From Archangium violaceum (GTDB lineage: Bacteria; Myxococcota; Myxococcia; Myxococcales; Myxococcaceae), in assembly GCF_016859125.1 (NCBI RefSeq), contig NZ_CP069338.1, forward strand, positions 930,001-994,000: 64,000 nucleotides of DNA. The letters are read 5' to 3'. The notes under the pieces are model-generated. The model ran no database searches, was not told the DNA's origin, and was given only the letters and a program-made list of their open reading frames with translations. The translations under genes were made by a program, and so were the position numbers. Shown here piece by piece: positions 1-64,000 of this stretch (its first letter is position 1; the number at the start of each line of letters is the position of its first letter).

Positions 1-1
1 C

Positions 2-1162
2 ATCACCGCGCCGGTGATGCTCCTCGCGCGGATGAACCTGCGCACGCTCCAGGCCACCGACGCCCGGTGCGCCTACGGGTTCGAGCACTATCTCGGGCTG
101 ATGGTGCTCAACGTGCTCGGAGGCGTGCTGCTGTGCTGTGCCATCGGGTGGGTGGTGGGGTATTCGGCGCGCTCCAGCCTCGTCATCACGCTGCTGGCGC
201 TGGCCAAGGGGTTCGAGGCCCTCAGCGAGGTGTTCTACGGGGCCCTGCAGAAGGCCGAGCGGATGGGCCTCATCGCCCGCTCGATCATCGCCAAGAGCGC
301 GCTCTCCGTGGTGCTCGTGGTGCTCGCGCTCCTGAGCACGAGGAGCGCGGCCGCCGCAGCCGCCGCGCTGGGGTTCGCCTGGGCCATCGTGCTCTTCCTG
401 TTCGACACACACGCCTACCGGCGCGTGTTCGGTGGGGAGCGCCCCTGGAGCCTGCTGTGGCGGACGTCCTGGCGCGACCAGGGCGTGCGCCTGAAGAGCC
501 TGCTGGGGCTCGCCTATGCGCTTGGAATCACCGCCCTGCTGAGCTCGCTGCGGCCCAACGTCCCCCGCTATATGTTGGAGGCGCACTTCGGCCAGGCCGA
601 GCTGGGCATGTTCGCCGCGCTCGCCTACTTCACGGCATTGGGAGGCCGGGTGGTCCATGCGCTCGGGCAGGCGGTGAGCCCCCGGCTGGGGCGCTACCAC
701 GCGGCGGGAGAGCAGCGCCGTTACGGCCGAGCGCTCGCGGGCTTCACGGGAGGGGCCGCGCTGGTGGGTGTCTGTGCCATCGCCGGTGCGGTGCTCTTCG
801 GACAGTGGGCGCTGACGCTCTTCTATGGGGCCGCCTACGCACGAAACCTCGAGCTGTTCGTCTGGCTCATGGTGGCCGCCGCGCTGGAGTACGTCTGCGT
901 GAGCCTGCAATTCGGGCTCACGGCGGCGCGGGAGTTGAAGGCACAGGCGCTCATGCTCACCGCCTCTGTCGTGGTGGTCGCGCTGGGGAGCGCGTGGTGG
1001 GTGCCCACCGTGGGGACCGTGGGTGCGGCGTGGGCCCTGGCGTTGGGCTGGCTCGTCGAGCTGGGCGCGAGCGCGTGGCTCTCCGTGCGTGCATGGAGGC
1101 GCCTGGGTCTCCAGGAGGTGGGGACGGCGCCACGAGGTGCCCCTGAGGCCGCGTCGAGGTGA
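2..1162 (+). CDS. Polysaccharide flippase (Wzx/MATE-like), 5' end cut by window
   Basis: This is the C-terminal ~386 residues of a multi-pass membrane protein; the frame is open at the first base, so the true start lies upstream. It shows repeated hydrophobic segments typical of Wzx/MVF-type oligosaccharide flippases, which move undecaprenyl-linked repeat units across the inner membrane. The signature 'LRPNVPRYMLEAHFG' followed by 'ELGMFAALAYF' is the usual mid-protein element of polysaccharide_synt-type exporters. It lies upstream of UDP-glucose dehydrogenase and a sugar-phosphate transferase on the same strand, which supports a role in exopolysaccharide or O-antigen export. The substrate cannot be read from the sequence. 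Confidence 0.82.
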   Translation: MTAPVMLLARMNLRTLQATDARCAYGFEHYLGLMVLNVLGGVLLCCAIGWVVGYSARSSLVITLLALAKGFEALSEVFYGALQKAERMGLIARSIIAKSALSVVLVVLALLSTRSAAAAAAALGFAWAIVLFLFDTHAYRRVFGGERPWSLLWRTSWRDQGVRLKSLLGLAYALGITALLSSLRPNVPRYMLEAHFGQAELGMFAALAYFTALGGRVVHALGQAVSPRLGRYHAAGEQRRYGRALAGFTGGAALVGVCAIAGAVLFGQWALTLFYGAAYARNLELFVWLMVAAALEYVCVSLQFGLTAARELKAQALMLTASVVVVALGSAWWVPTVGTVGAAWALALGWLVELGASAWLSVRAWRRLGLQEVGTAPRGAPEAASR

Positions 1163-1326
1163 CGGGCCAGTGCTCGTACGCCAACACATGGCCAGTCCCC
1201 TGGGACGAGTGGTGGGCGCGCCAGGCAGCACCTACGATCCTGCTCGCTCCGAGCGCTCGGCGCTGCCGGGAGTCGCCGGTACCGGCCCCATCAGAAGGGC
1301 TTGGGTTGGGGCGAGGACGGGCGCAC

Positions 1327-2628
1327 ATGAAGATCTCGGTCATCGGTACGGGTTACGTGGGCCTCGTGGCAGGGGCCTGTTTCGCGGACTCGGGCAACGA
1401 CGTCGTCTGCGTGGACATCAACGCCGAGAAGATCGCGCGGCTGCGCGCGGGCGAGGTCCCCATCTACGAGCCGGGGTTGGAGGAGCTCATCGTGCGCAAC
1501 GTGCGCGAGGGGCGGCTCTCCTTCACCACGGACCTGGCGGGCACCGTGGGGGAAACCCAGGTGGTCTTCATCGCCGTGGGGACACCCGAGGGTGAGAGCG
1601 GAGACGCGGACCTGAGCTACGTCCTCGGCGCCGCGGAGGCGATCGGACGTGCCCTGCGCCAGTACACCGTCGTGGTGGACAAGAGCACCGTCCCGGTGGG
1701 CACGGCGGAGCGGGTCCGGCGCACCATCGCCGCGGTGACCCGGGTCGAGTTCGACGTGGTCTCCAACCCCGAGTTCCTCAAGGAAGGCGCGGCGATCGAG
1801 GACTTCACCAGGCCCGACCGGGTGGTCATCGGGACGGACAGCGAGCGGGCCCGCGCCATCATGGCCGACCTCCATGCCCCCTTCGTGCGCACGGGCAAGC
1901 CCCTGCTCTTCATGGATGCCGCCAGCGCGGAGCTGACGAAGTACGCGGCCAACGCGATGCTCGCGACCCGCATCTCCTTCATGAACGACATCGCCTGCCT
2001 CTGCGAGAAGGTGGGCGCGGACGTGGAGATGGTGCGAAGGGGCATGGGGGCGGACAAGCGCATCGGCCACTCGTTCCTCTTCCCGGGCGTGGGCTACGGC
2101 GGCAGCTGCTTCCCCAAGGACGTGAAGGCACTGGGCGCCACCGCGCGGGAGGTGGGCGTCGAGCTGGACCTGCTACGGGCCGTGGAGCGCACCAACGAGC
2201 GGCAGAAGCGGCTGCTCGTGCACAAGGCGTTGCGCCACTTCGGCCCCTCGCTCGAGGGGCGCCAGCTGGGCGTGTGGGGCCTCTCCTTCAAGCCGAGGAC
2301 GGATGACATGCGGGAGGCGCCTTCCGTGGAGATCATCGAGGGGCTGCTGGCCAAGGGCGCGCGCATCATCGCGCACGACCCCGTCGCCACGGCCAGCGCG
2401 CGGCGGGTATTCGGCAACCGCATCACCTACGCGCCCGGCCCCTACGCCGCAGCCGAAGGCGCCGACGCGCTCTTCATCGTCACCGAGTGGAACGAGTTCC
2501 GCCACCCCGACTTCGAGCGCCTGAAGCACATCATGAAGACGCCCCTCATCTTCGACGGCAGGAACCTCTTCGAGCCCGAACGGATGCGCGCGCGCGGCTT
2601 CACCTACTTCTGCCTGGGACGGGGATGA
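1327..2628 (+). CDS. ugd: UDP-glucose 6-dehydrogenase
   Basis: The 433-residue protein oxidises UDP-glucose to UDP-glucuronate with two NAD+. The N-terminal Rossmann motif GTGYVG is at residues 7-12. The central family segment 'NPEFLKEGAAIEDF' and the catalytic 'GGSCFPKD' (Cys about 261) follow, then the C-terminal UDP-binding domain with 'GLSFKPRTDDMREAPS'. Length matches bacterial Ugd. The reading frame is open further upstream, but the Met at 1327 begins the conserved 'MKISVIG' and is chosen as start. The stop overlaps the next start in ATGA, implying translational coupling with the sugar transferase. UDP-GlcA supplies the acidic sugar of the glycan locus. Confidence 0.95.
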   Translation: MKISVIGTGYVGLVAGACFADSGNDVVCVDINAEKIARLRAGEVPIYEPGLEELIVRNVREGRLSFTTDLAGTVGETQVVFIAVGTPEGESGDADLSYVLGAAEAIGRALRQYTVVVDKSTVPVGTAERVRRTIAAVTRVEFDVVSNPEFLKEGAAIEDFTRPDRVVIGTDSERARAIMADLHAPFVRTGKPLLFMDAASAELTKYAANAMLATRISFMNDIACLCEKVGADVEMVRRGMGADKRIGHSFLFPGVGYGGSCFPKDVKALGATAREVGVELDLLRAVERTNERQKRLLVHKALRHFGPSLEGRQLGVWGLSFKPRTDDMREAPSVEIIEGLLAKGARIIAHDPVATASARRVFGNRITYAPGPYAAAEGADALFIVTEWNEFRHPDFERLKHIMKTPLIFDGRNLFEPERMRARGFTYFCLGRG

Positions 2629-3231
2629 AACACATGCAACGACAGATGGGAGCGGGGCTGTTCCTCAAACAGTGCATCGACCGGCTGGCCGCCACCGCGG
2701 GGCTGGTGTGCCTCGCCCCGGTGATGGCCGCCACGGCCCTGGCCATCCGCGCCACGATGGGCGGCCCCGTCCTCTTCCGACAGGTGCGCCCGGGACGCGG
2801 AGGAAGGACGTTCCAGCTCGTGAAGTTCCGCACCATGCTCGATGCGAAGGACGCGGACGGAAATCCGCTCCCTGACGAGCAGCGCCTCACCCGTGTCGGA
2901 CGCTTCCTGCGCGCGACGAGCCTGGACGAGCTCCCACAGTTGTGGAACGTGCTGCGCGGCGACATGAGCCTGGTGGGGCCGCGCCCGCTGCTGGTCGAAT
3001 ACCTGCCGCGCTACTCCGCCGAGCAGGCCCGGCGCCACGACGTGCTCCCGGGCATCACCGGCTGGGCGCAGGTGAACGGGCGCAACGCACTGGGCTGGGA
3101 GGAACGGTTCCGCCTGGACGTCTGGTACGTGGACAACTGGAGCCTGGCGCTGGACGCGAAGATTCTCGCGATGACCCTCCTGCGTGTCGTGCAGCGCCAG
3201 GGCATCTCCCACGCGGGAGACGCGACGATGT

Positions 3232-4371
<1,140 letters not shown>

Positions 4372-4390
4372 GTGGGGCTCCTGGGGAAGG

Positions 4391-4419
4391 GGCGTGCCGG
4401 GCACTCGGCCCGGCACGCC
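4391..4419. terminator. GC-rich hairpin between lipoprotein and aminotransferase genes
   Basis: Perfect 11-bp inverted repeat (GGCGTGCCGGG / CCCGGCACGCC, 7-base loop). It sits downstream of the minus-strand lipoprotein gene and just before the aminotransferase start. A second hairpin with 7-bp arms lies at 4442-4463. Neither has a T-tract, so attenuation or Rho-linked termination is inferred. Confidence 0.4.
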
Positions 4420-4480
4420 CAGGAGCCTGCCCACCCGCCCCCTCCCGCGCACTCGGGCGGGAGGGAGGGAGGTGTGTTCG

Positions 4481-5728
4481 CTACTTCGCGGCCGCCTCGG
4501 ACAACAGCCGCACGTTGAGCGCGGCGTTCCCGTAGTACTGGGTGTTGTTCCCGACGGAGTGCGACTCGAGCCGCTTCTGGAGGTTGGTGTCGTAGCGGCC
4601 GAGCTTCATCAGACCATCATTGAACCAACCCGTGCCGCTCCCCGAGCCGTCGACGTACGCGGCGTACTTGCCGGCCGAGGGCCAGATGACGGAGTTGAGC
4701 GTCGCGGCGAAGGCGCGGACGTCCGCATCCGTCCACTCCATCTTCGCGTCACGCGCCTCGACGATGTACGCCATCACGCCGTTGCCGTGGGCCACGTCCT
4801 GGCCGGGGCGGGCGGTGGAGCCCCACTTGTCGCTCCAGAAGTAGGCCGACGCGAGGACCGGGCTGGTCTTCATCTGCCCGCGCAGGGACGACGAGTAGTT
4901 CGGCAGGTCCCGGTTGATGTTGTTGAAGACGGCCAGGTAGTTGGCCTTCCGCGTCGCGTCGGTGGTCATGAGCGACAGGTCCATGGCGATATAGGCCCAG
5001 TGCGACGCCATGTGGGTATTGACGCGGTAGATGTAGCTGTTCGCCCCGCGCTTGAACCACTTCTCGAACATGTTCTTCTCGGAGAACGCCAGCAGCTTGT
5101 CGTACTGCGCGCGGTAGGTGGCGTTGTTGTAGAGCTCGGGCGTCTCACGGATGACGCGCAGCAGGCGGGTCACGTAGCGCCAGCAGTAGCTCTCGAACAG
5201 AGGGACCTCCTGCCCCAGCGTGTCCGAGCGCGCCGAGGCCCAGCCCAGGTACGAGTCCTTGAACTGGCTCTTGGGGAGCGACGAGGAGACCTTGGCGTTC
5301 TTGACCACGTTGTTGACGTAGAGCAGGGCGCGGTCGAGGTACTGGGTCTTCCCGGTGGCCCGGTACATCGCGGTGTTCCCGTCGATGCCGTAGGCGAGGT
5401 TGTAGAACTGCCAGCTGTCGAGCGAGGTGCTCATGGGCAGGAAGCTCGAGGTGTGCTCCGAATTCCACTTGTTCACGAACAGCTTCTCCCAGTCCGCGAC
5501 GGAGCGGAGCCCGGCGGGCGTCGCGAGCGTCGTGAGCGCATCCGACCGCGAGGGCAGCGTCTCGGGGCTCGCCTCGGCGCTCGCCTCGGAGCCGCCAGGC
5601 GCAATGCCTTCACTGGAGGACTCCAGCTCGCCGTTGGGGCCGCAGGCCGCTCCGAACAGGAGGGAGAGGAACAACATCGAAGACGTGACGAGACCACGGG
5701 TGCTTCGACGACAGAAACCAGACATCAA
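4481..5728 (-). CDS. Secreted lipoprotein, (alpha/alpha)-toroid-like, putative polysaccharide-active protein
   Basis: The 415-residue protein starts with a lipoprotein signal peptide ending in 'LLFGAAC' (Cys about 29), then a Ser/Glu-rich linker to about residue 65. The rest is helical, with toroid-type repeats such as 'MYRATGKTQYLDRALLYVNN' and Trp/Tyr-rich loops ('FESYCWRYVTRLLR', 'THMASHWAYIAMDLS'). This layout is seen in (alpha/alpha)6-barrel glycoside hydrolases, lyases and glucuronyl epimerases. I cannot assign a family or catalytic residues with confidence. Its position in a glycan locus suggests processing of the exported polysaccharide in the periplasm or at the outer membrane. Met at 5725 is an equally good start. 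Confidence 0.72.
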   Translation of the reverse strand: MMSGFCRRSTRGLVTSSMLFLSLLFGAACGPNGELESSSEGIAPGGSEASAEASPETLPSRSDALTTLATPAGLRSVADWEKLFVNKWNSEHTSSFLPMSTSLDSWQFYNLAYGIDGNTAMYRATGKTQYLDRALLYVNNVVKNAKVSSSLPKSQFKDSYLGWASARSDTLGQEVPLFESYCWRYVTRLLRVIRETPELYNNATYRAQYDKLLAFSEKNMFEKWFKRGANSYIYRVNTHMASHWAYIAMDLSLMTTDATRKANYLAVFNNINRDLPNYSSSLRGQMKTSPVLASAYFWSDKWGSTARPGQDVAHGNGVMAYIVEARDAKMEWTDADVRAFAATLNSVIWPSAGKYAAYVDGSGSGTGWFNDGLMKLGRYDTNLQKRLESHSVGNNTQYYGNAALNVRLLSEAAAK

Positions 5729-5801
5729 TGGCGTCCTTGGGGGAGTAGCCCGCCTCTTGACCGGAGGGATACTCTGTTAGGGGAACGCTGGATTGCGTTC
5801 T

Positions 5802-5831
5802 GTTCACGGCGCCAATGAACGTGTGTACACA
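5802..5831. promoter_or_regulatory. Palindromes in divergent intergenic region (candidate operator)
   Basis: The 227-bp gap between the minus-strand lipoprotein gene and the plus-strand FemAB-like gene contains an inverted repeat GTTCA-N9-TGAAC (5802-5820), directly followed by the perfect 10-bp palindrome TGTGTACACA (5822-5831). The surrounding bases are AT-richer than the genome. A shared regulator site is inferred; no binding protein is identifiable. Confidence 0.35.
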
Positions 5832-5955
5832 ATTTGAATTCCAACCTGGACCCGAGGGTGAAAAGGACAGGTTGCCCGCTCTATGGTGCGAGCCGACGTG
5901 GGCCTGACTGCTCAGGCGACCCATGCGGAGAGCGCGGGACGGGGGGGAAGCAGTC

Positions 5956-6927
5956 ATGACGACGACGGTGGACATGACGACGATGACCCGGCTGAAGGCA
6001 GTCCTGGTCCCCGATGAGGGGAAGTCAGCGCTGTCGGAGGACTACTTCCGCTCGGAGCACCACCTGCGTGCCGAGTGCGTGACGCACACGCTCGTCATCG
6101 ACGGAGGCGAGGGAAGATCGCTGAGGATTCCACTCATCGTGCGGCCCATCGAGGGGACGCCCTATCGAGACGCCGTCTCCCCGTACGGATACCCCAGCGG
6201 GGTGATGAACGGGCTGAGCCAGGTGTCGAAGGAAGCGGTGGACTGGCACGGCACCGAGCTCGTCAGCGTCTTCGTGCGTGACCGCCTGACCGGTCCCCAG
6301 TGCTTCGCGGGTGGGACGGAGCGCAACGAGGTGTTCTTCATCGACCCTCGCCTGCCCGTCGAGTTCCGGGAAATGCACCGCCGGCAGATCCGGCGCAACG
6401 TCCGGCTGGGATTCGAGAGCACCTACTGCCCGGCGCGCGAGGCCTCGCGCGAGGAGCGGGAGGGATTCAAGGCAGCCTACCGGCAGACCATGGTCCGCGA
6501 CGAGGCGAGCGCCCGGTACTTCTTCCCGGACACGTACTTCGAGGAGTTGTTCTCCTCACCCGCCGCGTGGCTCGCGACGGCGCGCGCACCGGACGGCCAC
6601 GTGGCCTCCGCGGCGGTCGGAGTCTCCAGCGACGGCGTGCTGCACTATTACCTCGGCGGGACGGCGGATGCGTACCTGTCACGCTCGCCAGCCAAGAACG
6701 TCTTCACGGCGTTGCTCGAGCTCGGCAGGCAGCTTGGGATGCCGCTCAACCTGGGGGGAGGAATGCAGCCGGGCGACAGCCTCGAGGCGTTCAAACGGGG
6801 CTTCGCGAACGCGAGGTTCCGCCTCTACACCCACGAGCTCATCTGCAATCCGGAGGTGTACGCCCACCTGTCGGCGGGCGCCCCTCGCGGAGAGTACTTT
6901 CCAGCCTACCGGGCGGCCCGGCGCTGA
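5956..6927 (+). CDS. FemAB/GNAT-like acyl- or aminoacyl-transferase
   Basis: The 323-residue protein has the FemAB-related double-GNAT pattern. It contains 'IDPRLPVEFREMHRRQIRRNVRLG', equivalent to the Arg-rich turn of Mur ligase-independent FemX-like proteins in exopolysaccharide clusters. The C-terminal half contains 'HYYLGGTADAYLSRSPAKNVF' and 'LGGGMQPGDSLEAFKRGF', the typical FemAB_like C-terminal core. Such proteins move aminoacyl or acyl groups onto amino sugars or peptides. The ATG at 5956 is preferred; the frame opens 11 codons earlier without a convincing ribosome site. It ends 4 bp from the convergent dehydratase gene. The exact acceptor is unknown; a 4-amino sugar made by neighbouring enzymes is a reasonable guess. 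Confidence 0.78.
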   Translation: MTTTVDMTTMTRLKAVLVPDEGKSALSEDYFRSEHHLRAECVTHTLVIDGGEGRSLRIPLIVRPIEGTPYRDAVSPYGYPSGVMNGLSQVSKEAVDWHGTELVSVFVRDRLTGPQCFAGGTERNEVFFIDPRLPVEFREMHRRQIRRNVRLGFESTYCPAREASREEREGFKAAYRQTMVRDEASARYFFPDTYFEELFSSPAAWLATARAPDGHVASAAVGVSSDGVLHYYLGGTADAYLSRSPAKNVFTALLELGRQLGMPLNLGGGMQPGDSLEAFKRGFANARFRLYTHELICNPEVYAHLSAGAPRGEYFPAYRAARR

Positions 6928-6945
6928 GCGCTCACGAGCGCTCCA
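6926..6945. terminator. Short palindromic sequence between convergent stops
   Basis: The two stop codons of the convergent FemAB-like and dehydratase genes lie inside a TGAGCGCTCA palindrome followed by GAGCGCTC. It may fold in both transcripts. It is too short to call an efficient terminator. Confidence 0.25.
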
Positions 6946-8875
6946 ACCGCTCCACCCGCTCGGCCGCCCGGAGCTTCGCCGGGTTGTACGTCGGGATGAG
7001 GTTGCGGAGGGCGAGCATGACGCCGAACGAGTCACCCGCCTGCGCCACCCGCCGCAACCGCTCGAGCTGGAGCTGGAAGTCCGCGGGTGGAGCCGGGCTC
7101 TGGGCCACCTTGATGCGATTGCGGACCTGCTGGGTGAGCTCCTCCTCCTCGCTCATCAGCGTCTCCTCGATCTTCTCGCCCGGACGCAGCCCTGTGTAGA
7201 TGATGGAGATGTCCTTGCCCGGCACCAGACCCGCCATGGTGATCATGTTCGCGGCGAGCTCCGCGATGCGCACGGGGGTGCCCATGTCGAGGATGCACAG
7301 CTCCCCGTAGCCCTGCAGCCCCGCCAGCACCACGAGCCCGACCGCCTCGGGGATGACCATGAAGTAGCGGGTGCAGTCCGGGTGCGTCACCGTGACCGGC
7401 CCTCCGCGCTGGATCTGCTGCTTGAAGAGTGGCACCACGCTGCCAGCCGAGCCGAGCACGTTACCGAAGCGGACGGCGGTGAACGAGGTGCGTGAACGGG
7501 CCGCGACGTCCCGGATGACCATCTCGGCGAGCCGCTTGGAGGCGCCCATGACCGAGGTGGGATGGACCGCCTTATCCGTGGAGATGAGCACGAAGCGCTC
7601 CGCGCCACAGGCGTCCGCCATGTGTGCGACGTTCAAGGTGCCAAAGACGTTGTTCTTGATGGCCTCCTCGGGCGAGTCCTCCATCAGGGGCACGTGCTTG
7701 TGCGCGGCCGCGTGGAATACGTACTGGGGGGAGTACTCCCTCCCGAGGCGCATCAGCCGGTCCTGGTCCCGGATGTCCGCCACGATGGCGCTCACCGGGA
7801 GATTCGGGTGGCGCTCCTGGAGCTGGCGGACGAGGAGGTAGAGCTCATTCTCGTTGATGTCGAGCAACACGAGTGAAGAGGGCGCGTGCGCCGCGACCTG
7901 GCGCGCGATCTCGCTTCCAATGGAGCCCGCGCTCCCGGTGACGAGGATGCGGCGACCGGCGACGAGCCTGTGCACCTCTTCCTGGTCGAAGGAGATGACG
8001 TCCCGGGGCAACAGGTGCTCCGGGCTGAGCTCGTGCAGCATCGCGGCGGTGATCTTCTGGTCGAGGTAGGCGAAGGACGCGGGGATGATCTTGAACCCCA
8101 CGCTCTGATGCTTGCACAGGCCCAGGATGTGCCGGATGCGCTCGGGGGCCAGGCGGGGGATGGCGATGAGCACCTGGGTCACGCGGTGCTTCGTCACCAG
8201 GTCCGGCAGCGCATCGATGGGGCCGAGCACCGGCTTGCCATTGAGGAAGGAGCCATGCTTGCCCGGGTCATCGTCCACGAGCCCGATGACGTGCCAGGGG
8301 CTGCCGGGCGTGCGCAGGAGGTCGTGCAGCAGGAGGTCTCCGGCGCTGCCCGCACCGACGACGATGGTCCGCTGCGCGCCCCGGGCCCGCGAGCGCTTCT
8401 GGTCGAGGTACCACAGTCGCGCCATCCGTGGGGCGAACCGGTGGGCCCCCATCAGCGCCGTGGAGAGGAAGAACTCGATGGCGACCACCGAGCGAGGCAG
8501 GGCCTCGAAGAAGAAGAAGGACCGGATCGCCTCGAACACGACGGTGGCGACCGTGTTGGCCAGGACGAGCCGGACCGCCTCGTTGAGACCGGAGCTGCGG
8601 AACGACCAGCGGTGCAGCCCGAACCAGACCAGGGTGGCCAGACGCACCGTGAGCAGCACGGGCAGCCTGTGCTCGAACGCCGTCTGCCATTGGGCGGGCA
8701 ACTCCCCATCGAAGCGCAACAACACCGCGCAGAAGAGCGCACCGACCGTGATGGTCGCGTCCAACAGGAGCACGAGCAACGAGCGCAGGCGTGGTGAGGA
8801 ACGCTGAATACCCACCACCTGCTCCATCGGGCGCTCGGCTACAGGAAGAACCCCTTCACTCATTCCTCGAGCCAT
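6932..8875 (-). CDS. Membrane NDP-sugar 4,6-dehydratase (PglF/WbpM/CapD family)
   Basis: The 647-residue protein matches the large two-domain membrane form. It has four transmembrane helices in the first ~150 residues, a CoA-binding-like Rossmann domain ('VVGAGSAGDLLLHDLL'), then the SDR domain with 'ITGSAGSIGSEIARQ'-type glycine motif ('VTGSAGSIGSEIARQVA'). The 'STDKAVHPTSVMGASKR' motif carries the Ser-Met-Lys active-site variant characteristic of this family. These enzymes turn UDP-GlcNAc into UDP-4-keto-6-deoxy-GlcNAc at the cytoplasmic face. It supplies the substrate for the PglE-like aminotransferase encoded at 3232-4371. The C-terminal 'GLRPGEKIEETLMSEEE' is also family-typical. Confidence 0.94.
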   Translation of the reverse strand: MARGMSEGVLPVAERPMEQVVGIQRSSPRLRSLLVLLLDATITVGALFCAVLLRFDGELPAQWQTAFEHRLPVLLTVRLATLVWFGLHRWSFRSSGLNEAVRLVLANTVATVVFEAIRSFFFFEALPRSVVAIEFFLSTALMGAHRFAPRMARLWYLDQKRSRARGAQRTIVVGAGSAGDLLLHDLLRTPGSPWHVIGLVDDDPGKHGSFLNGKPVLGPIDALPDLVTKHRVTQVLIAIPRLAPERIRHILGLCKHQSVGFKIIPASFAYLDQKITAAMLHELSPEHLLPRDVISFDQEEVHRLVAGRRILVTGSAGSIGSEIARQVAAHAPSSLVLLDINENELYLLVRQLQERHPNLPVSAIVADIRDQDRLMRLGREYSPQYVFHAAAHKHVPLMEDSPEEAIKNNVFGTLNVAHMADACGAERFVLISTDKAVHPTSVMGASKRLAEMVIRDVAARSRTSFTAVRFGNVLGSAGSVVPLFKQQIQRGGPVTVTHPDCTRYFMVIPEAVGLVVLAGLQGYGELCILDMGTPVRIAELAANMITMAGLVPGKDISIIYTGLRPGEKIEETLMSEEEELTQQVRNRIKVAQSPAPPADFQLQLERLRRVAQAGDSFGVMLALRNLIPTYNPAKLRAAERVERLERS

Positions 8876-9207
8876 CAGCTCTCCTCACTCCGGGCTTGCG
8901 CGGGCACTGCTGTGTGTTGCCCTGTTTGATCCGGCAGCAGAGGGTGGAGAGAGGGACCTCAGGTTCCAAGTTGCCCTCGAGAGCATGGACCTTTGATGCG
9001 AGTCACCTGAAAGGAAATGGGCGGATGCCCCTCCCTGACGGGCAGCCGCTGAGGACTCGCGCGGCTGTGCGTCTGCAAGGACGTGGACAGGGGCCGCGCG
9101 CGTCCCCCGCGGGAATGTTCACGCGGCGTCCCGTACGGCTGGCGGATGTGTCAACGGCAGGGTGAATGGTGCTAAGCCCATCGGAGCCGCAGCTTTCGAT
9201 CCGGTGA
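8876..9207. other. Intergenic region between divergent dehydratase and acetyltransferase genes
   Basis: This 332-bp gap presumably holds the promoters of both flanking genes. I see no convincing -35/-10 pair, no protein-like reading frame and no hairpin above background. A few AT-richer stretches (about 8925-8945 and 8990-9020) are the likeliest promoter positions. Confidence 0.5.
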
Positions 9208-9864
9208 ATGCCAGTGGCCCAAACGAGAACAAAGCCCAAGCTGGTCATCTATGGATGTGGGGGACACGGAAAGGTGATCGCCGACATCGCACTGACCTGC
9301 GGTCTGACCGTCGAGGGCTTCGTCGACGATAGGGTACCGGAGGGTGGGAGGGTACTCGACCTTCCCATCCTCGGAGGTGCCGCCTGGCTCGAGGCGCGTC
9401 GAGCCGACGTGAGGGTCGCGCTCGGAATTGGAGAGAACCAGGCGCGGTGTCGCGTCTACGAGCTGTGCGAACGGCTCGGGATGATTCCGGCCACCTTGAT
9501 TCACCCGACCGCCGCCGTGGCATCGTCCGCCCGGCTCGGAGCGGGTGTCGTCGTCATGGCCCAGGCAGTCATCAACCCGGATGCGCGGGTCGCGAACGGG
9601 GCCATCATCAACAGCGGGGCCATCGTCGAGCACGACTGTGAGATCGGCGCGTTCGCCCACCTGTCGCCCAATGCAACGCTCGGGGGAGCCGTGCGGATCG
9701 GAGCCCTCGCGCACCTGGGCCTTGGGGCCTCCGTCCTGCCGGGCAAAGCCGTGGGGGATGAAGCCGTGGTCGGCGCCGGCGCGGTGGTACTCGACGATGT
9801 TCCACCCCGAGTGGTGGTGGTCGGGGTTCCGGCGCGCATCAAACGTCAGCGAGAGGACCGCTGA
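9208..9864 (+). CDS. NeuD/PglD-like left-handed beta-helix acetyltransferase
   Basis: The 218-residue protein opens with a Rossmann-like sugar-nucleotide-binding domain ('KLVIYGCGGHGKVIADIA'), then hexapeptide repeats building a left-handed beta helix (from 'IHPTAAVASSARLGAG' to 'VGAGAVVLDDVPP'). The catalytic-base His lies in 'SGAIVEHDCEIG'. This is the layout of PglD/NeuD/PerB enzymes, which N-acetylate UDP-4-amino sugars with acetyl-CoA. Encoded next to the dehydratase, it likely makes the UDP-diacetamido sugar used by the PglC-like transferase. It ends 15 bp before the convergent FemAB-like stop. Confidence 0.92.
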   Translation: MPVAQTRTKPKLVIYGCGGHGKVIADIALTCGLTVEGFVDDRVPEGGRVLDLPILGGAAWLEARRADVRVALGIGENQARCRVYELCERLGMIPATLIHPTAAVASSARLGAGVVVMAQAVINPDARVANGAIINSGAIVEHDCEIGAFAHLSPNATLGGAVRIGALAHLGLGASVLPGKAVGDEAVVGAGAVVLDDVPPRVVVVGVPARIKRQREDR

Positions 9865-9879
9865 GCCCGGCTCGGCCCG

Positions 9880-11073
9880 CTACTCCATCAACTGGACGGG
9901 ATTTCCGTCGGGGCGCGGCAACAACGCCTGGATGGCCGCGGCGGTTTCCCCGGTGAGGAGGGGGACCGCCACTGGAGCGGGAGCCGCCGCGCGCACCACC
10001 GGCCGGGTCCGGTAGGCCGGGAAGTAGGGCTCGGGAAGCTCCTGGGCGTGGTAGCGCTTCCAGCTCTCGACCAGCCGCGCATACACCTCCGGCTGGTGCA
10101 CCTTCATTCCGTTGTGGAGCTCGAGCACGCCCTCCGGGTTGAAGCGGTGCTTGAACTGGAAGAGTGAATCCCTCCCCCGGTGGCCTCCGCCCAGGTGGAA
10201 GGCGCGAAGCCCGTTCCGCCTCGCCCACAGCGAGATGTGGTGGAATTGGAAGATGTTTGTCCCCAGGTGCAGCGCCTCCTTCTCCGAGGCTCCCAGGTGG
10301 TAGACGAGCGTATCTCCCTCGCGCAGGCACAGGGCGGCGGAGATCATCCTTCCGTCGAGGAAGACCGCGCCCAGCAGGGCGTCCTGACCGAAGCGAGAGA
10401 ACAGCCGCTCCAGGTACTCGATCGAGAAGTAATAGTATTTGACCGCTTGCACCTTATCCATCGTCGCCCGGTAGAGGCGGTAGAACACCTCGAGGTGTTG
10501 GAGCGCCTCATGCGCGACGAGGACGCGAAACTCCAACCCGCTCTTCTGGGCCTTGCGGATGTTCCTCTGGTGGTTGGGGTGGTAGCGGGCGAAGAGCTCC
10601 TCCTCCGTGCGGTTCAGGTCGATGAAGACGGTCTCCCTGTCGTAGACGATGTCCATCGCCCCACCGAGGAAACGGTTGTTCCTCAAGAGAGGGTGGAAGC
10701 GTACGAATTCGCTGACGATATTCGCACCGCGGCAGTACGCCTCGAATTCCTCCCTGAACGCACGAAGCACCTGCTCGCGGGGCTCCGCGCAGAGCGGGCC
10801 GCCATAGCCATAGGTGGGGCTGATGATGTCATACCAGTCCCCCTCGAGCCGCGCGTCCTGCGCGAAGGGCAGCGCCTGAAGCGGCCTGCGGATGAAGACA
10901 TAGCAGACCCTGTTGCCCTTGCCGTCCTCGTACGCGAAGAGAAAGGGCTCTCCGTCCCCCATGCACCGGCACAAGTCCACGTAGGAATGGCGATAATAGA
11001 CGTCCTTGCGTGACGCTTGCGCGTACGCGCGCTCCCACCGCTCGGGCTCCGCGAACGAGATGATCTGGTGCAT
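9880..11073 (-). CDS. FemAB/GNAT-like transferase, second copy
   Basis: The 397-residue protein is a second FemAB-related transferase. The Met at 11073 begins 'MHQIISFAEPERWERAY', and the extra 58 codons of open frame upstream look non-coding. 'RYHPNHQRNIRKAQKSGLE' and 'YHLGASEKEALHLGTNIFQF', followed by 'FHLGGGHRGRDSLFQFKHRF', are the typical FemAB-like elements. It is distantly related to the protein at 5956-6927, with the same C-terminal GGG...D..F.FK.RF pattern. Two such genes flank the amino-sugar genes, so amino-acid or acyl decoration of a glycan is a plausible joint role. The donor (aminoacyl-tRNA or acyl-CoA) is unknown. Confidence 0.8.
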   Translation of the reverse strand: MHQIISFAEPERWERAYAQASRKDVYYRHSYVDLCRCMGDGEPFLFAYEDGKGNRVCYVFIRRPLQALPFAQDARLEGDWYDIISPTYGYGGPLCAEPREQVLRAFREEFEAYCRGANIVSEFVRFHPLLRNNRFLGGAMDIVYDRETVFIDLNRTEEELFARYHPNHQRNIRKAQKSGLEFRVLVAHEALQHLEVFYRLYRATMDKVQAVKYYYFSIEYLERLFSRFGQDALLGAVFLDGRMISAALCLREGDTLVYHLGASEKEALHLGTNIFQFHHISLWARRNGLRAFHLGGGHRGRDSLFQFKHRFNPEGVLELHNGMKVHQPEVYARLVESWKRYHAQELPEPYFPAYRTRPVVRAAAPAPVAVPLLTGETAAAIQALLPRPDGNPVQLME

Positions 11074-11176
11074 GGGGCGGCACTGTGTAGAACGGACGGG
11101 AGGCCTACAATCAGGCTGTCGGGTGGGTTGATGTACAACCCTCGAACAATTCCCCGCCCTGGAACCCGTGGGTGAG

Positions 11177-12325
11177 TCAACGGGAGGTACAGACGACACC
11201 AACGCAATCACCTGCGTCGTTGCCCCGCGCGACGTTGCCGCCTCCATCGATCACGCCTGGTGCGTGGATGCCCCAGCCCGAGTTGTCGATCGCGGCGTTG
11301 CGGGACACCGTGAGGGTACTGGGAACCAACACCCGGAGACCGTCATCCCGGTTGCTTAGAAAGCGATTGCCGCTCACCGTGCCGGTGAGCTCGGGAGGCA
11401 CGTACTCCGGCAGGTCCGCCAGGATCAGACCGCCCTCGTTGCCCCACCAGGTATTGCCCTGGATGTCGACCGTCCTGGCCCGGACCATGAGGCCCGTGGT
11501 GTTGCCGACGACCCGCGAGTCGCGCAGCACGAGGTCGAATGGTTCCCATGCCGACTGGTTCGAGGGTGCGAGAGAGCCGTTGCGCGCGAGCACCGTGTCG
11601 ACGAACGAAACCACCCGGCAGAAGCCATAACCGAACTCGCCGAGCCGGATATCGCCCACGACCGTGTTCAGCAGGAGCCGGCTCGATGTGAAGGAGACGC
11701 TGCCATCGGGACACCAGACGACGGTCTCGTTGTGGCTGAAGGTCGAGTCGACCACGTCGACGGAATGGCTGTTCGCCGACAACGCGAGCCGGTTGCCGAA
11801 GAAGAGCGTCGACCTCACCTGGAAGGTGCCTCTGCTCGCGTCCTGCTCACTGCCCAGCCCCGAGCCATTCCCGACCAGACGGCAGTCCGTGATCGAGAAC
11901 AACGTCGTGTTGCCACTCCGGTTGTAGACGGCGACCCCGTTGTCGATGAACGTGAGCCGGGACAGCCCTACCTGCGAGGGGGAGGGCAACGACTCGTCAC
12001 CGAGCACGTACCCCCGGTTGAATCCCCGGATCGTACCGTTGCGCACCGTGCTGTCGGCCAGTACCCGGATGCCCTCCGACAGCCCGGTCTCCGAGCCAAC
12101 GCGGCGCACGGTGTGGCCGCCAAGGTCGAGGACGACGCCCGAGCCAACAACCTGGAGCGCGGGAGCCTCCGTGCCCGGGCACGAGAGATCATGGGTGAGC
12201 CGGGTGCTCGTGGTGATCGTGTCACCACACTGGATGCTGCCTCCCCCACCCTGCGCGGAGGCGGAGCCCGCGAGAACCGTCGCCAGTCCCACGGCGACGG
12301 AGACAGAACCTCGTGCAAGACGCAT
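11177..12325 (-). CDS. Secreted right-handed parallel beta-helix repeat protein
   Basis: The 382-residue protein has an N-terminal Sec signal peptide ending near 'LAGSASAQ' and many short beta-helix coils of the pectate-lyase/NosD type ('VLDLGGHTVRRVG', 'STVRNGTIRGFNRGY', 'VDIQGNTWWGNEGG'). Four Cys occur as 'IQCGDTI', 'LSCPGT' near the N-terminus and 'GDCVGVVC' at the end, probably forming disulfides. No catalytic set can be named; the family contains polysaccharide lyases and epimerases as well as binding proteins. The Met at 12325 is chosen because it starts the signal peptide. It closes the glycan locus, so a polysaccharide ligand is inferred. Confidence 0.82.
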   Translation of the reverse strand: MRLARGSVSVAVGLATVLAGSASAQGGGGSIQCGDTITTSTRLTHDLSCPGTEAPALQVVGSGVVLDLGGHTVRRVGSETGLSEGIRVLADSTVRNGTIRGFNRGYVLGDESLPSPSQVGLSRLTFIDNGVAVYNRSGNTTLFSITDCRLVGNGSGLGSEQDASRGTFQVRSTLFFGNRLALSANSHSVDVVDSTFSHNETVVWCPDGSVSFTSSRLLLNTVVGDIRLGEFGYGFCRVVSFVDTVLARNGSLAPSNQSAWEPFDLVLRDSRVVGNTTGLMVRARTVDIQGNTWWGNEGGLILADLPEYVPPELTGTVSGNRFLSNRDDGLRVLVPSTLTVSRNAAIDNSGWGIHAPGVIDGGGNVARGNDAGDCVGVVCTSR

Positions 12326-12627
12326 GACGCCCCCGTCCGGAGCTTCCACACCCCAGTCGGGAGACGCTAGTCATCAACCGCTCCGCGAATGAATCGCCCC
12401 GGAATCCGACGAGGAGTGGCCTCTCTAACGGTTCTGAAACCGGGGCGCGCCCCAGGCCCCGCGATGTCGGGGAGCCAATAAATCCGCCCGACCGCGTTTT
12501 TTGGGGACAAAGAGGGGAACCCGGCCGCCATGCACGATGCGCACCAATCGCCAGCACCTCACCCCCAGGCATCGCCAGCGGCATCCCATCGCTGAGCAGC
12601 TCTCCCTCTACGTCTCCGAGGGTCTCC
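12326..12627. other. Intergenic region upstream of sigma-54 activator
   Basis: This 302-bp gap between divergent genes holds a small inverted repeat CGGTT-CTGA-AACCG (about 12428-12442) and a T-rich stretch near 12497. I see no GG-N10-GC sigma-54 promoter and no protein-like frame. Confidence 0.45.
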
Positions 12628-13704
<1,077 letters not shown>

Positions 13705-13768
13705 GCACGCATGCTCGAGCTCCTGGCTCGTCATGCCCAGAGCGTGAGTGACGGCATTCGAGGAAGGG

Positions 13769-14017
13769 CTACTGGCACTGCGGATAGCCGTCGACGCACT
13801 CGCAGTCCTTGTTCTCGGGACACATCCTCTGGCCGTACTGGCACTGGCAGAGATTGCCCCCCGACTGCGACTCGGTCTTCTGGTCCTGGGCCCGCGGAGA
13901 GGAGGCGTTCACCTGGGGGGTGTGGGCCTTCGTGCAGGCCCCCAGGAGCGGCACCAGGCACACCAGGAGCGGGAACGTACGGAGAGCCTGCATCGACCGT
14001 TGGGTTGAAGCTTTCAT
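13769..14017 (-). CDS. Small cysteine-rich lipoprotein
   Basis: The 82-residue protein begins 'MKASTQRSMQALRTFPLL' and has a type II signal ending 'LVPLLGAC' (lipobox). The mature part is short and polar, then has a Cys-rich tail 'CQCQYGQRMCPENKDCECVD' with a CxC pair and CxC again, suggesting disulfides or metal binding. No family is recognised. The open frame extends upstream, but the signal peptide fixes the start at 14017 (or the Met at 14023). It is alone on its strand between the sigma-54 activator and the RhiA-like pair. Confidence 0.6.
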   Translation of the reverse strand: MKASTQRSMQALRTFPLLVCLVPLLGACTKAHTPQVNASSPRAQDQKTESQSGGNLCQCQYGQRMCPENKDCECVDGYPQCQ

Positions 14018-14316
14018 GTGCATGATTCCAGGGTGGAGTGGGAACCTCGAAGCAGCCCTCGAGCTGCTGCTCTCGTCGAGCGGTGAGAGGATATTGCACT
14101 CCGCGGGCCAGCCCTGTGCACAAGGGGCAGCGGCCGACACGGGCTCGAGGAGCCCGGCAGGATTTCGCCTGATGGCAATTCCTTGTCGGCAATGTCTTGC
14201 TGACCGAGGCGCGCTCGAGGTGCCAGTCCCCTCGTGGAGGGCCTGGAACGATTCTTGATACCTGGGGTCGGCACGGCGGGAGTCCTGCCGTGAAACCCAA
14301 ACCCGAGAGGCATCTC
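14018..14316. other. Intergenic region upstream of RhiA-like pair
   Basis: About 300 bp between the divergent lipoprotein and RhiA-like genes. No tRNA, repeat or clear promoter is seen. A purine-rich stretch before the ATG at 14317 is the likely ribosome site. Confidence 0.4.
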
Positions 14317-14997
14317 ATGTCCGTCAATTACTCGCTCTTGTTCGTGAACAACTCCACCAACCTGGGCAACGCATGCGTCTATCAGACCGATCCCGACATC
14401 GGCGTCCCGAACGTGATGTCCCTGGCGTGGTTCTCGAAGACCACGGCCCCGACCACGAAGTCCCGCTTCACCTGGACGGTGGACTACGACTTCGTCTGGT
14501 CCGAGGTGGGGGTGCTCGAGGCGGGAGTCCTCTTCGAGGCCAGCCAGAGCTGGCGCGCCGACCTGTCGACCACGAACAGGGTCGGCTTCACCCATGAGGG
14601 TGGCGCGTACACCTTCACGAACCAGTCGAAGGGACCCAAGTCGGGCACCTTGTACATCGCGCAGTCCGCGAGCATTCCGCTCAAGCAGGCGGCGGTGGGC
14701 ATCGGCATGTCGGGCAAGGGCACCTTCGTGGTGCAGTCCCAGCCGAACCTGAACCTCACCTTCACGCCCCACCCGAAGTACTGGATCACCTTCGGCAATT
14801 ATGATCAGGGCGAGGTGCTGGACATCGGCGCCATCACCAACCCGGCGGAGATCGAGTTCCCGCCCGGCGTCTACTCGATGACCGCCATCCTGAACAAGGA
14901 CAACTCCTGGACCGTCAAGCCCACCAGCGAGGTCAACAAGGCGTTCCTCCGGTCACGCCAGGAGAACCGCATGGCGCAGTGGGGCCTGCAGAAGTAA
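14317..14997 (+). CDS. RhiA-like protein, copy 1
   Basis: The 226-residue protein begins 'MSVNYSLLFVNNSTNLGNAC' and contains 'SLAWFSKTTAPTTKSRFTWT', 'AAVGIGMSGKGTFVVQ' and 'HPKYWITFGNY'. These match my memory of the RhiA family, named after a rhizosphere-expressed Rhizobium protein; the biochemical function is not known to me. No signal peptide is visible, so it is cytosolic or exported by another route. The adjacent downstream gene is a paralogue about two-thirds identical by eye, 83 bp away. The upstream open frame (40 codons) is not conserved between the copies, which supports the Met at 14317. Confidence 0.78.
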   Translation: MSVNYSLLFVNNSTNLGNACVYQTDPDIGVPNVMSLAWFSKTTAPTTKSRFTWTVDYDFVWSEVGVLEAGVLFEASQSWRADLSTTNRVGFTHEGGAYTFTNQSKGPKSGTLYIAQSASIPLKQAAVGIGMSGKGTFVVQSQPNLNLTFTPHPKYWITFGNYDQGEVLDIGAITNPAEIEFPPGVYSMTAILNKDNSWTVKPTSEVNKAFLRSRQENRMAQWGLQK

Positions 14998-15080
14998 CGC
15001 GCTCCGAGGCCACCTGCCCGCCGGAAGACGAGCGGGCAGGTGCTGCCCACCGACAATGCCATTGGCCAGGAGCCATCCCC

Positions 15081-15758
15081 ATGTCCGTCAATTACTCGCT
15101 TCTTTTCGTGAACAACTCCACCAACCTGGGCGACGCATGCGTCTATCAGACCAGTCCCGAGCTCGGGGCCCCGGGCATGATGTCCCTGGCATGGTTCGCG
15201 AAGACCGCGGCCCCGACCACGAGAATCCGCTTCGCGTGGACGGTGGACTACGACTTCGTCTGGGCCGAGGTGGGAGAGCTCATGCCAGGGGTCCTCTTCG
15301 AGGCCGGCCAGATCTGGCGCACCAACCTGTCGACAACGAACCAGGTTGACTTCACCTTCGCGGGGGGCGCGTACACCTTCACGAATCAAATGAAAGGCCC
15401 CCAGGCGGGCGTCTTGTACATCAATCAGTCCGGGAACATCGCCTCGGCACAGGCCGCGGTGGGGATCGGCATGTCCGGCAGGAGTACCTTCGCGGTGCAG
15501 GCCCAGCCCAGCATGTGCGTCACCTTCGTGCCCCGACCCCGGTACTGGATCACCTTTGGCGATTATGCGCAGGGCGAGGTGCTGGATGTCGCTCGGATCA
15601 TCAACCCGGCGGAGATCCAGTTTCCGATCAACGTCTATTCGATGACCGCCATCCTGAACAAGGATGACTCCTGGACCATCAAACCCACCGTCGAGATCAA
15701 CAGGGCGTTTCTCCAGGCCCGGCACGAGTGCCACGAGGCGCGGTGGGGTCAGCAGTAG
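15081..15758 (+). CDS. RhiA-like protein, copy 2
   Basis: The 225-residue paralogue of the preceding gene shares the same N-terminus, the 'TVDYDFVW' and 'GIGMSG' motifs and the 'YSMTAILNKD.SWT' C-terminal region, but differs in charge and in the last 20 residues. The two form a tandem duplication on one strand and probably one transcript. No signal peptide is seen. The start is fixed by alignment with copy 1. The function is unknown; a soluble beta-rich protein is suggested by the alternating hydrophobic pattern. Confidence 0.78.
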   Translation: MSVNYSLLFVNNSTNLGDACVYQTSPELGAPGMMSLAWFAKTAAPTTRIRFAWTVDYDFVWAEVGELMPGVLFEAGQIWRTNLSTTNQVDFTFAGGAYTFTNQMKGPQAGVLYINQSGNIASAQAAVGIGMSGRSTFAVQAQPSMCVTFVPRPRYWITFGDYAQGEVLDVARIINPAEIQFPINVYSMTAILNKDDSWTIKPTVEINRAFLQARHECHEARWGQQ

Positions 15759-15807
15759 TACACGTCGAGCGCTCACGCGCCCATTCCACTCCAAGAGAGG
15801 ATACAAC

Positions 15808-16272
15808 ATGTTCTCTGCCCGGCTCTCGAGCCTTTCTCTTCTGTTGGTCGCCGGTGCCCCGCTCTTCTTCGCGGGCTGTACCACGACGTCTCAGCGGCAA
15901 CCGCCCCCTGTCGAGACCACGGAAACCGCCCTCGTCGTCTCTTGCAGCTCCTTCACGTGCAACATCAGCGAGAGCGCCTGGAATCACATCTCATCGCGGC
16001 ACTGCGGCGCTTGCGTGGCGAACGACAAGAGCGCGTTCGTCTCGGCCTATTGCGGTGACAAGGCCGCGGCCGTGAGCTTCTGCCAGGCGATCATCTCCGC
16101 TGGCAATTGCACCGCGGCGCAGCAGCCGAACGGCAGGTTCGCCGCCACGGCCACTCTTGGCTCGGATGTAGGAAAGGACAGCAAGGCCGCCTGCGGAGCG
16201 ACCAGGACCGGTACGGTGATCTTCGAGAGCAACAAGACCAGCGTCGTCACCCAGTTCCCCGGCACGCCCTGA
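15808..16272 (+). CDS. Cys-rich lipoprotein with possible RNase-like (BECR-type) C-terminus
   Basis: The 154-residue protein has a lipoprotein signal ending 'LFFAGC' (Cys about 23) and a Pro/Thr linker. The compact domain that follows carries 'AWNHISSRHCG' near its start and 'GTVIFESNKTSVVTQFPGTP' at its end. A HI..RH motif followed about 90 residues later by a beta-hairpin and T.FPG is the pattern of barnase/EndoU/ColicinE5/RelE-like toxins; this match is by eye and weak. At least nine Cys may form disulfides in an exported protein. The following gene is small and could be its immunity partner. The ATG at 15808 follows 'AGAGAGG'. Confidence 0.62.
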   Translation: MFSARLSSLSLLLVAGAPLFFAGCTTTSQRQPPPVETTETALVVSCSSFTCNISESAWNHISSRHCGACVANDKSAFVSAYCGDKAAAVSFCQAIISAGNCTAAQQPNGRFAATATLGSDVGKDSKAACGATRTGTVIFESNKTSVVTQFPGTP

Positions 16273-16336
16273 GGACACTGGCCATCCAGGGTGGGCATGG
16301 GCATCTTCACCACTCGAGTGGGGGAGCGGACCGGAC

Positions 16337-16672
16337 ATGGGAGTGAGAGGCATCTGGCTGGTGGATACGACCGGCAAACGGTTCGAAGGTCCGATGGCGC
16401 ATGGACTTCCCACCGAGGTCTGGCGGGAACTCTACAATCCCATCATGTCCAATCCGGTTCTTCCGCTGCTCCAGCGCATCTGGCGCGACCAATGGGGGCC
16501 GGAGGGAGATGTCCCCATCGCCCTCGAGGAGATGTCCGCTCTGCGCGGAGAGCTCGCCCAGGTGTTGCCCGGCATCTCTTCGCCGGACGCACGGACCGTG
16601 CTCGAGCGGCTCGTTGCGCTCACTCAGCAGGCGGAGGCACAGGGCGCGGGCCTCCTGTTCTTCGCGGAGTGA
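16337..16672 (+). CDS. Small hypothetical protein, possible immunity partner
   Basis: The 111-residue acidic, helix-rich protein begins 'MGVRGIWLVDTTGKRFEGP'. No signal peptide, membrane segment or known domain is recognised. It lies 64 bp downstream of the Cys-rich lipoprotein on the same strand and ends just before a convergent operon. Size, acidity and position fit an immunity-type protein, but this is inference only. The frame has normal GC3 bias, which supports real coding. Confidence 0.5.
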   Translation: MGVRGIWLVDTTGKRFEGPMAHGLPTEVWRELYNPIMSNPVLPLLQRIWRDQWGPEGDVPIALEEMSALRGELAQVLPGISSPDARTVLERLVALTQQAEAQGAGLLFFAE

Positions 16673-16696
16673 GCGCGCTCTCTCCGGGCCTTTGTT

Positions 16697-17086
16697 TCAA
16701 CGGGAGGGTGAACCCGAGGCCTGCCGGCGCGCCAGAAGGGTGAGCCGCGCGAACCGACGAAGCGTGGGTGACGCGGCCGAACCCTCCACATGAGCCAGCG
16801 CGCGCTGGAGCTCCTCGTCGTCCGTCTGGCCGCCGAGATGCAGGGCCTGGGCGGCCATGAACTTGAGCATATCGAGCGGAGGCATGTTGTGGGGAACGGG
16901 TGAGCCGGGCTTCAGCAGCAGGGAGTGCTTGCTCTCCAGCAGGCGGAGCAGCTCGCGCCGCGCCTCCTGATCCCCCTGCTGATGGGCGTGGATGGTCTCC
17001 ACCAGGCTTCCCCGGAGCTCCCACCAATCGAAGACCTCTACCTCATCGGGACGGTGCGCGATGAATCTCTTGAGCGTGGAAGGCAT
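16697..17086 (-). CDS. Small hypothetical protein downstream of transglutaminase-like gene
   Basis: The 129-residue, mostly helical protein begins 'MPSTLKRFIAHRPDEVEVFD'. No domain is recognised. It starts 8 bp after the stop of the transglutaminase-like gene on the same strand, so the two are almost certainly cotranscribed and may interact. Leu- and Arg-rich helices in the second half look like a small protein-binding bundle. Confidence 0.6.
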   Translation of the reverse strand: MPSTLKRFIAHRPDEVEVFDWWELRGSLVETIHAHQQGDQEARRELLRLLESKHSLLLKPGSPVPHNMPPLDMLKFMAAQALHLGGQTDDEELQRALAHVEGSAASPTLRRFARLTLLARRQASGSPSR

Positions 17087-17094
17087 GCTGACAC

Positions 17095-18393
17095 CTAGGG
17101 GCCCCACAGGATGTCCAGTTCGGGAATGAGCTGGGGGGGCACGGTGATTCCCAGCTCGTTCCTCGCGGGATCCGCGACGTATAGTTTTCCGTCGACGATC
17201 AGGCTCCCCATGATGAAGCCCAGGGTCTGGTTCAGGTAGGCGTCTCTGAAGGCCAGCTCCTGCTCGGGCGGAAGGCGGGTAAGGTCCTTGGGGGGGAGCT
17301 CCATCTGGACCTCGATCCCCATCCGGTGGAAGCAGGAGTCATACAGGTAGAGCCTCTGTCCGACCTGCAAGAAGTTGATGCAGTGCCCGTCGCTGAGGCC
17401 GTCGGGGGAACCCCAGAAGCAATAGCGCCGCGCCTTGACCGGGATGAAGCCCAGCTCTTGCTGGACGGGCTGTAGAGCGGGCTCGTCCCTCCACAGGCCA
17501 TAGATTCCCGCCCGATCCGAGGGGGCAGGCTGGTTGATTCCTCCCCGGGTCACGACCATGGCGGCCCAGTGGACCTGCGACCGTGAAACGACCTTCCACG
17601 GGGTATAGAAGCAACGCCGTTCGACATACACCCCCTGGCAGTGGGCCATGTGTTGGAACATGATGAACCACCCCCCGCACATCCCGCCTCCGTGGAGCAG
17701 CATGTACCGCACGGACCAGCCGGGAATGCCATATTGCAGGTTGGTACGCGGAATGTTCTTGATGAGGGCGTCGCAGATCTCCTTCTCGCCATCGAGACCC
17801 GCGCACCACTCGCTCGTCCAGAGCACCAGGGGAGTATAGGCCCAGTCCGTCAGCTCCTCCTCCTCGTTGGTCAGCATGCGGCGCCAGGTGGTGCAGAGAA
17901 TGTGCGTGGTGACGCCAATCAGGACGCGCCGCGGTCCTGCTTCCTTCTCGTTCCACGAAGCGAACCAGAACAAGGAGAGCGAGTGTTTGCCGATCCGATC
18001 TGGCAGCTCCCGGGCGAAAACCAGCTTGATGGGGCTGGTCATCTTCGCGCGGTAATCATCCAGTTTCAGCGGCGTGGGCCGGATGAGCGGCTCGCCATCC
18101 CCTTCTTCGGGAGGCAGGGACTCCGAGGGCTCGGCAACCTCCTGCCAGTGCCCGTATGCCGAGACTTCCACTTCCGAGGGACAGTCGTAATCGGTGAAGA
18201 ACTCCACCAGCAGGGTCGGACGCGTGCCACGGACGTAGGCGGCCGGCTCGTTGCGGCGTTCGATGATCCACTCTGGCGAGGCCCCGAGGAACAGCTCCGA
18301 CCACGGATCCCTGAGCGGAATGGCCTGACTGTTCGGGTGCTGGAAGTGGATGCTGAAGACCTGCAGAGGGGCCGCGGGTGAAAGACTGTGCAT
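17095..18393 (-). CDS. Transglutaminase-like Cys-His-Asp protein of unknown role
   Basis: The 432-residue protein contains 'HGGGMCGGWFIMFQHMAHCQG', resembling the catalytic-Cys helix of transglutaminase/arylamine-transferase-like domains (Cys239). About 100 residues later comes 'GLSDGHCINFLQVGQRLYLYD' with His337 and Asp352, giving the Cys-His-Asp order expected of that fold. The first 200 residues form a separate beta-rich domain ('TLLVEFFTDYDCPSEVEVSA'). The Met at 18393 follows a GGAG box; the longer upstream frame is not needed. There is no signal peptide. It lies 68 bp downstream of the TPR-CHAT gene and directly upstream of a small gene. Protease, amidase or crosslinking activity is possible; the substrate is unknown. 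Confidence 0.68.
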   Translation of the reverse strand: MHSLSPAAPLQVFSIHFQHPNSQAIPLRDPWSELFLGASPEWIIERRNEPAAYVRGTRPTLLVEFFTDYDCPSEVEVSAYGHWQEVAEPSESLPPEEGDGEPLIRPTPLKLDDYRAKMTSPIKLVFARELPDRIGKHSLSLFWFASWNEKEAGPRRVLIGVTTHILCTTWRRMLTNEEEELTDWAYTPLVLWTSEWCAGLDGEKEICDALIKNIPRTNLQYGIPGWSVRYMLLHGGGMCGGWFIMFQHMAHCQGVYVERRCFYTPWKVVSRSQVHWAAMVVTRGGINQPAPSDRAGIYGLWRDEPALQPVQQELGFIPVKARRYCFWGSPDGLSDGHCINFLQVGQRLYLYDSCFHRMGIEVQMELPPKDLTRLPPEQELAFRDAYLNQTLGFIMGSLIVDGKLYVADPARNELGITVPPQLIPELDILWGP

Positions 18394-18461
18394 GATCTCC
18401 CCGTGATCGCGTCTGGTGGATGGAAGCGCGTCCCAGGCCCCAGCCGGGGCCGGATGCATCC

Positions 18462-21227
18462 TCACTCGAAGACCAGGACGGTGTCGAGCCAGTCCGCGGT
18501 GCCCTCCCGCTCCCGCCAAAGGAGGCGCTCGTCCCGGAGGGCGATCGCCGGAGCGGCCCCAGCGCGGATCCGATCCCTCACCGCGCCAAAGAACCGGCTG
18601 GCCGAGTCTGGGATATCGGACGCCGCCGCGAAGACGGCCCGAGCCCCCGCCGCCACGAAGGACGCCGGCAGGCTATAGGACTCGTGAAGGACCGGTGACA
18701 TGCGCGCCGCGCCGCAGGTGGCGAGGAGCACCAGGGGCGCACCGGCCAGGCGAAGCTGGCGCACATCGTGGGCGGTCAACGCGAAGCGGCCGTTCTCCTC
18801 GGGCGCGAGCACGATCAGGGACGCGTCGGAGAGGCCCTGATCCAGCATCCCGTGGGCGTGGATCTCGATCTCGGTGGCCTCGGGCATCGAGGCGAGCAGG
18901 CGTGAGGGGGTGGCGTCGGAGCCACTCAGCAGGATGCTCCGGCTGGAGGAGGCTGGGGGCGGGTGCCAGTCCGGCAACCGGGCCAGCTTCAAGGAGGGTG
19001 GCGGCTCCACATTGGCCGCCACCAGCTGGAGCGTGGGTGGCGGAACACGGGAGGCGGGAACGAGGCGAGGGACGCGGTAGCTCCAGGCCAGCTCGGACGG
19101 CAGCAGGCCCGGTCGATTGGCCAGTGGGGGAAGTGCGAGCACGTCCACGCGCTCGCAGCCTCGGAGCAGCGCCAACAGCTCCCCCGGAATCAGCCGCGAC
19201 ACGTCGTCGCCAAGCGGTGTCCGGCGGCTCGTGTCGTAGTGGCCGCGTACCTCGCCTCGCGGTCCGCGCACGGCCACCACCGTCCTCTCCGCATCCACCG
19301 CGGCCGCCAGGACGCAGCGGGACAGCGGTGCGATCTCCAGCTCCGCCGCGGCCAGGGAAAGGACCTCGTCGAAGGCGCCATCCCTCCCGGCCGTGCTGAG
19401 GAGCCGCAGGTAGCTGAGCATCCGGGAATCGCGGGCATCCGTGTCCTCGCGGGGCAGCGCATCCGCCTTGGCGATGACCTCCCGCAGCAGGGCCCGACCG
19501 GCCTCGCGATCGTGCTCGAGCTCGAACCGGCCCGCGATGAGCGACCGCAGCAGCCTCCGGCCGGGAGGAATGGACTCGAGGGGAACCTCGGCCAGGCTCT
19601 GTCGCACGAGTCGCGCGTCGTCGGCCCGGGGTTGGACACGGCTGAGTTCCGTGATGATGGACGCACCGAGCAGGCCAATGGGCAGCTGGCACTCGAGGGC
19701 CAGCTCCATCTGCCGGCGCGCTTCCTCCACCCGGAAGCGGGAGAGCGCGAGATCCGCCAGGTTGCGACGCACGTAGTTGCGAAGCCTGCAGTCGTCCGGC
19801 TCACGTGGGAGCGCCTCGGCCATCAGCGCCCAGGCCAGGGAGGGATTGGCTCGAAACCGGGCGATCTGCCCCATCGCCTGCAACAGCGTCGACTCCTGCG
19901 CCCACTCCCCGAACGTCCGCGCCAGTGTCCAGCCAGCTCGTGCGTGCTCGCTCGCTTCGGCGAGCCGATTGTTGTTGGTGTAGAGGGCGGCCAGGAGGTG
20001 CTCGATCTTCATACAGCGAAAGGACAGCCCACGCTCACGGCACTGGCTCAGCGCGGACAACAGGCGCTGCTCGGCCTTCCACCACTGGCCCGCCGCCTCC
20101 TCCATCTTCGCTTGCTCCTCCTCGAGGACCAGGGCCGTCCATGGATCCTCCTCCCCCCTGGCGAGGCGTTGGAGCTCGTCCCCGCTGCGTGGAGCGCTCG
20201 GAACATGGAGGAGCCCTCCCAGGTAGAGATCCTTCTCTCCAGAGCGACGGAGCCGTGTGACGAGCTCGTCGGGAGCCGGGTGCTGGTCACGAACCAGAAG
20301 GGCGTAGTCCCGGGCGAGGGGGGCCCTGAGACGGAAGTCCCGATTCGCCACGCGCAGCAGGTGGTCGTGCAGCACCGTGCCCCCATGGACACGGTCCAAC
20401 GCATCGGCGAGTGGCAGCAGGGACATGGCCCGTTCGCGGCTCGGTGCCGCGCGGAGTGCCTCGTAGAAACCCTCCCGGAGGGTTCCGGGGAACCGCGAGG
20501 CCTCCTCGAGCGGCAACGGGGCGGAGGAAGCGCCCTCGGGGATTACCCCCACCCAGGACAGGATGGCCTCGCGAGCGGCCTTCCAACTCCGGGCCCGCGA
20601 GCGGTCATGCTCACGCAGCCGCGCCGCGAGGGCCCGAGCCTCCTCGCTCCAGCCCGGCTCACGCAACGCGGCGACCTGTTCGAGACACTCCACCGCCTGC
20701 AAGGTGAGGCCCAGCTCGCGCAGCACCAACCCGCGGTTCCACAGGGCCTGGGGCAGACCCGGGTGGGCCTCCAGCACGTCATCGAGCAGCGCCAGGGCCT
20801 CCTCGGCGCGACCCAGGGAGAGGGCCGCCACGGCGCGATCGTTGTCGCGCTCGGGAGAGGGAGGCATGCGCTCGAGGAACGCCACGGCCTGCGCCGGAGC
20901 CGACCGCAGGAGATAGGCGGCGGCGATGCCACGAAGATCGTTGCGCTCCTCCAGAGCGGCCAACTCACGTAAGGACAGAGGACTGGTGCTCGCCGCGCCG
21001 CTCCACTCTGGCGCGTAGGGGCGGTGGTGATCGGCGGCGGGGAGGCTCAGCCGCGCCTCCAGGGGACGGTAGGGGAGATCGGAGAGCCAGAGCGCCGGCG
21101 CCGGGGGTCCGGAGCGCGCGCGTGGAAGGCCAGCGAGGCCCAGGCCCAGGAGCAGGACCAGGAACCAGAGCCACCCGGGGGGCGCTCCTGGAGGCACCTT
21201 GAGACCCTGCTCAGAGGAAGCTCGCAC
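18462..21227 (-). CDS. Membrane-anchored TPR protein with C-terminal CHAT (caspase-like) domain
   Basis: The 921-residue protein starts at a GTG behind a G-rich box. A transmembrane helix (about residues 18-34) is followed by a long TPR-like helical region (about 85-600; for example 'AEEALALLDDVLEAHPGLPQ' and 'LWNRGLVLRELGLTLQAVEC'). It ends with a CHAT domain whose catalytic pair is His792 ('IEIHAHGM') and Cys838 ('LLATCGAA'). CHAT proteins are clan CD peptidases related to caspases and separase. Its middle is clearly homologous to the anti-sigma-like protein at 25421-26791, but the zinc-finger part is absent. The predicted topology puts TPR and CHAT on one side of the membrane. A regulatory protease in a sigma-factor circuit is inferred. 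Confidence 0.88.
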   Translation of the reverse strand: MRASSEQGLKVPPGAPPGWLWFLVLLLGLGLAGLPRARSGPPAPALWLSDLPYRPLEARLSLPAADHHRPYAPEWSGAASTSPLSLRELAALEERNDLRGIAAAYLLRSAPAQAVAFLERMPPSPERDNDRAVAALSLGRAEEALALLDDVLEAHPGLPQALWNRGLVLRELGLTLQAVECLEQVAALREPGWSEEARALAARLREHDRSRARSWKAAREAILSWVGVIPEGASSAPLPLEEASRFPGTLREGFYEALRAAPSRERAMSLLPLADALDRVHGGTVLHDHLLRVANRDFRLRAPLARDYALLVRDQHPAPDELVTRLRRSGEKDLYLGGLLHVPSAPRSGDELQRLARGEEDPWTALVLEEEQAKMEEAAGQWWKAEQRLLSALSQCRERGLSFRCMKIEHLLAALYTNNNRLAEASEHARAGWTLARTFGEWAQESTLLQAMGQIARFRANPSLAWALMAEALPREPDDCRLRNYVRRNLADLALSRFRVEEARRQMELALECQLPIGLLGASIITELSRVQPRADDARLVRQSLAEVPLESIPPGRRLLRSLIAGRFELEHDREAGRALLREVIAKADALPREDTDARDSRMLSYLRLLSTAGRDGAFDEVLSLAAAELEIAPLSRCVLAAAVDAERTVVAVRGPRGEVRGHYDTSRRTPLGDDVSRLIPGELLALLRGCERVDVLALPPLANRPGLLPSELAWSYRVPRLVPASRVPPPTLQLVAANVEPPPSLKLARLPDWHPPPASSSRSILLSGSDATPSRLLASMPEATEIEIHAHGMLDQGLSDASLIVLAPEENGRFALTAHDVRQLRLAGAPLVLLATCGAARMSPVLHESYSLPASFVAAGARAVFAAASDIPDSASRFFGAVRDRIRAGAAPAIALRDERLLWREREGTADWLDTVLVFE

Positions 21228-21332
21228 GTTCGCATTCCCCCCAAGCCCGCGTGGTGCCCCTCATGGTGAGTGGAGTGTTTCCGAGATCCACCGGGCGATG
21301 GTGAAGCACGCCTCACCGAATATACGTGCGAA

Positions 21333-22277
21333 TCAGGAGCCGGGTACCATCCATGCGACGTTTGGCTCCGGCGCGTCGAAGGCGAAGAAGCAGACCGCAG
21401 CGCCATCGTCGAGCGCGCGCATCCAGTGCCACCACCCCACCGGCAGGAACAGCATCTGGCCGGGCTCGAGCTCCAGATCCAGCACGTCCGCCCTCGCGAA
21501 GTCCGGGAAGCGCTCGAGATCGGGTGCGGAGGGATCCACCGGGCTGAAGGTGCCATCCGTGCTGTAGACGCGATGCAGCTGGAACGAGGGGATGAGCTTC
21601 ACCTGCCTTCGCCCATGCACCTGGGCGAGCAGGACGTTGCGCGCATCCTGATGAAGGGGCGTGAGGGCCCCGGCCGGCTCGAGCCAGAGGGTGGTCCCGA
21701 GTCGGTGGTGCTCCGGGTGGACGATGCCACGAGGTGGCCGGAGCTCTTCGAGCAGCGCCGCGCCCTCGGTACCCGGCTCGCGAGTGAGGGCGAGCCCCGG
21801 GCCCTGAGCGCAGACGGGAAGAGGCCCGGTGGACGAAAGCGCCCCGGCTCCCCCCAGGCGCTGGCGGAGAAGCCCGGAGGACCCGCTCCGCATGGCCGGC
21901 CAATCGGTCATCATCCCCTCGAGGAGCACCGGCCGGTTCGCGAAGTAGTAGTGCTCGAAGAAGGCCTCTGGCGTGAGCGCGTCGACACGCGGGAGCCGCT
22001 GGTGCGCGCCGGACTGCTCGGCCAGGCTGGAATAGACGTCCAACAGGCCCTCGAGCTTCAGCACCTGCTCGCCAATGCGGCGGCACCCCACCAGATACGG
22101 ATCCTCGGCCTCCGCGGCGACCGCGGCGCGTGCCACCTCCGCATCCACGCCGGCCGCGCACAGCACCTCCTCCAACTCCTCCGGCTCCGTCCCCAGCAGA
22201 AGATTCTCCACCACCCACTCCCGCCACTCCGGCGCCAGGCCGGGTGTTCCGCTGTCCGTCAAACGTTCCGTCGTCAT
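21333..22277 (-). CDS. Cupin_8/JmjC-like Fe(II)/2-oxoglutarate oxygenase, copy 1
   Basis: The 314-residue protein has an N-terminal helical module ('LAPEWREWVVENLLLG'), then the cupin_8/JmjC core. 'FEHYYFANRPVLLEGMMTDW' is the usual core entry; the HxD of the Fe site is in 'LTPLHQDARNVL', and the distal His is in 'LPVGWWHWMRALD'. Family members such as FIH hydroxylate Asn, Asp, His or Pro side chains. Compared with the two paralogues, the segment between 'DWPAM' and the HxD motif is shorter and divergent, so substrate choice may differ. It is the last of three related genes and precedes the TPR-CHAT gene on the same strand. Confidence 0.85.
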   Translation of the reverse strand: MTTERLTDSGTPGLAPEWREWVVENLLLGTEPEELEEVLCAAGVDAEVARAAVAAEAEDPYLVGCRRIGEQVLKLEGLLDVYSSLAEQSGAHQRLPRVDALTPEAFFEHYYFANRPVLLEGMMTDWPAMRSGSSGLLRQRLGGAGALSSTGPLPVCAQGPGLALTREPGTEGAALLEELRPPRGIVHPEHHRLGTTLWLEPAGALTPLHQDARNVLLAQVHGRRQVKLIPSFQLHRVYSTDGTFSPVDPSAPDLERFPDFARADVLDLELEPGQMLFLPVGWWHWMRALDDGAAVCFFAFDAPEPNVAWMVPGS

Positions 22278-22319
22278 GGACTGCTCCCGTCGCCGATTGA
22301 GCCCAGCACCCCCGCCGGC

Positions 22320-23369
22320 CTAGCCGTCCTCGGGTACGGGGCCAAGCCAGAAGTTCTTCCACAAGGTGTTGCGCTCCGGGAGCGCGAAGCTCACGAAGGT
22401 GAGCGAGATGCTCACGTCGAGCGCCTTCACCGCGTGCCACCACCCCACCGGGATGAGCAGCACCTCGCCGGGCTCCAGCACCAGCTCGACGAGGCTGGCC
22501 TCACCGAAGGCCGGGAATCGCTCGAGAGCCGGCGCGCGGATGTCCACCTCGCTGCTGAGGCCACGGTGGTTGTAGGCGCGGGAGAGCTCGAAGGAGGGCA
22601 TCAGCCAGAAGCGCTTGCGCCCATGGAGCTGGCAGAAGAGCACGTTCAGGTGATCGTGGTGCAGGTTCGAGAGCGTGCCCGCGGGACCGAACCACAGGTG
22701 CATGCTGTCCGGCATACCCAGCTCGGGATGGATGAGACCCGCTGGGGGCCGGATGTCTTCCAGTAGCGGGCGAAACGCCGGCTCGTTGAGCACGACATTG
22801 CGAGCGATCATGTAGAAGTCATTCGTCTCGCCCGCGCTCCGCACCCGGGTCACGTAATCGCGCATGGTCATCTTCGTCCGGTGCGGTGCCACGCGAAAAT
22901 CATGGTCCTCCGGCTCCGACTCCCGCCCCGTCATCACCTCGACGAGGCAATCGCCGAAGCGCTCGGCGAAGAACTCCGGCGACCAGCGGGTACGCGCGGG
23001 CCAGTCCTCGAGCAGCCCCTGGAGCACCACCGGCCTGTTACGGAAGTAGTAGCGCTCGAAGAACTCCTCCGGGGAGAGCGCCCGCCGACGCTCGAGGTGC
23101 CGGTGCGCGCCGGACTGCCGATACAGCCGACGGTAGGACTCCAGCAACGCCTCCAGACGGGCATGTCGGGTGGAGAGGCTCCGAGCGGCCCGGAGCGCCG
23201 GGTGTCGCATCGCCCGCTGAAGCTCGAGCCGGACCAGTGCGAGCGGCACCCCGGCCCGCTCCAGGAGTCGGGCCAGCGCCTCCGGCTCCACCCCCCGGGC
23301 GAGGTTCTCGGCAAGCCATGAGCGCCACTCCGGCGCCAGGGCTGATGGGTCACTCCCGGACAGTGTCAT
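22320..23369 (-). CDS. Cupin_8/JmjC-like oxygenase, copy 2
   Basis: The 349-residue paralogue has the N-terminal 'LAPEWRSWLAENLARGVEPE' module and the core motif 'FFERYYFRNRPVVLQGLLED'. The 'RFGDCLVEVMTGRESEPE' segment, Fe ligands in 'LSNLHHDHLNVLF' and 'IPVGWWHAVKALD', and a Lys/Arg-rich 'LHGRKRFWLMPS' strand that would contact 2-oxoglutarate follow. It is separated from copy 1 by 42 bp and shares its strand, so the two are probably cotranscribed. Upstream lies a 125-bp AT-richer spacer with the divergent peptide gene. Intact catalytic residues suggest an active hydroxylase. Confidence 0.88.
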   Translation of the reverse strand: MTLSGSDPSALAPEWRSWLAENLARGVEPEALARLLERAGVPLALVRLELQRAMRHPALRAARSLSTRHARLEALLESYRRLYRQSGAHRHLERRRALSPEEFFERYYFRNRPVVLQGLLEDWPARTRWSPEFFAERFGDCLVEVMTGRESEPEDHDFRVAPHRTKMTMRDYVTRVRSAGETNDFYMIARNVVLNEPAFRPLLEDIRPPAGLIHPELGMPDSMHLWFGPAGTLSNLHHDHLNVLFCQLHGRKRFWLMPSFELSRAYNHRGLSSEVDIRAPALERFPAFGEASLVELVLEPGEVLLIPVGWWHAVKALDVSISLTFVSFALPERNTLWKNFWLGPVPEDG

Positions 23370-23398
23370 GGCCGCTCCGAACCTGCGCTCGAATATGT

Positions 23399-23460
23399 CA
23401 TGTTCACACGAGCCGAAAATTGTTGACGGAAACGCGCTCTACATTTGATTGGATTCAAGA
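23399..23460. promoter_or_regulatory. AT-rich spacer with likely divergent promoters
   Basis: This stretch is clearly poorer in GC than its surroundings. It has a TTGACG hexamer near 23428 followed by AT-rich DNA, fitting a promoter toward the small peptide gene; the copy-2 oxygenase must also be transcribed from here. No exact -10 box can be fixed. Confidence 0.35.
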
Positions 23461-23494
23461 TGCCAACCGGAGCCATCGGCACGAAGGAGAGGAC

Positions 23495-23641
23495 ATGACG
23501 CAGGACCAGAAGAAGCCGCCAGCGAAGAACGGGGGGACGAAGGTCGTGCCAAATCCCATCCCGAATCCACAGCCCGAAAGGAATGAGGGCCCGACCCGAC
23601 CGACTCCCACGCCGCCGCCGAAGACTCCGCCTCTCCGCTGA
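23495..23641 (+). CDS. 48-residue Pro/Asn-rich peptide, candidate substrate of the flanking oxygenases
   Basis: The short gene has a good Shine-Dalgarno (AGGAGAGG) five bases before its ATG. It encodes a polar N-terminal part 'MTQDQKKPPAKNGG' and a low-complexity tail with NP.PNP.P and TPTPPPKTPP. Fifteen of 48 residues are Pro. It lies on the opposite strand, in the gap between oxygenase copies 2 and 3, ending 10 bp from the copy-3 stop. It has no signal peptide and no Cys. The leader-like front, repetitive core and adjacent Asn/Pro-type hydroxylase genes suggest a ribosomal peptide substrate; this is an inference. It may instead be a chance frame in GC-rich DNA. Confidence 0.5.
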   Translation: MTQDQKKPPAKNGGTKVVPNPIPNPQPERNEGPTRPTPTPPPKTPPLR

Positions 23642-23651
23642 GTGGGTCCCC

Positions 23652-24662
23652 TCATCCGGGCCTCCACTCCGTGTTCCCTTCGGGGATCGCGAAGCGCTGG
23701 AAGCTCACCGACACGCTGACGTCGAGCGCCTTCACCCAGTGCCACCACCCCACCGGAATGAAGAGCATGTCTCCCGGTTCGAGCACCGCCTCCAGAACGT
23801 GCGCTCGAAGGTATCGTGGGAACCGCGCCTCGTCGGGGGCCTCGGCGTCCACATCACTGAAAACGCCCTGGGAGTTGTAGACACGCGGGAGCTCGAAGGA
23901 CGGGATGAGCTTGAAGTGCTTGCGCCCGTAGACCTGGCCGAAGAGGACGCAGCTCAGGTCATGATGGAGCGCCGTCAGCGTCCCAGCGGGCCCCATCCAG
24001 AGCTTGATGGCGCCAGGCGGTGAGACCGGGTCGAGGTACCCCTCCGGGAAGCGGAGCTCCTCCAACATGCCGCGGAACTCCGGCCGCTCCAGGGCGAAGT
24101 TCCGCCCCACCAGGTAGTAGTCGTTCGTCACCCGGGCCCCGAGCATCTGGATGAAGTCGCGCAGGCGCACCACCTTCCGGTGCTGGTCCGGTTGGCTCTC
24201 ATGCTCGGGATCCGAGTCCCGGCCGATCATGATCTCCACTCGCGCGTCCCCGAATCGCTCGGCCAGACACTCCGGGCGCCAGCGCTCCAGCGCCGGCCAC
24301 CCCACCATCAGATCCCGCAGGATGACCGGCCGGTGCGGGTAGTAGTAGCGCTCGAAGAACGCTCGCGCGGACAGACCGGAGCGGCGCTCCACATCCCGAG
24401 GCACGCCTGTCTGGTGATACAGCTCGCTGTAAACTTCCAGCAACGATTCTAGCCGTGTGAGCCGGCGTGCCAGCCGCCTGCCCGCCACCACCGCCGGATG
24501 GGACGAGGCGGAGGACAGCTCGTCGCGCGCCAGCTCCGGGGGAATGCCCGCCCGTGTCAGCGCCTCCACCATGCGCTCCGGCGGCTCCCCTCGGGCGAGA
24601 TTGTCGGCCAGCCAGCATTGCCAATCCGGCGAAAGGCGGCGGGAGGACGCGGAAGACGACAT
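23652..24662 (-). CDS. Cupin_8/JmjC-like oxygenase, copy 3
   Basis: The 336-residue paralogue begins 'MSSSASSRRLSPDWQCWLAD'; a GGAG box supports the ATG at 24662 over the longer frame. It has the N-terminal helical module, 'FFERYYYPHRPVILRDLMVG', 'RFGDARVEIMIGRDSDPE', the Fe ligands in 'LTALHHDLSCVLF' and 'IPVGWWHWVKALD', and a strand 'YGRKHFKLIPS' for co-substrate binding. It is closer to copy 2 than to copy 1. Its 3' end faces the small peptide gene. Upstream, a divergent gap leads to the ECF sigma gene, so the oxygenase may be driven from the same regulatory region. Confidence 0.88.
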   Translation of the reverse strand: MSSSASSRRLSPDWQCWLADNLARGEPPERMVEALTRAGIPPELARDELSSASSHPAVVAGRRLARRLTRLESLLEVYSELYHQTGVPRDVERRSGLSARAFFERYYYPHRPVILRDLMVGWPALERWRPECLAERFGDARVEIMIGRDSDPEHESQPDQHRKVVRLRDFIQMLGARVTNDYYLVGRNFALERPEFRGMLEELRFPEGYLDPVSPPGAIKLWMGPAGTLTALHHDLSCVLFGQVYGRKHFKLIPSFELPRVYNSQGVFSDVDAEAPDEARFPRYLRAHVLEAVLEPGDMLFIPVGWWHWVKALDVSVSVSFQRFAIPEGNTEWRPG

Positions 24663-24869
24663 GGGGGAGCTCCGGGTGGCGGGCCGACATGTTTCCAGTG
24701 AAGCGAGCCATCCACCCGCCACGCGATTGTAGGGGCCGCGAGGGATGGCTGCCACACGCCGTTACCCGGCCCCCATCGTCCGCCAATAAAATCGGCCCTC
24801 CGCGTTCATTCCAGGGAGCATTTTCCCGGAGGATTCCTGGCCGAGCGCTCCGCGCCCGGAGGTTGGACC

Positions 24870-25424
24870 ATGGCCTACACACAGCGAGAGCGCTGGCCGA
24901 CAGAGACGTTCGCGCAAAGCCACCGTCCTCACCTGCTCCAGTTGGCCCGGAGGTTGTGTCGGCAAGGAGGGGTCGATCCCGAGGACCTGGTCCAGGAGAC
25001 GCTGGAGCGGGCGCTGGAGGGATTCGACAAGCTCTCTCCAGCGGATGAGCCCGCCCGCCGGGCCTGGCTGTGCACCACGCTGACGAACCGCTTCCTCGAC
25101 CTGTGCCGCCGTCGGAGGACGGAGATGCTGGGACTGCCCGGGCTGCGGTTGGTACAGGAGCAGGTCACCTCCCTGGAGGACGTGCCGGAGGAGCCGTGGG
25201 CCTCGCTCACGGAGGAGGAGCTCCGCGAGGCCGTCGGCCAGCTCAAACCCAAACACCGGGAGGTGTACCAGCTCCACGCGACCGGGATGCGTTACAAGCA
25301 GATCGCGCAGCAGCTTGGCATTCCCATCGGGACGGTCGGATACCGGTTGCTCGAGGCACGACAGGCATTGAAGGAGATGCTCACCCTCAAGCTCCGGGAA
25401 GGCGGAGGGAGGAGACAGCCATGA
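24870..25424 (+). CDS. ECF-type RNA polymerase sigma factor
   Basis: The 184-residue protein has sigma-2 ('VDPEDLVQETLERALEGFDK', then 'RRAWLCTTLTNRFLDLCRRR') and sigma-4 ('LKPKHREVYQLHATGMRYKQ', then 'QQLGIPIGTVGYRLLEARQ'). GGAGG lies seven bases before the ATG. Its stop overlaps the next start (ATGA), so it is translationally coupled to a zinc-finger membrane protein, the usual anti-sigma arrangement. It would direct transcription of a small regulon, perhaps the oxygenase and CHAT genes next door; no promoter consensus was recognised to prove this. The 207-bp upstream gap contains CCAGG...CCTGG dyads of unknown meaning. Confidence 0.93.
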   Translation: MAYTQRERWPTETFAQSHRPHLLQLARRLCRQGGVDPEDLVQETLERALEGFDKLSPADEPARRAWLCTTLTNRFLDLCRRRRTEMLGLPGLRLVQEQVTSLEDVPEEPWASLTEEELREAVGQLKPKHREVYQLHATGMRYKQIAQQLGIPIGTVGYRLLEARQALKEMLTLKLREGGGRRQP

Positions 25425-26791
25425 ACAGGCCCTGCAACAAGCTTCCCCTCTTTCTCGATGGTGAGTTGTCCCCGGAAGAGGCCGAGAGCTTCCGCTACCA
25501 CCTGGCCTCCTGCACCTCCTGCGAGGCCGCGCTGCACGAGGGGCTGCAGCTGGAGTTGCTGACGCTGCGCGCGTTCGACCAGGAACCGCCCCAGGTGATG
25601 ATACGTGCCCGACCCCGCTGGGACTCCAGGCGGTGGACCCTCGTGTCCGCCGCGGCTGGGGCCCTGCTGCTCACCGTCCTTCACGTGTTCCTGCTCCAAC
25701 GGGAGCAGCCGGAGGCGTGGTTCTCCGAGGCCACCTCGCGGCGGCTGGAGGCCAGGCTGAGCTATCCGCCCGCGGATCGCTACCGTCCCTACGAACCGAT
25801 GCGAGGAGACGCGAAGTCCGGGGCGGCCCCGCTGAAGCTGCTGGCCTCCATGGAGGAGCGCGGCGAGCTGAGGGGAATCGCCGCCACGTACCTGCTCCAG
25901 GGGGAGCTGGGGCAGGCCGCAGCCTATCTCCAGCGCGAGCCTCCATCCGTGGATCGCGAGAACGACCTGGCCGTGGTGGCCATGAGCAAGGGCTCTCTGG
26001 AGGAAGCACTCCGACTGCTACGGGAGGCGCTCGACGAGCAGCCCCGCCATCCCCAGGCGCTGTGGAACCGGGCGCTGGTGCTGCGGGACCTGGGCTTCAC
26101 GGAGCAGGCCGAGCGGGCCTTCACCCTCGTGGCCAGCCTGGACGAGGACGGTTGGAACGAGGAGGCGAGGGCCCAGGCCCAGGCACTGCGGCACCGGCGC
26201 GAAAAGCGCCGCGGCGCCCGGCAGGAGACCATGGCCGCGACCCTGGCGCGTCTCACCTCGGCCACCCCTCCCTCCGCGGAGGAGCTCCTCGCGGATCCGG
26301 AGGTGGCGCGGATGGCGCTTTATGAGGCGGTTCGCACGGCGAGCACCTCCGCGCAGCTGCGGGTCCTCCTGCCCGTGGCCGAGCAGCTGGACCGGCTCGA
26401 AGGAAGCAAGGAGCTCGGGACGTACGTGCGTGAGATCGCAACCCACGACTTCTCCCTCCGGGCGCCTCTGGCTCGGGAGTACGCGGCGTTGATCACGGGG
26501 ACGCACCCGGAGAAGGAGGCCTTCCTGGAGCGGCTGCGCGCCTCGGCGGAGTGGGACATCCACCTGGGAAGCCTCATCCACGCGCATCCCGGCGAGCGAG
26601 ATCTCCGCGCGCTGATGGAACGGGTGAAGGAGACGAAGGAGCCCCGGTTCCACCTGCTGGTCGAGCGCGAGCTCGCGCGACAAGAGGAAGCGGCGGGGCA
26701 CCCGGCGCGCGCCGAGCAGCGATTGCTGTCGATGCTCCACACCTGCCGGCTGCTGAAGCTCGACCGGGCCTGCGGCGAGTTGGAGGAGTAG
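25421..26791 (+). CDS. Zinc-finger/TM/TPR anti-sigma-like protein, apparently truncated before a CHAT domain
   Basis: The 456-residue protein begins with an anti-sigma zinc-finger helix ('FRYHLASCTSCEAALHEG', HxxxCxxC), then a transmembrane segment (about 73-91) and a TPR-like region. From 'RRLEARLSYPPADRYRPYEP' on it follows the protein at 18462-21227 ('LEARLSLPAADHHRPYAP', 'LWNR.LVLR.LG'). The paralogue continues for over 400 residues to a CHAT domain, but this one stops after 'SMLHTCRLLKLDRACGELEE'. The DNA beyond shows unrelated gene fragments, so a recombination truncation is likely. The zinc finger and membrane anchor remain, so it may still restrain the ECF factor with which it is coupled. 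Confidence 0.85.
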   Translation: MNRPCNKLPLFLDGELSPEEAESFRYHLASCTSCEAALHEGLQLELLTLRAFDQEPPQVMIRARPRWDSRRWTLVSAAAGALLLTVLHVFLLQREQPEAWFSEATSRRLEARLSYPPADRYRPYEPMRGDAKSGAAPLKLLASMEERGELRGIAATYLLQGELGQAAAYLQREPPSVDRENDLAVVAMSKGSLEEALRLLREALDEQPRHPQALWNRALVLRDLGFTEQAERAFTLVASLDEDGWNEEARAQAQALRHRREKRRGARQETMAATLARLTSATPPSAEELLADPEVARMALYEAVRTASTSAQLRVLLPVAEQLDRLEGSKELGTYVREIATHDFSLRAPLAREYAALITGTHPEKEAFLERLRASAEWDIHLGSLIHAHPGERDLRALMERVKETKEPRFHLLVERELARQEEAAGHPARAEQRLLSMLHTCRLLKLDRACGELEE

Positions 26792-26824
26792 CAGTGGCCT
26801 CGCCGATGCCTCCCGGAGACCGCT

Positions 26825-26901
26825 TCACGGCCAGAGGCGCACCAGTCCCGCCTCCGGCCACGTGCGTGCGAGCAGACAGCCATTCGGCTCGAGGGTGAAG
26901 C
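26825..26901 (-). pseudogene. Remnant of a WD40/beta-propeller C-terminus
   Basis: On the minus strand a short open stretch reads 'SGFTLEPNGCLLARTWPEAG', then ends 'LVRLWP' and stop. This is the pattern of a last WD40-type blade (F.P.G..LA..W...G.VRLW). Nothing upstream continues it. It lies immediately beyond the truncated TPR gene, so it looks like a leftover from an ancestral neighbour. Confidence 0.35.
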
Positions 26902-27019
26902 CCGACAGGCATATGAGTCATGGTCGGGGACGAGGAATGAGATAGGGCGGCTTCCTGACGTCTTCGAGCGCTCGCCGTCAAACATGCCCCCTGCTGGCGA
27001 GGCCGGCTCGCGCGCCCCC

Positions 27020-27165
27020 GTTTCCTGGTTGCTCTGTTCGGAGACGTCGGCCACCACCACGCTCGCGCCCTCGCGGGCGAACGCGAGCGCGGCCTCCCGG
27101 CCAATGCCATTGGCGGCGCCGGTCACGAACGCGACCTTCCCCGCAAAGCTTCCCCTCTCGTTCAT
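27020..27165 (-). pseudogene. N-terminal fragment of a short-chain dehydrogenase/reductase
   Basis: About 45 residues match an SDR start: 'GKVAFVTGAANGIGREAALA' with the TGxxxGIG cofactor motif, then 'FAREGASVVVADVSEQSNQE'. After that the frame continues into sequence without SDR features (no NNAG, no YxxxK). The catalytic two-thirds are missing, so this is a truncated remnant. Confidence 0.72.
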
Positions 27166-27281
27166 CCTCGCCATTGTCTGCTCCATTTCAAAGAGGTACG
27201 CCCCGACTCCTCCTCGGACTACGCCCCGGAGGCAAATGGGCTGTTAAGCAGTCGTTGACAGTGGACCCCCCTCGCACGCCA

Positions 27282-27767
27282 TCAGGTGCCGGCCTTCAGC
27301 GAGGCCATGTCGATGACGAGGCGGTAGCGCACGTCCTTGTTCACGATGCGCTCGTAGGCACGGTTGATGTCCTGGGCACGAACCAACTCCACATCCGCCT
27401 TGATGCCGCGCGCCGCGCAGTAGTCGATGACCTCCTGCGTCTCGGCAACGCCACCGATGAGCGAGCCCGCGACGCTCTTGCGTCCGAACGCCATCGCCAT
27501 GCCGTCGAGGCCCTTCAGCGCCTCCAGCGCGCCCACGTTGATGAGCGTGCCGTCGAGCTTCAGGACGTTCATGAAGGGGCCCATGTCGAAGGCCCTCGGC
27601 ACCGTGGCGATGAGCAGCTCGAAGGTGCCGGCGAGTTCCTTCATCGCCGTGGCGTCCGTCGACAGGACAGCGCGCCTGGCGCCGAGCCGCCGCGCATCGG
27701 CAAGCTTGCCGGGCGACGTCGAGAAGACGGTAACCTCCGCCCGGCGCGCGTACGGAGTAGGAGGCGA
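27282..27767 (-). pseudogene. C-terminal fragment of a zinc-type alcohol dehydrogenase
   Basis: About 160 residues match the cofactor-binding half of YahK/AdhC-type alcohol dehydrogenases: 'EVTVFSTSPGKLADARRLGA', 'DGTLINVGALEALKGLDGMA', 'AETQEVIDYCAARGIKADVE' and 'INRAYERIVNKDVRYRLVID'. The catalytic GroES-like N-terminal domain with its zinc ligands is absent; the upstream frame is unrelated. The gene is therefore a 5'-truncated remnant. Confidence 0.82.
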
Positions 27768-27865
27768 CTCCGTGGCCAGCTCGGCGGGCCGCGTCTCAAG
27801 CCGCTTGTCGATCGGAAACTGTCGCTTCAACACCTCCTGCCTTACGACGGAGGCGACCGCCCGGT

Positions 27866-27949
27866 TCACGCACCGAGGATCTGGTGGTTCCGGGCAACCA
27901 CCTTGCGGATGCCACCGGCGCGGCTCTCGTTGAAGAGCACGAAGTTCTC
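27866..27949 (-). pseudogene. Short unidentified C-terminal coding remnant
   Basis: One minus frame reads 'ENFVLFNESRAGGIRKVVAR' then 'NHQILGA' and stop. It looks protein-like but joins no start. It lies between the alcohol dehydrogenase remnant and the broken ParE gene. The family is not recognised. Confidence 0.25.
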
Positions 27950-28009
27950 AGCACCGCACGCAAGCCACCTTCGGGGAGGCCATGGACGTCTGGAAGGCCG
28001 AGGTGGGCA

Positions 28010-28148
28010 GCCGGCTTCGCTCCACCACCATCATCGGCCTCAGCGAGAAGGAATTCGGCTCCCAGGCCCGCGCGCTGGCCTTCGACCAGTCCACGGCCGC
28101 ATCCACCTCACGGACAGCCTCGGGGTGGAGCTCGAGACGAATCTTCAC
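28010..28148 (-). pseudogene. Frameshifted ParE/RelE-type toxin gene
   Basis: The gene starts at a GTG overlapping the antitoxin stop (GTGA) and reads 'MKIRLELHPEAVREVDAAVD', the classic ParE opening. After the Trp at codon 21 the frame loses similarity, but the +1 frame continues 'LVEGQRAGLGAEFLLAEADD', as ParE would. A single-base indel near 28085 explains this. The rest of the toxin is not recognisable, so it is inactive. Confidence 0.7.
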
Positions 28149-28384
28149 CGCCGCTGACCGAGCCGGGCACTGATGCGCTCCTCGACCTGCTCCCAGGGAA
28201 CCGTCTTCACGCTCCCGTCGAGCACTTCACGGGCCCGGCGCTCCAGTTCCGCGGACCACTCGGCCTGGGCCTCCGGGTCCTCGGCCCCCTCCTCCAAGCT
28301 GAGCAGGAGCTTGTGGGCAACCTCGGCGCGCTCCTCGGGAGGGAGTCGCAGCACATCCGAGAGGATGTCTTCCTTGGTCGCCAT
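28145..28384 (-). CDS. Addiction-module antitoxin (PF09720-type), orphaned
   Basis: The 79-residue protein begins 'MATKEDILSDVLRLPPEERA' and continues 'EVAHKLLLSLEEGAEDPEAQ', the usual form of 'addiction module' antitoxins paired with ParE/RelE toxins. The ATG at 28384 is chosen from this conserved start. It precedes and overlaps the broken toxin gene. With the toxin dead, the antitoxin is probably a relic or a cross-neutralising remnant. Confidence 0.75.
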   Translation of the reverse strand: MATKEDILSDVLRLPPEERAEVAHKLLLSLEEGAEDPEAQAEWSAELERRAREVLDGSVKTVPWEQVEERISARLGQRR

Positions 28385-28498
28385 CGGGCAGAGTTTAAGC
28401 CCCGCCTCCACGCACGGGCAACGAACGCCCGGCCCGGATGGTCGCCAGGGGTGAGCCCTCTCCGCTTGCTGCTGGTTTGCCGCTGGAGGGCTCCGGGG

Positions 28499-28548
28499 AA
28501 AAACAAAAGCCCTGGAGTTTCAGCGGAAGTCCGCGAAACTCCAGGGCT
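28499..28548 (-). terminator. Strong intrinsic terminator of tRNA-Pro
   Basis: Perfect 14-bp inverted repeat (AGCCCTGGAGTTTC at 28508-28521, its complement at 28535-28548), extended by an inner GCGGA/TCCGC stem. On the minus strand it is followed by GCTTTTGTTTTT. It lies just 6 bp after the tRNA 3' end. Confidence 0.9.
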
Positions 28549-28554
28549 TCTAGA

Positions 28555-28631
28555 TGGTCGGGGAGACAGGATTTGAACCTGCGACCCCTTGGTCCCGAAC
28601 CAAGTGCTCTACCAGGCTGAGCCACTCCCCG
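28555..28631 (-). tRNA. tRNA-Pro (anticodon CGG)
   Basis: The 77-base minus-strand gene starts CGGGGAGTGGCTCAGCCTGG and ends CTCCCCG-A-CCA with the CCA encoded. The D-loop, the anticodon stem CTTGG/CCAAG around loop TTCGGGA (anticodon CGG), and the T-arm GCAGGTTCAAATCCTGT all fold as standard. It reads CCG proline codons, common in this GC-rich genome. The 3' end faces a 1.4-kb stretch of gene fragments. Confidence 0.96.
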
Positions 28632-28882
28632 ATACCGCTACGTCCTTCGCCGGAACTACTCTCGGGCCGTCGAAGTGGGCGGGGATGTATCCGACCCGCC
28701 CGGCCTAGTCAACGCCCTTGGATCAGCTTTTCATTCCGGCCGTCCTCCCGGGGTTCTACAGGACCCCTGGGGCTCCATTGACCCAGGCTCCAGGCTCGTA
28801 ACCCGTCCATTTTGCGGGGGGAGCCATCAGGAACACTGCTTGCTTGGCAAAGCCCCGTACCGCAAAGCCACCCCGGGGTCCC

Positions 28883-29266
28883 ATGCTCTCTCCGGTCGTC
28901 CTCATCTCCGATGATGAGCCGCTCGTCGTGTCCGCGCTCTCCCGGGAGGCCCGTCGCTCTGGGCTCTCCTCGGTGGCGGACACCACGTCCCACCATGTCC
29001 TGGAGCTGGCTCGGAAGTACCGGCCCGCCGTCATCATCCTGGACATCCACCAGAATCAGGACGGGAGAGATCTCCTCGCCCGGCTCAAGCAGGATCCCGA
29101 GACGCGCGAGTGCAAGGTCATCATCCTCAGTGGCGTCGAGGACCAGTTCACCCGCCACGTGTGCTTCGAGCTCGGCGCCGACGCCTACGAGGTGAAGCCC
29201 TTCGACCACACCTTCATGACCCGGGTGGCTCGGATGGCGGGTGTGAAGGTGGCCGTCGGAGCCTGA
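28883..29266 (+). CDS. Single-domain response regulator receiver
   Basis: The 127-residue protein is a stand-alone CheY-like receiver. It has acidic residues in 'LISDDEPLVV', the phosphoacceptor Asp in 'AVIILDIHQNQDGRDLL', the Ser/Thr switch in 'VIILSGVED' and the conserved Lys in 'YEVKPFDH'. No output domain is present. A TTG at 28844 could give 13 more residues ('AKPRTAKPPRGP'), but the ATG at 28883 begins the fold. Its partner kinase is not encoded nearby. Its stop and the convergent rpe stop sit in a short CCTGAG/CTCAGG dyad. Confidence 0.9.
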   Translation: MLSPVVLISDDEPLVVSALSREARRSGLSSVADTTSHHVLELARKYRPAVIILDIHQNQDGRDLLARLKQDPETRECKVIILSGVEDQFTRHVCFELGADAYEVKPFDHTFMTRVARMAGVKVAVGA

Positions 29267-29276
29267 GGCCGCTCGC

Positions 29277-29930
29277 TCAGGGGCGCAGCGAGCGGATGGC
29301 CGCGGCATAGTCCTTCGAGCCGAACACGTACGAGCCCGCCACCAGCACGTCCGCCCCGGCGTCCACCACCCGCCGGGCCGTCTCGGCGTTGATGCCTCCG
29401 TCCACCTCGATGTGCGTGGACAGCCCCCGCGCATCCAGCATGGCGCGCAGCCGCCGCACCTTGTCCACCGTGGGCGCGATGAAGCTCTGGCCCCCGAAGC
29501 CAGGGTTCACGCTCATCAGCAGCACCATCTCCACATCGCCCAGCACCTCCTCCACCGCCGAGAGCGGCGTGGCCGGGTTGAGCACCACCGCCGGCTTCGC
29601 CCCCGCGTGGCGGATCTGCTGCAACACCCGGTGCAGGTGCGTGCACGCCTCCACGTGCACCGTGAGGACGTCCGCCCCCGCCTTCGCGAAGGCCTCCACG
29701 TACTTCTCGGGCTCGACGATCATCAGGTGGACATCCAGCGGCCGCGTGGCCGCCTTCTTGATCGCCTCCACCACCACCGGGCCCAGGGTGATGTTGGGCA
29801 CGAAGCGCCCATCCATCACGTCCACGTGGATCCAATCCGCTCCGGCGGCTTCCACCGCCCGGACTTCCTCGGCCAGGCGGCCGAAATCGGAGGACAGCAA
29901 CGAGGGGGAGACGAGGACGCGGCGGTTCAT
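29277..29930 (-). CDS. rpe: Ribulose-phosphate 3-epimerase
   Basis: The 217-residue TIM barrel interconverts ribulose-5-phosphate and xylulose-5-phosphate in the pentose phosphate pathway. Family signatures are present: 'VSPSLLSSDFGRL', the metal-binding 'WIHVDVMDGRFVPNITLGP', 'LDVHLMI', 'LLMSVNPGFGGQSFI' and 'IEVDGGINAETARRVVDAGA'. The length is standard. A 156-bp gap leads to the divergent GAF/HD-GYP gene. Confidence 0.97.
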   Translation of the reverse strand: MNRRVLVSPSLLSSDFGRLAEEVRAVEAAGADWIHVDVMDGRFVPNITLGPVVVEAIKKAATRPLDVHLMIVEPEKYVEAFAKAGADVLTVHVEACTHLHRVLQQIRHAGAKPAVVLNPATPLSAVEEVLGDVEMVLLMSVNPGFGGQSFIAPTVDKVRRLRAMLDARGLSTHIEVDGGINAETARRVVDAGADVLVAGSYVFGSKDYAAAIRSLRP

Positions 29931-30086
29931 GGGGGCTACATAGCCACTTCCGCTCCCGGGCGGTACCCGCTCGCAAGGCGAGCAGGCAACCTCGAATGTC
30001 CTGATTCCTCAGGAGCTGGCCCCCCGGGGGGGCAGGCGGCACCTACCCCGTGCTAAGAAGGCTCCTCCCAGGCCGCGCGCCGTACC

Positions 30087-31622
30087 ATGACGGAGCCATT
30101 CCCGGTGCTTCCACAGACCCAGCCGCCCGAACCTCCAGACCTCAACCGGCGCCTCAAGAAGCTCACGTCCATCCTGGACGTCACCAAGGCCATGAGCGCC
30201 GAGCGCGACCTGGACCTGCTGCTGCCCCTCATTCTCTACGAGGCCAGCAAGGTGGTGGAGGCGGACCGGTGCTCGCTCTTCGTGCTCGACCGCGAGCGCA
30301 ACGAGCTGTGGAGCAAGGTGGCCCAGGGCTCCAAGAGTGAAATCCGCCTCCCCGTGGGCAGCGGCATCGCCGGCCAGGTGGCCCAGACGGGCGAGGTCAT
30401 CAACCTCCCGGACGCCTACGCCGACGAGCGATTCAACCGCACCTTCGACACCCTCAGCGGCTACCGCACCCAGAGCGTGCTCTGCGTGCCCATGCGCGAT
30501 GCCAACGGCGAGGTCACCGGCGTCATCCAGGCGCTCAACAAGCTGAACGGGCGCCCCTTCGACTCCGAGGACGAGGAGCTGCTGCTCGCCCTGGGTGCCC
30601 AGGCCGCCGGCGCCATCGAGAACGCCCTGCTCCACGAGGAGATCAACCGCCTCTTCGAGGGCTTCGTCTCCGCCTCCGTGGTGGCCATCGAATCGAGAGA
30701 TCCCACCACCGCGGGTCACTCGGGCCGCGTGGCCGACCTCACCGTGGCCATGGCTCGCGCGCTCGAGCACGTGAACACCGGCGTCTACGCCCACACGCGC
30801 TTCAGCGTCACCGAGCTCCAGGAGCTGCGCTACGCCTCGCTGCTGCATGACTTCGGCAAGGTGGGCGTGCGCGAGCCCGTGCTCGTCAAGGCCGAGAAGC
30901 TCTACCCCCACGAGCTGGAGGGGCTGCGGGCCCGCTTCCAGCTCGCCCGCAAGGATTTGCAGCTGCAGAGCTACCGCCGCCGGCTCGCCGCCGCGAAGCT
31001 GCGCGGCACCCACCACCTGACGGAGATCGACGCCGAGGAGGACGCCCGGCTCGCCCAGGAGCTCAAGCAGCTGGACGAGGTGCTCGAGTTCGTCCTCACC
31101 TGCAACCGCCCCACCGTGCTCGCCCAGGGAAACTTCGAGCGGCTCCACGAGCTGCGGCACCTGCGCTTCCAGGACGCCTTCGATCAAGAGCGCTCGCTGC
31201 TGCTCGACCGGGAGATCCAGTCCCTCTCCATCGCCAAGGGCACCCTCTCCGAGGAGGAGCGCCGGGAGATCGAGAGCCACGTCGAGCACACCTACCGCTT
31301 CCTCTCGCAGATTCCCTGGACGCGCACCCTGCGCCGCGTTCCGGAGATCGCCTACGCGCACCACGAGAAGCTCGATGGCACCGGCTACCCTCGCGCCATC
31401 CCCGACAACAGCATCCCCGTGCAGTCCCGGATGATGTCCATCGCCGACATCTACGACGCCCTCACCGCCAGCGATCGGCCCTACAAGAAGGCCGTCCCAC
31501 ACCAGCTCGCGCTCGACATCCTCAAGAAGGAGGCCCACAGCGGCCAGCTCGATATCGAGCTGTTCCGCATCTTCGTCGAGGCCGAGATTCCCAAGCGGGC
31601 CCTCCGGGAGCCTCGCGGATAG
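30087..31622 (+). CDS. GAF plus HD-GYP domain protein (putative cyclic-di-GMP phosphodiesterase)
   Basis: The 511-residue protein has an N-terminal GAF domain (about 25-195; 'EADRCSLFVLDRERNEL', 'VGSGIAGQVAQTGEVINLPD') and an HD-GYP domain with 'AGHSGRVADLT', the HD pair in 'LLHDFGKVGVRE' and the GYP signature 'HHEKLDGTGYPRAIPDNSIP'. About 130 residues of charged helical sequence separate the HD and GYP parts, far longer than in typical HD-GYP proteins. Metal ligands are intact. Cytosolic c-di-GMP turnover gated by a GAF ligand is the likely role. It ends before a REP-like hairpin. Confidence 0.93.
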   Translation: MTEPFPVLPQTQPPEPPDLNRRLKKLTSILDVTKAMSAERDLDLLLPLILYEASKVVEADRCSLFVLDRERNELWSKVAQGSKSEIRLPVGSGIAGQVAQTGEVINLPDAYADERFNRTFDTLSGYRTQSVLCVPMRDANGEVTGVIQALNKLNGRPFDSEDEELLLALGAQAAGAIENALLHEEINRLFEGFVSASVVAIESRDPTTAGHSGRVADLTVAMARALEHVNTGVYAHTRFSVTELQELRYASLLHDFGKVGVREPVLVKAEKLYPHELEGLRARFQLARKDLQLQSYRRRLAAAKLRGTHHLTEIDAEEDARLAQELKQLDEVLEFVLTCNRPTVLAQGNFERLHELRHLRFQDAFDQERSLLLDREIQSLSIAKGTLSEEERREIESHVEHTYRFLSQIPWTRTLRRVPEIAYAHHEKLDGTGYPRAIPDNSIPVQSRMMSIADIYDALTASDRPYKKAVPHQLALDILKKEAHSGQLDIELFRIFVEAEIPKRALREPRG

Positions 31623-31661
31623 GGGACTCGTGGGCCGCGGACCCGACTCGGGGTGGACATA

Positions 31662-31721
31662 CCCTCACCCCGACCCTCTCCCAGAGGGAGAGGGAGGGGA
31701 TGGGGAGGGAGGGGATGGGGA
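31662..31721. repeat. REP-like hairpin and 15-bp tandem repeat between convergent genes
   Basis: A CCCTCACCCCGACCCTCTCC element folds as CCCTCTCCC-AGA-GGGAGAGGG (31674-31694), followed by two exact copies of GGGAGGGGATGGGGA (31692-31721). It lies between the convergent HD-GYP and pyruvate kinase genes. A related element occurs at 45454-45486. A REP family or transcription-end structure is likely. Confidence 0.6.
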
Positions 31722-31740
31722 GGAGATGGGAGAGGCTGCT

Positions 31741-33171
31741 TCAGCTGCCGATGATGTGCAGCCGCATGCTGTTGATTTTACCGGGCTGACCCACCGGCGC
31801 TCCGAAGACGATGACCACCCGGTCTCCCTTGCGCGCCAGACCCCGCGAGACCAGTTCCTCTTCCACCCGGCGCACCATCGCCTCGGTCTCCTGGATGGGC
31901 TCGAGCACCCGCGGCACCACGCCCCACAGCAGCGCCAGCCGGCGGCGCACTTCCTGGTTCGGGCTGAAGGCCACGATGGGCACCGGCGGCCGGTAGTGCG
32001 CCAGCAGCCGCGCCGTCACTCCCGACAGCGTGAAGGCCGCGATGAGCGACGCCCCCGCCTGCTTCGCCGCGTAGCACGCGCTCGCCGCGATCACGTCCGG
32101 GAAGTGCGAAGGCAGCCCCACCGGAGACTCCGTCGGCGCCATCAGCCCCTGCGCCCGCACGGTGGACTCGGCCGCCAGCACGATGCGCTCCATCATCTGC
32201 ACCGACTCGATGGGGAACTTGCCGCTGGCCGTCTCGCCCGACAGCATCACCGCGTCCGCCCCATCGAAGACGGCGTTGGCCACGTCGCTGGCCTCGGCGC
32301 GCGTGGGCCGCGGGTTGTCGATCATCGAGTTGAGCATCTGCGTGGCCACGATGACCGGCAGGCCCCTCATGTTGCACCGGCGCACGATGTCCTTCTGCAC
32401 CGAGGGTACCTCCTCGGGCGGAATCTCCACGCCGAGGTCGCCACGCGCCACCATCACGCCGTCCGTCTTGTCCAGGATGGCGTCCAGCCGCGCGATGGCC
32501 TCCGGCTTCTCCAGCTTCGCGATGATGGGCACCGTGCGGCCCACCTCCGCCATCGCCGAGCGCGCCATGTCCAGGTCCGACGGCTGGCGCACGAAGGACA
32601 GGGCGATGAAGTCCACGCCCGCCTTGATGCCGAACACCAGGTCCTCCCGGTCCTTCGGCGTCAGCGCGTCCGCGCGCACCGCCACGCCCGGCAGGTTGAT
32701 ACCCTTGTTGTTCTTCAGGGTACCGCCATGGATGACCTTCGTGCGGATGAGCTGCTTCTTGTCCGTCTCGATGACCTTGAGCTCCAGCAGGCCGTCATCC
32801 AGCAGGATGCGGTCTCCCGGGTTCACGTCCGCCGCCAGGAACGGATACGTGGTGGACACGATCTCATCCGTGCCCTTCACGGTCTCGTCCGTGGTGATGT
32901 GGAACTCGCCGCCGTGCTTCAGCTCCGTGCTGCCGGTGATGAAGCGGCCGGTGCGGATCTTCGGGCCCTGGAGGTCTCCCAGGATGCCCACCGCCTTGCG
33001 GACCTTCAGCGAGGCCGCCCGGAGCTTCGCGATGTTCTCGGCGTGCTGCTCGTGGCTGCCGTGAGAGAAGTTGAGCCGGGCCACGTCCATCCCGGCTTCA
33101 ATCAGGGCCTCCAGCATTTCCTGACTCTGGCTGGCCGGACCAAGGGTGCAGACAATCTTCGCGCGTCGCAT
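31741..33171 (-). CDS. pyk: Pyruvate kinase
   Basis: The 476-residue protein has 'RRAKIVCTLGPAS', 'MDVARLNFSHGSHEQH', 'DLQGPKIRTG', the catalytic-Lys region 'VPIIAKLEKPEAI', 'DGVMVARGDLGVEIP' and 'VIVATQMLNSMIDNPRPTRA'. It ends with the alpha/beta C-terminal regulatory domain. It makes pyruvate and ATP from PEP and ADP in glycolysis. The length matches the bacterial enzyme. A TTGACC about 40 bp upstream may be the -35 of its promoter. Confidence 0.97.
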   Translation of the reverse strand: MRRAKIVCTLGPASQSQEMLEALIEAGMDVARLNFSHGSHEQHAENIAKLRAASLKVRKAVGILGDLQGPKIRTGRFITGSTELKHGGEFHITTDETVKGTDEIVSTTYPFLAADVNPGDRILLDDGLLELKVIETDKKQLIRTKVIHGGTLKNNKGINLPGVAVRADALTPKDREDLVFGIKAGVDFIALSFVRQPSDLDMARSAMAEVGRTVPIIAKLEKPEAIARLDAILDKTDGVMVARGDLGVEIPPEEVPSVQKDIVRRCNMRGLPVIVATQMLNSMIDNPRPTRAEASDVANAVFDGADAVMLSGETASGKFPIESVQMMERIVLAAESTVRAQGLMAPTESPVGLPSHFPDVIAASACYAAKQAGASLIAAFTLSGVTARLLAHYRPPVPIVAFSPNQEVRRRLALLWGVVPRVLEPIQETEAMVRRVEEELVSRGLARKGDRVVIVFGAPVGQPGKINSMRLHIIGS

Positions 33172-33273
33172 ATGGCAAAACAGGATTGGGTCGGTCCACG
33201 GGCAGGGTCAAGCAGCGTCCGCACATGGGCGTCGATCGGTAAATTGGTAAAGCAGCAGGCGGTGGATCGCGTC

Positions 33274-34164
33274 TCAGCCCCGTAACAGCAGGTTCAGGTT
33301 CTCCCGCTCCCAACGCAGTGCGGCAGCGTAGAGGGGGAAGGCCTTCTCTCGATCCCGGAACGCCCGAGGGTGGTGCACCCGGCGGCCATTCCCGTTCGAG
33401 CTGGGGAAGAGTTGGTGGAGCATCTCGTGGAAGATGATGAACTCCACGAAGTAGGAGGGAACTTCCGCGCGATCCAACGCCGGGTGGATGCGGATCTCCC
33501 GCGTCTGATGATCGTAGACGCCCAAACGGATGGACTTGCGCCGCCGCCGGGGAGGCATGCGGCCCCAGCCAATGCGCGCCTGGATGCCCCCCTGGAAGAA
33601 GGTGCGGTTGAGCTCGTCGAAGAGCACCTGCAGGTCGAAGTAGCGGCCCCTCGGCTCCAGGTCCGCCTCGTCCGCGTGGCGCTCCTGGCGGATGCGCGGC
33701 TGCTGGCCGCGGATGTAGTCGTCCAGCACGCCGCCCGCCAGGCGGTTGCCGCGGCCCGCGTACTCCGCCACCGCGCGAACCACCGGCTCCGGAGCGTCGA
33801 GGAACATGTGGTGCAGCCGCAGCTGCAGCGCGTGGGCGCTGCGCCGGAAGGACACCATGGTGGAGCGGTTGTCCGTCACCGCCAGCCGCACCGGCAGCCG
33901 CAGCTCCGCGGACAACCGGTAGGCCAGCGCCTCGGCCCGGGCCCACAGCTCCTCCCGGGTGGCGACCGTGAGATGGGACTGCATGGCCCGCGCGGACTGC
34001 TGGTGGAACTCCTCGGCGACCGGTACCAGCTCCTCCTCGTGGAGGGCGGTGGCCAGACGATGGGAGGCCTCCGCCGCGCGGTTGCGCGCGGGCAGGGACG
34101 CGGCACCCTCACGAGCGGGAGGGCGCGGGAAGAGGTGCATCTGGTGGGGCGGAAGCGACGACAC
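33274..34164 (-). CDS. SprT-like zinc metallopeptidase
   Basis: The 296-residue protein has a C-terminal SprT/YgjP-like domain: 'FDLQVLFDELNRTFFQGGIQ', a basic 'MPPRRRRKSIRLG', then the zinc motif 'FIIFHEMLHQLF' (HExxH) and a third-ligand candidate His in 'RVHHPRAF'. The N-terminal ~140 residues are helical and not recognised. The protein lacks a signal peptide, so it is probably cytosolic. SprT-like proteins cleave or bind DNA-associated proteins; the substrate here is unknown. Confidence 0.85.
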   Translation of the reverse strand: MSSLPPHQMHLFPRPPAREGAASLPARNRAAEASHRLATALHEEELVPVAEEFHQQSARAMQSHLTVATREELWARAEALAYRLSAELRLPVRLAVTDNRSTMVSFRRSAHALQLRLHHMFLDAPEPVVRAVAEYAGRGNRLAGGVLDDYIRGQQPRIRQERHADEADLEPRGRYFDLQVLFDELNRTFFQGGIQARIGWGRMPPRRRRKSIRLGVYDHQTREIRIHPALDRAEVPSYFVEFIIFHEMLHQLFPSSNGNGRRVHHPRAFRDREKAFPLYAAALRWERENLNLLLRG

Positions 34165-34239
34165 GCGGGCGGCATCGTACCCGGCGGCCTCCGGGACTCA
34201 AGAGCGGCGGCACTCGCCCGCCTGCCCACCGTCGTTCCG

Positions 34240-34803
34240 TCAACCCCGGCCGTGTGCCCGTGTCTCCTCCGCGAGCCGTTCTCCCAGTGATTCCACCGCT
34301 TCCCGCGTGGTGCCAAAGGCCGTCAGCACGTCCTCCATGCTTCCGGCCTCTTCCACCGCCAGACACGCACCGCCGCCCGCCCGGGCCTCGTCCAGGTCAC
34401 CGTAGCGCTCCATCTGCACGCTCCAGCTCCCATCTGGCCAGCGCTCGAAGGGATAGAGCCGGCAGGACACCGGTCGCACGTCTCCGGGCAGCCCACACCC
34501 CCTTCCCTTCTCGTGGAAGACGCACGCCCCCGCGCGCGAGGCCAGCGTCAGCCGCACCGGAGCCCGGCGGAAGTAGCCCCGGTAGAGGGGACGGCGCGCC
34601 TCGTAGGCAGCGGCCTCCTCCTCGGTGAGGTACTCCTCGGCCACGAAGCGCCGTGGTGCGAGCCTCGTGTGCGCGGCGATGCGCTCCACGTCCGCTCGCG
34701 TGAGGGTGGCCAGGTGCTCGCCCTCCTTCACCTCGCAGCACGAGGTGCCCAACACCACCGGACAGCGGGCGCACACCGGGCCCATGGGGGGCATGTCACT
34801 CAT
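34240..34803 (-). CDS. YkgJ-type cysteine-cluster protein
   Basis: The 187-residue protein has Cys in 'PVCARCPVVLGTSCCEV' and 'GACVFHEKGRGCGLPGDVRPVSCRLYPF', the standard YkgJ/CxxxCxxCC metal-binding pattern. The ATG at 34803 overlaps the NFACT gene stop (ATGA), so the two are translationally coupled. The function is not established for the family, although an iron-sulfur or zinc centre is likely. Coupling to an NFACT protein hints at ribosome-related work, as inference. Confidence 0.85.
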   Translation of the reverse strand: MSDMPPMGPVCARCPVVLGTSCCEVKEGEHLATLTRADVERIAAHTRLAPRRFVAEEYLTEEEAAAYEARRPLYRGYFRRAPVRLTLASRAGACVFHEKGRGCGLPGDVRPVSCRLYPFERWPDGSWSVQMERYGDLDEARAGGGACLAVEEAGSMEDVLTAFGTTREAVESLGERLAEETRAHGRG

Positions 34804-36269
34804 GGGGCGGGCGGCGCCTCGCCTCCACGCGTCTTCAACAGCCGCTCCAGCCGATCCGGCTCCATGCGCACCACCAGCGTCTTCTCCCGGGTGTAGAGAA
34901 CCTGGCCGTGCGCCCCCCCCTTCACCTTCTTGACGAACTTCACCGGCACCCAGCTCACCTCGCCTCGCGGCTCGCCCTTGGCGCCCGAGTGGTGCAGCGC
35001 CAGGTGCGCCGCGTCCAATAGCACCTCCTGCGACACCTCCACGCCCTTGGCCAGTGGCACCACCACATGGCTGCCCGGCTGCCCCCTCGCGTGCAGCCAC
35101 AGGTGGTAGGGGCGCGCCACCTTGAAGGTGAGCGTGTCGTTGTCCTCGCCGCCCTTGCCCACCCAGATGCGCTGGCCCCCATGCCCCACGTACTCCTTGA
35201 AGGGCCGGGCCTCCCGCGGGCCCTCCTCCGCGGCCGAGAGATGCAACACCTCCGCCTGCGCCAGCAGCGAGTCCTCATCCAGCGCCTCGAGCTGCTTCAG
35301 CGCCGCCTCCGCGTGTCCCACCTCGCGCGCCAGCTCCGCCTCCCGCTGCCGTGCATGCTCCACGCCCCGCAGCAGGCGCCGGTACTGGTGGAAGTGCCAG
35401 TCCGCCTCCTCCTTTGGCGTCCGCCTCGGGTCCAGCTTCACCCGCACCTCCTCCATCCCCGACTCGGTGTACGCGGTGAGCGTCACCTCCGTGGCCCCCC
35501 GCTTCAGTTGGTAGAGGTTCTGGGTGAGCAGCTCGCCGAGCTGCCGGTGCCGCTCGGCCTCCGGGCCCCGCGCGGCCTCCGCGCGCACCTTCTCCAACGT
35601 GCGTCCCGAACGCTTGAGGCGGGCCCGGTACGGCAGCGCCAGACGACGGCGGATGGCTTCCGCGCGGCTCGACTTGTCCTTCGGCCCGAGTAGCCGCTCG
35701 GCCTCCTCGGCGTAGGGCATGAAATCCAGGGGGTACACCGCATCCGTGGTGAAGCGCGACGGAGCGGCCCGGGCCCGGGCGAGCGCCTCCGGGGACAGCG
35801 GCTCCGGCGGCGTCCACTGCGCCCCCGGGTGCAGCGAGCGCCGCTGCGCCAGGCCCTCGCCCGAGAGCATCAGCACCCGGCCCGAGTCCGTCAGCAGCAC
35901 GAGCCCCCCCGGCGAGCCCAGCTCCAGCACCAGCCTCCGCCGGGAGTCCTCGCTCTGGAAGTCGAACGTCACCAGGCGCTCGGCCTCCGACCACGAGGCG
36001 CCGATCAGCTTGAGGCCTATCAGCTCCTGCCGCAGCCAGCGCTGGAAGGGGGCCGGCTCCCCCGGTGTGGGGAAGCGCTCCGCCGCCACCGATACGCGGG
36101 ACAGCTCCCCCTCCGCGCACAGGCACAGGAGGACGGAGCGCCCGGGCACCCGCACCTCCAGGTAGGCCAGGCGCGGCAGCGGACACCACGCCTTCTGCAC
36201 CACCGCGCCCCCCAGCCGCGCGGATACTTCCGCCACCACCAGCTCCAACTCCGAGGAACGCAGTGACAC
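34800..36269 (-). CDS. NFACT-family protein (RqcH/FbpA-like)
   Basis: The 489-residue protein has the NFACT-N domain ('LRSSELELVVAEVSARLGGA'), a coiled middle ('HARQREAELAREVGHAEAAL') and the NFACT-R domain ('WVGKGGEDNDTLTFKVARPY', then 'LWLHARGQPGSHVVVPL'). RqcH-type proteins bind stalled 50S subunits and tRNA-Ala in ribosome quality control. The DR pair needed for tailing in RqcH appears here as ER ('SEAERLVTFDF'), so activity may differ. A GTG start at 36269 follows a perfect AGGAGG with five-base spacing. It is coupled to the YkgJ-type gene downstream. Confidence 0.87.
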   Translation of the reverse strand: MSLRSSELELVVAEVSARLGGAVVQKAWCPLPRLAYLEVRVPGRSVLLCLCAEGELSRVSVAAERFPTPGEPAPFQRWLRQELIGLKLIGASWSEAERLVTFDFQSEDSRRRLVLELGSPGGLVLLTDSGRVLMLSGEGLAQRRSLHPGAQWTPPEPLSPEALARARAAPSRFTTDAVYPLDFMPYAEEAERLLGPKDKSSRAEAIRRRLALPYRARLKRSGRTLEKVRAEAARGPEAERHRQLGELLTQNLYQLKRGATEVTLTAYTESGMEEVRVKLDPRRTPKEEADWHFHQYRRLLRGVEHARQREAELAREVGHAEAALKQLEALDEDSLLAQAEVLHLSAAEEGPREARPFKEYVGHGGQRIWVGKGGEDNDTLTFKVARPYHLWLHARGQPGSHVVVPLAKGVEVSQEVLLDAAHLALHHSGAKGEPRGEVSWVPVKFVKKVKGGAHGQVLYTREKTLVVRMEPDRLERLLKTRGGEAPPAP

Positions 36270-36285
36270 CGGGTCCTCCTGGACG

Positions 36286-36327
36286 AAAAAACAAGAACGG
36301 CCCAGCGGAGTATCCGCCGAGCCGTTC
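36286..36327 (-). terminator. Intrinsic terminator of the histone-like gene
   Basis: On the minus strand GAACGGCTCGGCGGA-TAC-TCCGCTGGGCCGTTC is followed by TTGTTTTTT. The stem is 15 bp with two G-U type mismatches. It separates the histone-like gene from the NFACT gene. Confidence 0.88.
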
Positions 36328-36354
36328 AAACTGCGCGAAGTTACTGGCCTACGT

Positions 36355-36555
36355 CTAGCCCTCGGAAGGGGCGGACTCGGGGGCCTTCGCCGCGCTCTTG
36401 CGGCGGGTCGTCTTGCGGGCCGGAGCCTTCTTGGCCGGAGCCTTCTTGGCCGTGGCCTTCTTGGCCGTGCGCGGAGCAGCGGTCTTGCGGGTGGTCTTCT
36501 TCGCGGCGGTCTTCTTCGTCGCGGCCTTCTTCGCGGTCTTCTTCTTCGCGGCCAT
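36355..36555 (-). CDS. Histone H1-like Lys/Ala-rich DNA-binding protein
   Basis: The 66-residue protein is almost entirely Lys, Ala, Thr and Arg in KKTAKKAATKKTAAKKTT-type repeats, ending in an acidic 'APESAPSEG'. It resembles the C-terminal tail of histone H1 and bacterial HctB/AlgP-like proteins, which compact DNA without a fold. The ATG follows a GGAGG-like box in 'CGGAGGCTTTAG'. It has its own promoter and terminator and is therefore a single-gene unit. Nucleoid condensation, perhaps in development, is inferred. Confidence 0.86.
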   Translation of the reverse strand: MAAKKKTAKKAATKKTAAKKTTRKTAAPRTAKKATAKKAPAKKAPARKTTRRKSAAKAPESAPSEG

Positions 36556-36845
36556 CTAAAGCCTCCGTTGGTTCACCACCACTCCCTGGAGTGGGGCCTG
36601 CACTCGCATGGGGAGTGCTTGACATGAATGGTAGAGATGCCGTGCCAGTGTGTCAACGCATGGTGATGTAGTGCAACGCGTGGCGCGCCGATTTTTCGGC
36701 ATCGCGCGCGTTCGACGCGGCGTCCAGGCCGATTTTCCGGCCCTGGAGGCGTTCCACTGTCACCTCGCGCGCACTCGACACCGCGCCGACACGAGCACGA
36801 GGTGCTTTGCGCGCGCCTGTGCCGCATCTACGGTGCGCGCCCGCG
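36556..36845. other. Divergent intergenic region, histone-like and GH1 genes
   Basis: The 290-bp spacer contains the minus-strand promoter described separately and several short GCGC-rich tracts (about 36690-36800). No protein-like frame is seen. Confidence 0.45.
36628..36656 (-). promoter_or_regulatory. Sigma-70-type promoter for histone-like gene
   Basis: On the minus strand TTGACA, a 17-base spacer and TACCAT form a well-spaced vegetative promoter 73 bp upstream of the histone-like start. The -35 is perfect and the -10 matches four of six bases. Confidence 0.65.
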
Positions 36846-38147
36846 ATGAGTGCTCACGACATGACCTTCCCCGACAACTTCACCTTCGGCGTCGCCACCG
36901 CCGCGTACCAGGTAGAGGGCGGCATCGAGAACGACTGGTCCGAGTGGGAGCGAGCTGGAAAGCTGAAGGAGCCCCACGTGCGCTGCGGCCGCGCGGTGGA
37001 CCACTGGAACCGCTACGAGGAGGACTACGGCCTGGCGCTCGACGTGGGCGCCACCGCCTTCCGCGTGTCGCTGGAGTGGGCTCGCATCGAGCCGGAGCGC
37101 GGACGCCTGGATGGCGCGGTGCTCGAGGCCTACCGCGAGCGGCTGCTGCGGATGAAGGCGCGCGGCCTGCGCCCGGTGGTGACGCTCCACCACTTCACCC
37201 ACCCCACCTGGTTCCACCGCGAGACGCCGTGGCACCTGCCCGGAAGCGTGGAGTCCTTCCGCGCCTACGCGCGCGTCTGCGCCCCTCTTCTCAAGGGGTT
37301 GGATGCACTCGTCATCTCCCTCAACGAGCCCATGGTGCTGCTGCTCGGCGGCTACCTGCAGGGCCTCATGCCGCCGGGCATCGCCGACGGCGCGAAGACG
37401 ATGCTCGCGCTGGAGAACATGGTGCGCGCCCACGTGGCCGCGCGCGAGGAGCTCCAGGCGGTGCTCGGCGAGGTGGAGCTGGGCATCTCGCAGAACATGC
37501 TGGCCTTCGCGCCGGACCGGTGGTGGCACCCACTGGACCGGGCGCTCGTGCGGCTGGGCGCCCAGGCCTACAACCACGCCTTCCACGAGGCGCTGGTGTC
37601 CGGCCAGCTCCGGGTGAACATGCCCGGCATCGGCTCCACCCGCGTGGACGTCCCCGGTGCGCGCGGCTCGTGCGACTTCATCGGGATGAACTACTACACG
37701 CGCGCCCACCTGCGCTTCATCCCGCGCCCCCCCTTCATCTCCTTCCAGTACCGGGACACGCGCCGCCGGGGCCTCACCGACATCGGCTGGGAGCTCTGGC
37801 CCGAGGGCTTCGGCCAGATTCTGCGCGAGCTCAAGCGCTACGGGCTGCCGGTGTGGGTGACGGAGAACGGCGTGGATGACCGCGAGGGACAGCGCCGGCC
37901 CGCCTACCTCCACAACCACCTGGGCCAGGTGCTGCAGGCGCGCGCCCAGGGCGTGGACGTGCGCGGCTACCTCTATTGGAGTCTCCTGGACAACTTCGAG
38001 TGGCTGGAGGGATGGGGGCCGCGCTTCGGTCTCTACTACGTGGACTTCGAGACGCTCGAGCGCCGCCCCACCCCGGCCTGCCACTATTTCAAGGAGGTCG
38101 CCACGACGCGGCGGCTCGTCCCGCCTCAGCCGAGCGCCGCCCGGTAG
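36846..38147 (+). CDS. GH1-family beta-glucosidase
   Basis: The 433-residue TIM barrel has the GH1 opening 'FTFGVATAAYQVEGG', acid/base Glu161 in 'VISLNEPMVL', nucleophile Glu340 in 'VWVTENGVDD' and the aglycone-site 'YWSLLDNFEWLEGWGPRFGL'. It hydrolyses beta-linked glucosides or related sugars. There is no signal peptide, so it is cytosolic. The ATG at 36846 begins the conserved region. It overlaps the convergent dus gene by 22 bp. Confidence 0.95.
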   Translation: MSAHDMTFPDNFTFGVATAAYQVEGGIENDWSEWERAGKLKEPHVRCGRAVDHWNRYEEDYGLALDVGATAFRVSLEWARIEPERGRLDGAVLEAYRERLLRMKARGLRPVVTLHHFTHPTWFHRETPWHLPGSVESFRAYARVCAPLLKGLDALVISLNEPMVLLLGGYLQGLMPPGIADGAKTMLALENMVRAHVAAREELQAVLGEVELGISQNMLAFAPDRWWHPLDRALVRLGAQAYNHAFHEALVSGQLRVNMPGIGSTRVDVPGARGSCDFIGMNYYTRAHLRFIPRPPFISFQYRDTRRRGLTDIGWELWPEGFGQILRELKRYGLPVWVTENGVDDREGQRRPAYLHNHLGQVLQARAQGVDVRGYLYWSLLDNFEWLEGWGPRFGLYYVDFETLERRPTPACHYFKEVATTRRLVPPQPSAAR

Positions 38148-39139
38148 TCGACATCCTGCTCCTCCTCCGGGGCGTGAGGGTCGACGTGCGCGGAGAGGAA
38201 GAAGCGGTGCACCGAGTCCCGCACCGCTTCCGCCGAGTCGAGCTGGTTCACCTCGGAGCGGAAGACGGCGGCCCCGCGCAGGCCGTGGGCGTACCAGGCC
38301 AGGTGCTTGCGGAAGGAGCGCACCGCGGGGAGCTCCTCGCCCACGAACGCGATGTGGGCGGCGAAGTGCCGGAGCACCAGCTCGCTGCGCTCCTCGGGCG
38401 TGGGCGGCGGGCCCCCGAGCAGCTCGCGGAAGATCCACGGGTTGCCCAGCGCGCCGCGGCCGATCATCACGAAGTCGCAGCCGGTGGTCTCCAGCATCCG
38501 GTGCGCGTCGGCGGGCGTCTTCACGTCGCCGTTACCGATGATGGGCCTGTCCGGGAAGTGGCGCTTGAGGTCGGCGATGACGTTCCAGTCCGCCCTGCCC
38601 GAGTAGCCCTGGGCCCGGGTGCGCGGGTGGATGGCGATCGCGGCACACCCCGCCTCGAAGAGCTTCCCGGCCACCTGGAGGTAGTTGAGGGTGTGGGCGT
38701 CCCAGCCCGAGCGGATTTTACAGGTGACGGGCAGACCGGTGGCCGCGTGGATGTCCCGCACGAGCGTGGCGCCCCGGTCCGGCTCGCACAGCAGGGCGCT
38801 GCCGGCGCCGTTCTTCGTCACCTTCTTCACCGGGCAGCCCATGTTGATGTCGATGAGCTGCGCCCCGTACTGCTTGCCGATGACCGCCGCGCGCGTCATG
38901 GCCTCCGGCTCCCCGCCGAAAATCTGCAGGCTGTAGGGCCGCTCCACCTCCGCGTCGAAGCGCAGGTACTTGAGGGTGCGCTGGTTGGTGCGCATGAGGC
39001 CCTGGGAGCTCACCAGCTCGGTGGGGCAGAGGGCGGCCCCCATCTTGAAGGCGATGACCCGGAAGGGCATCTCACTCACCCCGGCCATGGGCGCGAGGAT
39101 GAAGGGGTTGGGCAGCGAGTAGGGACCGATGCGGAGCAT
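38126..39139 (-). CDS. dusB: tRNA-dihydrouridine synthase (DusB-like)
   Basis: The 337-residue flavoenzyme reduces uridines in the tRNA D-loop. It has 'PFILAPMAGVSEMPFR', the catalytic 'QLIDINMGCPVKKVTKNGAG' (Cys acid), 'VTCKIRSGWD', 'AIAIHPRTRAQGYSG' and 'IIGNGDVKTPADA'. The motif 'CPVKKV' is the DusB form. It is transcribed divergently from the M50-TPR gene with a 91-bp gap. Confidence 0.94.
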   Translation of the reverse strand: MLRIGPYSLPNPFILAPMAGVSEMPFRVIAFKMGAALCPTELVSSQGLMRTNQRTLKYLRFDAEVERPYSLQIFGGEPEAMTRAAVIGKQYGAQLIDINMGCPVKKVTKNGAGSALLCEPDRGATLVRDIHAATGLPVTCKIRSGWDAHTLNYLQVAGKLFEAGCAAIAIHPRTRAQGYSGRADWNVIADLKRHFPDRPIIGNGDVKTPADAHRMLETTGCDFVMIGRGALGNPWIFRELLGGPPPTPEERSELVLRHFAAHIAFVGEELPAVRSFRKHLAWYAHGLRGAAVFRSEVNQLDSAEAVRDSVHRFFLSAHVDPHAPEEEQDVDYRAALG

Positions 39140-39230
39140 GGCGGCGGTGAACCTAGCGGATTAGCGGGATTGTTCCAGGGCCCGGACGAGAGCCTGCGCG
39201 ACCGCCCTCCTTTGGTTAAGGTCGGGCCCC

Positions 39231-40670
39231 ATGTTGCGCTTCCGGCTCGGGGACATCCCCGTCGAGGTCCACCTCTCGCACCTGCTCTTCTCCGCCCTGC
39301 TGGGCGTCCTGATGGTGCGGGATCTGCCGGCGCTCGCCCTGGACCCGAACGTCTGGCCCTACCAGCAGCTCCAGCGGCCCGGGGAGCCCGGGTATGCCGG
39401 GACGGCGCTGCTCGTCGTCGCCTCGTGGATGTTCATCATCTTCCTCTCGGCGCTCGTCCACGAGTCGGGCCACGCGCTGATGCTCCGGCTCTTCGGCTAC
39501 CGGCCGAGCATCCAGCTCATCTGGCTGGGAGGCAGCACCCGGCCCAACTCCTCCACCCCCCTCCCCTGGCACAAGCTGGTGGCGATCACCGCCGCGGGGC
39601 CCCTCGCCGGGTTGCTGCTCGGCCTGGCGGCCCTGGCCCTGCGGCACTACGCCGTGGCGGAGGACTCCGAGCGGTTGCGCTACCTGCTCGGCTGGTTCTT
39701 CACGGCCAACGTCTTCTGGACCCTCTTCAACCTGCTGCCCGTGCCGACGTTGGATGGAGGCACCATCGTGAGCACCCTGGCCACGCGCTTCTTCGGGAAG
39801 GCGGGCTTCATGGGCGCCCAGTGGCTGGCGCTCGTGCTGTGCGTCGCGCTGGTGGCCTTCGGGGTCCGCCACGCGCCCCTGCTCGGTCTGCTCTTCGGAC
39901 TGTATGGCTTCCAGGCCCTGCGGCTGCTCAGGGCCACCTCGCGCGGAGAGCTCAAGGTGTCCTCGAGCGTGGCGCCGGAGCCGCTGGTGCGCGAGCTGCA
40001 ACAGGCCCAGGAGGCCATGGCCGGTGGACGTCTGGACGAGGCCCGCCAGCGGGGCCTCTCCGTGCTGGACGCGGAGTCGTGCACGCTGGACCTGGCCTCG
40101 CGCGCCCACCACCTCCTCGGATGGGTGGCCCTCAAGAACGGCCAGGGACGACTGGCGTTGGATCACTTCTCCCAGGTGCAGCGCCGGCCGGTGGAGACGC
40201 AGGCCCTGGCCGCAGCCTTCTCCTTGATAGGTGACGAGTCCCGGGCACTCGCCCTGTGGGAGATGGCCTGGCACGAGACGCGGGACCGCACCGTCCTCCA
40301 CGAGTACGCGGGCTCGCTCATCCGCGCGGATCGTGTCCAGAACGCGCTGCGGCTACCCGGAGTGGACGCGGAGGCCGCCTTCGTGTGCGCCGAGCGGCCC
40401 CTCTTCATTCGAGGCGCGTACTCGGAGGCGGCGGCGATCGCCGAGTCGGGCCTGGCCCACGCTCCGGGCTCCCGGCTCGCCTATGACGCAGCATGTGCCC
40501 ATGCAAGGGCGCGTCACACAAATGACGCAATGCGCATGCTGCGTCGCGCCAGCGAGCTCGGCTTCCAGGATGCCGACTACGCGGCATCCGACGAGGACCT
40601 CGCTCCGCTGCATGGTCACCCGGATTTCGAGCGGTGGTTGGCGGGCCTGCCAAAATCTCTGTCCGCCTGA
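39231..40670 (+). CDS. Site-2 protease-like M50 membrane peptidase with TPR tail
   Basis: The 479-residue protein has several transmembrane segments. The zinc motif HESGH is at residues 77-81, and the third ligand Asp is in 'LLPVPTLDGGTIVS', as in site-2 proteases. From about residue 245 a cytosolic TPR-like tail follows ('QQAQEAMAGGRLDEARQRG', then repeats to the end). The tail may recruit a substrate or partner. Intramembrane cleavage of a regulator is the likely role; the target is unknown. Confidence 0.9.
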   Translation: MLRFRLGDIPVEVHLSHLLFSALLGVLMVRDLPALALDPNVWPYQQLQRPGEPGYAGTALLVVASWMFIIFLSALVHESGHALMLRLFGYRPSIQLIWLGGSTRPNSSTPLPWHKLVAITAAGPLAGLLLGLAALALRHYAVAEDSERLRYLLGWFFTANVFWTLFNLLPVPTLDGGTIVSTLATRFFGKAGFMGAQWLALVLCVALVAFGVRHAPLLGLLFGLYGFQALRLLRATSRGELKVSSSVAPEPLVRELQQAQEAMAGGRLDEARQRGLSVLDAESCTLDLASRAHHLLGWVALKNGQGRLALDHFSQVQRRPVETQALAAAFSLIGDESRALALWEMAWHETRDRTVLHEYAGSLIRADRVQNALRLPGVDAEAAFVCAERPLFIRGAYSEAAAIAESGLAHAPGSRLAYDAACAHARARHTNDAMRMLRRASELGFQDADYAASDEDLAPLHGHPDFERWLAGLPKSLSA

Positions 40671-40751
40671 CAGAGCCATGACAAGAGGGGGTGTTGATGC
40701 GGGGCGAGGCTGAGCAATTTCCCGCTCGGTCTGATTCAGCACGAGGCTCCC

Positions 40752-41783
<1,032 letters not shown>

Positions 41784-41838
41784 GTAGGAGGGGCGGAAGC
41801 ACTCGGTCCGGGGTAGAGTCCGCTCCCCCGGACCCATC

Positions 41839-42459
41839 GTGTCGCCCCCTTCGTTGAAACCCGGCACCCCCCTCGCGCGTACCGCTGATGAACCAGCGCC
41901 CACTCCGGCCGCTGGTGAGTCGGACGAGCTACTGATGACGCGCTTCTGTCAGGGTGATGCCCGGGCCTTCGATGCCCTCTTCCAGCGCTACGCGAGGCCC
42001 ATTCACGGGTACCTGGCGCGGCTGACGGGCAGCCCCGCCGCGGCGGAGGACCTGTCGCAGCAGACCTTCCTCTCATTGGTGCGGGCACGCGGACGCTTCC
42101 AGGCGGGCGCGCGGGTGAAGCCGTGGCTGTACGCCATCGCCACCAACGCGGCGCGCGACTGGCAACGGCGCAAACGCCCCGAGGACCTGACGGACGAGGG
42201 CGAGCTGCCCACCAGCGTGCCCGCGGAGGAGCCAGCGGCCCGGGACACGGGGCTCGAGAGCGCGGTGCAGCGGGCCCTGGCGCAACTCCCCGAGGGCCAG
42301 CGCATCCCCATCGTCCTGCACCGCTTCGAGGGGATGGGCTTCGCGGAGATCGCCGAGTCGATGGGGCTCACGGAGAGCGCGGTGAAGGTGCGGGCGCACC
42401 GGGGCTACGCGCGCCTGCGCGAGCTGCTGACCGCCCTGCGGGAGGAGACGAACACATGA
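41839..42459 (+). CDS. ECF-type RNA polymerase sigma factor
   Basis: The 206-residue protein has sigma-2 ('DARAFDALFQRYARPIHGYL', then 'AEDLSQQTFLSLVRARGRF' and 'VKPWLYAIATNAARDWQRR') and sigma-4 ('LPEGQRIPIVLHRFEGMGFA', then 'GLTESAVKVRAHRGYARLR'). The start is GTG. The stop overlaps the next start (ATGA), coupling it to its likely anti-sigma factor. The N-terminal 30 residues are Pro-rich and probably disordered. Confidence 0.93.
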   Translation: MSPPSLKPGTPLARTADEPAPTPAAGESDELLMTRFCQGDARAFDALFQRYARPIHGYLARLTGSPAAAEDLSQQTFLSLVRARGRFQAGARVKPWLYAIATNAARDWQRRKRPEDLTDEGELPTSVPAEEPAARDTGLESAVQRALAQLPEGQRIPIVLHRFEGMGFAEIAESMGLTESAVKVRAHRGYARLRELLTALREETNT

Positions 42460-43235
42460 GTCCTGAGTGCTCGCGCGTGCTCGACAGCCTGGGCCAGCCA
42501 CTCCCGCCGGAGCTGGCCGCGCATGTGGCCTCGTGCGCGGAGTGCCGCGCGCTGGTGGAGGGCTTCGGCGTACTGGAGGGCCTACCCGCCCCGGCGGAGA
42601 AGGCTCCGGCGGCCGGGCCGGCCCTGGAGTCGGCGCGGAGCCAGGCGCTGCGGGAGCTGGCGGCCCACCCGAAGGCGAGCCCCTGGTGGCACGAAGTGCT
42701 GGTGCTGCTGGGGGTGTACGTGGGCACGACGCTGCTGGGTGCTCTGGCGTTCACGCGGGTGGGCCCGTTCCTGAACACGGCGTCGTTGGGCGTGATGGTG
42801 GGGTTGGCCGTGCTCGTGGGGCTGGCGATGGTGGGCGGCGCGGTGGTGGCGCTGGCGCCGACGCGGCGCGGAGCCTGGGGTTGGGTGGGGACGAGCGCGG
42901 CGGTGGTGGCTCTGTCGGTGGTGCTGGGGGGCTCGGGGCTGGCGGTGAAGGGCTTCCTCGCGGGTGCCATCGGGTGCGCGCGCACACACATGCTGCTGTC
43001 GGCACTGCCGCTGCTGGCGGCCCTGGTGATGCTGCGGCGCTCGGCGTACCAACCGGCGAGGGCCGTGGCCGCGGGACTCTCCGCCGGAGCGGTGGGTCTG
43101 CTCCTGCTGCACGTGCACTGCCCGGATGGGAGCGCCTCCCACCTGGCGGCCTCGCATGTGGGTCCATGGCTGCTGATCGGCGGGCTGGCCCTACTGGTGC
43201 GCTCGCGCCTGGCCACCCACACCCACGCCCCCTGA
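42456..43235 (+). CDS. Multi-pass anti-sigma factor with N-terminal zinc-finger-like motif
   Basis: The 259-residue protein begins 'MSPECSRVLDSLGQPLPPEL', then has 'AAHVASCAECRALVEG' with HxxxCxxC spacing, a zf-HC2-type anti-sigma motif. Six hydrophobic helices follow. This resembles NrsF/DUF1109-like membrane anti-sigma proteins and the architecture of CarR. It would hold the coupled ECF factor at the inner membrane until a signal. The late 'LLLHVHCPDGSASHLAASH' loop has His and Cys that may sense metal or redox. Confidence 0.85.
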   Translation: MSPECSRVLDSLGQPLPPELAAHVASCAECRALVEGFGVLEGLPAPAEKAPAAGPALESARSQALRELAAHPKASPWWHEVLVLLGVYVGTTLLGALAFTRVGPFLNTASLGVMVGLAVLVGLAMVGGAVVALAPTRRGAWGWVGTSAAVVALSVVLGGSGLAVKGFLAGAIGCARTHMLLSALPLLAALVMLRRSAYQPARAVAAGLSAGAVGLLLLHVHCPDGSASHLAASHVGPWLLIGGLALLVRSRLATHTHAP

Positions 43236-43353
43236 GCAACGGCCTCCCGGTCCGACACGGAAGGGCACGCCTCCTCCCCCGCCAGCAGCCGGAGTGTTGG
43301 ATCTTCAAGTACCTTGAAGTCCACCGACAGGAGGCGCTTAGTATGGGCTCCAA

Positions 43354-45447
43354 ATGAAGGACGAGCCTCCGCCTACCGCCTCCGTCTCGCTTCGCGAGGC
43401 GTCGAGGCGTTTCATCCATGCGAGCCTCCAGGCATTCAACCGGATCCGCCTGCCTGGCCCCACGGTGCTGCCCATCGCGGGAGCGGTGGTGGGCCTCTAC
43501 AGCGGCCTGGCCGCCGGTATCTTCTCCAACCTCATCGGGCTGGTGAGCGGCCTCACCTTCAGTGCCGCCTGGCTGGACGATGCGTTGCGCCGCCCCGGCT
43601 CGCGCGCGCTGCTGTCGGTCTGGGACGCGCTGGCCCATGCGCAATGGCATCCCGAGCACGCCATCATCGGAGTTCCGCTGGTCTCCGGCGCCCTGCTGCT
43701 GGCGCGCATCATCGAGCCCGGCGGCCCCCGGGACGAGGTGAAGCGCCGGCTGCGTCTGCTGGCCCTGCTGGTGCTGGGCGCGCTCGCCCTCTACTACCCG
43801 CTGGTGGCCCTCACCGCGCTCAACCGCGCCTTCGGCAATGCCCACCACGTGACGGAGATCCTCCCGCACCTGCCCTGGTGGATCTTCCTCGTGGCGCCAC
43901 CACTGGGCGGCATGCTGGTGGGACGGCTGCTACGCGACTACCCGGAGACGCACGGCCACGGCCTGCCCGAGGTGGTGCGCGCGGTGAAGAGCAACCAGGA
44001 GCTGCCCGGGGAGCGCGGCCTGCTCAAGCTGGTGGCCAGCGCCATCACCATCGGCAGCGGAGGCTCGGCCGGACGCGAGGGCCCCATCGTCTACGGAGGC
44101 GCCGCCTTCGCCTCCACCGTGGGCCGCATCCTGGGCTTCTCCCGCCGCGAGCTGGCCATCCTGCTGGCGTGCGGCGCCGGTGCCGGCATCTCCGCCTCCT
44201 TCAACGCCCCCATCGCCGGCGCCGTGTTCGCGATGGAGATCATCCTGCGCGAGTTCGAGCTGCGCGTCTTCTCGCCCATCATCCTCGCCAGCGTGGCGGG
44301 CACGCTGGTGAGCCATGGCACCATGGGCGCGGCGCCGATGATCAACGACCGGCTCGGCTACGAGCTGGTGAGCGGCTGGGAGGTGATCTGCTACGTGGGG
44401 CTGGGGCTCTTGTGCGGCCTGCTCGCGTACGCCTTCGTGCGGCTGCTGCACCACGCGGAGGACTTCTTCGCCGGACGGGTGGAAGGGAAGATGTCGGCGT
44501 GGTTCGGCCGGCGCCACCTGTGGCAGCGCGCGGGGCTCGGCGGACTGTGCGCGGGCGTGCTCGCCTTCCTCAGCCCCACCGTGTGGGGCAGCGGGCACGA
44601 CTACATCAACCTGGCGGCCATCGGGCAGCTCAGCTTCGTCTTCCTCGTCACCGCGTGCGGCGTGAAGCTGGTGGCCACCGCCATCACCCTGGGCTCGGGG
44701 GGCTCGGGGGGCACGTTCTTCCCCTCGGCGGTGATGGGGGCCATGGTGGGCGGCGCCTTCGGCACGCTGGTGCACTACTTCTTCCCCGCCACCACCGGGC
44801 CCAGCGGCGCCTACGCCATCGTGGGCATGGGCGGCGCGGTGGCCGCGCTCACCCGAGGGCCCCTCACGGGGATGATGATGCTCTACGAGCTGAGCGCCAA
44901 CCACGCCATCATCCTGCCGCTCATGGTGACGTGCACCATCGCCTCGGCGCTCTGCCACTACCTCACCGAGCGCAAGGCACCCAAGACGCAGACGGACGCG
45001 GAGCTGCTGGCCACCACGCCGGTGCGCGCGCTGATGCGCGAGCTGGCCCCGGTGCCCGCCGACATGCACCTGCGCCCCCTCATGGACCAGGTGCTCACCA
45101 CCGAGAGCGGCACGCTGCCCGTGCTGGATGGGGACGGGAAGCTGTACGGCATCGTGCAGGTGGACCAGTTCCGCGACATCTGGCGCGACGAGGTGCTGCA
45201 CCCGATGCTCGTCGCCAGCGACCTGGCGCGCAAGGTGCCGCTGCTGTCGCCGGACACGGACCTGGCCCAGGCGCTGCGTCTGATGGACCAGGAGGACGTG
45301 GACGCCCTGCCCGTGCAGGGGCCCCCCGGGAGTCAGACCTGCGGGCTGCTGACGCGAGCGCTCGTGCGGAGGTTCCTCTCCACGCAACACGCGCGCCAGC
45401 ACGCACACGGGGAACATCCCGTGGCGACCACCGAGGCCACCAACTGA
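43354..45447 (+). CDS. CLC-type chloride transporter with C-terminal CBS pair
   Basis: The 697-residue protein has the CLC membrane domain with 'ITIGSGGSAGREGPIV' (gating Glu present), 'SFNAPIAGAVFAMEIILREF' and 'LGSGGSGGTFFPSAVMGAMV', followed by two CBS repeats ('LMDQVLTTESGTLPVLDGDG' and 'ALRLMDQEDVDALPVQG'). By alignment to CLC-ec1, the internal proton Glu is replaced by Ile. The protein should move chloride or another anion across the inner membrane; CBS domains may bind adenine nucleotides. It follows the sigma/anti-sigma pair by 118 bp. Confidence 0.93.
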   Translation: MKDEPPPTASVSLREASRRFIHASLQAFNRIRLPGPTVLPIAGAVVGLYSGLAAGIFSNLIGLVSGLTFSAAWLDDALRRPGSRALLSVWDALAHAQWHPEHAIIGVPLVSGALLLARIIEPGGPRDEVKRRLRLLALLVLGALALYYPLVALTALNRAFGNAHHVTEILPHLPWWIFLVAPPLGGMLVGRLLRDYPETHGHGLPEVVRAVKSNQELPGERGLLKLVASAITIGSGGSAGREGPIVYGGAAFASTVGRILGFSRRELAILLACGAGAGISASFNAPIAGAVFAMEIILREFELRVFSPIILASVAGTLVSHGTMGAAPMINDRLGYELVSGWEVICYVGLGLLCGLLAYAFVRLLHHAEDFFAGRVEGKMSAWFGRRHLWQRAGLGGLCAGVLAFLSPTVWGSGHDYINLAAIGQLSFVFLVTACGVKLVATAITLGSGGSGGTFFPSAVMGAMVGGAFGTLVHYFFPATTGPSGAYAIVGMGGAVAALTRGPLTGMMMLYELSANHAIILPLMVTCTIASALCHYLTERKAPKTQTDAELLATTPVRALMRELAPVPADMHLRPLMDQVLTTESGTLPVLDGDGKLYGIVQVDQFRDIWRDEVLHPMLVASDLARKVPLLSPDTDLAQALRLMDQEDVDALPVQGPPGSQTCGLLTRALVRRFLSTQHARQHAHGEHPVATTEATN

Positions 45448-45453
45448 GTCACC

Positions 45454-45486
45454 TCACCCTCGCCCCCTGGGAGAGGGCCGGGGTGA
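45454..45486. repeat. REP-like hairpin, second copy
   Basis: TCACCCTCGCCCCCTGGGAG...GGGGTGA folds on itself and shares the CCCTC...GAGAGGG core with the element at 31662. It lies between the convergent CLC gene and a small acidic-protein gene. Confidence 0.55.
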
Positions 45487-45507
45487 AGGTCTGGGGATCC
45501 ACCCCCG

Positions 45508-45834
45508 TCACTCGCGAGGATTGATGTCGCGCTCCGGAGGCGCTTCACCCACCCGGCGCTCCTCCTCGCCCTCGCGCGGGTACCCACGCTCCTCGCGAGA
45601 CGTCCCCTCCTCGCCCCAGCGAGGCGAGTCCGTGGTGAAGGCGTGCTCCGCCTCCGACTCGCCCCCGGAGGCCACCCGGAAGTCCGGCCCCGGCTCGTCC
45701 GTGAGCTTCTTGTCCGCCTTCTTCGCGTCATGGTCCTCGGCGTCCGCCACCCGCTCCGCCTGGCCGCGGTAGCGATCGGCGGGAACCGGCCCGCCCGCCG
45801 CATCAAGGTCCTTCTTGTCGTCACGGATGCTCAT
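45508..45834 (-). CDS. Small acidic, disordered hypothetical protein
   Basis: The 108-residue protein is highly charged and Gly/Glu-rich from 'MSIRDDKKDLDAAGGPVPAD' to 'EGEEERRVGEAPPERDINPR'. No domain or signal is recognised; it is likely intrinsically disordered. AGGAGCGAG lies well placed before the ATG at 45834, and the frame has normal GC3 bias. The CPBP-protease gene is divergent. Confidence 0.6.
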   Translation of the reverse strand: MSIRDDKKDLDAAGGPVPADRYRGQAERVADAEDHDAKKADKKLTDEPGPDFRVASGGESEAEHAFTTDSPRWGEEGTSREERGYPREGEEERRVGEAPPERDINPRE

Positions 45835-45971
45835 GTCTCGCTCCTGTCGTCGCGGGAGCCGCGCGCCCGCGCCGGCTGGTTGTCCACCCGTCAAACGTCA
45901 TCACTGTGCCCCGGGTGTGCGAGGTGGAAATCCAGGCGGGCCGGGGGGCGAGCGAGGGTAGCCTGCCGCGA

Positions 45972-47201
45972 ATGCCGAACACCCAACCGCTCAGCGAGAA
46001 CGCACCCACACGTCGGCGAGCGCTGGCCGAGGCGGCGTTCATCCTCGTCACCGTGTTCCTCCCGGCCAACCTCGCCGTGTTCGGAAGGGCGCCGCTGCTC
46101 ACGCTCACCTGCCTCCTGGCGGCCTGGGGGCTGCTGCTCCTGCGACCCTGGACGGAGTGGCGCTCGGGCCAGAGGGGCCGCGCCATCGGGGGTGTCCTCC
46201 TCCTCGGACTGGCGCTCGGCGCGGCCCTGGCCGGTCCCTGGTACAGGGAGGAGTCCACCCCGCCACCCCGCCTCGGCGTGCGGTACACGAGCGTCTCGTG
46301 GGAAGGCGCCGGCCCGACAGCCCGAAAGGTCGTCGAGCTCACCCACGTGGAGCCCGGGCGTCCGGCGGACGGACGGCTGGAGGTGGGAGACCGCGTCCTC
46401 GCGGTAGAGGGCGAGCCCCTGTCCTCCTCGGACCCCGAGGAGGACTTCCGCGAGCGCGTCCGGGCGGCGGGAGGAGGTGCCAGCACCGACATGCGCCTCA
46501 CCGTCGAGCGCCAGGGACAGACGCGCGAGGTGACGGTCCACGTCGGGCCCGCCCAGAAGACCGGACCCTTCAAGCCCGGCTCCATCATGTGGCTGAGCAT
46601 CCGCGCGCTCGGCATGTGCCTGCTCGTGGCGCTGCTGCTGTGGAGGGATGGGCAGGGGCCGGCGCAGCTCGGCCTCGTTCGCGAGGGGCTGGGGCGGGAA
46701 TTGCTCCTCAGCATCCCCGTCGCCCTCGGCGCGTACGCCGTCACCATCGCCGCCGCCATTCCGCTCGCCGCGCTCGGCGCGCTCCTGAAGATCACCGGGA
46801 AGGAGGTGCTCGCGCGCAAGGAGGTGGCCACCTCGCTCGTGGAGACGGGGCTCGGCGTGCCGGCCTTCGCCGCGGCGATGGTGCTCGTGGCCAGCTTCGA
46901 GGAGCTCACCTTCCGGGGCTTCCTCGTCCCGAGGATGCGGGTGCTCCTGGGACACTGGCACGCCGCCGTGCTGGTCGCGGCCGTGCTCTTCGGGATGGGG
47001 CACTTCTACCAGGGCACCCTCGCGGTGGCCCAGACCGCCGTGCTCGGGGCCTACTTCGGCTTCGTCTTCATTCACCGCGCCCGCCTGCCCTCCGTGATGC
47101 TCGCCCACGCGGCCTTCAACACCATCAACTTCGCCTTCATGGTGTGGCTCCAGCGCTCGGGCGCCCTCGAAAAGATCATGGAGCAGATTCCCCACAAGTA
47201 G
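45972..47201 (+). CDS. CPBP-family intramembrane protease with embedded PDZ-like domain
   Basis: The 409-residue protein has two N-terminal helices, a periplasmic PDZ-like region (about 85-200; 'VVELTHVEPGRPADGRLEVG'), and a CPBP/Rce1-like membrane core with 'FEELTFRGFLVPRM' (EExxxR), 'LFGMGHFYQG' and 'MLAHAAFNTINF'. These supply the Glu, His and His/Asn catalytic residues. The ATG at 45972 is chosen over an earlier in-frame Met without support. Substrate cleavage or prenyl-type processing is possible. The PDZ insertion is unusual for CPBP proteins. Confidence 0.88.
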   Translation: MPNTQPLSENAPTRRRALAEAAFILVTVFLPANLAVFGRAPLLTLTCLLAAWGLLLLRPWTEWRSGQRGRAIGGVLLLGLALGAALAGPWYREESTPPPRLGVRYTSVSWEGAGPTARKVVELTHVEPGRPADGRLEVGDRVLAVEGEPLSSSDPEEDFRERVRAAGGGASTDMRLTVERQGQTREVTVHVGPAQKTGPFKPGSIMWLSIRALGMCLLVALLLWRDGQGPAQLGLVREGLGRELLLSIPVALGAYAVTIAAAIPLAALGALLKITGKEVLARKEVATSLVETGLGVPAFAAAMVLVASFEELTFRGFLVPRMRVLLGHWHAAVLVAAVLFGMGHFYQGTLAVAQTAVLGAYFGFVFIHRARLPSVMLAHAAFNTINFAFMVWLQRSGALEKIMEQIPHK

Positions 47202-47212
47202 ATAATCCCCCC

Positions 47213-47983
47213 ATGCTCCAGCACCTGCTCCGCCTCTCCCGGCACTCGCCCGCGGTCGACATGGAGATCGTCCGCCGGGAGGCGCTCTCGGACGCGCTCA
47301 TCCGGGAGTTGCACGCCGTCGCCAACAGCCTGATGGCCGAGGACCTGGAGCACTTCCGCGTGCACGCGCTGTCCAATGAGGTCGTGCACGTCTTCCGCCG
47401 CGCGGACACACGGAGCATCGTTGGCTTCCAGTTCTGGAAGACGGCGCCCATCGGGTTGCCCCGGAGCCGCATCATCCTCGGGGGCAAGCTGCGAATCCTG
47501 CCCGAGTTCCGCAATCGCGGCCTGCACCTGCTCTCCGGCCTGACGTTCTTCTTCCAGGAGAAGCTTCGAAACCCGCGCAGCCGCCACTACCGCCTGTCCA
47601 TCGCCAGCCTGTTCGGCTTCGTGTCCATCACCGAGGCGCTCGCCCGGTACCACATCTTCGATCCCCACCTGCGCACAGAAGAGGGCAACGCCCTCCGGGA
47701 GGCCTTCCGCACCCTGGCCGAGGAGAGCCACTTCCAGGTCGACGGGGAGCGCGGGCTCTTCCTCGTGAACATCTTCATGAAGCCCGAGACGCTGGGCCGC
47801 TTCTCACCGGACTACTTCGACAGACCCGCGGCCAGGGCCTACGCCACGGTCAACCCGGAGTTCCGGACCAACGGCAGCTACGTCGGCTTCTGGTTCCGCT
47901 TCACGCCCGACAACCTCGCGTCACTGACGGGAGCCACCCTGCGCAAGCTGCTGCGAGCCCCGGGGGCTGGCACACGGAGCTGA
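47213..47983 (+). CDS. Hypothetical GNAT-like protein
   Basis: The 256-residue soluble protein has an acetyltransferase-like stretch 'LGGKLRILPEFRNRGLHLLS' with the RNRG turn of GNAT acetyl-CoA sites. It starts 12 bp after the CPBP gene on the same strand, so cotranscription is likely. The C-terminal part ('NPEFRTNGSYVGFWFRF') is not recognised. No signal is present. The function is unknown. Confidence 0.68.
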   Translation: MLQHLLRLSRHSPAVDMEIVRREALSDALIRELHAVANSLMAEDLEHFRVHALSNEVVHVFRRADTRSIVGFQFWKTAPIGLPRSRIILGGKLRILPEFRNRGLHLLSGLTFFFQEKLRNPRSRHYRLSIASLFGFVSITEALARYHIFDPHLRTEEGNALREAFRTLAEESHFQVDGERGLFLVNIFMKPETLGRFSPDYFDRPAARAYATVNPEFRTNGSYVGFWFRFTPDNLASLTGATLRKLLRAPGAGTRS

Positions 47984-48008
47984 GGGAGGGGCGGACTCCC
48001 ACCGGAGC

Positions 48009-48383
48009 TCAGGCCACGGACGCGGCGGCGTCGCGCGTCGAGCGCCACGCGCGAGCGAAGCCACCCGACAGCACGAAGCGGGGGAACGTCACCCACTGCT
48101 CGACGAAGAGCCGCGCGATGACGTCGAAGGGGCCCCGGAAGGGGGCGGGCGAGCCCGTCTCGAAGCGGTGACCCCGGCCCTGGAGCGCCAGCGCGCTCAC
48201 GGTGGCCACGGCGCCGGGCAGGACCACCCAGGGCGAGGTCACGGGCGAGGTGACGAGCAGCACGGTGCCGAGCTGGAACAAGGGCACCGTCAGCGCATGC
48301 AGGAGCAGGTTGCGGCGATCGCGGTGGTTGTCCGGGTAGTGGCTCCACTGCCAGGAGAGAAGTCCTTCGGTTCGATCATTCAT
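48009..48383 (-). CDS. DUF962/Mpo1-like small membrane protein
   Basis: The 124-residue protein has 'HYPDNHRDRRNLLLHALTVP', two hydrophobic helices and 'GRGHRFETGSPAPFRGPFDV', matching my memory of the Mpo1/YGL010w-like family. Such proteins act on 2-hydroxy fatty acids in yeast; the bacterial role is unclear. It overlaps the AraC gene by 8 bp, implying coupling. Confidence 0.7.
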   Translation of the reverse strand: MNDRTEGLLSWQWSHYPDNHRDRRNLLLHALTVPLFQLGTVLLVTSPVTSPWVVLPGAVATVSALALQGRGHRFETGSPAPFRGPFDVIARLFVEQWVTFPRFVLSGGFARAWRSTRDAAASVA

Positions 48384-49197
48384 GCCCTGGATGTAGGGCG
48401 CCCCCGCGCCGCTGTCTTGAACGAGCTGGCTGCGCCGTGGGCCGCAGCACCGAGGGGGGCATGCCCAGCATGCGCCGGAAGGTGCGCGTCATGTGGGCGG
48501 CATCCGAGAAGCCCGCGGCATGGGCGGCCTCGCCCAGGGGCACGCCCGACACGATGGCCGCCGCCGCGCGCTGGAGCCTGAGCCAGGCCAGGTAGGGCCG
48601 CAGCGGCATTCCAATGGACTCCGTGAAGGCATGCATCAGGCGCCCCGGGGAGAGCCCCACCTCGGCCGCGAGGGCTGACAGCGACGTGTCTCCCTCGGAG
48701 GGCAGGTCGCGCAGCAGCCGGAGCAGCTTTCGTACTCGGGGATGCACGGCGCGCCGGGAGGACGCCGTGCCCGCGCCGAGCACCTCGACGACCCGGTGTG
48801 TCCACGCGACGCCCTCGGCGCGCATGAGGCTCATCGGCTCGGCATCCCGGGCGAGCAGGTCGCGCTCCCCGGCGGAGAGGACACGGAAGGGGCCCTCGAG
48901 AGAGGCGCCGAGCGCCATGCCCGCTTCACTCTCCGGCTCGAGGAAGACGAGCAGCACCTCGCGGCCCGCGGCATCGATGGCATGGGGTACGTCCGGCGCC
49001 GTCAACACCCCGGGCACCTCCCTCCAGGGCCCGAGGCCGGCACGCACGCGCAATGGCCCGTCGAGCCCCAGCACGAGGTGCATGGCATGGTGGGCGTGGT
49101 CCGTGCTGCTTCCGCCCTGCCCCCGAGTGGCCAGGAGTGGAGGCCATACCGGCAAGGAGGCGCCACGAGGAATGAGCGGTACTCCGGAGATGCGCAC
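48376..49197 (-). CDS. AraC-family transcriptional regulator
   Basis: The 273-residue protein has an N-terminal cupin-like sensing region ('HHAMHLVLGLDGPLRVRAG') and a C-terminal double helix-turn-helix ('LSALAAEVGLSPGRLMHAFT' and 'GEAAHAAGFSDAAHMTRTFR'), as in AraC regulators. It lies next to a divergent-looking but same-strand transporter gene 9 bp upstream and overlaps the Mpo1-like gene downstream. A shared transcript is likely. The ligand is unknown. Confidence 0.92.
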   Translation of the reverse strand: MRISGVPLIPRGASLPVWPPLLATRGQGGSSTDHAHHAMHLVLGLDGPLRVRAGLGPWREVPGVLTAPDVPHAIDAAGREVLLVFLEPESEAGMALGASLEGPFRVLSAGERDLLARDAEPMSLMRAEGVAWTHRVVEVLGAGTASSRRAVHPRVRKLLRLLRDLPSEGDTSLSALAAEVGLSPGRLMHAFTESIGMPLRPYLAWLRLQRAAAAIVSGVPLGEAAHAAGFSDAAHMTRTFRRMLGMPPSVLRPTAQPARSRQRRGGALHPGHE

Positions 49198-49206
49198 ACC
49201 GGGATG

Positions 49207-49821
49207 CTACGCCACCACCCACCAACCCCCGAGCATCACCGAGCCGAACGAGGCCACCGCGGGCACGTTGCGCAGGAGCACCCCGGGCTTCGGCATGGCG
49301 CGCGAGCTGGCGGACAGGGCCGCCGTCAGGGCCGCCATGGCCACCGTGCTGCCGAAGACGAAGCCCCCGAGGAACAGCGCCTGCCAGGCCACCGAGTCGG
49401 ACACCGCCGCCGGCAGCAGCATCAGCACCGCCGCGGCGCCCGTCAGGCCGTGGATGAGGCCGATGGTGAAGGTGCCCCAGGCCGTCGCCGCGCCCCTCCT
49501 CGAAGCGGCCGCTCCCCTACCCGGCGAGCGATGGAGCAACCAACGGCGCAGGCCCACCACCCCGGTCACCAGCAGCGCGCCCCCCGCCAGACGATCTCCC
49601 CACGAGCGCAGCACCTCGAGCTCCAACGCCGCGGCCACCAGCACCACCGCCGCCGCGCACACCAGCGTGCCGAGCGCATGACCCATGCCCCACAGCAGCC
49701 CCACGCGCCAGGCCCTCCGGCCACCTCCGACGGAGAGCGGCGCCAGGCTCAGCAGGTGGTCCGGGCCGGAGACGGCGTGGAACGCACCCGATCCCAATCC
49801 AGCAAGGGCTGCAGCGGTCAT
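49207..49821 (-). CDS. Putative NicO/UreH-like metal transporter
   Basis: The 204-residue, roughly six-helix protein has 'AFHAVSGPDHLLSLAPLS' (H..DH ligand pair), 'GLLWGMGHALGTL' and 'FTIGLIHGLTGAAAV', as in UreH/NicO-like transporters. GGAGG precedes the ATG at 49821; 50 codons of upstream frame look non-coding. It may move nickel or another divalent ion. It is close to the AraC gene, so the two may share regulation. Confidence 0.78.
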   Translation of the reverse strand: MTAAALAGLGSGAFHAVSGPDHLLSLAPLSVGGGRRAWRVGLLWGMGHALGTLVCAAAVVLVAAALELEVLRSWGDRLAGGALLVTGVVGLRRWLLHRSPGRGAAASRRGAATAWGTFTIGLIHGLTGAAAVLMLLPAAVSDSVAWQALFLGGFVFGSTVAMAALTAALSASSRAMPKPGVLLRNVPAVASFGSVMLGGWWVVA

Positions 49822-49977
49822 GAGCTTCCTCCCAATCCTTCGACAGCCGACACACGCCGGCCTCTCACGGATGGAAAGATGCGCTCCGGAGCCTGATAGC
49901 ACCAATACAACTTCTCCATCGCCCTGATAGGACGGAGCTATCAGCGGGAACCGAGGCGGCGCCCTCTCCATGGGCCC

Positions 49978-50616
49978 TCACCCGGGGGCGGGGGGCACGG
50001 CATGGGCGCGGAGGAACGTCTCCAGGTGGTCCTCCAGGAAGCGATCCACGTCCAGCGGCCGGCAGCTCGCCCCCGAGAGCTGCACCTGGTGCAGCAGCCC
50101 GAGCACCACCGGGCACACCAGCTCCAGCGCGGCATGGCGCACGTCGCAGTGCCGCAGCTCCCCGTCCGCGATGTGACGGGACAGGCGCGCCTCCGCCGCC
50201 TGGAGCGTGGGCTCCAGCAACTCCTTCACGTACACCGGCCCCAGCATCTCGTGGCCCATGCCCGCGGTGAGCCCGAAGGCGTGCACCGCCCCCACCGAGC
50301 CCACGCGCCACCCCTTGGCGAGTGACTGGAGGAACCACCGGAGCGACTCGCGCACCGGGCCCTGGACCTCCATGGCCACGGAGAGCAGCCGCGGCATGCC
50401 GAGCCGGTGCATGTCCACCATGACTTCCGCCAGCAGGGCCTCTCGCGAGCCGAAGTAGTGCCGCAGCGTGGCCACGCTCACCCCGGCCACCTCGGCGAGC
50501 TGCCGGAAGCTCGCCTGGGCCCCATCCGCCGCGAGCAGGCGCACGCGAACCGCCTCCAGCAGGCGCCCCCGCTCCTTCTCGTAGTCCGCGTTGCGGCTCC
50601 CCTTCACCCGGGCCAT
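49978..50616 (-). CDS. TetR-family transcriptional regulator
   Basis: The 212-residue protein has the TetR helix-turn-helix 'SFRQLAEVAGVSVATLRHYF' and a helical ligand domain. The ATG at 50616 with AGAGGG upstream is preferred over a GTG 12 codons earlier. It is divergent from the Rieske oxygenase gene, and the shared 138-bp gap contains an inverted repeat over the promoter, a common arrangement for a local repressor. Confidence 0.92.
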   Translation of the reverse strand: MARVKGSRNADYEKERGRLLEAVRVRLLAADGAQASFRQLAEVAGVSVATLRHYFGSREALLAEVMVDMHRLGMPRLLSVAMEVQGPVRESLRWFLQSLAKGWRVGSVGAVHAFGLTAGMGHEMLGPVYVKELLEPTLQAAEARLSRHIADGELRHCDVRHAALELVCPVVLGLLHQVQLSGASCRPLDVDRFLEDHLETFLRAHAVPPAPG

Positions 50617-50692
50617 GCCCTCTGAGTAACCCGTGTGGAGTAGGAAATCCACCGTCCCGAGGGGTCTGCCTACATGCCGCTGAATCTCCGGC

Positions 50693-50722
50693 TTGAAATT
50701 GAATAGACGAACCAGGATATTC
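50693..50722 (+). promoter_or_regulatory. Promoter and operator-like dyad for Rieske oxygenase gene
   Basis: TTGAAA, 17 bases, then GATATT form a plausible sigma-70 promoter. An inverted repeat GAATA-N12-TATTC (50701-50722) overlaps it and would be a natural TetR-type operator. GGAGGAG and ATG follow at 50755. Confidence 0.45.
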
Positions 50723-50754
50723 TATCCCAGGCCGGTACGGGCAGGAGGAGCGCA

Positions 50755-51765
50755 ATGCTGGACGGTTTCGCCAAGGAGGGCTTCGCGGACGTGTGGACAC
50801 CGGTGGCGATGTCCCGGGAGGTCGGTAGGAACCCCCTCGGGCTGACGCTGGCCTCGGAGCGCATCGTGCTCTTCCGGGACAACGAGGGCCGGGTGTCGGC
50901 GCTGCACGACCAGTGCCCTCACCGGGGCGTGAAGCTGTCCCTGGGGAAGGTGGGCGAGGACGGGTGCCTGGAGTGCCCCTTCCACGGGTGGCGCTTCGCG
51001 GCGGGAGGGGCGTGCTCGCACATCCCGCTCAACCCCATGCCCGAGGAGAAGCGACGGCGCTTCTCCGCCACCGCCTTCCCCGTGCGCGAGCGCGGCGGCC
51101 TCATCTGGCTCTACACGCGTCCGGGCGCCGAGGCGCCGGAGGAGCCACCCTTCCCCGAGGCGCTGGAGCGCAAGGGCGTGCGCGTGCACATGTACGCCGA
51201 GACGTGGAAGGCCCATTGGACGCGGCCGATGGAGAACATGCTGGACGCGCCGCACCTGCCCTTCGTGCACCGGCGCACCATCGGCATGGGCGTGCGCCGG
51301 CGGATCACGAAGGACTCGAAGATGGAGATGGAGGTGAGCCCCACGCCCACGGGCTTCCGCACCTCGTGGCGCCTGGAGGGCGGTCCCGCCGAAGCGGACC
51401 TGGACTGGATGCGGCCCAACGGCATGTGCCTGACCGTGCCCATCCCGGACCGGCTCCTGCGCCTGCACATGTGGTGCATCCCGGTGGACGCGCACCACAC
51501 GCGGATGCTCCAGGTGACCGCGCGCGACTTCCTGAGGTTCCAGCCCTTCGCGGCCGTGCTCGACGCCTTCACCCGGAGCGTCCTGCGCGAGGACAGGGCC
51601 TCGGTGGAATCGAGCGCCCCCTCCGAGGTGCCCCCGGTGTCCCAGGAGCGCAGCGTGGCGACGGACCGGGCCACGCTGGCCTTCCGCCGCTGGTACCTCG
51701 AGCGCAAGAAGCGGGGCCCTCTCGAGGCCGCCCCCCGCCCCGAGGCACCGTCCCTGGCGGGCTGA
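50755..51765 (+). CDS. Rieske-type non-heme iron oxygenase, alpha-subunit-like
   Basis: The 336-residue protein has the [2Fe-2S] Rieske motif 'DQCPHRGVKL' and 'CPFHGWRF', and the mononuclear iron site 'MENMLDAPHLPFVHRR' with HxxxxH. It resembles single-component-type oxygenases of ring-hydroxylating or demethylating function. The reductase partner is not adjacent. A divergent TetR gene probably controls it. The substrate is unknown; it is 2 bp from the convergent kinase stop. Confidence 0.92.
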   Translation: MLDGFAKEGFADVWTPVAMSREVGRNPLGLTLASERIVLFRDNEGRVSALHDQCPHRGVKLSLGKVGEDGCLECPFHGWRFAAGGACSHIPLNPMPEEKRRRFSATAFPVRERGGLIWLYTRPGAEAPEEPPFPEALERKGVRVHMYAETWKAHWTRPMENMLDAPHLPFVHRRTIGMGVRRRITKDSKMEMEVSPTPTGFRTSWRLEGGPAEADLDWMRPNGMCLTVPIPDRLLRLHMWCIPVDAHHTRMLQVTARDFLRFQPFAAVLDAFTRSVLREDRASVESSAPSEVPPVSQERSVATDRATLAFRRWYLERKKRGPLEAAPRPEAPSLAG

Positions 51766-51766
51766 C

Positions 51767-53956
51767 TCAGGACGCGCCAGCCGACTGCCGCAGGGGCAGC
51801 TCCACCGTGAAGGTGGCCCCCTTGCCCGGGGCGCTCTCCACGGAGACCGTGCCCCCCATGGCCTGGAGGGTCTGCCGCGTCACGTAGAGCCCCAGCCCCA
51901 GCCCACCGTAGTGCCGCTCCGACACGCCCCGCTCGAACTTGTCGAAGATGCGCGCCAGCATGTGCGGCTCCATGCCGATGCCCTGATCCCTCACCACCAG
52001 ACGGGCACGCGCTCCGGCGGCCTGGACGCGGACGGACACGGGGTGACCGGCCCCGTATTTGACGGCGTTGGAGAGCAGATGGGAGACCACCTGCTCGAGC
52101 CGCAGCCTGTCCCACTCCCCCACCACCGGCCCATCCGCCTCCAGCATCAAGGGGCTCCCGGTCCGCTCCGCCTGGGACTCGAGGCGCGCGGCCACCTCCC
52201 GCACCAACACCACCAGGTCCACCTGCTCCCGCTCGAGGTTCAGCTGTCCCTCGCTCAGATGCGTCACGTCGAGCAGGCCGTGCACCAGCTCCGACAGCCG
52301 CTTCACCTGATGACGGCACGCATCCAGGTGCCCGAGCAGGCGCTGGGCCAGCGGCGCCTCACAGCGCGCCTGGACCTCGCGCACGAGCACCTGCAGCTTG
52401 AGCGACAGGGGCGTGAGGGGCGTCTTCAGCTCGTGACTGGCGATGGAGAGGAACTCGTCGCGCAGCCGCACCGCGCGCTGCGCGTCCCTGTAGAGCCGCG
52501 CGTTGTCCGCCGTGAGCGCCGCGCGCCGGGCGAGGTCCTCCGCCGCCGCGAGCTCCGCCGTGCCGTAGTGCCGCCCCGAGTGCGCGGTGAAGAGGAAGGT
52601 GAGGACCCCCAGGGTGCGCCCGCGGGCCATCAGGGGGACGGCCATCACGGAGATGGGGCGGGCAGCCGCCATCGCCCGGGCATGCTCCTCGCCGTGCGCC
52701 AGGGAGAGGAGGCGCGTGAGCTCCACCTTCGGCAGCAGCACCGAGCGCCCCTCGCGCAGCGCCGTCGTCGGAGGGTGGGCGGGGTTGCCATCCATCCGGG
52801 CCGGGAAGCGGCGGACCTCCTCGGCCAGGGGCGCATCCGCCGGATCCGCCACCGCCACCTCCACCCGGCGCACCGAGCCGTCCTCCTCCACCAGGTCCAC
52901 CAGGCACCAGTCGGCCAGCGTGGGGACGGCGAGGCGCGCCAGGGAGGTGAGCGTCGCCGCGCCGTCCAGGGAGGAGGCCAGCGTCGTGCCCGTCTCCACC
53001 AGGAAGCGCAGGAGATCCTCGCGCCGGCGCCGCTCGGTGATGTCGATGACCGAGCCGATGTAACCGAGGAACTCGCCACCCGGCCCGAAGCGGGGGGATG
53101 CCGCGTCGATGGCCCAGCGGTACTCGCCGTCCACGCGGCGCAGCCTGTAGTCCAGCTGGAAGGCCGCGCGCCGTGTATGGGCGTCGAGGAAGACGGCCTG
53201 CGTCGACGCGACGTCATCCGGGTGGAGGGCGTTCAGCCACCCCAACCCCAGCGCCGTCGCCTCCGTCTGGCCGGTGAAGTCGTACCACTGCTGGTTGAGG
53301 TAGGTGGTCTCGCCCCTCGCGTCCGTCACCCTCATCATCACCGGCGCGTGGTCCGCCATGTTGCGGAAGCGCGTCTCGCTCTCCTGGAGGGCACGCTCGG
53401 CCGCCTTGCGCTCGCTGATGTCCATGAGCGTCACCAGCACCCGGTCCGCCCGCCCCACCACCGCGTCCCAGGTGAAGGTGAAGAACACATCGAGGCGCTG
53501 ACCGTCCAACGTCCGCACCACCGTCTCCGCCTGGAGCGAGGGGCGGCCCTCGGCCAGCGCGGCCAACTGCTCGGCGAAGACCGTCAGCGTCTCCGGCAGG
53601 AAGATGCGCTCCAGCGAGCCGCTCAGCTCCTCCCGGCTGGAGGCGTGGAACATCCGCAACGTGGTGTCGTTGACGTTCACCACGTTCACCTGGCCCACCG
53701 CCTGGCGGACGAAGTCCAGGTGCTCGACGCAGTAGGCGCGCACATCCTGGACACCCTGACGCCGCAGCGCGCTCAGCGCCTCCTGGACCCGGGAGAAGTC
53801 CTCCTCCCAGATGGAGACACCCACCCTCTGGAGGATCTGCCGGGCATGGGCCTCGCGCTCCTCCAATTCGGACACACGCCGCAGCAAGGCCGCCCGCTCA
53901 TCCCCGGAGCGGGCAGCTCGACGCCCCTCGGGGTTCTTCCTGGGTGCCTTGGCCAT
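51767..53956 (-). CDS. PAS-PAS-GAF sensor histidine kinase
   Basis: The 729-residue soluble protein has a coiled start, two PAS domains (about 80-200 and 205-325), a GAF domain (about 340-495), HisKA with 'DEFLSIASHELKTPL' and an HATPase domain ('SHLLSNAVKYGAGHP', 'VRDQGIGMEPHM', 'GLGLGLY'). No transmembrane helix or receiver is present, so it senses an internal cue and must phosphorylate a separate regulator. The first PAS contains 'QVNVVNVNDTTLRMFHASSR'. No partner is encoded in the adjoining genes. Confidence 0.94.
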   Translation of the reverse strand: MAKAPRKNPEGRRAARSGDERAALLRRVSELEEREAHARQILQRVGVSIWEEDFSRVQEALSALRRQGVQDVRAYCVEHLDFVRQAVGQVNVVNVNDTTLRMFHASSREELSGSLERIFLPETLTVFAEQLAALAEGRPSLQAETVVRTLDGQRLDVFFTFTWDAVVGRADRVLVTLMDISERKAAERALQESETRFRNMADHAPVMMRVTDARGETTYLNQQWYDFTGQTEATALGLGWLNALHPDDVASTQAVFLDAHTRRAAFQLDYRLRRVDGEYRWAIDAASPRFGPGGEFLGYIGSVIDITERRRREDLLRFLVETGTTLASSLDGAATLTSLARLAVPTLADWCLVDLVEEDGSVRRVEVAVADPADAPLAEEVRRFPARMDGNPAHPPTTALREGRSVLLPKVELTRLLSLAHGEEHARAMAAARPISVMAVPLMARGRTLGVLTFLFTAHSGRHYGTAELAAAEDLARRAALTADNARLYRDAQRAVRLRDEFLSIASHELKTPLTPLSLKLQVLVREVQARCEAPLAQRLLGHLDACRHQVKRLSELVHGLLDVTHLSEGQLNLEREQVDLVVLVREVAARLESQAERTGSPLMLEADGPVVGEWDRLRLEQVVSHLLSNAVKYGAGHPVSVRVQAAGARARLVVRDQGIGMEPHMLARIFDKFERGVSERHYGGLGLGLYVTRQTLQAMGGTVSVESAPGKGATFTVELPLRQSAGAS

Positions 53957-54111
53957 GGGATTCCGAACGACCCCGCTGCGTTGTCTCGAAAACGGGGGGC
54001 GAATGCTAGGCGCAACCCATGCGGAAGAGCGGGAATTCGCCCGGGCAGGTCATTTCCGTACAGCCCGGAGGAGGACAGGCATGCGGACGACCCATCCCCC
54101 CGGGGTTCGGC

Positions 54112-55230
54112 TCAAGCCACGGACGCCCTCATGGCGCCCGGCCCCGGCACGTGGCCCAGGGCCTGCTCCACCAGCAGGGCCCGGTGCGCGTACGTGTGCT
54201 CGGCCAGGACCCGGCGGCGCGCCGCCTCTCCCAGCTGGCGCACCCCTTCGTCCGTGAGGCACAGCACCGCCTCGGCCACCTCCAGGCCATCCTGCGCCAC
54301 CAGACACTCGCGCCCCGGCTCCAGGAAGAGCTCGATGCCCTCCCAGGCGTCGGTGATCAGACACGCGCCCGCGGCCGCCGCCTCGAGCAGACGCGGGGCC
54401 GGAGAGAAGCCGAAGCGCGCCATGCCGTCGCGGCTGACGTCGAGCACCGAACGCGCGCTCACCCGCACGGCGTTGTGCTCCCGGAGCGGGACGGGGCCCA
54501 GGTAGCCCATGTTGGCGGGCCGGGACCGCGCACCCCAGCCGTCGCCGCCCAGCAGGAAGCGCTTGTCCGGCAACAGGTCCGCGGCACGCATGAAATAGGA
54601 CTCCACGCGCCGCTCCAGGTCCGGCAGCCGGTCGTCCATGAAGACCAGGTCACAGTCGAAGCGCGGCTCCGGTCCCACCGGGTGGTGCGCGTCCGGATCC
54701 ACCGCGCTGTACACGGGAATGCACTCGCGCGCCCCGAAGTCGCGGTAGGCCAGCACCACCGCGTCCCCACCGCCCTGCGTGAAGACGCGGTCGTAGCCCG
54801 GCACGAGCGCCAGGAAGGGATCCTCCGGGTTGGCCGCCATCCGCTCCAGGGTGACCGGAGCGTCCAGGTCCCAATACACCACCTGCGTGGTACCGGACTT
54901 GAGCTCCAGCACCCGGGCGTTCAACCACTCGTCGAAGATGCCCACACCGCTGGCCTTCACCACCACGTCCGCGCTCCGGGCGTCCTCCAGGCACCGCTCC
55001 AACCCCTGCGTCCCCTCGGCCGAGTACATCACCACCGTCGCGAAGTCCGGAGCCACCGGAAGGTCCCGGTGGCGCTGCCGCTCGGGCAGGGCTGGCTCGT
55101 AGAACGTGATGCGGTGTCCACGTGCATGCAGCGCCCGGAGCAGTCCCCGGTAGTACATGGCGGCCCCGTTCCACCAGGCGGAGACGAGGCTCGCGCCGAA
55201 GAAGGCGATCCGAAGTCCGTGGCTGCTCAT
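54112..55230 (-). CDS. CgeB-like glycosyltransferase
   Basis: The 372-residue protein follows the CgeB/GT4-like pattern: 'MSSHGLRIAFFGASLVSAWW', 'LVPGYDRVFTQGGGDAVVLAY' (split), and a C-terminal donor site 'APRLLEAAAAGACLITDAWE', then 'GIELFLEPGREC'. It lies 84 bp downstream of a GT4 gene on the same strand, so the two are likely an operon for one glycan. Donor and acceptor are unknown. Confidence 0.88.
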   Translation of the reverse strand: MSSHGLRIAFFGASLVSAWWNGAAMYYRGLLRALHARGHRITFYEPALPERQRHRDLPVAPDFATVVMYSAEGTQGLERCLEDARSADVVVKASGVGIFDEWLNARVLELKSGTTQVVYWDLDAPVTLERMAANPEDPFLALVPGYDRVFTQGGGDAVVLAYRDFGARECIPVYSAVDPDAHHPVGPEPRFDCDLVFMDDRLPDLERRVESYFMRAADLLPDKRFLLGGDGWGARSRPANMGYLGPVPLREHNAVRVSARSVLDVSRDGMARFGFSPAPRLLEAAAAGACLITDAWEGIELFLEPGRECLVAQDGLEVAEAVLCLTDEGVRQLGEAARRRVLAEHTYAHRALLVEQALGHVPGPGAMRASVA

Positions 55231-55314
55231 CTGAAATCCTCTCCCTCGACCGGTCCCTCAGCCCGGCCTCACGCCCGGTTCCCCTGGCAATGCTTACCGG
55301 CCAACACTCCCCGG

Positions 55315-56493
55315 TCAGGTCGCCCGCGCCAGCTGGGGCTGGGCGGAGGACGCCCCCCCGGATACACGATCCTGGTGGGCGTAGATCCCAAGGTAGGCAC
55401 TGGCCATGCGATCCGGGGAGAACTCCAATGCACGCGTCCGTGCAAGGGTTGACATCCGGCTACACAGCACGGGATCCGACACCAGCCGCCGCAGGGCCCG
55501 CGTGAGCATGTCCGTGTCGTCGGGTGGAACGAAGACGGCCGCGTCCTCCCACACCTCGCGCAGGGAGGGGATGTCACCCAACACCAGCGCACACCCGGCG
55601 AGCGCGGCTTCCAACGCCGCCGGGCCGAAGGGCTCGTAGCGAGCGGGCATGACATAGAGGGAGGCCCGGCCCATGTACCCGGCGAGCTCCCGGCGAGGCA
55701 GTCTCCCCAGCGGGCGCACGTAGCGCGCGCGCACCTCGCCCCCATCGGGGTGCAGGAGCTCACCGGCCACGAGGACCGGCCAGTTCAGCCGCGGCGCCAC
55801 CGTCTCCAGCACCTCCAGGTTGCGCGCCTCGTCCCACAGCCGGCCCGTGGCGAGGATGAAGGGCTCGCGCACCCGGGCGGGCGGGAAGTCCTCGTGGCGG
55901 CGCGCGTGGGGGATGACGCTGGCCGGGCCCAGGGGCCCGTAGTGCCGCTCCAGGGCCTCCCGCATGAAGACGGTGGGAGCCACCACGTGGCCCGCGGCGC
56001 GCAGGCCCCGCGTCACCTCCCAGCGGTAGCGCACGTCCTCCTCCACGGCCCGCTCCCCCTTCACCGCCTCCCACCAGGAGAGCGGACAGTCGTGGGCCAC
56101 CACCAGCGGCGGACGCCTCCAGGGCAACGCGCCATGGCGGTAGCCATTGAGGTGCACCACGTCCGGCGCGAGCCGCTCCTCCAGCTCCAACAGCCACTCC
56201 CCCGCCGCCTCCATGTCCTCCCAGGTGGCCTCGGGTCCCTCGAGCCTCCAGGAGCTCTGCTCGATGGAGAGCCCCGGCACCTCCAGCGCCTCGGCCCAGC
56301 GCGCCGGAGTGAGGGGGGCTCCCATCGTGGCCAACGTCACCGCCACTCCCCGACGGCCCAGCGCCCGACTCAACTCCAGTGCGTACGTCCACACGCCACC
56401 GGAGGTGCCGGTGGTCATGAGCACGCGACGCACCTCCCCGGCTGCGCTCGGGCGCGCGGGCACGGTAGGGAGGGACGATGAGCGGTCGCGCAT
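55315..56493 (-). CDS. GT4-family glycosyltransferase
   Basis: The 392-residue GT-B enzyme has an N-terminal 'VLMTTGTSGGVWTYALELSR', the acceptor-domain 'APDVVHLNGYRHGALPWRR', and a donor site with 'PARYEPFGPAALEAALAGCA', matching the E-x7-E motif of retaining GT4 enzymes. The ATG at 56493 is chosen; the frame upstream is low-complexity. It precedes the CgeB-like gene. Cytosolic sugar transfer to a glycan or metabolite is likely. Confidence 0.9.
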   Translation of the reverse strand: MRDRSSSLPTVPARPSAAGEVRRVLMTTGTSGGVWTYALELSRALGRRGVAVTLATMGAPLTPARWAEALEVPGLSIEQSSWRLEGPEATWEDMEAAGEWLLELEERLAPDVVHLNGYRHGALPWRRPPLVVAHDCPLSWWEAVKGERAVEEDVRYRWEVTRGLRAAGHVVAPTVFMREALERHYGPLGPASVIPHARRHEDFPPARVREPFILATGRLWDEARNLEVLETVAPRLNWPVLVAGELLHPDGGEVRARYVRPLGRLPRRELAGYMGRASLYVMPARYEPFGPAALEAALAGCALVLGDIPSLREVWEDAAVFVPPDDTDMLTRALRRLVSDPVLCSRMSTLARTRALEFSPDRMASAYLGIYAHQDRVSGGASSAQPQLARAT

Positions 56494-56692
56494 GGATACA
56501 GGCGGTAACACACCCGTGTGCCTGTAACAGGCGGGGGGACCCCCCAAGCAGCGGCTGCTGAACGGAGCCCCCCCTCCGCTGCCCACCCGTCAACGCTTCC
56601 ACTGCCCGGTACCCGACAGGTCACTCCCGTGACGTGAAAACGTCCTTGCCCGGGTCCGGCACGGCGCCGGAAGCGACCGGCGCGAGGGCGAG

Positions 56693-56722
56693 GGGGACCG
56701 GAACCCAACGGCCCCGGTCCCC
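56693..56722 (-). terminator. GC-rich hairpin downstream of selenoprotein gene
   Basis: GGGGACCGG-N12-CCGGTCCCC lies 16 bp beyond the minus-strand selenoprotein stop. There is no T-tract, so termination is possible but weakly supported. Confidence 0.4.
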
Positions 56723-56738
56723 TTCGACCCGGCACACG

Positions 56739-57281
56739 CTACTTCCTGGGCTCCGGGCTCTTGCCCGCGTCCTTCTCCGCCGCGTCCGTCTTCGGCTTGC
56801 GGAGGGGACAGGATACGATCGCCCCATTCGGATCGATGGCGTCCTTGCCGGACTCCACCTTGAGGACCTTGCGCTCCTCGCCAATCACGAACGTGTAGCG
56901 ATTGGCCAGCTTCAACACCGGCGTCTTCACCTCATAGAGGTTCGTCAGCTTCGCGTCCGGATCCGGAATGAACGGGAACTGCGCCTTCAACGACTCCTTG
57001 AACTTCGCCAACGTTTCCTTGTCATCCGTACTGACGGCCAGGACCTGGCCGTTGAGCTTCTCGATGTCCGCGTACCGATCCCGGTACGCCGAGAGCTCGC
57101 GCGTTCAACCACCTGTGAAGGCCTTGGGGAAGAAGGCCAGGATGACCGGGCCCTGCTTCACCATCTCCGACAGCGTGTACGACTTGCCGGCGGTGTCCTC
57201 CACCGTGAAGTCCGGCGCGACGTCCCCGACCTGGGGGGAGGCTCCCGCGAGGAAGCCCGCTACGAGCGTGGGAATGAGCAT
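56739..57281 (-). CDS. Peroxiredoxin-like selenoprotein with in-frame UGA (selenocysteine)
   Basis: Read through one TGA at 57105-57107, the gene gives a 180-residue redoxin: short hydrophobic N-terminus, '[20 protein letters not shown]', '[17 protein letters not shown]', and '[19 protein letters not shown]'. The UGA (codon 59) replaces the peroxidatic Cys of AhpC/BCP proteins (TGGCT.EL). Both flanking parts stay in one frame and retain redoxin similarity. A hairpin with an 8-bp stem starts 15 nt downstream of the UGA, as expected for a bacterial SECIS. It would reduce peroxides in the cytoplasm or envelope. If the cell lacks selenocysteine machinery, this is instead a nonsense-inactivated peroxiredoxin. 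Confidence 0.82.
57070..57089 (-). promoter_or_regulatory. SECIS-like hairpin downstream of UGA
   Basis: On the mRNA, GCGUACCG-GGAU-CGGUACGC forms a perfect 8-bp stem with a small G-starting apical loop. The loop begins 23 nt after the UGA, inside the spacing reported for bacterial SECIS elements. CUCG/CGAG could extend the lower stem. It is read within the coding frame. Confidence 0.65.
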
Positions 57282-57294
57282 GCGCGAAAGGCTA

Positions 57295-58575
57295 TCACTT
57301 CTCGCCCATGCGAGCCCACACGGCCGCCGCGGCCTCGCGTGACTGCTCCGCCACCACGGACGGATTCACCGACAGGGGCCGGCGCGCCCACACGCGCCAC
57401 ACGCCGTCCACCATCACCGACTCCACGTGGCGCGAGCCCAGGCCGAACACCACGTGCCAGGCCAGGTTCTCCGCCGTGAGCGGGGTGGCGGGCTGGTAGT
57501 CCATGAGGAGCAGGTCCGCCAGCGCCCCCTCGCGCATCATCCCCACCTGCGCCCCGAAGGCCTGCGAGGCCAGACGTTGCCCATTGGCCAGGTAGCGCAG
57601 CACGTCGATGGGCTGCCCCGCGTCACGCGAGCGCAACCAGGCCGCCTGCGCCTCGGCGAACATGTCCGCGCTCACGCTGTCCGCGCCCAGCGTGGCCCGG
57701 TGGCCGAACTTGAGCGCCGGCGCGTAGCCCACCTCGGCCTCCATGTTCGAGCGCGGCGTGTGCGCCAGCCACGCGCCCGTGGGCAGCAACTGCGCCAGCT
57801 CCGGCCACGACAGGTGCCCCACGTGCGCCAGCAGCGTCTGCGGCGACAGCAGCCCACCGTCCACCAGCCGCGTCACCGGCGAGGCGCCAAAACGCTCCGT
57901 GGACAGCTTCTCGTCCAGCGGATCCTCCGCCAGCGGCACGTGCAGCCCCGAGTTGGTGCTCTTCACGGCCTCGGCCAGCCCCTCCAGGGCCTCCTTGCCC
58001 ACGGTGAAGAGCGGCGCCGAGCCCACCTGCCCGCGCAGCCGGCCACGCGCCTTGCGCGTGAAGGCCACCGTCTCCTCCAGCCCCTCCTCGCGCCCCACCG
58101 CGCCCCGTCTGTCCGTCACCGCGTAGGCGAGCACCCCACGCACGCCCACCTCGTGCAGCGCGCGCCCCACCCGCAGCAGCGAGCCCTGCACCGCCTTGGG
58201 CGAGGAGTGCAGGTCGAAGAGCGTGGTGGTGCCGCACTGGAGCGCCTCGAGGCCGCCCGCGGTCGCGGCCACCTGCACCGCGTCCAGGTCCAGCGCGTCC
58301 TCGTAGCGCCAGCGCACCTTCTCCATCAACTCCTGGTAGCCCTCCAGCTTGGGCCGGGGCATGCCGCGGCCCAGGCTCGCGTGGAGCCGCTGGTGCGAGC
58401 TCACCAGGCCCGGGAAGACCAGCTTGCCCGAGAGCGCGATGACCTCGTCGTCCGGGGCCGCCCGCAGGTCGGGACCCCGGGCCACGATGCGCTCACCCTC
58501 GATGCGCAGGTCCACCCGCTCGACACATGCTGGCTCGAGCTCGACGACGATTCCGCCTTTCAGGAGCGTGCCCAC
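57295..58575 (-). CDS. SsnA-like amidohydrolase-superfamily protein with altered metal site
   Basis: The 426-residue protein follows SsnA ('putative selenium metabolism' amidohydrolase) along most of its length: '[20 protein letters not shown]', '[20 protein letters not shown]', '[20 protein letters not shown]' and 'DAGQP'. But the first metal motif HxH reads HQR ('[15 protein letters not shown]'), and the HAAE-type His reads Pro ('LHVPLAED'), while 'LLAHVGHLS' and the late Asp remain. Two metal ligands thus seem lost. A GGAGG box supports the GTG start. Its stop is only 13 bp before the selenoprotein start, implying one operon. Confidence 0.87.
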
Positions 58576-58825
58576 CCGTCCCTCCGGACTGTTGCGACTG
58601 CGTCACCATTTCCGACGTCAGCGCTCCCGCCCCATACGCCGACCTGTCCGCAGGTTAGCACTCCCCTCGCCCCATGGCGCACCACGGCGGGAAAAGGACG
58701 CCCCCACGTCCAGTCCACAACGCGGTGCGCAACGACCCGGTGACGGAAGACCGCCTCCCGTCCTCACGACCCGCGGTGAGGCGCTCCAGCACCCCGGGAG
58801 GGCCCTGGGGTGAAGCGGGCCTCGC

Positions 58826-59791
58826 TCAGGAACGCTTCGAGGCCTTGGCCTGGCTGCTCGTCCGCTTCGAGGCCTTGGAGGACTTCCCGCCCGAGCGTTG
58901 ACGCGCGGTCCTTCCGGCGGCGGGGCTCGTCTGGAGGGTCACGCTTCCCTGCAGCCTTCCCACCCGGGCCGTCGTCGAGCGGCGGGTGCCCGAGGCCTTG
59001 CGACGTGGCTCACCCTCGACCACCTCCGCCACCCGGTTGGCGACATCATTCGCCGCATCCTCCGCCACGCGCCGGGCACGCCGGGTCGCGTCGCGCGCCA
59101 CGTCCTGGGTCTCCTCGAGCATATCGCTGGAGGCCTTCAGCGCCTGGCCCGGGGCCTCGTACGTCCAGCGCCGCGCCTCCATCTCCAGATCCTGCGTGCG
59201 CTCGCGTCCGTCCTGGGCGAGTTGCCGCACCCAGGCCAGGCCCCGCTCCACCAGCTCGGTGACGAGGTCCCGGCTCCGATCGACGACAGCCACCAGCGGC
59301 ATCACCAGATTGCCCGGAGGCTCGTCCGGAAGCCGTGGGTGCGGACGCGTCGGCACGGCCCGCTTCGCAAGTGCGAGCGCGTCCGCCATGGAGTCGAGCT
59401 CCTCCTGCGCGAACGCACGGCGCAGGCTGGGGAACAGCTCGTTCTCCTCCTCCTCGATGTGGTGCAGCATGTTCTGCACCAGCACGGCGAACCTGGCGTC
59501 GAACCGCGAGTCCCGCGGGTCCATCTTCTGGAGCGCGGCGAGCTCCCACTTGGCGACCCGGTGCTCCTCGAGGGCCTTGTCGATCCGCGCGACCCACCGT
59601 GAGTCATGGACCTTCACGGAGGGATAGAAGATCTGCTCCTCGATGGCGGCGTGGATGGAGAGCTCCAGGATGACCCGCCTGGCGATCTCCTGCTTCTTTT
59701 CCGTGTCACCTCGGTGTTTGAGCGTCTCGTAACGCTTGAACAGTTTCTGGATGACTGCATGGTCCTGTTTCAGAAGAGCGATGGCGTCCAT
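58826..59791 (-). CDS. Hemerythrin HHE protein with basic, Lys/Ser-rich tail
   Basis: The 321-residue protein starts at the Met of 'MDAIALLKQDHAVIQKLF' and has an HHE hemerythrin-like domain with 'LSIHAAIEEQIFYP', 'EEHRVAKWEL' and 'NMLHHIEEEENELFPSL', giving the His/Glu ligands of a di-iron site. The middle is a long amphipathic helix (about 185-265), and the last 60 residues are Arg/Lys/Ser/Thr-rich like a DNA-binding tail ('KSSKASKRTSSQAKASKRS'). Oxygen, NO or iron handling near DNA is inferred. Confidence 0.87.
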   Translation of the reverse strand: MDAIALLKQDHAVIQKLFKRYETLKHRGDTEKKQEIARRVILELSIHAAIEEQIFYPSVKVHDSRWVARIDKALEEHRVAKWELAALQKMDPRDSRFDARFAVLVQNMLHHIEEEENELFPSLRRAFAQEELDSMADALALAKRAVPTRPHPRLPDEPPGNLVMPLVAVVDRSRDLVTELVERGLAWVRQLAQDGRERTQDLEMEARRWTYEAPGQALKASSDMLEETQDVARDATRRARRVAEDAANDVANRVAEVVEGEPRRKASGTRRSTTARVGRLQGSVTLQTSPAAGRTARQRSGGKSSKASKRTSSQAKASKRS

Positions 59792-59924
59792 GCCGTATGG
59801 GTAGGCACCTTGACACAATGCGTCAACAGAGCCTGCTCGGACGAGTGCTCGCCTGGCGGATGAGCGCTCGGTGGAGCGCCGCGGAGGCTACACTCACGCC
59901 ACTCTTCACCAATCTGGTGCCGAC

Positions 59925-61433
59925 ATGATGCGCATGCACGGCGCGCTGGTGGCGCTGCTGCTGGCGGCCTGCGCAACGGACGGAGGACGACCCACCACGG
60001 TCCCCACCTCCGAGCAAGCCCCCCGTGGCCCCCACATCCAGGTCCGCCTGGAAACGGGAGAAGGAGCGCCACGGACGTTCACCCCTCCGCGTCGAGCGCC
60101 CGTGGAAGTCACCGAGGCCTTGTTCGAGGCCACCCTGGCGAGGCTGGTGGTCGGGTTGGAGCTCCCCACCCCGCCCCGGCAGCGGCTGACGCTCATCTCC
60201 TGGGGCCGGTCCGGACAAGAGGACGAGCGGGCGGCGATGACGCGGAGCTATCACGGCTGGTGCGATCGCCGGGGAACCCCGGGCGACTGCCTGTCCCTGC
60301 TGGGCAACGGCCGCTCCCTGGGGCCCGAGGCACGACGCACGCTGGCGCTGTCCATTTCCCTGGGCTCGGTGTGGGAGGGAGCCGTGGGAGTGTGGACGGA
60401 CATGGTGGATCCGGTGGCCCTGCAATCCCTGGTGATGTCCGCCATGGCGGGCTACCTGGCGATGCTGGTGCTCCCCAATCCCGTGACACAGACAGCGGCC
60501 ATCACCTTCACCTGCTTCATGGTGGCGTATCTGGGACTGGACACGGTGTGGAGCCTGCTGGAGGGCTGGGCGCGGTTGGAGCGGGAGACGGAGCGGGCAC
60601 GCACCTTCGCCGAGGTGCGAGAGGCGGGCGAGCGTTTCGGCCGGGTGATGGGAGCGCAAGCGGGACGCCTGCTGGTGATGCTGGCGACGATGGCCCTGGG
60701 CTCGACGACGAACCAGATGATGGGACCGCCGGGGCTGCCCGGTTACACGCAAGCGGCCGCCACCGCCAAGATGCAGCTGGGCATACGGCTGACCGCGGTG
60801 GGGCAGGTGCGGCAGGTGGCGGTGGGCCAGGCCAGCCTCACCCTGACGCTGGCTCCGGGGGCCCTCGCCATGGCCTCCCAGAGCACGAACGATGGCGGAA
60901 GCAAGGCTTCGCCCGGTAAAGCGGCCCAGGTCAGAGAGTCAGACAAGTACCGGCTGAAATTCATCGAGCCGTGGAGGAAACCCAGGTTCACCGAGGACGG
61001 GAAGATCCTGCCCCATCCAGGCACGAGAACCCCGCCCAATCCCATCCCGAACCTGGGCCGCAACCGTGCCGGACAGACCGTCACGAATGGCGAGAACACC
61101 CTCCGCTTCGACAAGAATGGGTTCCCCGAGTTCGAAACGAAGTTCGAGACCATTCTAGACGACGCTCACATTGGCAGTGGACGGCCGGAGCTGCACATAA
61201 GGGCAGCAAACCGAAGGCTCTTCGACTCGCTCAAGTCGGACCCAGGCCTGACCAAGGAACTCGGATTGAGACAAATGGACGTCGATCAACTGCTGACTTT
61301 GGACAGAGCACCAAGGGGATACCTCTGGCACCATCATCAAGACGTCTGCAGAATGCAGCTCGTGCAAGAGGAAACACACCGCCTCTCACGACCCCACACT
61401 GGAGGGATGGCCATCTGGGGCGGAGGATATTGA
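59925..61433 (+). CDS. Lipoprotein polymorphic toxin with C-terminal WHH nuclease (SitA-like)
   Basis: The 502-residue protein starts with a lipoprotein signal ('MMRMHGALVALLLAACATDG'), then a domain with two or three hydrophobic stretches (about 145-275) and a C-terminal HNH/EndoVII-type WHH nuclease: 'TNGENTLRFDKNGFPEF', 'LWHHHQDVCRMQLVQEETHR' and 'HTGGMAIWGGG'. A SUKH-type immunity gene begins 2 bp later. This is the plan of myxobacterial SitA toxins, which travel between siblings by outer-membrane exchange. GC falls visibly over the last ~170 codons, as expected of exchangeable tips. The Met at 59925 is chosen as signal-peptide start. Class membership is by architecture, not alignment. 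Confidence 0.85.
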   Translation: MMRMHGALVALLLAACATDGGRPTTVPTSEQAPRGPHIQVRLETGEGAPRTFTPPRRAPVEVTEALFEATLARLVVGLELPTPPRQRLTLISWGRSGQEDERAAMTRSYHGWCDRRGTPGDCLSLLGNGRSLGPEARRTLALSISLGSVWEGAVGVWTDMVDPVALQSLVMSAMAGYLAMLVLPNPVTQTAAITFTCFMVAYLGLDTVWSLLEGWARLERETERARTFAEVREAGERFGRVMGAQAGRLLVMLATMALGSTTNQMMGPPGLPGYTQAAATAKMQLGIRLTAVGQVRQVAVGQASLTLTLAPGALAMASQSTNDGGSKASPGKAAQVRESDKYRLKFIEPWRKPRFTEDGKILPHPGTRTPPNPIPNLGRNRAGQTVTNGENTLRFDKNGFPEFETKFETILDDAHIGSGRPELHIRAANRRLFDSLKSDPGLTKELGLRQMDVDQLLTLDRAPRGYLWHHHQDVCRMQLVQEETHRLSRPHTGGMAIWGGGY

Positions 61434-61435
61434 CG

Positions 61436-61888
61436 ATGTCACTCCAGTGGGTCCCCTACGTCTGGGATGAACTCCATCCTGCCACTCACCAGGAGATCGA
61501 ACGAATCGAGCATGAGCTGGGAATCACATTCCCCAGTGCTTATAAGGAAACGGTTGCCCGATATCAGGGTACGACTCCCCATCCCGCTGTCTTCAATGTT
61601 GGCAGGGGGACCAATGTCGTTGGTGTGCTCCTGACGATCGCCGAAGACGAGAAGTGGGACATCTATTCCGTGATGCGCGCCCACGAAATAGTGAAGCCGC
61701 ATGTCCCCGATGGGATCTACCCTTTCGCCAGCACTCCTGGTGGCGAGTACCTGTGCTTCGATTACCGGACATCGCCGGACCAACCCAAGGTCGTCCTCGT
61801 CACCGTGGAGATGTTCATCTACCCCGTGGCCAATAGCTTCACTGAATTCATGGCCCAACTGCACGACGGACGGGTTTTGCTCGCGTAG
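61436..61888 (+). CDS. SMI1/KNR4 (SUKH) family immunity protein
   Basis: The 150-residue protein has the SUKH pattern: 'IERIEHELGITFPSAYKETV' near the start, a central beta-rich part, 'YPFASTPGGEYLCFDYRTSP' and 'VTVEMFIYPVANSFTEFMAQ'. SUKH proteins neutralise nuclease-type polymorphic toxins. It starts 2 bp after the WHH toxin stop and shares its lower GC, so it is the cognate antidote. No signal peptide is present, fitting cytosolic protection. Confidence 0.92.
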   Translation: MSLQWVPYVWDELHPATHQEIERIEHELGITFPSAYKETVARYQGTTPHPAVFNVGRGTNVVGVLLTIAEDEKWDIYSVMRAHEIVKPHVPDGIYPFASTPGGEYLCFDYRTSPDQPKVVLVTVEMFIYPVANSFTEFMAQLHDGRVLLA

Positions 61889-61898
61889 AAGCCATTGA

Positions 61899-62852
61899 TT
61901 AATGGCTGGAGGGAAGCACGCCGAACCTGCGGAGCGTGGTGGGGTCTCGCTCGGCCGCCGCGGCCCTCGCTCCCTCGAGGTGGGTACGCAGCGCGCGAAT
62001 CGCGGCATCCTCCTGGACCTCGCCCCCCTCCGCGCGACGCAGCTCCGCTCCGAGCCACACGAACGCCTCCCGGAGACGCGGCACCACCGAGGGCCCCACG
62101 TGATCCGCGCCGCGCACCAGGTGGTACTCGTGCGAGATGTCGAGGTCCCAGAGCACCCGGTGGATGAACTCCGCGACATCATGCGCGTTGAGCGCGTCCG
62201 CGTCTCCCGCTTCCAGGTAGATCGCCAGGCCATGCTCGAGGATGGCCCGCGCGTTGTCCCGAGCGCGTACGGCCGGATTGTTCGCCTCGAAGAGCGCGGG
62301 GTTCCGCTTCGGCCCGACGAGCTCCTCCGGACCCCCTCCGACGAAGTAGAGGTGGTTGCGCTCGCCCGCGTCCGCCGCGCGAAAACCCGGCTCCGTTATC
62401 GGTGCGAGTGCAGCGACCGCTCCGAAGGTCTCGGGATGCTTGAACGCGATCTTCAGGCTCCCGTACCCGCCCATCGACATGCCCAGGAGCGCCGTGGAGG
62501 TCCGCTCGGGCCGGACCTTGTACGTGGCGCGCAGATGCCGCGGGAAGTCCTCGGCGAAGAAGCTCTCCCAGCGATAACGGCCGTCCGGATGGTCGAGGTA
62601 GTAGCTGAACTCGCCCACCGTCGCGCACGCCAGCACCACCGGCGGTGCGCTGCCCGCGCTCCAGCACTGCTCGAACACCGGCCTGGCCTCGACGAGCGAC
62701 TGCCGTGAGCCGCCCCCCCCGTACAGGAAGAGCACGAGCGGGTACGGCCCCCCCGAGTCGTAACCGGGCGGAAGCAACACGGCATACGGAACTCCCCCCT
62801 CGCGAACGAAGTCCACCGCGAGCTCACCCAGCTCGATGCGTGACGGATTCAT
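61899..62852 (-). CDS. Esterase-type alpha/beta hydrolase
   Basis: The 317-residue protein has the esterase-D/putative-esterase pattern: 'VPYAVLLPPGYDSGGPYPLV', the nucleophile elbow 'TALLGMSMGGYGSLKIAF' and an acid/His region 'EAGDADALNAHDVAEFIH', then 'RGADHVGPSVVPRL'. No signal peptide is visible, so it is cytosolic. The substrate is unknown; S-formylglutathione and small acyl esters are typical. It ends 10 bp from the SUKH gene. Confidence 0.9.
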   Translation of the reverse strand: MNPSRIELGELAVDFVREGGVPYAVLLPPGYDSGGPYPLVLFLYGGGGSRQSLVEARPVFEQCWSAGSAPPVVLACATVGEFSYYLDHPDGRYRWESFFAEDFPRHLRATYKVRPERTSTALLGMSMGGYGSLKIAFKHPETFGAVAALAPITEPGFRAADAGERNHLYFVGGGPEELVGPKRNPALFEANNPAVRARDNARAILEHGLAIYLEAGDADALNAHDVAEFIHRVLWDLDISHEYHLVRGADHVGPSVVPRLREAFVWLGAELRRAEGGEVQEDAAIRALRTHLEGARAAAAERDPTTLRRFGVLPSSH

Positions 62853-63040
62853 GGGACGGAAGGGTACCGGACCGAACCGTTCGCGGCCGTGCCAGGAAGG
62901 CGCGTTCTGTCAGGTGCTCGTCCATGCGGGACGGGTGAACGATGTCGACGAGCAGAAGCGTTCACTGGCGACTCGATTCCCGCGGAAGGCGGCATCACTC
63001 GCTGACGCGTGCGTCCCGGATCATTAGAGCTGATGGCGTC

Positions 63041-64000
63041 ATGAACGCTCGCCCCTTTCCACTGAACGCACTCAGCGCCGCCGCGCTGTTGCTCACCGCC
63101 GCGGCCTGTTCCGACTCCGAGCCGGAGACCACGCCGCCCCCTCAGCTCCCGGACTATGGGCCCCCTTCGGCCCCTGCCCCCGCGCCACTCCCGGAGCGCA
63201 CCTCGTGCACCGGGCTCACCGTGGGCGCCGGCACCTACGATTGGACCCTCACGCACCAGGGGCGCACCCGGCTCTACCGCGTCGTCGTTCCCACGGGCTA
63301 TGACCCGACGAAGCCCACCCCCGCGGTGTTCTCCTTCCACGGCTTCGGCTCCAACGAACAGGAGCAGGAGGGACTGAGCCGGATGTCCGAGCAGGCCAAT
63401 GCCCAGGGATTCATCGCGGTGTATCCCCGTGGCCTGAACCAGATGGAGATCACCGGCACCACGGATCCCCGCTACGAGGACACGCGCAGTTGGAACGCGG
63501 GCGTGTGCTGTGGACCGGCGCAGATCTCCCGCGTGGACGACGTGAGCTTCGTGGACGCGATGCTCGCGGAGCTGGACACGCGCGTGTGCCTGGACACGAA
63601 GCGCATCTACGCCACCGGCCTGTCCAACGGAGGCTTCTTCTCCTACCGGCTCGCCTGCGAGCGCGCGGGGCAGTTCGCGGCCATCGCGCCCGTGGCCGGA
63701 ATGGAGGGCTACTCCCCCTGTGAGCCCGTGCGCCCGGTCTCGGTGATGCACTTCCACGGCACGGACGATCGGACCATCCTCTACGAGGGCGGAGCCAACA
63801 TCCTCTTCGGCGGTCCCTACCCGTCCGCGCGCGAGTCGGTGGAGCGCTGGGCGCGACGGAACCTCTGCGCCGGCAACACCGTCAACACCTACGCACAGGG
63901 CGACAGCTCCTGCGAAACGTACGACACGTGCGGTCAGAACACGTCCGTCACGCTCTGCACCGTGCTGGGCGGCGGCCATACCTGGCCTGGAGGGCTCGTT
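63041..64000 (+). CDS. PHB-depolymerase/feruloyl-esterase-type lipoprotein, 3' end cut by window
   Basis: At least 320 residues of a secreted esterase, still open at the window end. A lipoprotein signal ends 'LLTAAACSDS'; a Pro-rich linker follows. The LpqC-type domain has 'HQGRTRLYRVVVPTGYDP', 'SFHGFGSNEQEQEGL', the nucleophile elbow 'IYATGLSNGGFFSYRLACER', 'MHFHGTDDRTILYEGG' and 'GGGHTWPGG' (His). Paired Cys ('GVCCGP', 'RVCLD', 'YSPCEP') suggest disulfides. It likely cleaves polyhydroxyalkanoate or feruloyl/cinnamoyl esters outside the cell. Confidence 0.9.
   Translation, partial: MNARPFPLNALSAAALLLTAAACSDSEPETTPPPQLPDYGPPSAPAPAPLPERTSCTGLTVGAGTYDWTLTHQGRTRLYRVVVPTGYDPTKPTPAVFSFHGFGSNEQEQEGLSRMSEQANAQGFIAVYPRGLNQMEITGTTDPRYEDTRSWNAGVCCGPAQISRVDDVSFVDAMLAELDTRVCLDTKRIYATGLSNGGFFSYRLACERAGQFAAIAPVAGMEGYSPCEPVRPVSVMHFHGTDDRTILYEGGANILFGGPYPSARESVERWARRNLCAGNTVNTYAQGDSSCETYDTCGQNTSVTLCTVLGGGHTWPGGLV

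Follow-up and report, generated by a model that had tools for sequence, protein, structure and literature searches.

A predicted selenocysteine peroxiredoxin in Archangium violaceum and the alternation of selenocysteine and cysteine among its homologs

We analyzed a 64,000-nucleotide stretch of the Archangium violaceum genome (positions 930,001 to 994,000 of contig NZ_CP069338.1, referred to here as the window) and identified a minus-strand gene that very probably encodes a selenocysteine (Sec) peroxiredoxin, a reading to which we assign a probability of about 0.94. The reading frame, the Sec machinery of the genome, the alternation of TGA and Cys codons among the homologs and the conserved Thr, Arg and Cys residues were all computed here; from these we infer the insertion of Sec and the peroxidase activity. 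The features of the locus, numbered from the first nucleotide of the window, were the following.

56739-57281, minus strand: selenocysteine-containing peroxiredoxin coding sequence with an AhpC/TSA domain, 180 aa with the UGA read as Sec (predicted)
57237-57281, minus strand: hydrophobic N-terminal leader, residues 1-15, a possible signal peptide or anchor
57105-57128, minus strand: active-site motif P52-x3-T56-x2-U59 (P52 in 105/114 and T56 in 113/114 homologs)
57105-57107, minus strand: UGA codon 59, predicted Sec at the peroxidatic position (TGA in 53/114 homologs, Cys codons in 61/114)
57070-57089, minus strand: putative bacterial SECIS hairpin, 8 bp, loop GGAU, 15 nt past the UGA
56898-56900, minus strand: Arg128, candidate conserved catalytic Arg (R in 114/114 homologs)
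56808-56810, minus strand: Cys158, candidate resolving Cys in the C-terminal SCPLRK motif, proposed from its conservation
57295-58575, minus strand: SsnA-like amidohydrolase, the upstream neighbour, 13 nt before the peroxiredoxin start (PF01979, 85.6 bits)

Reading frame, protein family and selenocysteine machinery

The first-pass annotation of this DNA had described one redoxin frame on the minus strand, interrupted solely by a TGA at 57107-57105, exactly where the peroxidatic Cys would be expected, and both points held. When the TGA was translated as a residue, the frame from 57281 to 56739 contained zero other stops. The TGA was the last position of PKAFTGGU, which matches the PxxxTxxU motif as defined in PMC13188914. 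In an alignment with solved BCP-type peroxiredoxins, this position fell on the Cys of their active-site motif. Translated by the standard code, the same frame contained a downstream ORF of 90 aa with a TTG start (57011-56739, minus strand), so that ordinary annotation would drop the N-terminus of the peroxiredoxin, as had been anticipated. This TTG, 94 nt downstream, could point to programmed truncation or two-part expression, in which the UGA stops translation and the codon at 57011 starts a separate C-terminal product. However, the downstream piece is without the active-site motif and the Cys homologs are one uninterrupted protein, and we consider this arrangement the least probable of the alternatives, with next to no weight.

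The predicted protein scored 111.6 bits against PF00578 (AhpC-TSA; cut-off 26) and 72.5 bits, well above the cut-off, against PF08534 (Redoxin). Its scores were below the cut-offs of the PrxU equivalog NF040737 (41.8 against 270 bits), the thioredoxin-dependent thiol peroxidase BCP model NF006960 (66.9 against 140) and the AhpC model TIGR03137 (52 against 272). An AlphaFold2 model built on 24 aligned sequences had a mean pLDDT of 84.1, and the best-scoring solved folds for it were BcpB, AhpE and Bcp1 (Z 23.6-24.1, rmsd 1.7-2.4, 148-149 residues aligned), with ranks within Z 1 counted as tied. Asp107 and Arg128 were each kept in 114/114 homolog rows and T56 in 113/114; Arg128 is presumably the catalytic Arg of peroxiredoxins. 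Exactly one Cys followed codon 59 in every one of the 114 homologs, at least 86 residues on. In the window protein this residue is Cys158, whose conservation makes it a candidate resolving Cys. A hydrophobic N-terminus was present in most of the 15 homolog rows inspected, and residues 4-12 of the AlphaFold2 model had a pLDDT below 50. The leader may serve for export out of the cytoplasm.

A search for the Sec machinery had been proposed as one check of the first-pass reading, and all four components were present in the genome, a single contig of 12,677,854 bases. We detected tRNA-Sec with the anticodon TCA (73.2 bits, cut-off 47), selB (325.6 bits, cut-off 242.25), selA (576.9 bits, cut-off 267.9) and selD (380.3 bits, cut-off 125). 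The SelD gene (12336739-12337668, minus strand) had one in-frame TGA in the context CAGUAAK, which we take to be the usual Cys/Sec position of SelD; SelD is therefore probably a selenoprotein too. An FDH-alpha-like gene (3768004-3768756, minus strand), with a TIGR01591 score below the cut-off, carried an in-frame TGA in QARIUHSS, presumably the Sec context of FdnG, and is the likely third selenoprotein of the genome. Judged by these frames, the genome probably encodes at least three selenoproteins, namely the peroxiredoxin, SelD and the FDH-alpha-like protein.

In the mechanism that we propose, SelD, SelA and tRNA-Sec(UCA) would supply Sec-tRNA, and SelB, acting on the hairpin just past the UGA, would deliver it at codon 59. 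Within the P-x3-T-x2-U loop and together with Arg128, the selenol of residue 59 would reduce peroxide. The selenenic acid would then be resolved by Cys158, the only other invariant Cys, giving a Sec-Cys intermediate from which a thiol reductant would restore the enzyme.

The upstream amidohydrolase is possibly in one operon with the peroxiredoxin. It scored 322.6 and 311.9 bits against the SsnA models, below the cut-offs of 444 and 455.5, and since both were missed we make no claim of a selenium link through this neighbour. Upstream of the amidohydrolase lies a hemerythrin-domain protein (58826-59818, minus strand; PF01814, 56.9 bits) whose tail is rich in Lys, Ser and Ala.

Codon 59 among homologs

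We searched 147 genomes of the class for homologs at E <= 1e-25 and read the DNA of every matching copy. This search identified 114 copies in 111 of the genomes and no homolog at this threshold in the other 36. The window's family contributed 85 of the copies, and two additional families of the order contributed the remaining 29. Codon 59 was TGA in 53 copies, TGC in 57 and TGT in 4; no other codon and no other stop occurred at this position, and all 61 non-TGA homologs therefore had a Cys aligned with the UGA. A 39%-identical peroxiredoxin (L101 of genome G087), with TGC at the site, was kept outside all of the 114-row counts. The first-pass annotation had named two observations that would refute its reading, a genome devoid of Sec machinery and sister homologs with frameshifts and other stops in place of a conserved UGA/Cys position; both were checked, and neither refuted it.

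The gene might be a pseudogene, with a recent nonsense mutation or a sequencing error making the TGA a real stop in a decaying gene, and the standard code does break the frame and list only the 90-aa fragment. However, the same TGA codon recurred in 53/114 homologs, spread over three families of the order, and wherever it was missing a Cys codon stood in its place. Since codon 59 was always TGA or Cys, decay and sequencing error were ruled out. The NG86 dN/dS values against eight relatives ranged from 0 to 0.52 on the upstream side of the site and from 0.06 to 0.45 on the downstream side, indicating purifying selection on both flanks in 8/8 comparisons, in keeping with the earlier impression that both sides are in frame, redoxin-like and not decaying. 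We regard the pseudogene explanation as scarcely credible.

Within the window's own genus, four of the five other genomes (G002, G004, G005 and G006) had a TGA copy and one (G003) had TGT; G004 and G006 also had a second copy with TGC. Two different copies (L082 and L099), both with TGA at the site, were present in G044. Among loci for which 800 nt or more of upstream sequence was present, the amidohydrolase was the same-strand neighbour at 27/52 TGA and 49/59 Cys loci, and it stood beside no copy of the two other families. Its occurrence beside both forms indicates that the Sec and Cys forms are largely at one locus within the family. In G004 (copies at C2:185201 and 428155; L102 and L020) and G006 (copies at C1:2089592 and 2408055; L103 and L023), the Cys copy adjoins the amidohydrolase and the Sec copy lies elsewhere.

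The genomes of 109/114 copies contained selA, including those of 51/53 TGA homologs and 58/61 Cys homologs. The five copies in genomes without selA had Cys in G012, G035 and G103 and TGA in G008 and G083, the latter two being fragmented draft assemblies with a completeness of 80% and 87%. For G035, a two-contig genome, completeness is 100%; no selA or tRNA-Sec match in it exceeded the cut-offs, and its codon was TGC. Since 58/61 Cys copies occur alongside selA, the presence of the machinery is no predictor of TGA, and its loss fails to explain most of the Cys forms. tRNA-Sec was above the cut-off in 88/96 family genomes, with 87 reaching 60 bits; a match above the cut-off was not found in G048 and G088, which have TGA and selA and are assembled in 730 and 910 contigs, respectively. 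We also considered UAG as a Sec codon and rejected it: a TAG was listed in G014, G065, G075 and G076, yet the site codon was TGC in all four, the TAG of G076 was its terminal stop, and the site codon of further TAG-marked homologs was TGA or TGC.

Hairpin downstream of the UGA

The first-pass annotation had pointed to a perfect 8-bp stem starting 15 nt after the UGA. The stem itself was confirmed as GCGTACCG-GGAT-CGGTACGC (57089-57070), with 8 perfect pairs at +16 to +35 from the UGA. The bacterial SECIS rule, as stated in PMC13188914, calls for a loop of 3-9 nt, a stem of 4-16 bp, a G in the first two loop positions, a distance of 16-37 nt from the UGA and an energy of at most -7.5 kcal/mol. 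We applied this rule strictly, with mismatches disallowed, and the window hairpin satisfied it at -13.1 kcal/mol. As a background, we examined 2180 codons of five window genes; a rule-satisfying hairpin was present downstream of 440 (20.2%), and one at least as stable as -13.1 kcal/mol after 64 (2.9%). The peptide encoded by the stem, AYRDRYAD, is palindromic, and at the level of RNA it is almost identical to its reverse. With this peptide held fixed, the synonymous-codon null gave 6.83 of the 8 pairs on average and all 8 in about 18-19% of draws (p = 0.19); none of the 114 sequences reached p < 0.05 under this null. The hairpin as a stand-alone proof of Sec was thus ruled out, and since the peptide itself is palindromic, it carries less weight than was first claimed. 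Taken alone, the window hairpin does not go beyond chance, whereas the TGA does, by its position and its conservation.

We then compared the TGA and Cys copies. The SECIS rule was satisfied in 39/53 TGA copies versus 7/61 Cys copies. Where the peptide AYRDRYA was identical, all 8 pairs were formed in 33/35 TGA versus 4/15 Cys copies (Fisher p = 2.3e-6, uncorrected for kinship). With one of the families (f2) excluded, 97.3% of stem cells were paired in 33 distinct TGA sequences versus 60.9% in 48 distinct Cys sequences, and sliding the TGA stem by 1-3 lowered the pairing to 13.6-37.9%. All 8 pairs were retained in 6/61 Cys copies, which resembles a SECIS remnant, but the same outcome can arise from the peptide alone. 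In G125-G127, stem pair 5 was altered on both sides from A-U to U-A, so that one Tyr became Phe and the opposite one became Asn or Ser; these genomes form one clade, so the double change was probably one event. Cells with a double change of this type numbered 3 in the TGA set and 0-2 in the slid TGA stems, and in the Cys set they numbered 1 unslid and 17 at +2. Given the single clade and the slid-stem counts, the covariation is weak evidence for a SECIS.

A hairpin conforming to the strict rule was absent in 14/53 TGA homologs, including 2 of the same genus and 4/5 of f2. The stem was shortened in seven TGA copies of one genus (g19) and mismatched in two TGA copies of the window's genus, and the f2 copies did not use the window-type hairpin. 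These 14 homologs would fit a reading of the UGA as Trp or another standard residue, or one without a SECIS-directed mechanism. On the other hand, the alternative residue was Cys in 61/61, which fits Sec chemistry, and the genome encodes the Sec pathway as well as two more selenoprotein-type genes with an in-frame TGA, making readthrough of this kind highly unlikely. On the codon table of the 114 homologs, we rejected the pseudogene, the split gene and non-Sec readthrough, and we retain the selenocysteine peroxiredoxin as the reading of the window gene.

Direction of the Sec/Cys switches and relation to known peroxiredoxins

A tree of the 114 rows, made with column 59 masked by a quick method from one short gene, had 38 open forks. 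At least 10 Sec/Cys changes were required on it, of which the starred branches alone force 5. We chose f2 as the root within the homologs, and the direction of change depends on that root. With f2 as the root, a Sec ancestor needed 10 changes, and every one of them can be a Sec-to-Cys change, versus 12 for a Cys ancestor and 18 for gains alone. The corresponding numbers were 10, 13 and 26 with branches below 80 collapsed, and 19, 23 and 41 with branches below 95 collapsed. There were about ten Sec/Cys switches on this tree, best read as Sec to Cys, in lineages mostly keeping the machinery. For Prx, a 2006 survey listed 0 Sec-to-Cys and 5 Cys-to-Sec conversions (PMC1794560, Table 1), the opposite of the parsimonious direction on our root-dependent tree.

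We offer a tentative scenario, to which we give somewhat less than even odds. The ancestral peroxiredoxin of the order would have been Sec-based, and about ten lineages would have swapped Sec for Cys singly, mostly retaining the machinery and some leaving a SECIS remnant. The SECIS would also have constrained the protein, so that the AYRDRYAD helix was kept in most UGA copies and both tyrosines changed in one clade in a way that held the stem. If this is true, the probably exported family would offer a natural series for studying the benefit of selenium to a peroxidase in bacteria that are aerobic predators. In the window and in 52 other homologs of a single order, the enzyme is intact although ordinary gene calling would truncate it. 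Close Sec and Cys versions of it exist even within one genus (TGA in the window, TGT in G003), and the cost and benefit of Sec are open to a one-codon exchange in matched backgrounds. Among the titles and abstract openings that we looked through, we found no paper on myxobacterial selenoproteins and none describing recurrent Sec/Cys switches within the order.

The best sequence and fold matches of the window protein were of the BCP/PrxQ and AhpE types (BcpB 5epf, Bcp1 3drn and AhpE 4x0x); for BcpB 5epf, the model aligned with Z 24.1, rmsd 1.8 and 32% identity over 148 residues. We take these three proteins to carry Cys. The window family, unlike them, has Sec or Cys at the site and retains a single Cys close to the C-terminus, beyond the core of the fold. 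The C-terminal Cys-Pro of many homologs presumably resembles the resolving Cys of typical 2-Cys AhpC/Prx1 proteins; unlike these, the window protein scored far below the AhpC model (TIGR03137).

The Sec peroxiredoxin type is already known, and the window gene is a further member of it. We take Anaeromyxobacter to belong to the same order as the window organism. Prx (TxxU) is an established Sec family, with 91 selenoproteins in 78 organisms as of 2016 according to PMC5029168. The 2006 survey (PMC1794560, Table 3) gave three peroxiredoxin selenoproteins for Anaeromyxobacter dehalogenans, and our comparison with this organism is by that published listing. The Sec peroxiredoxin of Eubacterium acidaminophilum is an example of Prx (TxxU), as cited in PMC9312934. 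Since the family is already established, Anaeromyxobacter included, we filed the window gene as an additional member. Like Prx (TxxU), the window gene has the AhpC/TSA domain, PxxxTxxU, a UGA at the peroxidatic position, a downstream hairpin and Cys homologs. Unlike Prx (TxxU), the window family has a hydrophobic N-terminal leader and one invariant C-terminal Cys, shows Sec and Cys in alternation inside single genera, and has members in the window's genus and family.
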